NCBI GenBank assembly: GCA_017512045.1
Contig: JAFWHE010000009.1
Coordinates: 1 to 40,008, forward strand
Source of the DNA: Candidatus Saccharimonadota bacterium
GTDB taxonomy: Bacteria > Patescibacteriota > Saccharimonadia > Saccharimonadales > Saccharimonadaceae
Length of the DNA stretch: 40,008 nucleotides
Direction: 5' to 3'
Shown here: positions 1 to 40,008 of the stretch, one piece after another
Numbering within the stretch: position 1 is the stretch's first letter
How the letters are laid out: every line of letters starts with the position of its first letter
The notes under the pieces: generated by a model
Database searches by the model: none
Told to the model about the DNA's origin: nothing
The model's input: the letters and a program-made list of their open reading frames with translations, nothing else
Made by a program: the position numbers and the translations under genes

Positions 1-253
1 AGCCATACATAGTCAGGTCGTAACTATTGGAACTATCATAAATAGTAGATGACCAGTAGTAGCCATACAACGTCTGTTGGTAAAGCCGACCAGTACCCCA
101 GTAGTAGAGGCCTGAATAGACATACGACAATGGATAAGATCCTGCACCAAGGCTACCAGTGGAGTCGGAAGACACTTCAAACACCAACGTCACGGCAGGA
201 CTCACAAAATACGTATCGCTCAAAGGTAGGCCGGAAAAATTAACTATCAGCAT
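1..253 (-). CDS. C-terminal-type FISUMP domain fragment, runs off the window
   Basis: An open minus-strand frame runs from the ATG at 253 past the window edge. It reads like the late part of the FISUMP-type domain common in CPR surface proteins: PLSYVYSGLYYWGTG, then GYYWSSTIYDSSNSYDL. The same YWSST signature occurs twice in the giant protein at 23226-29975. The frame is closed upstream by a TAG at 260-262, so there is no signal peptide and no N-terminal part of such a protein. The ATG lies 14 nt inside the sortase gene, with AGAGG three bases before it. It could be a short coupled gene, but a truncated remnant left by recombination is more likely. The 3' end lies outside the window. Confidence 0.5.
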   Translation of the reverse strand, partial: MLIVNFSGLPLSDTYFVSPAVTLVFEVSSDSTGSLGAGSYPLSYVYSGLYYWGTGRLYQQTLYGYYWSSTIYDSSNSYDLTMYG

Positions 254-1082
254 CCACCTCTACTGATGGTTCTGCCGCTCTGCGGCGTTCTTCTGCTTCT
301 CTCTCTGCTTTTTCCTTCTCCTCTTTTTCTTTAGCCTCTCTCTGCTCCTTCAACTCATTGACTATATTTGTATCTTTGAAATTATCACTCACTTCTACTA
401 GAATAGCACGCAAAAATTGGCGGGAGAGGTATGTCTGTTGCCATTGAGACCATTCACCAGTACAAGTGATTAGAGACAAGGATTCTTTGCCTTTTTCTGG
501 CGTCTTCATGACGGTTTTCATATAACTATTCGCTTCTGATAGTGGGACAGTTACATTATCATAAACCTCATAGCGGAAAAACTTTCCATCTCCCCTCTCA
601 ATCATAATGATGTCACCCTTTTCCAGCTCTGGTAGATGTTTAAATACGCCTTCCTTAGTCGGCCCACCATTATGACCATCTATTACCATTGTGCCGCCTA
701 GCCCTGGTTTATCTGAGCCACGAAACCAACCCACATCGAAGATGCTATCCGGAGTAAGCATCTGGCCAATATTATTGACGCCCACTTCCAACACTCTGGC
801 ACGGTCAATGCCGAGCTTCTCGATAGATAGGAAGCGTGGACGATCAGGTGCTACTTTGTGAGCTTGCTTCATTAACTCATCTATATCATCTTCGTTTACG
901 TCATTATCATTGCCTGGTGCATTTGTACTGCTATCTGCAACTGCTCTTGGGCTACCTTCCATGCGGCGATAATAATCATTCTCCCATATAGCTACCCTGA
1001 TTAGACAAATTGCAAGTATAAGCAGTATTGTGCCCCAGATAATTGCGGGAAGATTTTTCTTCCAATTAAACTTTAGTGCCAT
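240..1082 (-). CDS. Sortase (class D/F-like), membrane-anchored
   Basis: The 280-residue protein has a short basic N-terminus, one hydrophobic segment at about residues 12-30, a low-complexity acidic linker to about 70, and a sortase fold to about 235. The expected catalytic residues are visible: His in VIDGHNGG, Cys in LITCTGEW, and Arg in YLSRQFLRAIL. Sortases of this kind cut a sorting motif on secreted proteins and join them to the envelope. The tail after residue 240 is a charged Glu/Lys/Arg stretch, probably coiled coil, that is not part of the enzyme fold. The ATG follows the secY stop by one base, so it is very likely co-translated with secY. No LPXTG-type substrate was found in the window. 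Substrate and exact class are inference. Confidence 0.88.
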   Translation of the reverse strand: MALKFNWKKNLPAIIWGTILLILAICLIRVAIWENDYYRRMEGSPRAVADSSTNAPGNDNDVNEDDIDELMKQAHKVAPDRPRFLSIEKLGIDRARVLEVGVNNIGQMLTPDSIFDVGWFRGSDKPGLGGTMVIDGHNGGPTKEGVFKHLPELEKGDIIMIERGDGKFFRYEVYDNVTVPLSEANSYMKTVMKTPEKGKESLSLITCTGEWSQWQQTYLSRQFLRAILVEVSDNFKDTNIVNELKEQREAKEKEEKEKAEREAEERRRAAEPSVEVDADS

Positions 1083-1083
1083 A

Positions 1084-2499
1084 TTACTTATATTCGTCGT
1101 ATGTTATCATTAATGCCCGCGAGTCTAGCTGACGGAGGCTTTCCAAGGCCACTGTCACCACAATCAAAAGACCAGTACCAGATATAGACAAGCCAATCGG
1201 ATAGCCCATCGTCATGATAAAGATATAATCCGTTACAAAAGGCAACATCGCGATTAATCCTAGCGCAAATGCTCCAAATAGATTCAGACGGTTGACCACT
1301 TTCCCTAGATATGTGGCAGTTGTAATACCAGGACGCACACCTTCTATAAACCCGCCCTGTTTCTGTAAATTATCGGCAATTTCATTAGTATTAAAGATAA
1401 TGGATGTATAGAAATATGTGAACAAAACAACCAATACAAAATACATTGCCGGATACAGGAACCATTGTGCTGTAATGCCATCTGGATATAATGTAGAAAA
1501 GTTAGAGGCGGATGGAGCAGTAAATAATGTTACTAAGCCTTGACCGAACTGATTGCCTGGGTCAAATGATTGGATAAGTTGGCCAATTAGGGATGGTAAA
1601 GCAAGGAAAGAAGTAGCAAAGATAACTGGTACCACACCAGCTGCAATTAGCTTAATTGGCAAAATAGACTTGATGCCACCATAGCTACTATTACCATGTA
1701 CACGTTTAGCATAGTTAATGGTGATGATTCTCTGTGCTTCATTAATCTTCACTAAGAAATAAATCACTACTACCAGTGCCACCGCAAAGCCTAGAATGAT
1801 CCAGAACACCGTCGGATTGACCGGCAAATTGAACCAGCCAAAGAGTGATAGACTACCAGAGCTAGTATCGAACAAAGACGATCCCAAGGATGCCATTGTA
1901 GTAGGTAGTTGAGAAATAATAGAGGCAAAGATGATCATGGATATACCGTTACCGATGCCCTGTTCTGTAATTAATTCACCTAGCCACATCAAGATAATAG
2001 AACCGGCAGTCATAGCCGTAATCGCTAAGAACCATTGTCCAGATGACATTGTAATATCCGTAGTAGTATTGGCTAGTGCAGACTCTCTCAAGATAAAGAT
2101 GTATGCAATAGATTGAACGATTGCCAGAGGTACAGTGAGACGACGCGTCCACTGATTAATTTTGCGACGGCCCGTCTCACCGTCTTGGGATAGCTCTTCT
2201 AATTTCGGCACAGCCTTAGTAACCAACTGCACCACGATAGAGGCAGTAATAAATGGTGAAAGACCTACCAAAATGATAGAGAACGAAGTTAGTCCACCAC
2301 CAGATATAAGATTCAAGAAACTACTAAAATCAGATTTTGAAACTAAGTTTTCGATTGCTTCCTTGAAGGTGCCAGCATCACCGAGTGGCACTGGAACGTG
2401 AGCTAAAATACGATAAGCAACGAGTATACCAAGAACAATCAGTATCCGCTTGCGCATGTCTTTATTCAGGAATGATTTAAAAATAGTCTTGAAATGCAT
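1084..2499 (-). CDS. secY: Preprotein translocase subunit SecY
   Basis: SecY is the ten-helix channel of the Sec translocon, through which the window's secreted and membrane proteins would pass. At 471 residues it is slightly longer than the usual ~430. Recognisable blocks are PFITASIVVQLV in TM2, RRLTVPLAIVQSIAYIF in TM3, the periplasmic-side loops, and GITTATYLGKVVNRLNLFGA before the last helices. It keeps the classical position after L15, but a terminator lies between them (2547-2571). No strong promoter was recognised in the 80 nt upstream; TATTATAG near 2520-2530 is a weak candidate. A GGAG/AAGAG-rich stretch precedes the ATG. The usual next genes (adk, map, infA, rpsM) are replaced by a sortase. 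Confidence 0.97.
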   Translation of the reverse strand: MHFKTIFKSFLNKDMRKRILIVLGILVAYRILAHVPVPLGDAGTFKEAIENLVSKSDFSSFLNLISGGGLTSFSIILVGLSPFITASIVVQLVTKAVPKLEELSQDGETGRRKINQWTRRLTVPLAIVQSIAYIFILRESALANTTTDITMSSGQWFLAITAMTAGSIILMWLGELITEQGIGNGISMIIFASIISQLPTTMASLGSSLFDTSSGSLSLFGWFNLPVNPTVFWIILGFAVALVVVIYFLVKINEAQRIITINYAKRVHGNSSYGGIKSILPIKLIAAGVVPVIFATSFLALPSLIGQLIQSFDPGNQFGQGLVTLFTAPSASNFSTLYPDGITAQWFLYPAMYFVLVVLFTYFYTSIIFNTNEIADNLQKQGGFIEGVRPGITTATYLGKVVNRLNLFGAFALGLIAMLPFVTDYIFIMTMGYPIGLSISGTGLLIVVTVALESLRQLDSRALMITYDEYK

Positions 2500-2546
2500 A
2501 ATATAACTCTTCTTACTCCATCTATAATAACATAGATTACAAAAAC

Positions 2547-2571
2547 AAAAAAGCCCCTTGGTGGGGCTTTT
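2547..2571 (-). terminator. Intrinsic terminator after rplO
   Basis: Read on the minus strand, GCCCC-ACCAA-GGGGC is followed by six T. It lies 13 nt beyond the rplO stop and ends the L6-L18-S5-L15 unit before secY. Confidence 0.85.
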
Positions 2572-2583
2572 TGCTAAGAAATT

Positions 2584-3066
2584 CTATTTCTTTTCGCCTT
2601 TGCGGCTGTCTTCTGCGGTTTTGCGAGTAGGGATAGCTACTTTCTTAAAGCTACCACCAGCTTTCTTGATTGCTTCGACAGCAGTCCTAGAAGCAAACTG
2701 AGTACTAAGATCAATCTTTGCGGTAATCTCACCACGTGTGATAATCTTTACCTTAGCATAAGGAGTAGAAATCAACCCTGCATCATACAAAGCAAAATTA
2801 TCTACACTACCCTTCAGGCTATTTAGACGGTCTGTATAGACCACCTCTGCTTTAGCATGGATAGACTTAAAACCTTTTAGCTTTGGCACGGCTTGCATAA
2901 TAGCGCGCTGACCGCCCATGAAACCAGCTGGCATCTTACTATGGCCAGTACGAGCTTTTTGACCTTTGGTACCACGACCAGCAGTTTTACCCTGTCCAGC
3001 AGAAATACCGCGACCCTTGCGAGATGGACGAGTATTCTTTTCTACGTTTAATTCATTGTATTTCAT
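2584..3066 (-). CDS. rplO: 50S ribosomal protein L15
   Basis: L15 (uL15) helps late assembly of the large subunit. The 160 residues start with the family's glycine/arginine-rich arm (GRGISAGQGKTAGRGTKGQ), continue with GGQRAIMQAVPKLKGF, and end in a compact C-terminal domain plus a short charged tail. Its ATG shares one A with the rpsE stop (TAATG), so the two are translationally coupled. Most bacteria place rpmD (L30) between S5 and L15; here there is no room for it, as known for CPR bacteria. Confidence 0.97.
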   Translation of the reverse strand: MKYNELNVEKNTRPSRKGRGISAGQGKTAGRGTKGQKARTGHSKMPAGFMGGQRAIMQAVPKLKGFKSIHAKAEVVYTDRLNSLKGSVDNFALYDAGLISTPYAKVKIITRGEITAKIDLSTQFASRTAVEAIKKAGGSFKKVAIPTRKTAEDSRKGEKK

Positions 3067-3731
3067 TACTTAGCCTCCTTCTTAGTGGCTTTCTTGGTAG
3101 CAGGTTTTTTCTCACCTTTTAGCTTGGTTGTTTCCCAGTCTTTGCGAGGAACCTGAGCTTTTAAGCCTTCTACTACAGCATAGGCGATGTTAACCTTATT
3201 AGTAGAACCAAGGCTCTTAGAAATGAGGTTCTTTACACCAGTAAGACCAATAATGGAACGGACCACGCCACCAGCGATGATACCAGTACCAGGAGCAGCT
3301 GGCTTTAATAGCACGTCTGCGCCAGTTACCTTAGTTTCTACTTCGTGGCAAATAGTCTCACCATCAAGAGGAAACTCAATCATATTCTTTTTGGCCTTAG
3401 CAGTAGCCTTTTGAACGGCAGCAGTAACATCGCCACCTTTTGCTACACCGACACCGATTTTATTCTTGTGATTGCCAATAGCGACAAGCGCTTTAAAGCG
3501 CATTCTACGACCACCCTTAACCGTACGAGAAACACGATCAATATTGATTGTTACTTCGTCATATTCCTTCGGAGCAACGTCTGCTTTCACGCGATCGCGG
3601 CGACGATTATTGCGACGATCAAATGGGCGACCGCCAATGTCTTTTTGCTTGCGGGTAGCGGCAGTCTCGTCACTCATCTTCAAGGTGCCTGCCTTGTTGA
3701 TGACTTTTGGCTGATTAGTATTTTCTGCCAT
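3066..3731 (-). CDS. rpsE: 30S ribosomal protein S5
   Basis: S5 (uS5) sits near the decoding centre and mRNA entry. At 221 residues it is longer than the usual ~165, with an N-terminal extension of about 55 residues (rich in Arg/Asn: GRPFDRRNNRRRDRVK) and a Lys-rich tail. The core is clear: TVKGGRRMRFKALVAIGN, then GVGVAKGGDVTAAVQKA, then AAPGTGIIAGGVVRSIIGL. It is one base past the rplR stop and overlaps rplO by the TAATG junction. Confidence 0.97.
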   Translation of the reverse strand: MAENTNQPKVINKAGTLKMSDETAATRKQKDIGGRPFDRRNNRRRDRVKADVAPKEYDEVTINIDRVSRTVKGGRRMRFKALVAIGNHKNKIGVGVAKGGDVTAAVQKATAKAKKNMIEFPLDGETICHEVETKVTGADVLLKPAAPGTGIIAGGVVRSIIGLTGVKNLISKSLGSTNKVNIAYAVVEGLKAQVPRKDWETTKLKGEKKPATKKATKKEAK

Positions 3732-3732
3732 A

Positions 3733-4062
3733 TTAAAACTCCAATCCTTCCTTACGGGCAGCTTCTGCTAGCGCAGACATTCTACCAGCATATAATCTTG
3801 ATCCGCGGTCAAAGACAACGGTCTTGACCTTGGCTTTTTTAGCCTTCTCTGCAATTTCTTTACCAATAGCGGCTGCTTTTTCTGTCATAGTACCAGATAA
3901 TTTGCTACCAACAGTAGTCGCATATGCTAGAGTAGTCTTCTTATCGTCATCTACCACTTGAGCGATGATGTGCATATTGCTAATGTGGACGGCTAGGCGA
4001 GGCCTCTCGCTTGTACCGTGAATTTTTGCACGAGTGCGCTTTGCGCGATATTCAGCTTTCAT
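3733..4062 (-). CDS. rplR: 50S ribosomal protein L18
   Basis: L18 (uL18) binds 5S rRNA with L5. The 109-residue protein shows the family's RPRLAVHISNMHIIAQVVDD near the N-terminus and FDRGSRLYAGRMSALAEAARKEGL at the C-terminus. It is slightly shorter than usual because the basic N-terminal arm is reduced. It overlaps rplF by the A of TAATG and is followed after one base by rpsE. Confidence 0.97.
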   Translation of the reverse strand: MKAEYRAKRTRAKIHGTSERPRLAVHISNMHIIAQVVDDDKKTTLAYATTVGSKLSGTMTEKAAAIGKEIAEKAKKAKVKTVVFDRGSRLYAGRMSALAEAARKEGLEF

Positions 4063-4598
4063 TATTTCTTTCCTGCCTTTCCTGCCTTGCGGATGATATG
4101 CTCATCTACATATTTGATGCCTTTGCCCTTGTATGGCTCTGGCTTCTTTAGTGCACGGATTTCTGCTGCTACTTGGCCAACTTTTTGCTTGTCAGCACCG
4201 CTAACAGTGATTTCCATTTTATCTACTTTTAGCTCAATTCCATCTGGAGCAGTGTATTTTACTGGGTGAGAAAAACCAAGTGCCATTTCAATCTGCTTGC
4301 CACCGCCAGAAAGACGGAAACCGACACCATTAATCTCTAGCTTTTTCTCAAAGCCCTTTGTGACGCCAATCACAGCATTATTGAGTAATGCTCTCTGGAG
4401 GCCATGCCAAGCTTTAGAAGCTGGCTCGTCATCCTTGCGAGTCACGATGATTTTATTATCTTCTACCTTTGTGGTAGTATTAGCCTGAACAGGAACCTGA
4501 AGCGTGCCTTTTGGACCAGCGACAGTAATCTCTTTGTCGCCGACCGTAATTGTCACGCCTGCAGGAATCTCTACAGGTAGTTTTCCGATACGACTCAT
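4062..4598 (-). CDS. rplF: 50S ribosomal protein L6
   Basis: L6 (uL6) lies near the factor-binding site of the large subunit. The 178 residues start MSRIGKLPVEIPAGVTI and carry both alpha-beta repeats; the signature near the C-terminus is EPYKGKGIKYVDEHIIRKAGK. It is the first gene of a separate unit (L6-L18-S5-L15). A promoter lies just upstream within an inverted repeat (4620-4654), and the neighbouring upstream gene is an unrelated membrane protein instead of rpsH. AAGGGA, seven bases before the ATG, is the likely ribosome binding site. Confidence 0.97.
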   Translation of the reverse strand: MSRIGKLPVEIPAGVTITVGDKEITVAGPKGTLQVPVQANTTTKVEDNKIIVTRKDDEPASKAWHGLQRALLNNAVIGVTKGFEKKLEINGVGFRLSGGGKQIEMALGFSHPVKYTAPDGIELKVDKMEITVSGADKQKVGQVAAEIRALKKPEPYKGKGIKYVDEHIIRKAGKAGKK

Positions 4599-4619
4599 AA
4601 TCGTCCCTTGTTTAATATC

Positions 4620-4654
4620 CCTGTAATTTTATCACACATTACAGGAAAAATCAA
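4620..4654 (-). promoter_or_regulatory. rplF promoter embedded in an inverted repeat
   Basis: On the minus strand, TTGATT (4649-4654), a 17-bp spacer and TAAAAT (4626-4631, with extended TG) form a good promoter starting four bases after the stop of the upstream gene. A perfect inverted repeat overlaps it: CCTGTAAT, 10-bp gap, ATTACAGG (4620-4627 and 4638-4645). No T-run follows, so it does not look like a terminator. It could be an operator or an RNA element; that role is inference. Confidence 0.7.
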
Positions 4655-4657
4655 GGG

Positions 4658-5713
4658 TTAATTGCCATTTGTGACTTTTCTATTTTCTTTTTTCTTCTTA
4701 TCGTAACATTCCATACCCTGATAGGCTTTTCTCGCACCAAAATCTTCCTCATAGACTTCACACTTTAGGATTTCGTCATCTTTGATTGTCGTAAAGAACT
4801 CCCACTTGGATGTAGGTGTTGGACGATAAAATAATGCATCTACACCACTAATTTTTGCTATGAGATACTGATATGGATCAAAGACACTATTTTTGATCAT
4901 ATCCTCTGTGGCCGTCAAATCGGTTGGATACTCCTCCATCACAGAATAATATGCCTCTGCTAGGCCATTAATCAACATGACTGTGTCTGCAGAAATCCAT
5001 GATGTATGTCCACATGATAGATAATAAGGAACTTTGGTCTCTGTAGAAACACACAAAATCTCTGTCTCTGGATTATAGAACTGTACAGAGCCATCGTCCA
5101 ATTCTACGACCTTATATTCTTCAAACCCATCCGATAATAACTGTTTCCTAGCTTGTAGTGCGACATTATACATCAAAGCCTCATCTGAATCCGTTGCTGA
5201 CCGCAGGCCGTAACTCTTTTCTAGTGCAATTGGAACTCTAGCAGATGAAATCTTATACACTGGGAAGAATGCATCATATATTTGTTCTAGCTGTTCATCG
5301 GAATCATTCTTCGTCAGATATTTTTGCGCAATCGTACTAATATTAGATACTAAATCTCTAACAGAGGTATCTTTGCTCGTAGTTTTTTTCTTCTTGGATG
5401 ATGCCTCCTCAGATGAATTTGACTGATTATCGCTATCGTCATTTGAACTGCCTTTATTAGAATTAAGGATGACTACCAATGTGACAATACCAGCTATCAC
5501 GAGGACTGTAACAATCCAAAAAATAGGCTTTTTCAGTAAATTTTTAATATCAAACTTCTTTTTTTCAGGTACATTCCCAAGGTTTACTGGTTGCTCTGCT
5601 GGTGCTTGATTGTTATTAAAATTAGAGCTAACCAACGTGCGTAAATCCGGTGACGTCGGCTGATTTTGGCTATTAGTTAAGTCAACATTTTGTCCATCTA
5701 GGTTATTATCCAT
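4658..5713 (-). CDS. One-TM protein with extracytoplasmic domain, function unknown
   Basis: I do not recognise this 351-residue protein. Residues 1-60 are Asn/Gln-rich and polar. A basic stretch (EKKKFDIKNLLKK) precedes one membrane segment (FWIVTVLVIAGIVTLVVIL, about 67-86). A Ser/Asp/Lys low-complexity linker follows to about 120, then a folded domain of about 220 residues that ends in a Lys-rich tail. The outer domain has four cysteines (ILCVS, LSCGH, LKCEV, MECYD), possibly two disulfides. Topology suggests N-in, domain outside. It stands between rpsH and rplF, where no gene normally lies, with its own promoter and the rpsH terminator upstream. Codon use looks like its neighbours. Confidence 0.85.
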   Translation of the reverse strand: MDNNLDGQNVDLTNSQNQPTSPDLRTLVSSNFNNNQAPAEQPVNLGNVPEKKKFDIKNLLKKPIFWIVTVLVIAGIVTLVVILNSNKGSSNDDSDNQSNSSEEASSKKKKTTSKDTSVRDLVSNISTIAQKYLTKNDSDEQLEQIYDAFFPVYKISSARVPIALEKSYGLRSATDSDEALMYNVALQARKQLLSDGFEEYKVVELDDGSVQFYNPETEILCVSTETKVPYYLSCGHTSWISADTVMLINGLAEAYYSVMEEYPTDLTATEDMIKNSVFDPYQYLIAKISGVDALFYRPTPTSKWEFFTTIKDDEILKCEVYEEDFGARKAYQGMECYDKKKKENRKVTNGN

Positions 5714-5737
5714 TTTAATATTTCCTTACCTTAATAT

Positions 5738-5767
5738 ATTTTAACACAAGCACAATCAAATTAGCAA
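5738..5767 (-). promoter_or_regulatory. Promoter of the one-TM protein gene
   Basis: Minus strand: TTGCTA (5762-5767), 18-bp spacer, TAAAAT (5738-5743) with extended TG. AAGGAA then precedes the ATG at 5713 by nine bases. The -35 overlaps the tail of the rpsH terminator. Confidence 0.6.
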
Positions 5768-5768
5768 C

Positions 5769-5797
5769 AAAAAATCCGACAGTATAACATTGCCGGA
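5769..5797 (-). terminator. Intrinsic terminator after rpsH
   Basis: Minus strand: TCCGGCA (5791-5797), nine-base loop, TGTCGGA (5775-5781, one G-T pair), then six T (5769-5774). It separates S8 from L6, which are normally in one operon. Confidence 0.8.
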
Positions 5798-5816
5798 CTT
5801 TTCTAAAAAGTTGTTT

Positions 5817-6218
5817 TTACCAAACTTTCACAAGAATCTCTCCGCCGAGACGATTCTTCTTAGCTTCTGCACCGCTCATGACGCCCTTAGAAGTAGAGAT
5901 GAGGACGATACCACGACCAGACTTAACTGTCGGAATATCATCTGCAGATGTGTATACCCTACGACCAGGTTTAGAAATCTTTGTGATTTCGTTAATAGTT
6001 GCATTTTCACCCTCGTTATTGATGATGACATGCAAAATATCGCGTGGATGAGATTTTTCAATGGTGTAATCAGTAATGTAGCCACCTTTTTTCAAGCCGT
6101 CAATTACTGCAACTTTCAGCTTGGAAGTAGGGACACATACTTCATTCTTGCTAACCAGAATAGCGTTACGGATACGAGTAATCAGGTCAGCGATTTGATC
6201 AGTAGATTGTAATGACAT
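5817..6218 (-). CDS. rpsH: 30S ribosomal protein S8
   Basis: S8 (uS8) binds central-domain 16S rRNA and in many bacteria also represses the spc operon. The 133 residues start with DQIADLITRIRNAIL and end with the signature STSKGVMSGAEAKKNRLGGEILVKVW. Its stop is followed within 50 nt by a terminator, making it the last gene of the S10/first spc unit. AAGGAGAA precedes the ATG. Confidence 0.97.
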   Translation of the reverse strand: MSLQSTDQIADLITRIRNAILVSKNEVCVPTSKLKVAVIDGLKKGGYITDYTIEKSHPRDILHVIINNEGENATINEITKISKPGRRVYTSADDIPTVKSGRGIVLISTSKGVMSGAEAKKNRLGGEILVKVW

Positions 6219-6233
6219 AATTCTCCTTTCTCC

Positions 6234-6503
6234 TTACCAGCTACTCTTTGTTACGCCAGGGATTTCTCCCTTGCTTGCTTTTTCACGGAAATTAATACGT
6301 GATAAACCGAAGCGACGCATATAGCCATGTGGACGACCATCCAACATATCGCGATTTTTCAATCTAGTTGGACTAGAATTGCGAGGAAGTTTCTGTAATC
6401 CCTCCAAATCACCAGCCGCTTTCAGCTCGGCACGCTTAGTTTTATATTTATCATACATCTTCTGTCGTTTTTGATCGCGAAGGATTGCTGACTTCTTTGC
6501 CAT
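6234..6503 (-). CDS. rpsN: 30S ribosomal protein S14, zinc-free type
   Basis: S14 (uS14) belongs to the small-subunit head. The 89-residue length and absence of any cysteine identify the long, zinc-independent form rather than the 61-residue CxxC form. Key blocks are [21 protein letters not shown] and [20 protein letters not shown] with the terminal KSSW. The start overlaps the rplE stop as TAATG. Confidence 0.97.
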
Positions 6504-7072
6504 TACTTTTCCTCCTTTTTCTCAAACGGCATACCAAAGAGTTCTAACAATCTAGTGCTCCCTTCCTGAGATCCGTTTTTAATAATAAATGTTACTTCTA
6601 GGCCATGCAAAACCGCAGCATCTTCAAAGGTGATTTCCGGAAAAACTGTTTGCTCTTTGAGACCCAAGCTATAATTACCTTGTGCATCAAAGCTTTTCTT
6701 AGAAACGCCATGAAAATCGCGTACATGTGGTAATGCAATATTAATCAAACGATCAGCAAATTCATACATCTTTGCGCCACGTAAAGTGGTGAGATAACCA
6801 ATCGGAGCACCCATACCCTTGCGGATTTTGAATGTTGCAATAGATTTCTTTGCCAAACGAGAAGTAGTTGCCTGGCCAGTAATCTTTGCTAGTGTCAAAG
6901 CTACTGTTTCTGTATACTTCTTGTCATCACGTTTCTTACCGACACCAGAAGAAACGATAATTTTCTCTAGCTTTGGAACCTGGTTGACATTTTCAAGCTT
7001 CAGGTCTTTCATCAGAGCATTAACGATTTCTTTGTCGTATTTTTCCTTTAATCTAGGTGTATAATCAGACAT
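6503..7072 (-). CDS. rplE: 50S ribosomal protein L5
   Basis: L5 (uL5) binds 5S rRNA in the central protuberance. The 189 residues contain [15 protein letters not shown] near the N-terminus, [20 protein letters not shown] in the middle, and the G-N-Y-S-L-G motif with EQTVFPEI toward the end. It is coupled by TAATG both to rplX upstream and to rpsN downstream. Confidence 0.97.
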
Positions 7073-7299
7073 TACTTACCCTCCTTTTTAAGATTAGAGA
7101 GGTCAATACCGACATGAATCGTCTTCTTACCACCAGCTGGGTTGAATTGGGTCTTCTTCATATGGCGCTCACGGACTTCAATCCCGTCAATCATTGCCTT
7201 ATGATTCTTTGGGTCCATTTTGACGATTTTACCGGTTTTACCCTTGTTATCACCTGCGATAATCTTTACCATATCGCCAGTCTTCAAATTCTGTGCCAT
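7072..7299 (-). CDS. rplX: 50S ribosomal protein L24, short form
   Basis: L24 (uL24) is an early assembly protein. The KOW motif is clear: KTGDMVKIIAGDNKGKTGKI. At 75 residues it is shorter than the usual ~100; the C-terminal extension is reduced after HVGIDLSNLKKEGK. The stop overlaps rplE as TAATG, and rplN ends one base upstream. Confidence 0.95.
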   Translation of the reverse strand: MAQNLKTGDMVKIIAGDNKGKTGKIVKMDPKNHKAMIDGIEVRERHMKKTQFNPAGGKKTIHVGIDLSNLKKEGK

Positions 7300-7300
7300 T

Positions 7301-7669
7301 TTAGAGTACCTCCGGTGCTAAGCTGATAATTTTATTGAATCCACGTTCACGTAGTTCACGAGGAACTGGTCCGAATACACGAGTACCACGTGGAGTCTTA
7401 TCATCATTAATCAGCACTGCTGCATTATCGTCGAAACGAATAGTAGAACCATCCGGACGACGAATTTGTTCGCGAGTACGTACGATGACAGCACGTACTA
7501 CCGCTTTTTTCTTTACACCACCAGTTGGGGATGCATCTTTGATGCTGGCAGTAACAATGTCACCAACCCGTGCATATCTTGCGCGAGTTCCACCAAGGAC
7601 CCGGATTACACCAAGCTCTTTGGCGCCACTGTTGTCAGCAACTTTTAATCTAGTTTCCTGTTGGATCAT
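7301..7669 (-). CDS. rplN: 50S ribosomal protein L14
   Basis: L14 (uL14) lies at the subunit interface near the sarcin-ricin loop. The 122-residue length is canonical, with [19 protein letters not shown] at the start, [20 protein letters not shown] in the middle and [20 protein letters not shown] at the end. It lies two bases after rpsQ and one base before rplX. Confidence 0.98.
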
Positions 7670-7671
7670 AA

Positions 7672-8019
7672 TTACTCCTTTGTCTCCTCGGATGCAGAGG
7701 TGTTAGCCGCAATTTCGTCAGCACCAACCTTTTCAGGCATTTCTACCTCATTTACATCCTCTTTCAAAGCGATGGTACCATGTGATTTCTCAAGAACTTT
7801 TACTAGATTATAGCAGACAGTCTTGGAGAATGGACGGCACTCAACGATTTCAACCTTATCGCCAACATGCGCTTCGTTTTTCTCATCGTGAGCAGTATAT
7901 TTACGAGTTTTAGTATATTGCTTACGATAGAGAGGGTGTGTCTCACGACTAACGATGGAGACTGTGATAGTCTTATCACGCTTGTCGGAAGAAACCAAAC
8001 CAATAAGTGATTTAGCCAT
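7672..8019 (-). CDS. rpsQ: 30S ribosomal protein S17 with C-terminal extension
   Basis: S17 (uS17) is an early-binding OB-fold protein of the small subunit. Residues 1-80 carry the core ([20 protein letters not shown], then [18 protein letters not shown]). The remaining ~30 residues are an acidic tail not present in the usual 85-residue protein. It begins one base after the rplP stop; rpmC (L29), normally between L16 and S17, is absent from this place. Confidence 0.96.
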
Positions 8020-8020
8020 G

Positions 8021-8440
8021 TTAAAACTCCTCTTTCTTAATTATCTTGCAACGAACCGGCAATTTATGAGATGCTAAGCGAAGTGCTTCCTTGGCCTGTT
8101 CATCCGTTACGTCACCGATTTCAAACATAATAGTGCCAGCCTTGACTTTTGCAACGAAGAATTGAGGTTCGCCTTTACCGCCACCCATCTTTACATCAAG
8201 AGGTTTCTTGGTGACAGGTGTATGTGGGAAAATGCGAATCCAAATCTTACCACCACGTTTAATATAACGAGTAATCGCTTGGCGTGCTGCCTCAATCTGC
8301 TTAGAATTAACACGCTCATTATCAAGTGACATTAGTCCATAATCACCGAAGTCCACGGTGTTACAACGAGTAGCAACGCCATCGTTCTTACCGATACGAA
8401 CTTTACGATGTGCAGTTTTCTTTGGTAGTAAAATAGCCAT
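8021..8440 (-). CDS. rplP: 50S ribosomal protein L16
   Basis: L16 (uL16) contacts the A-site tRNA elbow and is a late assembly factor. The 139 residues have the family length and blocks: [38 protein letters not shown] and [19 protein letters not shown]. It sits two bases after rpsC and directly before rpsQ. Confidence 0.97.
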
Positions 8441-8442
8441 AA

Positions 8443-9069
8443 TTATTTCTCCCCCTTATAAATCCAGACCTTTACGCCGACGATACCTGCAGTAGTAGGT
8501 GCGTGATGACAGTAGAAATCAATGTCTGCACGGAGAGTATGTAGAGGAACTGATCCCTCAATGAATTTCTCACGACGTGACATTTCTGCGCCATTCAAAC
8601 GTCCTGCTACCTCAATACGAACGCCCTTCGCACCAGCAGCCATTGTGGACTGGCAAGCCATTTTAACTGCGCGACGGAAATTCATACGCTTTCCGAGTTG
8701 GAAACCGATATTTTCAGCCACAAGTTTGGCATTTAGCTCTGGTTTTTTAATTTCTTCTACATTGAGACGTACTGGCTGAGAGGTAAACTTCTCTAACTCA
8801 CGCTTCAGCTCGTTGATTCCAGCACCTTGTTTGCCAATTACTGCACCAGCTTTTGCTGTTAGAATGGTAATTGTGGTCAAGTTGGAACTGCGCTCAATAT
8901 TGATTTTAGCAATAGTTGGGCGAGCTTTGAAGCGGTTTTCAATCGTCTCACGAATCTTTGAATCTTCGACTAACCAATCCTTGAAATCAGTCTTTTTGGT
9001 AAACCATTTAGAAGACCAATCTTTGCTAATCTGAAGACGGAAAGATCCAGGGTTAACTTTTTGTCCCAT
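8443..9069 (-). CDS. rpsC: 30S ribosomal protein S3
   Basis: S3 (uS3) lines the mRNA entry tunnel. The 208 residues start MGQKVNPGSFRLQISKDW. The KH domain carries the GxxG loop in GAVIGKQGAGINELKRELEK, and the C-terminal domain has GAEMSRREKFIEGSVPLHTL and TAGIVGVKVWIYKGE. The long C-terminal tail of other bacteria is missing. The start overlaps the rplV stop by TAATG. Confidence 0.97.
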   Translation of the reverse strand: MGQKVNPGSFRLQISKDWSSKWFTKKTDFKDWLVEDSKIRETIENRFKARPTIAKINIERSSNLTTITILTAKAGAVIGKQGAGINELKRELEKFTSQPVRLNVEEIKKPELNAKLVAENIGFQLGKRMNFRRAVKMACQSTMAAGAKGVRIEVAGRLNGAEMSRREKFIEGSVPLHTLRADIDFYCHHAPTTAGIVGVKVWIYKGEK

Positions 9070-9452
9070 TACTTCTCCTCCTTCTTAGTAGCATTTTTCT
9101 TCTCTTTCTCTTCTCCAGCTACTTCTACGAAAATATTAGAAGAGATTTTTTCGTATGGTAATGCACGTCCGCGTGACGCTGGAACATAACGACGCATACG
9201 AGTACCTGCTGTCACAGAAATGCGAGCAATCCTGATTGTCTTTGGGTCAATAGAGACACCAGCGTTCAGAAGATTGGCATTGGCACTCTCGATAGCTTTC
9301 TTTACGGCACGTGCTGCGCGACGAGGTGTATTTTCTAGAATAACAATTGCATCAGCCACATAACGGTCGCGTACTAAACTTGCGACGATGTTTGTCTTTC
9401 TAGGCATACTGTCTACACCTTTAATGTATGCTTTTGCGAAATGAGTATTCAT
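9069..9452 (-). CDS. rplV: 50S ribosomal protein L22
   Basis: L22 (uL22) has a beta-hairpin reaching into the peptide exit tunnel. The 127 residues include KTNIVASLVRDRYVADAIVI, the helix with ARAVKKAIESANAN, and the hairpin RMRRYVPASRGRALPYEKIS. A Lys/Glu-rich tail follows. The ATG lies two bases after rpsS; AAGGAGATG upstream gives the binding site. Confidence 0.96.
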   Translation of the reverse strand: MNTHFAKAYIKGVDSMPRKTNIVASLVRDRYVADAIVILENTPRRAARAVKKAIESANANLLNAGVSIDPKTIRIARISVTAGTRMRRYVPASRGRALPYEKISSNIFVEVAGEEKEKKNATKKEEK

Positions 9453-9454
9453 TT

Positions 9455-9748
9455 TTATGCATCTCCTTTCGCTGCGGCAGCTTCAGCAGCTTTCTTGCCA
9501 CCATGTCGCCTAAATTTGCGAGTTGGAGCAAACTCACCGAGCTTGTGTCCAACCATATTTTCGCTGACGAATACTGGAACATGGACCTTGCCATTATGCA
9601 CAGCAATTGTGCGACCAACCATCTCTGGGGAAATGGTAGATTGGCGAGCCCAAGTCTTAATCACAGTACGATCGTCTGCAGATAGAGCTTCTATCTTCTT
9701 TTGTAGTTTATAATCTACAAAAGGGCCTTTCTTTAGACTTCTACTCAT
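9455..9748 (-). CDS. rpsS: 30S ribosomal protein S19
   Basis: S19 (uS19) is in the head of the small subunit near the A site. The 97 residues carry [39 protein letters not shown] and [20 protein letters not shown]. An Ala/Glu-rich end is slightly longer than usual. It lies three bases after rplB. Confidence 0.97.
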
Positions 9749-9751
9749 AGC

Positions 9752-10588
9752 CTATTTCCTCTTTCCTTCGTGACGACTACGCACGATCATCTTATTAGTT
9801 TTCTTATTATGACGAGTCCTATATCCAAGCGTTAGTTGACCCCATGGGCTACGTGGAGCTTTACCAGAACCATGACGACCACCGTCACCACCACCGTGTG
9901 GGTGATCTGTCGCATTCATAACAACACCACGAACTGTTGGGCGAATACCTTTACGGCGAACGCGGCCAGCAGCACCAACTTTGATATTTTGGTGTTGCTC
10001 GTTGCCAACTACGCCAATAGATGCTTGGCAAGAACTCAATACTTTACGAACTTCGCCAGATGGCATCTTTAGAGTGGCATAGCCATCCTCTTTTGCCATC
10101 AATTGCGCAGAACTACCTGCTGCACGCACCATCTGTGCGCCACGGCCAGGAGTGATTTCAATCGCATAAACAAAAGTACCAACTGGGATATTTTCTAATG
10201 GTAAGCGATTGGAATTCTCTACCGTTACCTCATCACCAGTATTAAATTTGGTGCCTTTTTCCATATTCTGGTCAGCAATCACATAGTAATATACGCCATT
10301 CTGGTCTTTGACACGTGCAATACGTGCAGAACGGTTTGGATCATATTCAATCTCCACTACTTCCAAAGTAAGATTCTTTGGTAAATTGTGAGTTAAGATA
10401 CGATAGTGACGCTTTACACCACCACCACGATGACGAACCGTGATACGACCCTGATTATTCTTACCCGCCTGCTGCTTCTTAGCCTTGGTCAAAGATTTGA
10501 GTGGTTTACGGGTAGTAATCTTATCAAAATCTTGAGTCGTCTTCTGGCGTTGCGCAGGTGTAACTGGGCGATATGCCTTAATTGCCAT
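9752..10588 (-). CDS. rplB: 50S ribosomal protein L2
   Basis: L2 (uL2) supports subunit joining and the peptidyl-transferase centre. At 278 residues it is canonical. NNQGRITVRHRGGGVKRHYR stands near the N-terminus and the conserved loop NATDHPHGGGDGGRHGSG near residue 228, including the His next to the active centre. The start overlaps the rplW stop (TAATG). Confidence 0.98.
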   Translation of the reverse strand: MAIKAYRPVTPAQRQKTTQDFDKITTRKPLKSLTKAKKQQAGKNNQGRITVRHRGGGVKRHYRILTHNLPKNLTLEVVEIEYDPNRSARIARVKDQNGVYYYVIADQNMEKGTKFNTGDEVTVENSNRLPLENIPVGTFVYAIEITPGRGAQMVRAAGSSAQLMAKEDGYATLKMPSGEVRKVLSSCQASIGVVGNEQHQNIKVGAAGRVRRKGIRPTVRGVVMNATDHPHGGGDGGRHGSGKAPRSPWGQLTLGYRTRHNKKTNKMIVRSRHEGKRK

Positions 10589-10992
10589 TACTTATCTCCT
10601 TTCTTTTCCGACTTCTTATCGGCCTTTGCGGATTTTTTGGCTTCTTTCTTCTCAGCTTTTTCAGCTTTATTGTCTGTCTTTTTGCCAGACTTCTTATCTT
10701 CCTCTTGATCTTCTTCAAATACCTTAATCTTATCACCTTCTTTTAGTGTGACGTAGGCATATTTCCTATCGCGGCGGAATGTCGTACCAGGATAAGCGTG
10801 CTTACCTTTACTATATTTAGTAGTTTTACCCTTGCGGGTCAAGACACGAACATCTGTAACTGTAACCTTATACTCGGCTTTGACAGCTTCGGCAACAGCT
10901 TGTTTGGAAGCATTTAATGGTACCAAGAAGATATATGTGCGTTTAGCTTGCTCCAGATAGGATTTTTCTGTAGCACGTGGGATAATTTCCAT
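10588..10992 (-). CDS. rplW: 50S ribosomal protein L23 with Lys-rich tail
   Basis: L23 (uL23) surrounds the tunnel exit and docks SRP and trigger factor. I place the start at the ATG at 10992 (MEIIPRATEKSYLEQ). It overlaps the rplD stop as TAATG and has AAGGAG seven bases upstream; an in-frame ATG at 11019 lies inside rplD without such a site. Residues 1-95 form the L23 core (YIFLVPLNASKQAVAEAVK). The last ~40 residues are a low-complexity Lys/Glu/Asp tail unusual for the family. Confidence 0.95.
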   Translation of the reverse strand: MEIIPRATEKSYLEQAKRTYIFLVPLNASKQAVAEAVKAEYKVTVTDVRVLTRKGKTTKYSKGKHAYPGTTFRRDRKYAYVTLKEGDKIKVFEEDQEEDKKSGKKTDNKAEKAEKKEAKKSAKADKKSEKKGDK

Positions 10993-11600
10993 TATGCATT
11001 CTCCTTTCCGATGAGCCAAGCCTCTACATCCTTTAATGCTTCCGGGCTAAATACAATTGCATCTGCATTCATAATGTCAAATACATTGAGATATGTAGCC
11101 CGTACAAGTTTAAGATTGGAAAGGTTATTTGTCATCTTAATTAGTTCTGGGGTCTTTTCGTGAGCGACCGCAAGAACATTTTTACCATCTAACTTAAGGT
11201 CAGAAAGATATTTTGCGGCATCCTTAGTCTTGCCAGTTTGCTTCAGAGGTTTGTCAGCAATAATTACTGCCTTAGCCTTATTTTTAATGGAAAGAGCCTG
11301 TCTGACGGCAACTTTCTTATTCTCGCGAGAAATCTTTTTAGTAAAGTTTTCTTCGCCAGTGCGGCCAAAGGCTACACCACCATGGCGCCAGATAGGGTTG
11401 CGAGTACTACCGAAACGAGCACGTCCTGTACCTTTCTGTTTCCATGGCTTCTTGCCACCACCACGGACTTCACCGCGCTTCAATGTCTTAGCATGAGAAG
11501 AGCGAGAATTTGCGAGATACGCGTCATAAGCTAACTTCACTAGTTCATGATTATCAACAGAGAGACCGAAGATATCTTTGTTCAATTTTGCGTCAGCCAT
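10992..11600 (-). CDS. rplD: 50S ribosomal protein L4
   Basis: L4 (uL4) has a globular part and a loop that narrows the exit tunnel; in enterobacteria it represses its own operon. The 202 residues show the loop region RGEVRGGGKKPWKQKGTGRA, then RFGSTRNPIWRHGGVAFG, and the C-terminal domain ending IGKENA. It is one base after rplC and overlaps rplW. A structured leader upstream of rplC (12220-12341) may be its autoregulatory target; that is inference. Confidence 0.97.
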   Translation of the reverse strand: MADAKLNKDIFGLSVDNHELVKLAYDAYLANSRSSHAKTLKRGEVRGGGKKPWKQKGTGRARFGSTRNPIWRHGGVAFGRTGEENFTKKISRENKKVAVRQALSIKNKAKAVIIADKPLKQTGKTKDAAKYLSDLKLDGKNVLAVAHEKTPELIKMTNNLSNLKLVRATYLNVFDIMNADAIVFSPEALKDVEAWLIGKENA

Positions 11601-11601
11601 G

Positions 11602-12219
11602 CTACTCCTTTCCCTCTACTGTTACGATACCTTTTTTCGGACCAGGCACTGCGCCTTTTAGACCGATTAGGTTATTTTCTTTATCTATGTATGCTACCTC
11701 TAAATTCTTGACGGTAACTTGATCGTGTCCCATACGACCAGGCATTTTCTTACCCTTGAACACTTTTTGTGGATACATAGAACCGATAGAACCAACTCTA
11801 CGGATATTACCCTTAAAGCCATGCGTGTTGCGAGATTCATTGAAATTCCAACGCTTCACAGTACCTGCATAACCTTTACCCTTTGATGTGCCAATGACAG
11901 TAACTTTATCGCCGAGATTAAAACTCTCCACCGTGAGGATATCTCCGATCTTTACTTCTGGCTCTCCTTCAGTTCTAAACTCCTTAAGAACTTTTGGAGA
12001 AAGATTTTCTCCGGCCTTTTTGACGTGGCCAGAAACCGACTTGCTCAGATTCTTACCCTGACCGTATCCAAGCTGCACTGCATTATAACCGTCAGATTCT
12101 ACGGTTTTTATCTGAGTCACAGTGGCTGGGCCAGCTTGAACGATAGTGACAGGTGTCACGATACCATCTTCGCCGATGATCTGGGTCATACCAATTTTGG
12201 TGCCGATGATGACTTGCAT
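11602..12219 (-). CDS. rplC: 50S ribosomal protein L3
   Basis: L3 (uL3) starts large-subunit assembly. The 205 residues begin VIIGTKIGMTQIIGEDG and carry the family signature around NTHGFKGNIRRVGSIGSMY, then KMPGRMGHDQVTVKNLEV. It is the first gene of this ribosomal unit; rpsJ (S10), normally just before it, is missing, and rpoC lies upstream beyond a terminator and promoter. AAAGGAAA precedes the ATG. Confidence 0.97.
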   Translation of the reverse strand: MQVIIGTKIGMTQIIGEDGIVTPVTIVQAGPATVTQIKTVESDGYNAVQLGYGQGKNLSKSVSGHVKKAGENLSPKVLKEFRTEGEPEVKIGDILTVESFNLGDKVTVIGTSKGKGYAGTVKRWNFNESRNTHGFKGNIRRVGSIGSMYPQKVFKGKKMPGRMGHDQVTVKNLEVAYIDKENNLIGLKGAVPGPKKGIVTVEGKE

Positions 12220-12341
12220 CTGTTTTCCTTTCCTTTATGAGCATAACAGAAACTAGACTTTTGAGCAGTTTCATCGGTATCTGGAAACCTCAGACTTACT
12301 CTTGCGTCTAGCAATTGTATGCTCTAATTATTAGAATATAC
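12220..12341 (-). promoter_or_regulatory. Structured 5' leader of the rplC operon
   Basis: About 120 nt of untranslated leader precede rplC. Three nested pairings can be read from the sequence: GAGCATA/TATGCTC (12318-12324 with 12239-12245), CTAGAC/GTCTAG (12306-12311 with 12253-12258), and GTTTC/GAAAC (12284-12288 with 12268-12272). Together they make one long interrupted hairpin ending just before the ribosome binding site. No short reading frame or U-run was recognised. A role as a ribosomal-protein autoregulatory leader is inference from its place. Confidence 0.6.
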
Positions 12342-12347
12342 ACGTCT

Positions 12348-12376
12348 ATTTTATCATAAAACAAAAAATAGCGCAA
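12348..12376 (-). promoter_or_regulatory. rplC operon promoter
   Basis: Minus strand: TTGCGC (12371-12376), 17-bp spacer, TAAAAT (12348-12353) with extended TGA. The -35 lies within the right arm of the rpoC terminator, so terminator and promoter share bases. Confidence 0.7.
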
Positions 12377-12394
12377 GAGATTTTTGCGCTATTT
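12363..12394 (-). terminator. Intrinsic terminator after rpoC
   Basis: Minus strand: AATAGCGCAA (12384-12393), seven-base loop, TTGCGCTATT (12367-12376), then a T-run. The ten-base stem is perfect. It starts about 20 nt after the rpoC stop and closes the rpoBC unit. Confidence 0.9.
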
Positions 12395-12413
12395 TAAGGG
12401 GACTGCGATAGAT

Positions 12414-15400
12414 TTAAGCTTCCTCTATTTCCTCTTCGGATGGGCCAAAGTTCTGTTCGCCGTCATTCTCATTAGTAATCAATGGCGTGACACCTGTACC
12501 AACAGGAATCTTACGACCGATGATAACATTTTCCTTGAGACCATGCAAATGATCAACTTTACCAGAGATAGCAGAGTTAATCAATACGCGAGTAGTATCC
12601 TGGAAGGATGCAGCTGACAAGAACGAATCTGACCAGATAGAAACCTTTGTAATGCCCAATAATAAGTGTGTGTATTTGGCAGGCTCTTTCCCTTCACTCT
12701 GTAATTCAGTATTCTCGTTTTCTACTGCAGCCTGAGAGATAACATCGCCAGTCACCAAGGTGGAATCACCAGGTTCATCAATAGCAACTCTAGAGAACAT
12801 CTGACGAACAATGATTTCCAAGTGCTTTGCAGAAATCTCATGACCCTGAGCAGCATAAACTGCCAGAACATCATTCATGATATAACGCTCAGTTTCCTCT
12901 TTACCCTTATACTTCAAGAGATCCTGGAGGTTCAGAGAACCAGCAGTGAGGCGATCGCCTTTTTCTACTGATTGATTATTCTTTACTGCTAATTCTACAT
13001 CACCAGGAACTTCTATCTTTACTGGAGAGCCAGCGTTAGCAACTAGAATAACTGCACCGTCCACTAGCTGAGCATTGCCATCAAATGGAGCAACGACTGG
13101 GTCTTTGCCTAACCTCTTAGATGCAACGACATCGCCAGTTTTAACATCGGCACCGTCTTTCACCTTAGCCTTGCGGCCATCCAGTTCTATACGCGTAGTT
13201 TCGCCAGAATCAGGAGTGACTGTGATGATATAGCGATTGCCATCCTCGGCAATTGCTACAACGCCATCAATTGGAGACACCCAAGCTTGACCCTTTGGAG
13301 AACGAGCTTCTAGAAGCTCCTCTACACGAGGAAGGCCTCTTGCGATAGCACCGGAACCAGCCACACCAGAGCCGTGTTTTGTATCAAGTGTCAGCTGAGT
13401 ACCAGGCTCACCCAAGGATTGTGCTGCAATCACGCCTACTGGCTGATGTGGAGCTACCAATTCACGGGTAGACATATCTATGCCATAGGCTTTCTGAGGA
13501 ATACCATTCACCGCAGTAGTGGTGAGGATAGATTGAATCCTGACTGACTCAATCTTGTCATCCTCTTCAATCTTGGTAGCAATTTCTGGGGTAATTAATT
13601 CATCTGCACCGAGATAACCTGGAATAGGTGCAGCCGTATAGCGACCAGACACCCACGCAGAGAATTCTACGCCAGCTTCTTTGATTTCTGCCTTTCTAAC
13701 TTCAAATCCCGGATCTTCTGCTACTTCGTCAGTAGTAAAGACATCCTGTGCTACATCCACTAGACGACGGGTTAGATAACCAGAGTCTGCAGTACGTAGA
13801 GCGGTAGACACCTGACCTTGACGAGCACCACGGGTAGCAATAAATGATTCCAATGTGTTAAGACCTTCTTTATAAGAAGACTTCACTGGGAGCTCAATCT
13901 CATTGTTATTAATATCCACCATGATACCAATCTCAGCTGAAGCAAGCTTAATGTTGGACACGCTACCACGAGCACCAGAGTTCACCATCACAGCGATATC
14001 TGTATCCATTTCGGAAAGTTTACCCTTGAGGAAGGATGAAATCTTATCATCAATTTCACGCCAGTTAGCCACGGTGAGATTATAACGTTCTTCCTCTGTC
14101 ACGAGGCCCTGATCATATTGTTCTTGAATCAAGGCAGTCTTTGCATCGCCTTCTGCGATGAAATCCTGAATCTCTGGATAAGTTGGGTAATCATCCTTTG
14201 CTGTAGAAACAGATGCAACTGTCTCATATTCAAAGGCAAGATTTTTGAGCTTATCTGCTATCTCAACGGTGGTTTCTGCGCCATACATATCAAAGATATT
14301 AGCCATCACCTTCTTTAATTGTGAGCTAGTTTGAACGGAATTATCAAATGGATAGTCATCTGGCAAAATCTCATTAAAGATAACACGACCGAGGGTAGTA
14401 TTCCTGATTTCTTTCTTTGCAAACACGCGAATTGGAGTTTGCAAGTGAATCAATCCCTGGTCATAAGCCATTTCCGCCTCATAGATGGAACTAAATGGCT
14501 TTACTTCGTCAGTTGCAGTACCAGGCTTATCATAGGTAAGATAATAAATACCGAGCACGACATCCTGATAGATAGAAAGCACAGGTGCACCATCAGCAGG
14601 CTTCAACAAGTTCTTGGTTGCAGACATCAGCTCACGAGCCTCGGCTTGAGCATCATCCGATAGAGGTAGATGTACAGCCATTTGGTCGCCATCATAGTCC
14701 GCATTGAAGCCTGTCGCCACTAGCGGATGAAGCTGAATTGCCTTACCGTCAATCAATTTTGGTTGGAAAGCCTGAATAGAAAGACGGTGAAGGGACGGAG
14801 CGCGGTTCAAGAGAACATATTTACCCTTGATTACTTCATCTAGTGCATCCCAGACGGCGTTCTCACCCGCATCAATCATACGAGTAGCAGCACGGATGTT
14901 TGCAGCTTGCTCGTTTGCCATTAAACAAGAGATCACAAACGGCTTAAAGAGTTCTAGCGCCATCTGTTTTGGCAAGCCACATTCATTAAGTTTCAAATCT
15001 GGACCGACTACAATTACAGAGCGACCAGAGTAATCAACACGCTTACCAAGCAAGTTCTGGCGGAAACGACCCTGTTTACCCTTGAGCAGGTCAGAGAGGG
15101 ATTTCAGCTTCCTACGGCCATTCTGAGAATTGGCGGTACGATTACCATGAGAGGCAGCATTATCTATTAGAGCATCGACGGCTTCTTGGAGCATGCGCTT
15201 CTCATTACGGCAAATTACCTCTGGAGCATTCAACTCTATTAGCTTCTTGAGACGATTATTGCGGTTAATCACGCGACGATAAAGATCGTTAAGATCGGAA
15301 GTAGCGAAACGACCACCAGGCAATGCAATCATCGGACGTAAATCTGGTGGGATAACTGGAACTACAGATAATACCAAGTCAGATGGTTTGATGCCAGCCG

Positions 15401-16262
15401 TCTGCATTCCCTCAATCAGCTTCAAACGCTTCATCAACTTCTTCTCTTTTTGACCTTTAGCATTCTCTGCTTCTGCGGATAGATTTGCAATCATCTCATC
15501 TAGATCAATTTCATCAAGCATCTTCTTGATTGCTTCTGCACCCATCATAACTTCTATCAGCTCAGCATAATCCTCATGCTCAACTTCTAGATTGCGGTAA
15601 TCAATCTCTGAAATAACAGCACCTTTCTTTAGAGAAGAGAGAATCTCTTTGCGAGCAATATAATCTGCTTCTAGATCCTCGGTCTCCTTGGCCTGCTCAT
15701 CTGCTAGCTTCTTCAGGTCGGCATTCTCATCTTTTGCAGCTTCTTCATAGCGCATTTTGATAGCCTGGCGAGCAGCCTCAGTCTGAGCTTCTAGGTCATT
15801 CATTTTCTCAGCAATCGCTTCATCTTTAGCATCAGTAATTAAATACGATGCAAAATAGACTACTTTCTCAATATTTTTAACTGTGAGATTAAGCAGTAGA
15901 GAGACGGCAGACGGTGTGCCACGCATGAACCAGATGTGGGCTACTGGTGCAGCAAGGGCAATATGTCCCATACGCTCACGACGAGAGATAGATTTAGTGA
16001 CGAGATTGCCCTCTTTATCTACGGCCGCTTCACGAGAGCGCACGCCTTTTAGTTTGCTATCGTGTGGATTAATATCCTTGACTGGACCAAAAATCCTCTC
16101 GCAGAATAGGCCATCACGCTCTGGCTTCTGCGTACGATAGTTAATAGTTTCTGGCTTTGTAACCTCTCCATTACTCCAGTTCAAGATGTCTTCCTGAGAA
16201 GCCACGCTCAAACGGATAGAGTCAAAGTCGGTTGCGGCGATAAAATTATCATCCCAAGCCAT
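12414..16262 (-). CDS. rpoC: RNA polymerase beta' subunit, zinc sites lost
   Basis: Beta' holds the catalytic magnesium of RNA polymerase: [14 protein letters not shown] lies near residue 520. I start it at the ATG at 16262 ([18 protein letters not shown]), with AGGAG ten bases upstream in the end of rpoB; an in-frame ATG at 16340 lies within rpoB. That gives 1282 residues. Both zinc-binding clusters of the family appear lost. After [15 protein letters not shown] the usual CxC...CxxC is replaced by cysteine-free sequence up to [20 protein letters not shown]. Near residue 910, [20 protein letters not shown] stands where the second four-cysteine site normally lies. The downstream [21 protein letters not shown] is intact. 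A long charged helical region lies at about 140-300. Confidence 0.97.
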
Positions 16263-16263
16263 A

Positions 16264-19200
16264 TTAGAACTCCTCTCCGAGGTCAACGGTACCATCATCG
16301 TCATTACCATCGTCATCGATGATTTCATCGCCTTCCTCATCTGTTATTATAATTCCCTCATCATCAGCAACCTCTTCCACTTCTTCATCGGATAGGTTGT
16401 CAAGATCATTCTTGGTTTCTTTTAGATGTTCATCATAGATTAGCTTATCATCTTGCGATTTTTCAATCTCTCTAGATGTTTTTTCTATCACATCTGATGC
16501 ATCTGTGGAAGCGCCATGGTCAAGCAAGTCAACCTTTAGACCTAGACCCTGAAGCTCCTTTACTAAGACATTAAAGCCTTCTGGCAACTTCGGTCCTTCT
16601 ATCGGCAATCGCTTAATGATAGATTCATAAGCCTTAGCACGTCCATAAACATCATCTGATTTAATTGTAAGCATCTCTTGAAGAATAGTAGCAGCACCAT
16701 AAGCTTCCAGAGCCCAAACCTCCATTTCTCCGAAACGCTGACCACCGTTTTGCGCTTTACCACCGAGTGGCTGCTGAGTAACCATTGTATATGGACCAGT
16801 CGAACGGGCATGAATTTTGTCGTCCACCATGTGGTGAAGCTTCAACATGTGCATCACACCAACAGAAGTACGCTCTTCAAATGGCTCACCAGTGAGACCA
16901 TCAAAGAGTTGGACACGACCATCACGGGAGAATCCTGCTTTTTCTAGCTCATTGCTGATAATCTCATCAGGAACACCGTTAAATGACGGTGTAGCAACCT
17001 TATATCCAAGTGCTCTAGCTGCCATACCGAGGTGGATTTCAAATAACTGACCGAGGTTCATACGTGAAGGTACACCCATTGGAGATAGAATTACGTCTAT
17101 CGGAGTACCATCTTCCATAAATGGCATATCCTCTACTGGAAGTACGCGAGAAACCACACCTTTGTTACCATGACGGCCAGATAGCTTATCACCTACGCCA
17201 ATCTTGCGCATTTCTGCCACGAAAATCTTAATCTGCATCAACACACCAGCTTTTAGTTCATGGCCTTGCTCGCGAGTATAGACACGGACTCCAACTACCT
17301 TACCAGTAGATGAACCATTCATACGAACAGATGTATCACGAACATCTTTGGCCTTTTCACCAAAGATAGCACGAAGCAAACGCTCTTCTGAAGACAACTC
17401 TTGCTCACCCTTAGGTGTAATTTTACCAACTAGGATATCACCATTCTGAACTTCAGAACCGACCACCACGATACCATCATCGCCAAGGTGACGTAGTGAG
17501 TGTTCAGAGACGTTAGGAATATCGCGTGTGACCTGTTCTGGGCCAAGCTTAGTCTCACGAACTTCTACGTCATAGTCCTTAATATTGATAGATGTTAGAG
17601 TGTCATCCTGAACTAGACGGCTACTGATGACGATAGCATCATCCATGTTGTAGCCACGCCATGGCATAAATGCAACGAGTAAGTCACGGCCGAGTGCAAG
17701 TTCACTATCATTGATAGATGCACCCTCAATCAAAGTATCGCCCTTCTTTACCTTTTGGCCACGAGCCACCTTGACACGCTGATTATAACAGCGGTCGTCA
17801 TTAGTTTTCTCGAAGTGGATAAGCTTATATTCTTTCGGACCATCTTTATACTCTACAATTACAGATACGCCATCAGCTTTTGTTACTGTGCCAGCACCCT
17901 CGGCGACTACGAGCTGAGAAGTATTCTTTGCGACTTCGGCTTCAATGCCAGTACCAACAATCGGATTATCCTGACGCAAGAGTGGAACTGCTTGTTTCTG
18001 CATGGCGCAAGCCATCAGAGAGCGGTCAACACGGTTCTTTTCTACGAATGGAATTAGAGATGCGGAAACACCAAGGATTTCCTTGTGTACAGCATCCATA
18101 TGAGTAACTTTATTAGACTCTACCTGGGTAGGTGAACCCTTGACACGGGCAGAGACACGCGCATCAATGAACTTACCATTCTTGTCAAGTTTGGCAGATG
18201 TATCAGCAATAATCATATCTTGCTCTTGGGCAGCATCTACATAAACCACCTCATCCGTCACCTTACCGTCTTTGACTACGCGATATGGAGCTTCAATAAA
18301 GCCATATTCATTAATACGAGCATAAGTAGCGAGGTTAAGCACCAGGCCAACGTTCGCACCTTCTGGCGTCTCTACTGTACAGATACGGCCATAATGAGTA
18401 GGGTGGGTATCACGTACATCGAAACCAGCACGCTCACGTGTCAGACCACCAGGACCCATAGAGCTCAGACGACGCTTATGTGCAAGCTCAGAGAATGGGT
18501 TAGTCTCATCCATCAGCTGAGAAAGTTGTGAAGAGGTAAAGAATTCCTTTACTGCAGCTGTTACTGGGCGAGAGTTAATTAATTGTGATGGAGTAACATC
18601 TTCTGGACTAGCCATAGACATACGGTCTAAGATGTTCCTCTGTAAACGTAGCATACCGAGGCGGAACTGGCGCTGAACAAGCTCGCCCACGAGCTTAATA
18701 CGACGATTTGACAAAGAGTCAATGTCATCTGGAGCATCTTGAGTATTATTCAGACGAATAATCTCTGCAATAATCGCAACCAAATCTTTCATCTGAAGGG
18801 TACGATATTGGCTAGTATTAGGAGTATCAAAACCAAGTCTCTGATTAATCTTAAAGCGACCAACCTGAGAATAATCATATCTCTTGTAGTCAAAGAATGT
18901 GCGATCGATCATAGACTTTGCATTCTCCACTGTGGCAAGGTCACCTGGGCGAAGTTTGCGGTAAACCTCAATTAGAGCCTCGCTCCTACCAGAGGTAGTA
19001 TCCTTGTCCAGAGTAGCATCAATGTAAGAGATTTCTCCTTCATCAAGTCCCTTAAAGGTTTCCTTAATTTCCGTTTTCTTGGCAATACCAAGTGCACGCA
19101 AGAACGTCGTGACTGGAATTTTGCGGCGACGGTCAATCTTTACGTAGATTGCACCAGATGGAGCAGTCTCAAATTCTAGCCATGCACCACGGCCAGGAAT

Positions 19201-19674
19201 CACCTTTGCACCATAGTAATTACGTCCAGCAATATTCTCTGCCGTGAAGAACACACCAGCAGAACGAATCAGCTGAGAAACAATCACACGTTCTGTACCA
19301 TTAATAATGAAGGTGGCACGATCAGTCATCCATGGATAATCACCAAAGAAGATATCTTGCTCTTTCTTCTCTCCGGTTACCTTGTTCTCTAGCTCTACCA
19401 AGACATGTAGTGGAGCTTCGTAAGTTGCTAGGTTCAACTTTGCATCGTGCTCGCTCTCTTTTGGAGCCTTAAAAGCATAATCCTTGAACCTTAATGATAT
19501 TTTTTGGCCAGTGTAGTCATCAATTGGGTTCAGCTCATTGAAGACTTCGCGAAGGCCAGATTTGACAAAATCTTCCCAAGAATCCTTTTGATGAGCAATC
19601 AAATCAGGAATAGGAAGAGCAGTGTCGCCCTCGGTAAAAAATACGCGGGCATCACTATTTTTCGCAGTTTTCAC
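16264..19674 (-). CDS. rpoB: RNA polymerase beta subunit
   Basis: Beta forms the other half of the RNA polymerase cleft. The 1136 residues are near the short end of the family. The start is a GTG at 19674 with GAGG about six bases before it. Recognisable blocks are the rifampicin-pocket region [20 protein letters not shown] followed by [20 protein letters not shown] near residue 398, then [20 protein letters not shown], and the C-terminal [20 protein letters not shown] and [20 protein letters not shown]. The pocket residues equivalent to E. coli Q513, D516, H526 and S531 are unchanged. A very acidic tail ends the protein. It is not preceded by rplJ/rplL as usual. A promoter and hairpin-bearing leader lie upstream. 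Confidence 0.98.
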   Translation of the reverse strand: [1136 protein letters not shown]

Positions 19675-19794
19675 TAGTTACCTCTTCTATTATTTAGTGT
19701 TGATAATCTTTAGCGCCGAAGATTACTGCCTGAGCTTTGCCCCCAGATTCGCCATTCCTGGGCACATAGAAAAAACTCGACACACTACTTCTTG
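19675..19794 (-). promoter_or_regulatory. rpoB 5' leader with two hairpins
   Basis: About 120 nt separate the rpoB promoter from the GTG. Two stems are visible on the minus strand: TGCCCAG (19758-19764) with CTGGGGGCA (19738-19746, two-base bulge), and a perfect seven-base TAATCTT/AAGATTA stem (19719-19725 with 19704-19710) about 30 nt before the start codon. Neither is followed by a T-run. Confidence 0.5.
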
Positions 19795-19800
19795 TCTACC

Positions 19801-19829
19801 ATTTTAGCGTATTTTTGCTAGTTTTTCAA
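19801..19829 (-). promoter_or_regulatory. rpoBC promoter
   Basis: Minus strand: TTGAAA (19824-19829), 17-bp spacer, TAAAAT (19801-19806). It lies back-to-back with the plus-strand promoter at 19838-19867; the two -35 boxes are eight bases apart. Confidence 0.75.
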
Positions 19830-19837
19830 TGGTAAAA

Positions 19838-19867
19838 TTGGAGATTTTTATAATTTCGTGCTAAAAT
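19838..19867 (+). promoter_or_regulatory. Promoter of the 19914 gene
   Basis: TTGGAG (19838-19843), 18-bp spacer, TAAAAT (19862-19867) with extended TGC. It drives the gene starting 47 nt downstream. Confidence 0.6.
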
Positions 19868-19913
19868 ACCGTTAGGATGGAGATCTTTACGAGCGAAAGG
19901 GGGACTGATAAAA

Positions 19914-20372
19914 ATGGATCAGAATGCAACAAAATGGCAGGTATCGGACATCAAAAAGATAGTCGCCACTCTGAAAATACAGATATTTAGTTGCGATTTT
20001 CTTTTGGCTGATGGCATACGTAACTTCGCTAGAATACTTGATGAATATCTCAAAAAATACGAGGATGAGGAGCGCAAAGAATACCTTAAACTCTTCGACT
20101 CCGACTGTTTTCATCTTAGAGAGACGTATTATTTGCCGATTAAGTATGCTCGCGCCACACATGTAGGTCTTGAATTGAACTTCAATTTGATAATAGACCA
20201 GAAGAAAGACACTATCGTCGATAGAACGGGCTGGCAATCTAAAATTATAGAGTTAATACTTGACCTGGCTGATACTGGAAAACTTAGTTATACTGGCCAT
20301 CCTACTATAGTTGTCACAGATGAAAAAGGATACCAATTTCACTATAACCATATGGAAAGTTCTCCATCTTAA
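19914..20372 (+). CDS. Small soluble protein of unknown function
   Basis: I do not recognise this 152-residue protein. It has no signal peptide or membrane segment. The first ~75 residues look mainly helical and charged (ILDEYLKKYEDEERKEYLKL); a beta-rich stretch follows (GLELNFNLIIDQKKDTIVD), then a short helix and HPTIVVTDEKGYQFHYNHME. The start has an unusual G-rich ribosome binding site (AAAGGGGG, ten bases before the ATG). It is a stand-alone unit with its own promoter and terminator, divergent from rpoB. The frame is intact, unlike three similarly built neighbours. Confidence 0.8.
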   Translation: MDQNATKWQVSDIKKIVATLKIQIFSCDFLLADGIRNFARILDEYLKKYEDEERKEYLKLFDSDCFHLRETYYLPIKYARATHVGLELNFNLIIDQKKDTIVDRTGWQSKIIELILDLADTGKLSYTGHPTIVVTDEKGYQFHYNHMESSPS

Positions 20373-20377
20373 TCACT

Positions 20378-20403
20378 GGGCGGTCTATGAGCCGCCCTTT
20401 TTT
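20378..20403 (+). terminator. Intrinsic terminator of the 19914 gene
   Basis: GGGCGG (20378-20383), eight-base loop, CCGCCC (20392-20397), then six T. It starts five bases after the stop codon. Confidence 0.9.
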
Positions 20404-20417
20404 CTGTCAGAATATTC

Positions 20418-20446
20418 TTGGTTTGTCTCATATAATATGATATAAC
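20418..20446 (+). promoter_or_regulatory. Promoter of the 20472 gene
   Basis: TTGGTT (20418-20423), 17-bp spacer, TATAAC (20441-20446) with extended TGA. The start codon lies 25 nt downstream. Confidence 0.6.
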
Positions 20447-20471
20447 AGAGGCAGAAAGGGGGTGGCGCACA

Positions 20472-20972
20472 TTGGAAAAGAATATAATTGGGAATTTGCG
20501 AAAAATCGTAGACAGAGGACCAATACTTTATCTGTCAATATCTGTTGGCGTGATAGTCTCTGCAATATTCATGCTATGTATAGCTGGTGTTTTTATTGGT
20601 AACGATCTAAGCCCACTGGGTTATATTCTCTGGTTTGCATTGTCGGCATCGGATGCATATTGGATTTTCGAACAAACCATGCTCGACTACGAAGACCTGG
20701 ATGAGTGGGCAATGGATGTCATAGACACTGCTGACCATGGCGAAATTGCCCTAGTAATCAATAATCTCGAAGGCGAAGAACAGATTATAAAAGATGAGGA
20801 TCTAGATGGCCCCGCTGATTACGCTCCGCAATATATCAGAAAGTTTATCAAACATTTAGCGATAGGTGTTTTGATATTGGTGGCATTTTTCTGTCTATTC
20901 TACTACTATATCTTTGCTGGACGTGGAAAATCTTCTGGGCTTTGGTGCCTTTTGGTATTTACTTCGTCCTAG
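20472..20972 (+). CDS. Multi-pass membrane protein, unknown, apparently frameshifted
   Basis: The gene starts at a TTG (20472) nine bases after AGAAAGGGGG. The read frame gives 166 residues with two early membrane segments (YLSISVGVIVSAIFMLCIAG and LGYILWFALSASDAYWIF). An acidic cytoplasmic-looking stretch (LDEWAMDVIDTADHGE) follows, and then a third segment (LAIGVLILVAFFCLFYYYIF). After GRGK the frame turns into unlikely sequence and stops at 20972. Switching to the -1 frame at 20927-20930 (AAAA) restores sensible coding for 42 more residues. The composite would be 195 residues with four membrane segments and an acidic tail. No family recognised. Confidence 0.7.
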   Translation: MEKNIIGNLRKIVDRGPILYLSISVGVIVSAIFMLCIAGVFIGNDLSPLGYILWFALSASDAYWIFEQTMLDYEDLDEWAMDVIDTADHGEIALVINNLEGEEQIIKDEDLDGPADYAPQYIRKFIKHLAIGVLILVAFFCLFYYYIFAGRGKSSGLWCLLVFTSS

Positions 20973-21058
20973 CAGAACAGATTTTTGCTGCGCTTTTTCA
21001 GATTGCACTCGGATATTGGGACGAAGAAGACGAAAAAGAGGATCATAGCAAGCAATAG
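20930..21058 (+). other. Continuation of the 20472 gene in the -1 frame
   Basis: Read from 20930, the sequence encodes IFWALVPFGIYFVLAEQIF, a fourth membrane segment, then ALGYWDEEDEKEDHSKQ and TAG at 21056-21058. That stop is 12 nt before the terminator at 21071, which fits a complete gene better than the in-frame stop at 20972. One missing base in the AAAA run is the simplest explanation. Confidence 0.7.
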
Positions 21059-21070
21059 CCCAACTACTTC

Positions 21071-21097
21071 GGCAGGACAACAAAGTCCTGCCTTTTT
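21071..21097 (+). terminator. Intrinsic terminator of the 20472 gene
   Basis: GGCAGGAC (21071-21078), six-base loop, GTCCTGCC (21085-21092), then five T. The eight-base stem is perfect. Confidence 0.92.
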
Positions 21098-21137
21098 CAT
21101 GTGTGGAAAACTTTTTTAAAATAATCTCTGTCATATA

Positions 21138-21166
21138 TTGACATAAGCATTTTCTCCAGGTAAAAT
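21138..21166 (+). promoter_or_regulatory. Near-consensus promoter of the 21.2-kb RNA
   Basis: TTGACA (21138-21143) matches the -35 consensus exactly; a 17-bp spacer is followed by TAAAAT (21161-21166). No reading frame follows, only the structured segment and a terminator. Confidence 0.8.
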
Positions 21167-21172
21167 AGATAC

Positions 21173-21291
21173 AAGTTCACACATAATTTGCTAGATTTTG
21201 TTGAACGTCCAAGCTAACTGCGAGTCAGCTTACATATATAAGTTGAGAGCTTATCTGTTCAAAAAGCCACCATGAGAGACGGTGGTTTTTT
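21173..21291 (+). ncRNA. Candidate free-standing structured RNA, about 119 nt
   Basis: The segment between a near-consensus promoter and an intrinsic terminator has no plausible reading frame. Pairings visible in the sequence make a branched fold. TTGAAC (21201-21206) pairs with GTTCAA (21257-21262), closing two inner hairpins. One is AAGCT-A-ACT, loop GCG, AGT-C-AGCTT (21211-21231, one mismatch). The other is ATAAGTT, loop GAG, AGCTTAT (21238-21254, one G-T). CCACC (21267-21271) with GGTGG (21281-21285) and six T form the terminator. It does not show SRP RNA, 6S, tmRNA or RNase P features I know. Size, promoter and fold support an independent small RNA; function unknown. Confidence 0.6.
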
Positions 21292-21308
21292 GGTGACAAT
21301 GGATAAAC

Positions 21309-21336
21309 AAAAAAGACGCCCAGAGTTCTAGGCGTC
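21309..21336 (-). terminator. Intrinsic terminator after khpA
   Basis: Minus strand: GACGCC-type arms at 21331-21336 and 21315-21320, loop of ten, then six T (21309-21314). It ends the khpA transcript, convergent with the 21.2-kb RNA. Confidence 0.85.
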
Positions 21337-21355
21337 CCAAATAAATCCCTGATAA

Positions 21356-21814
21356 TTAGATATCCAAATCATCCATGTCAGCGAGTTCAGCACGAGTCTT
21401 CTCTGCCAAATCAGATGTATCATCATCCAAATCGTCACCACCATAAGTATCTTCCTCGGCTGGAGCTTCTACCGCAGAGACATCCACAGAATCCGTAGTC
21501 TCCTCAGCAGGACTATCTTGAGCTGGCTCCTCTTGCGCGGCACCACGATCTTCATGGCGAGGAGCTGGACCATCATTAGTAATCTTTAAGTTATAGTGAG
21601 CATCATTCTTTGTGCCAAGAGCACGGAGCAGAGTACGGAGTGACTGCGCAGTAGCACCACGACGACCAATCACACGACCAACGTCTTCTGGATCTACGGT
21701 TAGTTGCAAGAGTACACCCTTTTCGTCAATTGTACGCTCCACCTCTACCTTGTCTGGATTGTTTACGAGTGTTTTTACTATATATTCTACGAATTGCTGG
21801 TCAATGGTTGACAT
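21356..21814 (-). CDS. khpA: KH-domain RNA-binding protein KhpA-like
   Basis: Residues 1-80 form a single KH domain with the GxxG loop in VGRVIGRRGATAQSLRTLLR, the hallmark of KhpA/YlqC proteins, which bind RNA and often work with KhpB. The remaining ~70 residues are an acidic Glu/Asp/Ala-rich tail (VEAPAEEDTYGGDDLDDD) absent from most relatives. It follows rpsP as in Firmicutes, but a terminator and its own promoter separate the two. GGAG precedes the ATG. The KH assignment is firm; the specific name is family knowledge. Confidence 0.88.
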   Translation of the reverse strand: MSTIDQQFVEYIVKTLVNNPDKVEVERTIDEKGVLLQLTVDPEDVGRVIGRRGATAQSLRTLLRALGTKNDAHYNLKITNDGPAPRHEDRGAAQEEPAQDSPAEETTDSVDVSAVEAPAEEDTYGGDDLDDDTSDLAEKTRAELADMDDLDI

Positions 21815-21846
21815 TTCTTTCTCCGAATTAATTGTTAAGTAATTTT

Positions 21847-21855
21847 ATTATAGCA
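21847..21855 (-). promoter_or_regulatory. khpA extended -10 promoter
   Basis: Minus strand TGCTATAAT (21847-21855). The -35 is weak. The start codon is about 33 nt downstream, with GGAG between. Confidence 0.6.
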
Positions 21856-21886
21856 CATCACGCAATTTTATTAAATTTTTTATGCT

Positions 21887-21915
21887 AAAAAATAACCCCT
21901 ATAATAGAGGTTATT
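21887..21915 (-). terminator. Intrinsic terminator after rpsP
   Basis: Minus strand: AATAACC (21909-21915) pairs with GGTTATT (21891-21897), with an inner CTAT/ATAG stem after one mismatch, and a T-run at 21887-21892. AT-rich, so possibly leaky toward khpA. Confidence 0.65.
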
Positions 21916-21925
21916 CTGCTTATTC

Positions 21926-22330
21926 TTACTCGGCAGGTGTTTCTGCTGGCTTTTCTTCCGCCGGAGCTTCCGCCGTAGACTCTTCAGAAGCTGGAGCCTC
22001 TGCTGGAGCTTCTTCCTTTGGCTGATTCTTGCGGAGTTTGTCTGCATGCTTAGCCTTAGCAGACTTCTCTGGTGCAACTTTGACCCACTTTGGCAAGGTG
22101 ATCTTTTGACTCTTCAAAATACGAATCACACGACCACTTGGCTGGGCGCCATTGTTAAGATATTTTTTTACTGCCTCTTTGTCAAGGACGATTTCCTTGG
22201 TATGAGGGTTGTAAGAACCGACCTCAGCCACAATGCGTCCCGAAAGAGGGTGACGCTGCGCTTCTTGGACGATTATCCGATACACAGGATAGTGTGTTCG
22301 GCCATTACGCTGCAAACGAATCGCTAGCAT
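21926..22330 (-). CDS. rpsP: 30S ribosomal protein S16 with Ala/Glu tail
   Basis: S16 (bS16) is a small-subunit assembly protein. Residues 1-80 carry MLAIRLQRNGRTHYPVYRII and RIVAEVGSYNPHTKEIVLDK with the usual KKYLNNGAQPSGRVIRIL. The last ~45 residues are an Ala/Glu/Pro-rich low-complexity tail. The start has AAGGAG seven bases upstream. It has its own promoter (22359-22387). Confidence 0.96.
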   Translation of the reverse strand: MLAIRLQRNGRTHYPVYRIIVQEAQRHPLSGRIVAEVGSYNPHTKEIVLDKEAVKKYLNNGAQPSGRVIRILKSQKITLPKWVKVAPEKSAKAKHADKLRKNQPKEEAPAEAPASEESTAEAPAEEKPAETPAE

Positions 22331-22358
22331 ATTTCTCCTTAAATTATTTAATTTCTTT

Positions 22359-22387
22359 ATTATACACTATCTGATGAAAAATAGCAA
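22359..22387 (-). promoter_or_regulatory. rpsP promoter
   Basis: Minus strand: TTGCTA (22382-22387), 17-bp spacer, TATAAT (22359-22364). The -35 abuts the T-run of the upstream gene's terminator. Confidence 0.7.
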
Positions 22388-22415
22388 GAAAAAGCCACCC
22401 GAAAATCTGGGTGGC
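22388..22415 (-). terminator. Intrinsic terminator of the 22422-23023 gene
   Basis: Minus strand: GCCACCC (22409-22415), eight-base loop, GGGTGGC (22394-22400), then TTTTTC. Perfect seven-base stem, six bases after the stop. Confidence 0.9.
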
Positions 22416-22421
22416 ATGTTT

Positions 22422-22739
22422 CTAATCTCCTTTATGGGATTCTTCCCACTGCTTACGCTTTTCTATCAGCTCGTCCAAGGAAACATGTTCTCCTCTGGAT
22501 TGTAGGCGCTTTATTTGTCCCCTGATGGAGTCGCGTCTAGATTTTTCTTCCAGGAAGTGCAGCGTACTTAGCATCTGGGCTCTTGGAGTTTGGGAAAGGC
22601 CGATCTTGGCTGCCTTCTCATTCAGCTCCACGAACAGATTCTGCCGAAGCGAATTCTTGCTTTGCAACTCCTGATCTAGAAACTGTATCGGAACTTTGTA
22701 ATCGTCCTCGATAACCGCCCTAAGCCTGCTCTGCTCTTC
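22422..22739 (-). CDS. C-terminal part of a frameshifted charged protein
   Basis: This frame encodes EEQSRLRAVIEDDYKVPIQF, then helical charged sequence ending RKQWEESHKGD. The only usable start inside it is a TTG at 22667, which has AGGAG directly touching it, so separate initiation is doubtful. It continues the 22676-23023 frame after a -1 shift at about 22739-22741. The joined product would be 200 residues, soluble, with no recognised domain. It is followed directly by a strong terminator, as expected for the true gene end. Confidence 0.6.
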   Translation of the reverse strand, partial: EEQSRLRAVIEDDYKVPIQFLDQELQSKNSLRQNLFVELNEKAAKIGLSQTPRAQMLSTLHFLEEKSRRDSIRGQIKRLQSRGEHVSLDELIEKRKQWEESHKGD

Positions 22740-23023
22740 TCTTCCTCGGTGGTGGCGTTGTCGTATTTATCTACGACCTTCAAGAAGCCCTGGTGCCAGC
22801 CGATAGAATTCAGAAATTTTTTCATCGTATCGTAATACGCATTGATATTTCTTTCCTCTTCGCTAGCCATGGCTTCTACAGCCTCCTCCGTGATAACAAC
22901 TTTCTCTGTCGGTAGCTCATCTTCACCATAGATTTCTATGAACTCGTCCACGGTGAGTTGCTCTTCACTATCCCCATGAATAACAACTATAGTGTCGCTA
23001 TCTTTTGACAAAAAAACCTGCAT
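22676..23023 (-). CDS. N-terminal part of a frameshifted charged protein
   Basis: The frame starts at the ATG at 23023, seven bases after AGAAAGGGGG, and reads MQVFLSKDSDTIVVIHGDSE, an acidic stretch, then FLNSIGWHQGFLKVVDKYDN. After TTEEE it becomes unconvincing (KSRAGLGRLSRT) and stops at 22676, while the -1 frame becomes good coding from 22739. A single base lost in the GAG/GAA purine run explains both. It has the clearest promoter of the region (TTGACT-N17-TATAAT) and an unusual 100-nt leader. Function unknown. Confidence 0.65.
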   Translation of the reverse strand: MQVFLSKDSDTIVVIHGDSEEQLTVDEFIEIYGEDELPTEKVVITEEAVEAMASEEERNINAYYDTMKKFLNSIGWHQGFLKVVDKYDNATTEEEKSRAGLGRLSRTITKFRYSF

Positions 23024-23053
23024 TCATACTCCCCCTTTCTAAAAAGGAAACTA

Positions 23054-23112
23054 GAGGTTTAAAACCTCATAAAAATTGTAAGTTGCTACCCGTTAACAGA
23101 CTACCCGTCAAC
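23054..23112 (-). promoter_or_regulatory. Leader with tandem 12-mers and a palindrome
   Basis: Within the leader of the 23023 gene stand GTTGACGGGTAG and GTTAACGGGTAG (23101-23112 and 23086-23097 on the minus strand), 15 bp apart and 11/12 identical. A palindrome follows, GAGGTTT-T-AAACCTC (23054-23068), close to the ribosome binding site. These look like binding sites for a protein or pairing partner; that reading is inference. Confidence 0.5.
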
Positions 23113-23127
23113 AAGTCCTATCTTTAC

Positions 23128-23156
23128 ATTATAGCACAGATTTGATAAAAAGTCAA
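23128..23156 (-). promoter_or_regulatory. Strong promoter of the 23023 gene
   Basis: Minus strand: TTGACT (23151-23156), 17-bp spacer, TATAAT (23128-23133) with extended TGC. Confidence 0.8.
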
Positions 23157-23225
23157 GATTTACAGATGCAACTTTTGCTAACGGCTCTCTGTTTTTAGGA
23201 TATTAAATTAACCGGGAGGCTAATT

Positions 23226-26200
23226 TTATTTGTAGCATAATACATAGTACGCGTCGGTCTTACTACCGTTGAGCACGAACGCGGTGGAACTAAAGACGAT
23301 CAAGTGGCTGGCAGTATCGCTATTGAGCTCAGTAGAGGACCAATAGAAGCGAGTGCCGGAGAGGCCAAGATAGGAATATAATGTACCATCACCGCCAACA
23401 GTAGAGATGAGATTGTTAAAGTTAGCCATACTTGGTGCAGAATAACCAGTAGGACAGATACCAGATTTGACTGTGCCTTCCTGTGGATAAGTACTACCAG
23501 AGCTAGTATTGAAAGCATTGCTCCAGAGAGTAGTATTTCCACTATTTCCTAGTATCCATATTTTATTATCAGGCATCTTACAGCCGGTAGAAGTTGTAGG
23601 ATGGACTGAAGCGGAACAGTCTTTAATATCATCTTCCCATATCGCATATAGCGTCACTGTACCACCATGAATTGTACCAATGTCAGACTTTAAGGTGGAG
23701 GCTGCTACGGATTGGGAGGCATTGTAGTTAGTGCCGGTACCACTGGAATTAGTATTCCATTTCTTGAACACTTTATTACTTGGCGGAGTAAAGCCATTTG
23801 TCCTCAATGTGACATTAGTGCCATAATTAACAGTCTGGGAAGAGGTTGTACCGCTACCACCATTAGAGTTGTAGGCTAGAGTGAAGGAGTTGATGACAAA
23901 GTGTGGATAAAGAGTATATGTACCACCATTAGTACTAGTGAAGTTTGGTTTGGTGAGAGTAGCACCTAAGTCATAATCTTTGGTGTTGGAGGCAGAGTTA
24001 GTTCTGCTCCAGCCGTCTTGGTGGTAACCAGTCTTGGTACAGGTAGTGCTACTTAAGGTTACATTCTGGTCATAGACAGCAGGCGTACCGGATACGTTAC
24101 AAGTACTACCAGTGCTACCGGCAGCGTAAGTTACAGTGTAGTTATTAGCAGCAGAGTTAGCAGTTATGGATACGTCACTGTCTGGCATGACGAAGCCAGC
24201 TGGGGTGGTGGTACTGTTTGGTACAAGTGTAAGGCCACTAGGAGAGTTAATAGTCCAGGAGCTGAAGTGATAACCAGTGGCTGTCGCAGCATCAATGCTC
24301 ACAGCAGAGTTATAGTTGTAGGTACCTGAGCCAGTAGTACTGGTAATTTTAGCGTCTCCATTAATAGCTACATTATGGGACTTAATGTTATAGTGTGGAT
24401 ATAATGTATAGGTGCCACCGTTTTCTGAGGTGAAGTTAGGCTTTTCTAGGACAGTACCTAGATCATAGTCTTTGGCGTTAGTGGCAGAGTTAGTTCTGCT
24501 CCAACCATCTTGGACGTAGCCAGTCCTGTTACAAATTACATCGCTTAAGGTAACATTTTGGTCATAGGTAGCCTGGGTTGGAGTGATATCACAACTACCA
24601 CCTGCTGCACCAGCAGCGTAATTGATGCTATAGTTATTAGCTATAGCAGTTACCTTGAGTTGGACACTGTTATCTGGCATGGTAAAGGTATTGGTGAGAG
24701 AGGTCGGGGATGGTAGTGTAATGCCACCAAAGTCTACAGTCCACTTGTCGAAGTGATAGCCTTCACTGACAGTAGCAGAGACGGTGACAGTATCGTTAGT
24801 GTTGTACTTACCGGAACCGGAGAAGGATTCTATACCAACACCTTTCTCAATAGCGACTGCCATATCGGTGAGTTTGTAGCAGAGGATGTAACCCGGGGTA
24901 GTCTTAGTACTGCTATATACTCCCACACTGGAACTGAGGGTATCCATGTCATAGGCGGAGGAGCTATTTCTCTCAGTAGATGACCAGTAGGTGCGGTAGC
25001 TAGGCAAACCAAGTAGTTGGAATACTGCGCTACCACCACCAGTAGCGGAGATGAGAGTGTCATAGGTAGTTTTTCTTGGTGTAGAGTAACCAGTAGGACA
25101 GATACCGGAGTTCAAAGTGGCATCATGACCATCTACACCAGTAGCACCAGTGAACGCGTCGCTCCAAGTAATAGTATCTCCATTATTCCCCAGTATCCAC
25201 TCATTACCATCTGGCATGATACAGCTCTCCGTAACAGTTGGGTGATTAGTAGAAGAACAATTCTTTACTGCATCTTCCCATATTGCATAAAGTGTGACTG
25301 TACCGCCAGTAGTAGTAGAGATGTTTGGCTTTAGGGTGGCGGCAGCAACTGATTGGGAGGCGCTATAAGACGTGCCAGTACCATCACTTGATGTATTCCA
25401 TGCTAAGAACTTTTGTCCGCGAGGCGGAGTGAAGCTACTGTCTCTCAGTGTAACATTAGCTCCGTAATTGACGGTCTGGGAGTCAGTTGTACCACTACCG
25501 CCATTAGCACTATAGGATAGAGTAAAGGAGTTGACAGTAGCACTGGCATTAACCGTAACGTCGTTATCTGGCATAGTGAAGGCAGCTGGATTAGTAGTTG
25601 GGGTGGTAATACCGCCCTCAGCTACTGTCCAGTCACTAAAGTGATAACCAGTATCTGGTGTAGCGAAGATATTGACAGTAGCACCATAGTTGTAAGTGCC
25701 AGAGCCGGTGATGGAGGAGATGTGAGTACCCTTGCCAACCGTCACATTATGGGAGTTAATTACAAAGTGTGGATAAAGGGTATAGATGCCATCGTTTTCT
25801 GAGGTGAAGTTAGGCTTGACTAAGGCTTGTCCTAAGTCATAGTCCTTGGTATTACCGGTAGCTGATGTAGACCAACCGTCTTGGTGGTAGTGATCTTTGA
25901 TGCAAACTGTACTAGTAAGAGTGACATCCTGGTCATAAGTAGCAGGTGTACTGGATACATTACAGGTACCACCTGTAACTCCGGCACCATAGGCTATGGT
26001 GTAGTTATTGGCTGTGCCTTTAGCGGTAACTGATACATCACTATCTGGCATGACGAAGCCAGCTGGGGTAGTGACATTATCTGGGGTGATTGCAAGTCCA
26101 CTTGCAGGAGAGTTTACCGTCCAAGAGCTAAAGTGATAGCCAGTAGCTGGAGTGGCAGAAATACTTACTGCAGTGCCATAGTCATAAGTGCCAGAGCCGG

Positions 26201-29200
26201 TAGTATCAATGATGTTAGCACCCTCATTTACGGTCACAGTATGTGAGTTGATGGCAAAGTGCGGGTAAAGAGTATACGTACCGCCATTTTCTGAAGTAAA
26301 GTTTGGCTTGGTCAAGGTCTGGCCTAAGTCATAGTCTTTGGTGTCACTAGTAGCTGATGTGGACCAGCCGTCTTGGTGGTAATGGTCTTTAGTGCAGACT
26401 GTACTAGTAAGAGTAACGTCTTGGTCATAGGTGGCTGGAGTACCGGATATGTCGCAGGTGGCACCAGTACTACCAGCAGCATAGGCTACTGTATAGTTAT
26501 TAGCGGTACCGTTAGCGGTAAGAGTGATTGCTCCGGCTGGCATAGTGAAGATATAAGTGGCATCAGAGGAGCTAGGTAGAAGAGACGGGTTATTAGATTC
26601 CCAACCAGTACAGTGGTAGCCAGTCTTTGACGTACAGATGGCAGCGATTGAGAAGTCATAAGGTCTGTCGCCAGTAGTTGGGGAAACAGATTCAATAGCG
26701 GTGGAATTGCCATTAACAATTGTGAGTTTGTATGATTCCTTTGTCGCATAGGCTGTAATTTCTACGTCACTGTCTGGCATAGTAAAGAAAGTAGTAGTAC
26801 TAGTTGGTGAGGTGATGATGATGCTACCAGAATCAACAGTCCATTCGTCAAACTTGTAGCCGGAAGAGAAGTTAGAGGCAGAGATAATGACGACTGCGCC
26901 ATACTCATAAGTACCACTACCGGAGACAGTACCAACGTGGGAGTCTTTGTTAATAGTTACTGTGTGGGAGTTAATCACAAAGTGTGGATAAAGAGTATAC
27001 GTGCCGCCGTCTTCTGCGGTGAAGTTAGGTTTTTCTAATGTGGCACCTAGATCATAGTCTTTGGTGTTAGTAGCAGAGTTGGTTCTGCTCCAGCCGTCTT
27101 GGGTGTAGCCTTCTTTGGTGCATCTGGTGGAGGAGAGAGTGACATTAGAGTCATAGGTGGCAGGGGTAGAAGTGGCGGTACAAGTGCTACCGGTATTGCC
27201 AGCGGAATAGGCTACGGTGTAGTGGTTCCAAGCCCATTGGGCGAAGAGTGTGACTGTGCCACCATGAACAGTTGCAATGTCAGGCTTGAGTGTGGAAGCA
27301 GCGACATTGGTCTGCGAAGCATTGTAGTCAGTACCAGTACCATCGGCTTTGGTATTCCACTTAACGAAGTGTTTGCCGGTGGCTGGAGCAAAGCCATTAG
27401 CCCTAATGGTGATAGTAGTATTATAGTTAACGGCTTGAGAAGAAGTGGAGCCGGAAGCACTAGTGTCGTTTTTTTCGTAAGTAAGGATGAAGCTATTAAT
27501 GGCACCACCAGCAGTTAATGTGGTTGCTCCGGCTGGCATATTGAAGCCGTAAGAAGCATCGGATGAGCTCGGTAGAAGAGAAGTATCGCTAGAAGTCCAG
27601 CCAGTGCAGTGATAACCAGTATTTGGCGTACAGACAGCATTAATAGCAGCATTATAGGTCTGGTCGCCAGTGGCCGGAGAAGTAGATTTGACGGCAGTGG
27701 TATTACCATTAACGATAGTAAGTGTGTAAGACTTGATGGTGCAGACAGCGAAGAAGGTGGTGTTAGTGGTGACAGATACTTCTGTATTACCATCATACTT
27801 AGGTCCAGAGGCAGAACCCATTGCCCACTGACAGCCATAACCAGTCTTAGTAATCTGTGGTAGAGCGAAGGTGGCAGAATAGCCAGCGGTTAGAGTACCA
27901 TCGCCAGCACCATAGGTCCAGGTTTTGTTACTGGCGGTCCAAATGCCAGTACCATTCTTAGTCCAGCCAGTGAAGTTACTAGCAACACTGGTTGGCTGCT
28001 CAACATAGGATGCACCCTGAGAGTTGGCATCGTAAGTGATAATGTAGTTAGGGGTAGCACTTGGATCGGCAATAAACTTGGTAGAGTTGTAATCCTGAAT
28101 GAAGTCTTGGTCTGTAGTCTTGCCGCTCCAAGTACCACCATTTGGCTTAACGGTAAGTTTGTATTGATTAGCAGTAAAGTGTGGATAAAGAGTATACGTG
28201 CCGCCGTCTTCTGCAGTGAAGTTAGGCTTTTCTAGGGTTTGTCCCATGTCGTAGTCTTTGGCGTTGGTAGCAGAGTTGGTTCTGCTCCAGCCGTCTTGGG
28301 TGTAGCCTTCTTTGGTACATTTGGTGGAGGAGAGGGTGACATTAGAGTCATAGGTGGCAGGGGTAGAAGTGGCGGTACAAGTGCTACCGGTATTACCAGC
28401 GGAATAGGCTACGGTGTAGTGGTTCGGACTAGTGCTAACAGTCAAAGTGACATCATTGTCTGGGACAGTGAAGGTAGTTTGTTCTGAAATATCACTAGCA
28501 ATGGTGCCGCCACCATTAGAAGTCCACTTAGTAAAGTGGTAACCTGCAGCCGGCTGATCAGCCTTAATAGTGATAATGTCATTGTAGCTGAACACGCCAG
28601 TAGTGGTAGAACTTTGGCCATCTATGATGACGCCACCAACGGTATTGATAGTGTGTGCATTAATAGTAAAGTGCGGATAAAGAGTATAGATGCCACCATC
28701 TTCTGCGGTAAAGTTTGCCTTAGCAACAGTAGCACCGACATTGTAGTCTTTGATACTACCAGTAGCCGATACAGACCAACCGTCCTGGACATAGTGTTCC
28801 TTAACGCAGCTAGCGTGAGCTAGGGTGACATCCTGGTCATAGGTGGCTGCAGTAGGGCTAGCCGTACAAGTACCACCAGTATTACCGCCGTTATAGACAA
28901 CAGCATAGTGGTTAGCAGCACCATTAGCAGTTAAGGTAAAGGCTCCAGCTGGCATATTGAAGTTATAAGTAGGATCACCTGAGCTAGGTAAGAGCTCTGG
29001 GTTGCTAGATTCCCAGCCAGTACAGTGATAACCAGTGTTTGGCGTACAAGTAGCAGTAATCGGTGCATTGTAGTCCCTATCGCCCGTAATAGGAGAAGTG
29101 GACTTGATAGCGATGACGTTGCCATTAGTAATAGTGAGACGGTAACTATTGATAGCCCACTGCGCCACTAGAGTGATAACAGAAGAAAAGCCATCATCTA

Positions 29201-29975
29201 TTACTTGATTACTATCTATTGGTAAATTACTATAAAGTGTTGCTCCTTCTCCGTCTTTGACATCCCAACCAGAGAGATGATAACCAGTCTTAGCAATCTT
29301 ATCCGTAGTGGAGTATTGCGATAGGTCTACTTTGTCGCCAAAGTTTACCTTCGGCCTATTATCACCAGTCGGGAGCGTACTGGAGGTAGCACCATTCGTG
29401 TCGAAGTCTAGAGTGTATTTGAGGCAGGTCTCGTCTAGGATGAGGGTGTATAATACCTGGCCAGAATATATACCAGGAGTCTTGCCTACTGGTACGCGTA
29501 CACCATAGTAGACAGAGTAATCCTCATTACCAGAGCCAACGTATAACGGGATTAGCTTACCAGTGTCCGGGTCATAATCTTGCAACCCTGCAAAGGATAG
29601 ATTGTTTGTACTGATGCCCCATGTATTTGGTGCTAGCATACTTTCCGAGCCAGGAGCATGACCTGAAGTAGGGATATTGTCGGACTGATCGCTCAGGGAG
29701 AGGCTAGTACTACCACCTTCTGTAGATGTGACATAGAGATTGTAATTAGCGGGGCAGTTGGTACCAATGGAGACGACATCGTCAGTAGTAGAGATGGTAT
29801 TCTCGTAGACGCCGAGCTCTACGTCTTCTGTATGTCTATGTATGTTGGCATAGTATGGTTCGGCGTAGGCGGGGTGGGAGAGAACGAAAGAAAAAGCCAT
29901 CCCGCCCAACACTGCGAGCAATACAAGAAGCCAATGCCTAATAGGCTTCCAAAAAGATGACCTTATTATCCCCAA
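23226..29975 (-). CDS. Giant secreted InlB-repeat/FISUMP modular protein
   Basis: About 2249 residues. I start it at the TTG at 29975, eight bases after GGAGG; the frame is open to another TTG at 29999. A signal peptide follows (basic start, LLVLLAVLGGMAFSFVL, cleavage after AYA). Residues to about 195 are a unique head. Five repeat kinds of ~75-90 residues then alternate. They are Listeria-Bacteroides/InlB-B-like units ending LYAIWED or LVAQWA; divergent InlB units (SHTVTV...GSGTY...GYHF..W); two-cysteine units ending GGTYTLYPHF; NGN...CTPNTGYHCTGW units; and two FISUMP-type domains (about 24870-25270 and 23226-23640) with PTGYS and YWSSTE motifs. The protein ends at the second FISUMP domain, YYVLCYK. 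No LPXTG motif or C-terminal membrane anchor is seen. A role in adhesion or host contact is inference. Confidence 0.9.
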   Translation of the reverse strand: MGIIRSSFWKPIRHWLLVLLAVLGGMAFSFVLSHPAYAEPYYANIHRHTEDVELGVYENTISTTDDVVSIGTNCPANYNLYVTSTEGGSTSLSLSDQSDNIPTSGHAPGSESMLAPNTWGISTNNLSFAGLQDYDPDTGKLIPLYVGSGNEDYSVYYGVRVPVGKTPGIYSGQVLYTLILDETCLKYTLDFDTNGATSSTLPTGDNRPKVNFGDKVDLSQYSTTDKIAKTGYHLSGWDVKDGEGATLYSNLPIDSNQVIDDGFSSVITLVAQWAINSYRLTITNGNVIAIKSTSPITGDRDYNAPITATCTPNTGYHCTGWESSNPELLPSSGDPTYNFNMPAGAFTLTANGAANHYAVVYNGGNTGGTCTASPTAATYDQDVTLAHASCVKEHYVQDGWSVSATGSIKDYNVGATVAKANFTAEDGGIYTLYPHFTINAHTINTVGGVIIDGQSSTTTGVFSYNDIITIKADQPAAGYHFTKWTSNGGGTIASDISEQTTFTVPDNDVTLTVSTSPNHYTVAYSAGNTGSTCTATSTPATYDSNVTLSSTKCTKEGYTQDGWSRTNSATNAKDYDMGQTLEKPNFTAEDGGTYTLYPHFTANQYKLTVKPNGGTWSGKTTDQDFIQDYNSTKFIADPSATPNYIITYDANSQGASYVEQPTSVASNFTGWTKNGTGIWTASNKTWTYGAGDGTLTAGYSATFALPQITKTGYGCQWAMGSASGPKYDGNTEVSVTTNTTFFAVCTIKSYTLTIVNGNTTAVKSTSPATGDQTYNAAINAVCTPNTGYHCTGWTSSDTSLLPSSSDASYGFNMPAGATTLTAGGAINSFILTYEKNDTSASGSTSSQAVNYNTTITIRANGFAPATGKHFVKWNTKADGTGTDYNASQTNVAASTLKPDIATVHGGTVTLFAQWAWNHYTVAYSAGNTGSTCTATSTPATYDSNVTLSSTRCTKEGYTQDGWSRTNSATNTKDYDLGATLEKPNFTAEDGGTYTLYPHFVINSHTVTINKDSHVGTVSGSGTYEYGAVVIISASNFSSGYKFDEWTVDSGSIIITSPTSTTTFFTMPDSDVEITAYATKESYKLTIVNGNSTAIESVSPTTGDRPYDFSIAAICTSKTGYHCTGWESNNPSLLPSSSDATYIFTMPAGAITLTANGTANNYTVAYAAGSTGATCDISGTPATYDQDVTLTSTVCTKDHYHQDGWSTSATSDTKDYDLGQTLTKPNFTSENGGTYTLYPHFAINSHTVTVNEGANIIDTTGSGTYDYGTAVSISATPATGYHFSSWTVNSPASGLAITPDNVTTPAGFVMPDSDVSVTAKGTANNYTIAYGAGVTGGTCNVSSTPATYDQDVTLTSTVCIKDHYHQDGWSTSATGNTKDYDLGQALVKPNFTSENDGIYTLYPHFVINSHNVTVGKGTHISSITGSGTYNYGATVNIFATPDTGYHFSDWTVAEGGITTPTTNPAAFTMPDNDVTVNASATVNSFTLSYSANGGSGTTDSQTVNYGANVTLRDSSFTPPRGQKFLAWNTSSDGTGTSYSASQSVAAATLKPNISTTTGGTVTLYAIWEDAVKNCSSTNHPTVTESCIMPDGNEWILGNNGDTITWSDAFTGATGVDGHDATLNSGICPTGYSTPRKTTYDTLISATGGGSAVFQLLGLPSYRTYWSSTERNSSSAYDMDTLSSSVGVYSSTKTTPGYILCYKLTDMAVAIEKGVGIESFSGSGKYNTNDTVTVSATVSEGYHFDKWTVDFGGITLPSPTSLTNTFTMPDNSVQLKVTAIANNYSINYAAGAAGGSCDITPTQATYDQNVTLSDVICNRTGYVQDGWSRTNSATNAKDYDLGTVLEKPNFTSENGGTYTLYPHYNIKSHNVAINGDAKITSTTGSGTYNYNSAVSIDAATATGYHFSSWTINSPSGLTLVPNSTTTPAGFVMPDSDVSITANSAANNYTVTYAAGSTGSTCNVSGTPAVYDQNVTLSSTTCTKTGYHQDGWSRTNSASNTKDYDLGATLTKPNFTSTNGGTYTLYPHFVINSFTLAYNSNGGSGTTSSQTVNYGTNVTLRTNGFTPPSNKVFKKWNTNSSGTGTNYNASQSVAASTLKSDIGTIHGGTVTLYAIWEDDIKDCSASVHPTTSTGCKMPDNKIWILGNSGNTTLWSNAFNTSSGSTYPQEGTVKSGICPTGYSAPSMANFNNLISTVGGDGTLYSYLGLSGTRFYWSSTELNSDTASHLIVFSSTAFVLNGSKTDAYYVLCYK
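26979..27228 (-). repeat. Near-identical intragenic repeat, copy 1
   Basis: This ~250-bp segment encodes a two-cysteine module of the giant protein and matches 28175-28425 with only scattered substitutions by eye. Identity is far higher than between other modules of the same kind, which suggests recent duplication or gene conversion. Confidence 0.75.
28175..28425 (-). repeat. Near-identical intragenic repeat, copy 2
   Basis: Second copy of the segment at 26979-27228. Differences cluster around the codons for KDYDMGQTLEKP versus KDYDLGATLEKP; the rest is almost unchanged. The copies are in direct orientation, about 1.2 kb apart, so recombination between them would delete several modules in frame. 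Confidence 0.75.
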
Positions 29976-30029
29976 AACTAAAACCTCCAATGTAACCAAA
30001 GCTCAAAAACGCTTTTGGTAACTGATTTT

Positions 30030-30059
30030 ATTATACCTTATTTATAGGGCTAAGCACAA
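30030..30059 (-). promoter_or_regulatory. Promoter of the giant protein gene
   Basis: Minus strand: TTGTGC (30054-30059), 18-bp spacer, TATAAT (30030-30035). GGAGG and the TTG start follow about 42-55 nt downstream. Confidence 0.55.
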
Positions 30060-30074
30060 GAGGTTTTTGGAAAA

Positions 30075-30797
30075 TTAGTCTTTTTTTGGATGCTCTTTGC
30101 GGTATCTTTTTATACCTTCGGTCGCTGCCGCACCTTGAGCTTCTTGCTTTGAATGACCCACACCTACACCCCTGAGATTTTTACCAACATACACGCCAAC
30201 CGTAAACATCTTGTCATGGTCTGGGCCTTCTTCTTTCATAACCTTATAGACCGGGGTTACACCATCATAACGCTGCGCTAATTCCTGGAAATAAGATTTC
30301 GGGTCGCGCCAGGATTCATCCGCTAAAATTTGATCAATTTTTACCAAAATATGTTTCTGAATGATTTTTTTCGCTTCATCATATCCTTGATCCAGATAGA
30401 TAGCACCAATTACTGCTTCAAAGCAATCTGCCAAAATCACTGCATGCGCCCTGGCAGTATCCATCTTTTCCCCGTGTGAAAGGCGAACAAGTGGTTCATA
30501 GCCCAATTCTTCGCCGGCCGCACCGATGGATTCCGTCCGCACTAAAGCACTGCGCCAAGCCGTCATAATTCCTTCTGGCTGGTTGTAATTTCTAAATAGA
30601 AAATCAGAACTCACTAATTCCAATACTGCATCGCCTAAGAACTCCAGGCGTTCGTTATGTTCTACTTGCTTATCCTTATGTTCATTAACATAGCTCCTAT
30701 GTGTCAATGCAGTAATCAACAAGTCTATATCATGAAACTCAAACCCTAGCTTTTCTCTGGAAAATTTCTGGTATTCTTCTTTTTCCTGTTTGTTCAT
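30075..30797 (-). CDS. rnc: Ribonuclease III
   Basis: RNase III cuts double-stranded RNA in rRNA maturation and mRNA control. At 240 residues it has the usual two domains. The catalytic domain carries the signature HNERLEFLGDAVLELV near residue 42 and the later acidic pair in ADCFEAVIGAIYLDQG. The dsRNA-binding domain starts at DPKSYFQELAQRYDGVTPVY and ends HSKQEAQGAAATEGIKRY. The start has AAGGAGG five bases upstream. It is the last gene of the rpmF-nusB-Nudix-rnc unit. Confidence 0.97.
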   Translation of the reverse strand: MNKQEKEEYQKFSREKLGFEFHDIDLLITALTHRSYVNEHKDKQVEHNERLEFLGDAVLELVSSDFLFRNYNQPEGIMTAWRSALVRTESIGAAGEELGYEPLVRLSHGEKMDTARAHAVILADCFEAVIGAIYLDQGYDEAKKIIQKHILVKIDQILADESWRDPKSYFQELAQRYDGVTPVYKVMKEEGPDHDKMFTVGVYVGKNLRGVGVGHSKQEAQGAAATEGIKRYRKEHPKKD

Positions 30798-30814
30798 TTT
30801 CCTCCTTTTTGCAA

Positions 30815-31495
30815 CTAAAATTCGCCAGCACGAATCTTCTTCCTGGCAATTAACATTAGTTTCTCTATATCTTCATATTCAATTGCGTCAATCGCATCGC
30901 TAAAACGGAACCACTTAATGCCATTCATCCATTTTTCTTTTTGAGGTTTTTCATGTTCATCTAGTGCTCTCACCAGGTAAATCTGCGTGGTCATCAAAAC
31001 TAGTTTATCTTGCCGACGATACTTAAAGTGAATCTTGCCAAGCCAAGTCAATACTCTCACGTGGTGCAGTCCGGATTCCTCGCCTATTTCTCTGATAGCG
31101 GTCTGCTTTGCCGTTTCTCCTGGCTCAATATGTCCCTTGGGAATAGTCCAACGATTTTTAGAATCTTGAATCAGCAAAATCTCTATATCTCTCTGATCTG
31201 GCGTCATCCGAAATACAATACCACCGGAAGTTGGCTCACGTACAATCTCCTGAATAGCTGGCTTTTTATGAAAAATCCGAGAGAAAGCTGATTCCTTATA
31301 TTCCTTCGTCGGAAGCGCTTCTGGTATCTTCAATGTGCCCTTGGGGCTACGATAAGTTAAATTTGGCTTCAGTGGCTGTTTCTCTTGGCCGCTCTGCGCT
31401 AAATTATTTTTTTCCTTCTGATTTTTCCTCGCTCGCTGATACTGGTTCTGGTGTTTCTTGCGAGGTGACATCTTCTTTTTTGCTTGATTCTTCAT
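30815..31495 (-). CDS. Nudix hydrolase with basic N-terminal arm
   Basis: The Nudix box is complete: [20 protein letters not shown] followed by SGL, near residue 125, so a nucleoside-diphosphate-linked substrate is expected; which one cannot be told. The enzyme domain starts at about residue 85 ([20 protein letters not shown]). Before it lies a long Lys/Arg/Gln-rich arm. With the ATG at 31495 the gene overlaps nusB by 92 nt in another frame. A TTG near 31330 (LKIPEALP) with AAGG upstream is an alternative start avoiding the overlap. The start is uncertain; the domain is not. Confidence 0.88.
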
Positions 31496-31946
31496 TTTTT
31501 CCCTTAGCAGCTTCTTCTGGGTTAATCTGACGATAGGCTGTACCTAACACGCCATTAATAAACCTAGAAGAATTATCAGAACCGAAAGCTTTTGCAAGCT
31601 CCACGGCTTCATTTATAACAACTTTTGGTGGAACTTTGTCTCCACAATATTTCAATTCATATAGGCCAATACGTAGAATATTACGGTCAATAGATGCAAT
31701 AGCACTAATTGGCCACTCTGGCGCGAGGGGCTTCAAATCACTATCCAACGATTTGAGCTTATCCATCACTCCGTGTGTCAAACTATACACGAACTCTGTA
31801 TCTCCAAGAGCTCTATCGTATGGTTCTATATTTTTTGCGATAATGGTGTCAATCTCGGCCTCAGTATCGCCCGCCTTTTCGCGAAACTCGTACTCATACA
31901 AGCTTTGCAAAGTTATAATTCTACCTAGATGCCGATTACTTGCCAT
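31404..31946 (-). CDS. nusB: Transcription antitermination protein NusB
   Basis: NusB binds boxA RNA with S10 in rRNA antitermination. Of 180 residues the first ~145 are the all-helical NusB fold: [20 protein letters not shown] at the start and [20 protein letters not shown] followed by [13 protein letters not shown] at the end. The last ~33 residues are an acidic Ser/Glu/Lys tail, coded in the region that overlaps the Nudix frame. The ATG overlaps the rpmF stop as TAATG. Confidence 0.95.
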
Positions 31947-32134
31947 TATTTGCTACTCTTTTTAGTTGATTTTTTAGACTTAACAGTCTTCACCTTTAGA
32001 CGAGGTGTAGACTTCTTAGTTTCGTAAGCCTTGACAGGCGACTTCTTGTTAACTGCACGAGCTAGCTTCAGGCGTAAGTGGCTGCGACGCAACCCAGTCT
32101 TACGAGCGCTGCTCTGTTTTTTAGGTTCAGGCAT
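31946..32134 (-). CDS. rpmF: Probable 50S ribosomal protein L32, zinc-free
   Basis: The 62-residue basic protein begins [20 protein letters not shown], which fits the N-terminal signature of bL32 (PKxxxSxxRxxxRRxH). The four cysteines of the zinc ribbon found in most L32 are absent, and the C-terminal half is Lys/Ser-rich. It heads the nusB-Nudix-rnc unit, with a good promoter and GGAG before the ATG. Short length limits certainty. Confidence 0.78.
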
Positions 32135-32169
32135 TTTATGCTCCGTTTAATGATATAGATATTTGTATT

Positions 32170-32198
32170 AGTTTATCACAAAAAATCCGATTTGACAA
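32170..32198 (-). promoter_or_regulatory. rpmF-nusB-rnc promoter
   Basis: Minus strand: TTGTCA (32193-32198), 17-bp spacer, TAAACT (32170-32175). The -35 lies just beyond the terminator of the upstream gene. Confidence 0.65.
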
Positions 32199-32211
32199 GG
32201 GGAGAAAAATG

Positions 32212-32235
32212 AAAAAAGCCGTGAGTTTTCACGGC
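32212..32235 (-). terminator. Intrinsic terminator of the 32229-32743 gene
   Basis: Minus strand: GCCGTGA (32229-32235), four-base loop, TCACGGC (32218-32224), then six T. The TGA stop of the upstream frame lies in the left arm of the stem, so stop codon and terminator share bases. Confidence 0.88.
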
Positions 32236-32558
32236 TTTCCTAAATTCCATATTACTTCGTCTAGAGCCTCTTTTTTCGCCATTAGTGTCAAATACGCATC
32301 TTCACTAACGAACTTCGTAAATTCGTTACACTGGCTAGACTCTAACGCCGAATCAGCTGAGCATTGCAGCTTACGCATAGTACTGTCAATCATGTTATAA
32401 ATCGTCATGCTGAGCACATGAAGAATACCAGCATATACAGCCAGCATAAGAACCCTATCAGCATTACCGGCCGATATATTACGACAAAACATTAGTGCCA
32501 ACCAAAAAACGATTAAGGGGCATGCAAGGCCAATCATTAGGCATAAATATCTCAGCAC
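32229..32558 (-). CDS. Two-TM protein, C-terminal part of a likely frameshifted gene
   Basis: The frame encodes two membrane segments (CLMIGLACPLIVFWLALMFC and VLMLAVYAGILHVLSMTIYN) and a soluble C-terminal end (FTKFVSEDAYLTLMAKKEAL). The nominal start at 32558 has no good ribosome binding site. The open frame extends back to 32585 with sensible sequence (TQFDSFTLRVLRYL), in line with the upstream 32552-32743 frame after a -1 shift. I regard both as one gene of about 171 residues. It ends with TGA. Function unknown. Confidence 0.62.
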   Translation of the reverse strand: MLRYLCLMIGLACPLIVFWLALMFCRNISAGNADRVLMLAVYAGILHVLSMTIYNMIDSTMRKLQCSADSALESSQCNEFTKFVSEDAYLTLMAKKEALDEVIWNLGKP

Positions 32559-32743
32559 GCGTAAAGTAAAACTGTCGAATTGGGTTCAGCGCCATTCCTG
32601 TTGGCATTCTTTCTATGCCTTAGTTCTTTGATAATAGCATTTCTGTAATCACATTGCCTCGCCTTATCTTCCGAACCTAATAGCTCCATGAAGTAACTGT
32701 CATCCTTGTAAAGTTCATTGCTAAATATTTTGGTCTTATCCAT
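32552..32743 (-). CDS. N-terminal part of the same small membrane protein gene
   Basis: The ATG at 32743 follows AGGAGGGG by five bases. The 63-residue frame is charged and soluble (MDKTKIFSNELYKDDSYFME), then turns to NSTVLLYAC and stops at 32552, exactly where the overlapping frame starts to encode the membrane part. The likely lost base is in CCC (32582-32584) or TTTT (about 32567-32570). It has a clear promoter overlapping the end of leuS. Confidence 0.65.
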   Translation of the reverse strand: MDKTKIFSNELYKDDSYFMELLGSEDKARQCDYRNAIIKELRHRKNANRNGAEPNSTVLLYAC

Positions 32744-32788
32744 TTGTTCCCCTCCTCTGGAAAATCAAAAAATTACAACAACTTTTCT

Positions 32789-32817
32789 AGTATAACATAG
32801 TTCACGCTATTATGCAA
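32789..32817 (-). promoter_or_regulatory. Promoter of the 32743 gene
   Basis: Minus strand: TTGCAT (32812-32817), 17-bp spacer, TATACT (32789-32794). The -35 lies within the last codons of leuS. Confidence 0.7.
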
Positions 32818-35323
32818 CTATATTGACGAGTTTTGCCTGTTTGACGAAGATGATTTTCTTTATACCGTCAGAAGTAAATTTTTTCACATTATCTTCTGCA
32901 AGGGCTAATTCTTCTATTTTTTCTTGGTTTTCTAGATCTTCCGCGGCAACAGAAATCTTAGCGCGCAACTTACCATTAACCTGCACCACTACCTCTACGG
33001 TTTCAGTTGCGAGATATTTCTCATCCCAAACTGGCCAGATATCATCAGATTCCATCTTCTCTAACATTTCACAGGCAAGATGTGGAGCAAAAGGTTTAAT
33101 CAACTTTGCCAGAGTGACAATATCTTCAGCTGTTGCTTTCTCTTTATAGAGATAATTAACGTATTCCATCAGGGTAGAAACCGCAGTGTTGAAATTATGA
33201 CGATGAATGTCATCAGTAACTTTCTTGATGGTTTTATGTCTTTGCACAAGACGATCAGCAACGTCTGGAATGAGGTCTTCATCGGACCATAAGCTCGGGC
33301 GAGCGCCCTTGAGCGTGTCCGAGGAAGATCCTCGTTCAGACGTTGCATGCATAGTTTCATCAAAACATAAATTCCAGCAGCGATTCAAGAAGCGATAAAC
33401 TCCACCGACAGATTTCGGATCCCAAGCTGCATCTTGATCATACGGTCCAATAAACATTTCATAAGTACGGAGAGTATCAGCACCATAACCCTGGTCTATC
33501 ACATCTAGCGGATCAATCACATTGCCCTTACTCTTGCTCATCTTCTTGCCATCTGGCGCATTGATGTAGCCATTATAGAGCAATGTCTTTACTGGCTCAC
33601 GGAATGGTAAATACCCCTGATCAGCGAAGAATTTGCACCAAAAACGGATATATAACAGATGTGCTACTGCGTGATCAGCACCTACATAAACATCAGTTGG
33701 CGCCCAATATTTAATCGCTTTTTGATCCCAAGCCGCTTTATCATCATGCGCAGAAACATAGCGCCATAGATACCAAGATGAACAGGCATAACCATCCAAT
33801 GTGTCGGTTTCCCGTGTCAGTTTCTTTTTAACCATCTTGCCAGTCTTTTTATCCTTCACTTCCATCTCGAAAGTCAACCAATCCTTGGCTTTGGCTAGGG
33901 CAGAACGTCCAGTGTTATCTGGTTTATAATCTTTCACCTCTGGAATAATGACTGGAAGCTGATCTTCTGGAATTGGGTATTCATTACCATCTTCATCGTA
34001 AGCGATTGGGATTGGGCAGCCCCAGTATCTCTGGCGAGAAATCAGCCAATCACGCATACGATAAGTCACTTTCTGTTTGCCTACACCTTGCTCAGAAAGC
34101 CAATTAATAACTAGCTCACGCGCCTCGGAAGAATCCGTACCATCTAGATGTCCGGAATTGATGAGTTTGCCTTCACCATGATAGCATTTTTCGTCATCAG
34201 AAGAGCCTTCTGGTTTTTCTATCACCTCTTTGATTGGCAAATCAAACTTCTCAGCAAATTCATAGTCACGTTCATCATGCGCTGGCACTGCCATAATTGC
34301 ACCTTCACCATACCCCATCAGGACATAATCAGACACCCAAATTGGAATCTTCTCGCCAGTAGCCGGATTTATTGCATAAGAGCCTGTGAACACTCCTGTT
34401 TTTTCCTTGTTTTCCTGGCGCTCAATCTCGGATTTCTTCAAGGCATCGGACTGATACTTTTCTACCTCAGCCTTCGTTTCCTCTGTAACGAGTTTTTTAA
34501 CGGCTGGGTGCTCTGGTGCAAGAACGAGAAATGTCGCACCGAAAACTGTATCTGGGCGAGTGGTAAAGACTTTGATATATGTATTAGCAACTGATGCTAC
34601 CTCAAACTCAATTTCTGCACCTTCGCTACGGCCAATCCAGTTGCGTTGCATCGTTTTAATCTTGTCTGGCCAATCTAGAGCATCAATATCAGCCAATAGC
34701 TCGTCGGCATACTCTGTAATCTTGAAGAACCATTGTTTCATTTTCTTCTTTTCTACCTCATGACCACAGCGCCAACAACAGCCATTCTCTACTTGTTCAT
34801 TAGCTAACACAGTCTGATCTACTGGGCACCACCACTGGTAGCTTTCTTTGCGATAAGCCAAACCCTTTTTATAAAGTTGCAAGAAGCACCATTGAGTCCA
34901 TTTGTAGTACTCTGGGTCGGATGTATTAATCTCGCGTGACCAATCAATCGCATAGCCGAGCCTCTTCAATTGCTTGCGGAAATTAGTAATATTAGTCTTC
35001 GTCGCCTCTTGTGGAGAAATGCCAGTCTTAATCGCATAATTTTCCGCTGGCAAACCAAAAGTATCATACCCAAAAGGGCGGAGGACATTCATCTCTTGCT
35101 GGGTATAAAATCTAGCTAAGACATCTACGATAGTAAAATTACGTACATGGCCGACATGAAGACCAGCACCAGATGGATATGGGAACATTTCCGCTAGGAA
35201 CACCTTTGGAGTCTTAAGGTTTTTTGGCAAATCCTTGCCCTTAGGAGCAGCACGAAAAGTCTGTTCTTTCTCCCATCTTGCCTGCCATTTTTTCTCTATT
35301 TCTTGCGGATTATATCTGTCCAT
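32810..35323 (-). CDS. leuS: Leucyl-tRNA synthetase
   Basis: LeuRS charges tRNA-Leu. I start it at the ATG at 35323 (MDRYNPQEIEKKWQARW), six bases after AGAGG; an in-frame ATG lies 27 nt earlier without a site. The 837 residues include the HVGH form of the HIGH motif near 54 (PYPSGAGLHVGHVRN), a zinc-type insert WWCPVDQTVLANEQV...CCWRCG with its cysteines kept, the editing domain TTRPDTVFGATFLVLAPEHP, the KMSKS motif near 594 (DGKKMSKSKGN), and an anticodon domain. It has its own promoter and lies downstream of the RNA methyltransferase gene. Confidence 0.98.
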   Translation of the reverse strand: MDRYNPQEIEKKWQARWEKEQTFRAAPKGKDLPKNLKTPKVFLAEMFPYPSGAGLHVGHVRNFTIVDVLARFYTQQEMNVLRPFGYDTFGLPAENYAIKTGISPQEATKTNITNFRKQLKRLGYAIDWSREINTSDPEYYKWTQWCFLQLYKKGLAYRKESYQWWCPVDQTVLANEQVENGCCWRCGHEVEKKKMKQWFFKITEYADELLADIDALDWPDKIKTMQRNWIGRSEGAEIEFEVASVANTYIKVFTTRPDTVFGATFLVLAPEHPAVKKLVTEETKAEVEKYQSDALKKSEIERQENKEKTGVFTGSYAINPATGEKIPIWVSDYVLMGYGEGAIMAVPAHDERDYEFAEKFDLPIKEVIEKPEGSSDDEKCYHGEGKLINSGHLDGTDSSEARELVINWLSEQGVGKQKVTYRMRDWLISRQRYWGCPIPIAYDEDGNEYPIPEDQLPVIIPEVKDYKPDNTGRSALAKAKDWLTFEMEVKDKKTGKMVKKKLTRETDTLDGYACSSWYLWRYVSAHDDKAAWDQKAIKYWAPTDVYVGADHAVAHLLYIRFWCKFFADQGYLPFREPVKTLLYNGYINAPDGKKMSKSKGNVIDPLDVIDQGYGADTLRTYEMFIGPYDQDAAWDPKSVGGVYRFLNRCWNLCFDETMHATSERGSSSDTLKGARPSLWSDEDLIPDVADRLVQRHKTIKKVTDDIHRHNFNTAVSTLMEYVNYLYKEKATAEDIVTLAKLIKPFAPHLACEMLEKMESDDIWPVWDEKYLATETVEVVVQVNGKLRAKISVAAEDLENQEKIEELALAEDNVKKFTSDGIKKIIFVKQAKLVNIVA

Positions 35324-35362
35324 TTTGTCCTCTTTTATCTTTTTCCACACTTATATCAGGCA

Positions 35363-35391
35363 ATTATACTATAATTTGACAAAATAGGCAA
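35363..35391 (-). promoter_or_regulatory. leuS promoter
   Basis: Minus strand: TTGCCT (35386-35391), 17-bp spacer, TATAAT (35363-35368). It starts five bases after the stop of the methyltransferase gene. Confidence 0.7.
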
Positions 35392-35395
35392 AATA

Positions 35396-35905
35396 TTAAA
35401 ATGCTGTTTTCAATGCATAAAGTGCAATCCCCGCTGCCACGGAGACATTGAAAGATTCTTTTTGACCTACCATCGGTATCTCTATGAATAAATCCACTAC
35501 GTCATACAAGCTCTGATCAATCCCCTGTACTTCCTCACCCAAAATCAATACTGCTTTATCTCTCAAACGTGATAACAATGATGGTGAACCAAGTGTATAT
35601 TTGCGCCCATCATTAATGCGATTTTCCAAGCCAATAATCTGATAACCCTTAGACTTGTAGGTCTTATAAAACAGCTTTGGGTCTTCACACCAGGTCAGTT
35701 CTACTAATTTTTCCGCACCGAGCGCAGTCTTTGCTATCTGACGTTCCATCTTAGCTGCAACGTGCGGTAAAGCATTCGGATCCAAAGCACAAGGCGTGTA
35801 GCCAGAACAGACTACTTTCTTTATCCCTAACCCCTCGGCCGTTCTCAGAATAGCACCCACATTATAGACCGAACGGATATTGTGCAAGGATAACACGATT
35901 TCCAT
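35396..35905 (-). CDS. SPOUT-family (TrmH/SpoU) RNA methyltransferase
   Basis: These enzymes 2'-O-methylate ribose in tRNA or rRNA with SAM. The small ~169-residue protein is a bare SPOUT domain: LSLHNIRSVYNVGAILRTAE at the start, LILGEEVQGID and IPMVGQKESFNVSVAAGIAL forming the trefoil-knot SAM site. The usual SLN is SFN. I start it at the ATG at 35905 because the -10 box TGCTATAAT (35912-35920) covers the other in-frame ATG at 35923. That leaves six bases between -10 and ATG and no Shine-Dalgarno, so a leaderless message is expected. The RNA target is unknown. Confidence 0.9.
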   Translation of the reverse strand: MEIVLSLHNIRSVYNVGAILRTAEGLGIKKVVCSGYTPCALDPNALPHVAAKMERQIAKTALGAEKLVELTWCEDPKLFYKTYKSKGYQIIGLENRINDGRKYTLGSPSLLSRLRDKAVLILGEEVQGIDQSLYDVVDLFIEIPMVGQKESFNVSVAAGIALYALKTAF

Positions 35906-35911
35906 ATCTGT

Positions 35912-35920
35912 ATTATAGCA
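35912..35920 (-). promoter_or_regulatory. Methyltransferase extended -10, leaderless start
   Basis: Minus strand TGCTATAAT with only ACAGAT between it and the ATG at 35905. A start site 6-8 bases after the -10 would place the first nucleotide at the start codon. Confidence 0.65.
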
Positions 35921-35982
35921 CACTTTCTTGTTTTTATCGCAACATTAATGCTTGAAGTTCAGTAGTGGAGGAGAAAGGAAAA

Positions 35983-38900
35983 CTACACCACTTTTACGTT
36001 TTCACCACCAATTAGCTTGGCTAATGAATCTAATAACTCTGGTACTGTGTCTACTTTGAATGGCATCTTGAGAGGTTTTTTACCATCTTTATCTTCCAAT
36101 ACTAGCACTACCTCTTGCACACCAGGATTTAAATCACAAAGATGTTTTATCTCTGTTAGTATCTCTGTGTTATCTGGATCTTTAATCAGGCAATATAGCC
36201 TCTCCTTCCTAGGATCTTTCGGTGGCGTAATAGGAGCAACTGGGGTGGAATCATCGCTAGATGCAGATTTTCTTGTATTTCCAGCAGCAAATTTCGCGCC
36301 AGAGCCGCTTCTAATGCTCTTGGACACGCCTTGGGCTGAAACCTTACTCCTACGGCCATATCCACCACGAGCTTGCGTAGAAGCGATAGGAGCGGCCATT
36401 TTTTGACCCGTACTCTGATAATTTTCCAATATATCATCAGAAATTACCTCTATACTTTCTGCTAAAATCTTCACATCTGGCACGATATTACCGTCTTTAT
36501 CTCTAGCGTTCACCCTACCAGTCACCTTTATTACATTATCTTGAACTAATTTACCGCCAAATTGCTCATAAACACTCGGAAAAACAATGATTTCTTGTTC
36601 TGCCACCTTATTCTCTATCTTGACAAAGGCCATTTTAGCATTAGATTTAGTCAAAATCGTGCGAATATCAGTGATAATACCGCCTACAATTAGCGTTTTA
36701 CCATCATTTTCCGCCGTCACCAAAGAAAATGGATGAGTATTTTCTTCAAAATAGGTATCGTACTTATCCAATGGATGTGCTGACAGATATAGTCCCATCA
36801 AATCACGTTCCCAGAGAAGTTGCTCCTTTTCTGAGGTCTTTACAGGTGCAGGCTTAATTTCTGGCTCTGGAATAGCTCCCGCCTCTCCGAAAGCACCAAA
36901 GAGATCCATCTGTCCAGAAGCGACATCTTTTTGGCATTTCGTGCCGTAGGCCTGAATCGCTTCCAAATTAAACAATAAATCAGAGCGGTCTGCAAATCTA
37001 TCAAATGCTCCCGTCTTAATCGCCGCTTCCCAAGATCTCTTATTAAACTTCGTAGAATTTACCCTTTTCGCAAAATCACAAACAGAGGCAAACGGTCCAT
37101 TCTTGTCTCTCTCTGGGAGCACTACCTCTTCCACAAGAGCCTTCCCCATACTCTTGATACCAGAGAGACCAAAACGAATAGTATTTTGCCCTTTTACAAT
37201 AGCGAAATCACCATAAGATTCATTGATATCTGGGCCTAACACCTTTAGTCCCATCTTCTTACATTCGCCCATCTCGATTGCCAACCTGTCTGTCCAGCGC
37301 ATATCAGAGGTCATCAAAGCCGCCATAAATGCATCTGGGTAATGCGCTTTCAGATAGGCCGTCCAATACGCAATCAGGGCATAACACGCCGCATGAGACT
37401 TATTAAAGCAATAATTCGCAAAATCTAAAAGCTGTGCCCAAAATTCTTCCGCAATCGCCTCTGTCGCGCCGCCAACCTCTACCGCTCCTTTAATAAACTT
37501 TGGCTTTAGCTCCTCCATCAGTTTGACTTTTTTCTTACCTACCGCCTTACGCAGAGTATCAGACTCGCCACCGGTAAATCCACACCACTCTCTGGATATC
37601 TGCATGAATTGTTCCTGATAAATCATAATTCCATAGGTAGATTTGAGTGCATTTTCCAATCCAGGATGTAGATAAGTGATTTTTTCCTCTCCGTGTTTTC
37701 TCCGAATAAAACTATCGATAAACTGCATCGGGCCAGGACGATACAATGCTACCATAGCGATAATATCCTCAAAACGTGAAGCTTTTAACTCTCTCAGATA
37801 ACGTTTCATGCCGGCAGATTCTAGCTGGAACACACCCGTCGTTTCTGCTCTCTGGAGTAATTTATATGTTTCCTCATCATCCAGCGGCACAGAATACATA
37901 TCAAAGTCATCACCATAAACTTTCCTAATCATGCGTAAGGCATTATTAATGACAGACAAGTTGGATAATCCCAAGAAATCCATCTTGAGCAGCCCTAATT
38001 CTTCCACCTGATTCATCGGGAATTGCGCCGCTAAGACTTCCTCATCATTCGCACCACGTTTCTTTGCTACCTCTAATGGTAGAAATTTCACCAGATCATC
38101 TGGCGCAATAATTACACCACAGGCATGCACCCCGTGCGAGCGAATCGTCCCCTCTAGCCGAGATGCAAAGTCAATCACCTCTTTCGCAGTAGGATTATGT
38201 TCATATTCATTTTTTAGATCTGGTACATCCTTAATTGCGTCTTGTAAGCGCACATGATGACCCATCACCGGATCTGGCACTAATTTAGCGATTCGATCAG
38301 ACTCCGCATACGGTACTTCCATCACACGCGCTACATCACGCACGGCATTCTTCGCCATCATTTTGCCAAAAGTTACAATATTTGACACCCTGCCACGCCC
38401 ATATTTTTCTGTACAATATTGAATCACCTCATCTCGACGAGTATCCTGAATATCTGTATCGATATCCGGCATGGAAATACGATCAGGGTTAAGAAACCGT
38501 TCAAAGAGCAAATCATACCTTAATGGATCTAGCTCCGTAATACGCAAAGCATACGCCAAGATAGACCCCGCTGCCGAGCCACGCCCTGGGCCATAAACAA
38601 TACGTTTTTTCTTTCCCCAGTTAATAAAATCTTGCACAATAAGGAAGTAGCCATTATATCCCATCTTGTCTACCACAGAAAGCTCATAGTCTATGCGATC
38701 AAGCACATCTTTCCTGCCTGCACCCGCCAGTACTTTCCTACATTCTTCTACTGACAAATTTTCGGCTTCTTCCTCTGTTTTCCCACCATATCTAAATACC
38801 AAACCACGAAACACTAATTTATCAAGATATGACTTTTCATTATCACCATCTGGTATGCCTGGAAACTTTGGAATCAAAATCCGTCCCAGTTGCAAATCTA

Positions 38901-39786
38901 CATTACACCGCTCCGCTATCCGTTTTGTATTGCGAATCGCTTCCGGAAAATCTTTACCCCATCGATCAATAATATCTTGGGGTGGAATCACATGCAGTTC
39001 AAAATCTTTCAACGACATCCTATTTGGGTCAGACAGATTACTAGCTGTACCAATACAGAGTAAAATCTCGTGTGTATCCTGGTCATCATGCTTCAAATAA
39101 TGTCCATCACAAGTTATTACCAGAGGCAATCCGGTATCTTTCGCGATTTTCTGTAAACCAGTATTAATTCGGTTCTGCACGTCCCAATGAGTCGGCGAAT
39201 CCGGGTGACCATGGTCCTGCATCTCCAAATAAAACCTATCCTTAAAGACATTAGAATACCAATCCACTAGTTTCCTGGCGCCTTTTTCATCACCTTCTTT
39301 CAACTTCACTGATATCTCTGACGATGCACAGCCAGATAAACAGATAATCCCTTCGTTGTATTTCTCCATTAGTTCATGGTCAATACGCGGTTTATAATAA
39401 GTCCCTTCCGTCTCCGCTAAAGTCATCATTCGACAAAGATTTTCATAGCCTTTATTATCCATCGCGAGCAATGTAATATGAAAACGCTCCTTATCGTGTG
39501 CTGGATCGCGATCTTTCCGTCCACGTGCCGCCACGTAAGCCTCCAACCCCAAAATCGGCTTAATACTACTATCATTACACGTTTTGTAAAGCTCCACCAA
39601 GCCAGACATTGTCCCATGGTCCGTCACCGCCACTGCTTCCATACCAGTACTCTTAACAAAGTCTACTAAATCTGGGACCTTTGTTAGACCATCCAATAAT
39701 GAATAATGCGTGTGATTATGGAGGTGCACAAAATCAGCCGTTGTCAGCGACGTATTATCTACCGATTTCTTTTCCTCCTTTGGCAT
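35983..39786 (-). CDS. dnaE: DNA polymerase III alpha subunit
   Basis: DnaE is the replicative polymerase. Of 1267 residues, the first ~300 are a PHP domain with metal-binding features kept (VHLHNHTHYSLLDG, AVTDHGTMSG, TCDGHYLKHDD), so PHP exonuclease activity is possible. The polymerase core has the catalytic DxD in ISMPDIDTDIQD near residue 438 and GPGRGSAAGSILAYAL before it. Later come helix-hairpin-helix sequence (YGDFAIVKGQNTIRFGLSGI), an OB fold near 1000 (LIVGGIITDIRTILTKSNAK) and a C-terminal domain. The ATG lies three bases after the stop of the upstream surface-protein gene, with TGCTATAAT six bases before it and no Shine-Dalgarno. Confidence 0.98.
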   Translation of the reverse strand: MPKEEKKSVDNTSLTTADFVHLHNHTHYSLLDGLTKVPDLVDFVKSTGMEAVAVTDHGTMSGLVELYKTCNDSSIKPILGLEAYVAARGRKDRDPAHDKERFHITLLAMDNKGYENLCRMMTLAETEGTYYKPRIDHELMEKYNEGIICLSGCASSEISVKLKEGDEKGARKLVDWYSNVFKDRFYLEMQDHGHPDSPTHWDVQNRINTGLQKIAKDTGLPLVITCDGHYLKHDDQDTHEILLCIGTASNLSDPNRMSLKDFELHVIPPQDIIDRWGKDFPEAIRNTKRIAERCNVDLQLGRILIPKFPGIPDGDNEKSYLDKLVFRGLVFRYGGKTEEEAENLSVEECRKVLAGAGRKDVLDRIDYELSVVDKMGYNGYFLIVQDFINWGKKKRIVYGPGRGSAAGSILAYALRITELDPLRYDLLFERFLNPDRISMPDIDTDIQDTRRDEVIQYCTEKYGRGRVSNIVTFGKMMAKNAVRDVARVMEVPYAESDRIAKLVPDPVMGHHVRLQDAIKDVPDLKNEYEHNPTAKEVIDFASRLEGTIRSHGVHACGVIIAPDDLVKFLPLEVAKKRGANDEEVLAAQFPMNQVEELGLLKMDFLGLSNLSVINNALRMIRKVYGDDFDMYSVPLDDEETYKLLQRAETTGVFQLESAGMKRYLRELKASRFEDIIAMVALYRPGPMQFIDSFIRRKHGEEKITYLHPGLENALKSTYGIMIYQEQFMQISREWCGFTGGESDTLRKAVGKKKVKLMEELKPKFIKGAVEVGGATEAIAEEFWAQLLDFANYCFNKSHAACYALIAYWTAYLKAHYPDAFMAALMTSDMRWTDRLAIEMGECKKMGLKVLGPDINESYGDFAIVKGQNTIRFGLSGIKSMGKALVEEVVLPERDKNGPFASVCDFAKRVNSTKFNKRSWEAAIKTGAFDRFADRSDLLFNLEAIQAYGTKCQKDVASGQMDLFGAFGEAGAIPEPEIKPAPVKTSEKEQLLWERDLMGLYLSAHPLDKYDTYFEENTHPFSLVTAENDGKTLIVGGIITDIRTILTKSNAKMAFVKIENKVAEQEIIVFPSVYEQFGGKLVQDNVIKVTGRVNARDKDGNIVPDVKILAESIEVISDDILENYQSTGQKMAAPIASTQARGGYGRRSKVSAQGVSKSIRSGSGAKFAAGNTRKSASSDDSTPVAPITPPKDPRKERLYCLIKDPDNTEILTEIKHLCDLNPGVQEVVLVLEDKDGKKPLKMPFKVDTVPELLDSLAKLIGGENVKVV

Positions 39787-39789
39787 AAT

Positions 39790-40008
39790 CTAATTATAGC
39801 ATATCTGGATAGTGCAGCGGAATCCCTTACCATTAAAACGGGTGGAAACACTTTGCGTTGCATAGCACACTGTCAGCCCATAATGTTTGTTGCCATTATT
39901 CTGAGGATTGATGACATCGTTGCTACCTATCACTGAATATGTCGAATAGTTAAGGCCATAAACACTAGTTGACCACCAGCGCCCAAATATACCAACATCG
40001 CGTAAATA
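39790..40008 (-). CDS. C-terminal end of a FISUMP-type surface protein, partial
   Basis: A minus-strand frame enters from the right edge and stops at TAG 39790-39792. Its 72 residues read like the end of a FISUMP-type domain: GIFGRWWSTSVYGLNYST, then a Cys-bearing strand (KHYGLTVCYATQSV) and a terminal GFRCTIQICYN. It is related to the left-edge fragment (GYYWSSTIYDSSNSYDL) and to the two such domains in the giant protein. As in the giant protein, the polypeptide ends at the domain with no anchor. Its 3' end holds the dnaE promoter. Confidence 0.72.
   Translation of the reverse strand, partial: YLRDVGIFGRWWSTSVYGLNYSTYSVIGSNDVINPQNNGNKHYGLTVCYATQSVSTRFNGKGFRCTIQICYN
39793..39801 (-). promoter_or_regulatory. 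dnaE extended -10, leaderless start
   Basis: Minus strand TGCTATAAT lies within the final codons (CYN) of the upstream gene; only TAGATT separates it from the dnaE ATG. No clear -35. Confidence 0.65.

Follow-up and report, generated by a model that had tools for sequence, protein, structure and literature searches.

A short intergenic segment of a Candidatus Saccharimonadota bacterium (assembly GCA_017512045.1, contig JAFWHE010000009.1) displays strong transcription signals at both ends and raises the question of whether it constitutes an independent RNA gene, how widely such a gene occurs among related organisms and which task it could perform. The window is the whole stretch of DNA analysed, namely positions 1 to 40,008 of this contig (40,008 nucleotides), and coordinates refer to its forward strand unless the minus strand is indicated.

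Transcription signals and coding potential

The original prediction described a promoter of the form TTGACA-N17-TAAAAT and an intrinsic terminator, with no plausible reading frame in between, and each of these elements is borne out. The -35 box TTGACA (21138-21143) and the -10 box TAAAAT (21161-21166), separated by a 17-nt spacer, give an 11/12 match and form the top-scoring sigma-70-like site of the promoter scan within the surrounding 2.2 kb. A -35/-10 promoter is also located just upstream in all 20 copies retrieved by blastn, with a TTGACA-like box in each of them. The predicted small RNA transcript (21173-21291), delineated with the help of homologs retrieved by blastn and by the covariance models R1 and R2, would start about 7 nt past the -10 box and end within the T run.

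The terminator (21260-21293) is plain in the sequence, appears in the predicted fold and is also supported by covariation. It comprises an A-tract, a CCACC/GGTGG stem (21267-21285) with TGAGAG in the loop, a run of six T (21286-21291) and a final GG. A hairpin followed by a T run lies downstream of 53 of the 58 model hits examined, compared with 11 of 415 random background positions. UUGAG recurs in the loop region of the terminator in 20 of 91 genus-type copies (1.8% expected). The terminator helix of the window (21258-21293) and of its homologs extends past the T tract, where the GG provides two extra pairs that are kept and covary (CG, UG, AU, UA). These two pairs would be missing from a transcript that stops within the T run, and a two-way terminator may explain them.

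As for coding potential, the distance from UGCGAG to GAG is uniform modulo 3 (54/50/44 across 148 copies) and an open frame through the core is missing in 106 of these 148 copies. A conserved small reading frame, which would have counted against the original prediction, is therefore not observed.

Fold and covariation

The 125-nt segment is predicted to fold better than shuffled sequence (z -2.74), the individual pairings resting on predicted energies, which are no guide to folding inside cells. The MFE fold contains a 5' hairpin (21175-21206) in which GTTCA (21175-21179) pairs with TGAAC (21202-21206) around a loop of 22 nt, enlarged in the window species; GTTC..GAAC is present in 58 of 148 copies. 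It also contains the P2 hairpin (21226-21245), formed by CAGCUUA (21226-21232) and UAAGUUG (21239-21245), which covaries order-wide and is found for the genus as well. The closing stem originally proposed around two hairpins, TTGAAC (21201-21206) with GTTCAA (21257-21262), was dropped: its letters are present but it is absent from the MFE fold, and both halves are retained in only 20 of 148 copies, about one in seven.

In many copies, P1 (AAAGCUC:GAGCUUU) and P2 are predicted to flank a bulge of about 7 nt that contains UGCGAG. This core hairpin is followed by GAGCYUUAUNUG and then by the intrinsic terminator. The second conserved element of the window, UUGAGAGCUUAU (21243-21254), displays GAG, GC and TAT columns that are invariant or nearly so. 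The 5' arm of P1, AAGCU (21211-21215), has two possible partners in the window: AGCUU at 21227-21231, giving a local hairpin, and AGCUU at 21248-21252, giving the ancestral P1. The latter (GCUC:GAGC) is nearly invariant across the order and therefore shows little covariation of its own. In the window's genus, the four pairs of the local hairpin all display changes on both sides; the new AGCUU places UGCGAG in a hairpin loop and competes with the ancestral fold, while the AAGCU arm is still able to pair with the distal AGCUU in the manner of the ancestral P1. Since GCUC/AAGCU possesses, inside and outside the genus, two mutually exclusive downstream partners, the RNA may alternate between two conformations.

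The hexamer UGCGAG (21219-21224) is near-invariant and predicted to be mostly unpaired. Among 37 order-wide copies, the GCGAG columns are invariant and the leading U exceeds 90%. For many non-genus copies, the computed probability of its being unpaired is close to 1; values are lower within the window's genus, the window copy reaching about 0.66. Of 57 non-genus RNAs, 27 have an extra UGCGAG upstream, against none of the shuffles; the motif is generally single-copy within the RNAs of the genus. Two loci, L075 and L108 (near position 3000), have lost UGCGAG and retain khpA, TATAAT at the khpA stop, GAG..TTAT and the terminator; on these features, they are decayed or diverged members of the family.

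Compensatory changes among homologs, a check suggested together with the original prediction, are far more frequent than in shuffles. The order-wide alignment A7 (57 distinct rows) contains 69 double-sided changed cells versus 28 after shuffling, with a covariation score of 0.229 versus 0.082, neither value being reached in 500 shuffles; this alignment was fitted to the covariance model, which flatters structure, and shifting partners by 1-3 columns also abolishes the signal. For the genus, alignment A8, with 72 distinct rows, has 134 such cells versus 29 after shuffling, and again none of 500 shuffles reaches this value. A kink-turn was rejected by hand because the tandem G-A order beside P2 is reversed.

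Distribution and gene neighbourhood

Copies were retrieved by blastn with the segment in 20 genomes, including that of the window, all belonging to the same genus; a 21st match (L021) was taken as chance. The covariance model R1, built from 14 copies, generally detects one strong copy per genome in most of the 147 genus genomes, and copies elsewhere in the order as well. The model R2, restricted to the core and built from 10 copies all originating from outside the genus, matches 136 of 246 order genomes, mostly with E<1e-4. Most genus members escape R2, owing to the rearranged hairpin of the genus. R1, conserved synteny and the genus g32 (L054-L061), whose genus-type core stands directly behind khpA, tie the genus copies to those of the order. 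No convincing copy was found with R2 among about 340 Patescibacteria genomes of other orders and classes; the phylum-level match L159, inside an apparent coding gene with khpA not near, was taken as chance. The match L099, also with khpA not near, was treated in the same way. A scan of 84,980 species genomes with an exact DNA pattern returned 77 records, of which 76 are labelled Saccharibacteria or TM7, many coming from ruminant guts and one from an oral taxon. The single record labelled Nomurabacteria resides on a contig that also has rpsP-khpA next to the RNA. Viral contigs scanned with the genus pattern contained no copy. Judged from these sequences, this is a single-copy, structured non-coding RNA gene of about 100-120 nt, ancestral to the order of the window, presumably Saccharimonadales.

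In the window, the RNA is convergent with khpA (21356-21814, minus strand), which encodes a KH-domain RNA-binding protein (Pfam PF13083, E 1.1e-22) and is accompanied by rpsP (21926-22330, minus strand; ribosomal protein S16, Pfam PF00886), an ancestral neighbour by synteny. Outside the genus, rpsP, khpA, the RNA and trmD follow one another on a single strand in nearly every parsed locus. The RNA usually lies 0-130 nt past the end of khpA; trmD is usually found downstream, at distances ranging from tens of nt in some genomes to more than 1 kb. Almost every R2 hit examined is located just 3' of khpA, the model itself being blind to context. Genus members often have the RNA behind khpA; it is inverted in the window and located elsewhere in others, and some copies are inverted or have neither khpA nor trmD nearby.

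When the RNA is attached, khpA ends in GAT ATA TAA T, so that its last codon and stop form the -10 box TATAAT; TTGCAG is found 18 nt upstream, within codons for ELADLDDLDI. The ending ATA TAA T is present in 57 of 71 attached loci versus 1 of 57 detached or inverted ones (Fisher p 1e-21, uncorrected for descent; related species enter the promoter and codon counts as independent cases). The detached copies generally possess other -35/-10 pairs (TTGACA/TATAAT-like) at the right distance. Comparison of the loci indicates that the window's genus gained a near-consensus promoter and that the RNA was moved or flipped in some genomes. A khpA stop codon doubling as a -10 box is a clear overlap of coding and promoter selection. 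A palindrome-like element, common to a subclade (L008, L010, L011, L037, L062) and fullest in L037 (TGTTGTAAAAATTACAACA), lies upstream of the promoter and is a possible candidate operator.

A DnaA-box-like site, TGTGGAAAA (TTTTCCACA on the opposite strand), is located at 21102-21110, 27 bp upstream of the -35 box. Such a site occurs within 220 nt upstream of 9 of 60 genus loci (0.68 per kb versus 0.021 for the background). In the window's family outside the genus, TTNTCCACA or its complement is found in all parsed loci, about 114-210 nt before UGCGAG; no such site was found upstream of the RNA in parsed loci of other families. The loci concerned are L072-L091, L107-L111, L121, L141-L157 and the window (21102-21110). 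Codons of the khpA tail (GTG GAA AAC and variants) partly encode the site; in the window it falls outside coding sequence, as it does in L077, L087 and L088, three loci whose KhpA tail has no matching peptide. Regulation of the RNA gene by DnaA is possible, and the site may, speculatively, couple RNA synthesis to replication in the window's family. Four TTTTCCACA-type boxes, the same word as the upstream site, are clustered in 200 bp at G000:C25:36332-36528, a segment that, by analogy, is the likely replication origin of the G000 genome. Five TGTGGATAA words are also present in the window inside a 2257-aa predicted repetitive surface-protein-like reading frame (23226-29999, minus strand), probably as a result of repeated codons.

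Identity and possible function

The Rfam search recommended with the original prediction places the RNA in no family: nothing reached the gathering score for the window copy, and the order-level copies gave no match either. RNAI (RF00106), the best sub-threshold match to the window copy with 24.5 of 47 bits, was taken as chance, being far under the cut-off, with no plasmid origin and several mismatched pairs. A search of the partly accessible literature retrieved nothing on small RNAs of Saccharibacteria, and the small RNA gene is previously undescribed. Of the suggestion that it is possibly undescribed in this lineage, the first part is thus upheld by the lack of an Rfam family and the restriction to the lineage is lost, the RNA being order-wide. 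With its own promoter and terminator, covarying helices showing compensatory changes, no conserved frame and no Rfam family, the predicted product is an independent bacterial structured small RNA, as originally argued.

The explanation that we favor, with about even confidence, is that this order-ancestral gene would specify a trans-acting RNA binding a protein through UGCGAG, KhpA/KhpB being the first suspects. Action in trans is suggested because the RNA is kept when apart from khpA and trmD. The unpaired UGCGAG would most likely serve as the place where an RNA-binding protein docks, this protein being titrated or escorted by the RNA. A protein ligand is the role best suited to short motifs that are conserved, repeated and mostly unpaired, in an RNA for which no conserved mRNA complement was detected. 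The first candidate partner would be KhpA, alone or paired with KhpB, and an R3H (KhpB-type) protein is encoded in 54 of 60 genomes. What implicates KhpA is solely gene neighbourhood, which is shared with rpsP and trmD, and KhpA specifically as the partner of UGCGAG is less likely than not.

Several known systems offer partial parallels. The enterobacterial 3'-region sRNAs MicL and DapZ are transcribed from a promoter of their own, situated within an upstream gene or at its end. Like the present RNA, they are independent sRNAs that start from a promoter lying in the 3' part of a coding gene and stop at an intrinsic terminator. There is no known sequence relation; in Saccharibacteria, by contrast, the -10 box is the last codon plus stop, and the RNA is order-wide, was later detached and flipped, and has no targets found. 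RNAs of the CsrB/RsmZ type titrate a protein by means of a repeated short motif, GGA. The likeness would reside in a short motif that is repeated and displayed unpaired in hairpins; the Saccharibacteria motif differs in being UGCGAG, in one to three copies. The KhpA/KhpB-associated RNAs of Firmicutes (Grad-seq reports PMC10117718, PMC7196914) offer a further parallel, in that the present gene adjoins khpA and a KhpB-type partner is encoded too; binding in Saccharibacteria is putative.

A clearly less probable explanation is that of a trans-acting antisense sRNA, in which UGCGAG or UUGAGAGCUUAU would pair near mRNA start codons with KhpA/KhpB as chaperone. The standalone promoter, the intrinsic terminator, the unpaired hexamer that hardly varies and the duplicated motifs are usual features of such RNAs, but no conserved target emerged from a comparison of two genus genomes: duplex energies of 460 orthologs were uncorrelated (Spearman 0.05, p 0.24) and seed complements shared by orthologs were no commoner than for shuffled seeds, in a weak test covering two species, start regions only and a crude duplex model. 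It is still less likely that the RNA is a cis element of the khpA-trmD transcript, either a stabiliser of the khpA 3' end or a riboswitch-like attenuator preceding trmD. The ancestral site between khpA and trmD with its terminator, the start of trmD within tens of nt in some genomes and the existence of alternative pairings would suit such a role; the relocated and inverted genus copies, however, argue against it, constant linkage to trmD or khpA not being observed and the RNA being retained in the genus when inverted or far from both. Moreover, trmD can be more than 1 kb away, and only attached loci have a khpA end tuned to TATAAT, a feature that a 3' UTR would not need.

A more elaborate and improbable reading is that of an order-wide housekeeping RNP RNA outside known classes, a two-state bulged-hairpin ligand of KhpA/KhpB that would be controlled by DnaA and link RNA metabolism and replication in organisms that seem to lack the signal recognition particle (SRP). 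A diverged version of a known housekeeping RNA (SRP RNA, 6S RNA or tmRNA) was rejected as very improbable. Size, broad presence in the order and failure to find SRP RNA and 6S elsewhere would be in its favor. The RNA is nevertheless matched neither by the covariance models of SRP RNA (RF00169, RF01854) nor by that of 6S RNA (RF00013), and the long rod with a central bubble of 6S RNA is missing from its fold; order-level copies have no Rfam match either. No tmRNA (RF00023) was found at the RNA locus, nor by ARAGORN in the window, and the tmRNA is located elsewhere in the genome, at G000:C6. The SRP RNA models matched 0/36 and 0/40 order genomes, and the Ffh M domain (PF02978) is missing from 118 of 118 order genomes while 14 of 14 controls were positive. 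SRP is not expected in the absence of this domain and seems to be absent from the whole order; SRP loss has been published for Parcubacteria (PMC4508563). With tmRNA elsewhere and both SRP RNA and Ffh apparently absent, the RNA is neither tmRNA nor SRP RNA, as the lack of any SRP RNA, 6S or tmRNA signature had originally suggested. A short coding or leader-peptide gene, with GAGAG followed at ribosome-site distance by NUG and a few codons (M-F/S-K-K-P by eye in some genus copies), is hardly credible and was rejected: the frame is not kept, the start codon varies freely (ATG/GTG/CTG/TTG) as does the predicted peptide length (1 to 59 codons), and the apparent codons overlap the A-tract and the terminator stem, whose pairing explains them.

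The covariance models R1 and R2 could seed an Rfam family. Saccharibacteria are now amenable to mutation (PMC10633639), and the necessity of the RNA is therefore directly testable. The gene is widespread in an order in which regulation has hardly been studied. Its retention by genomes no larger than about 1 Mb, stripped of most optional functions, argues for a basic role, and since it is found in most order genomes examined, the RNA probably does a basic job in these organisms.
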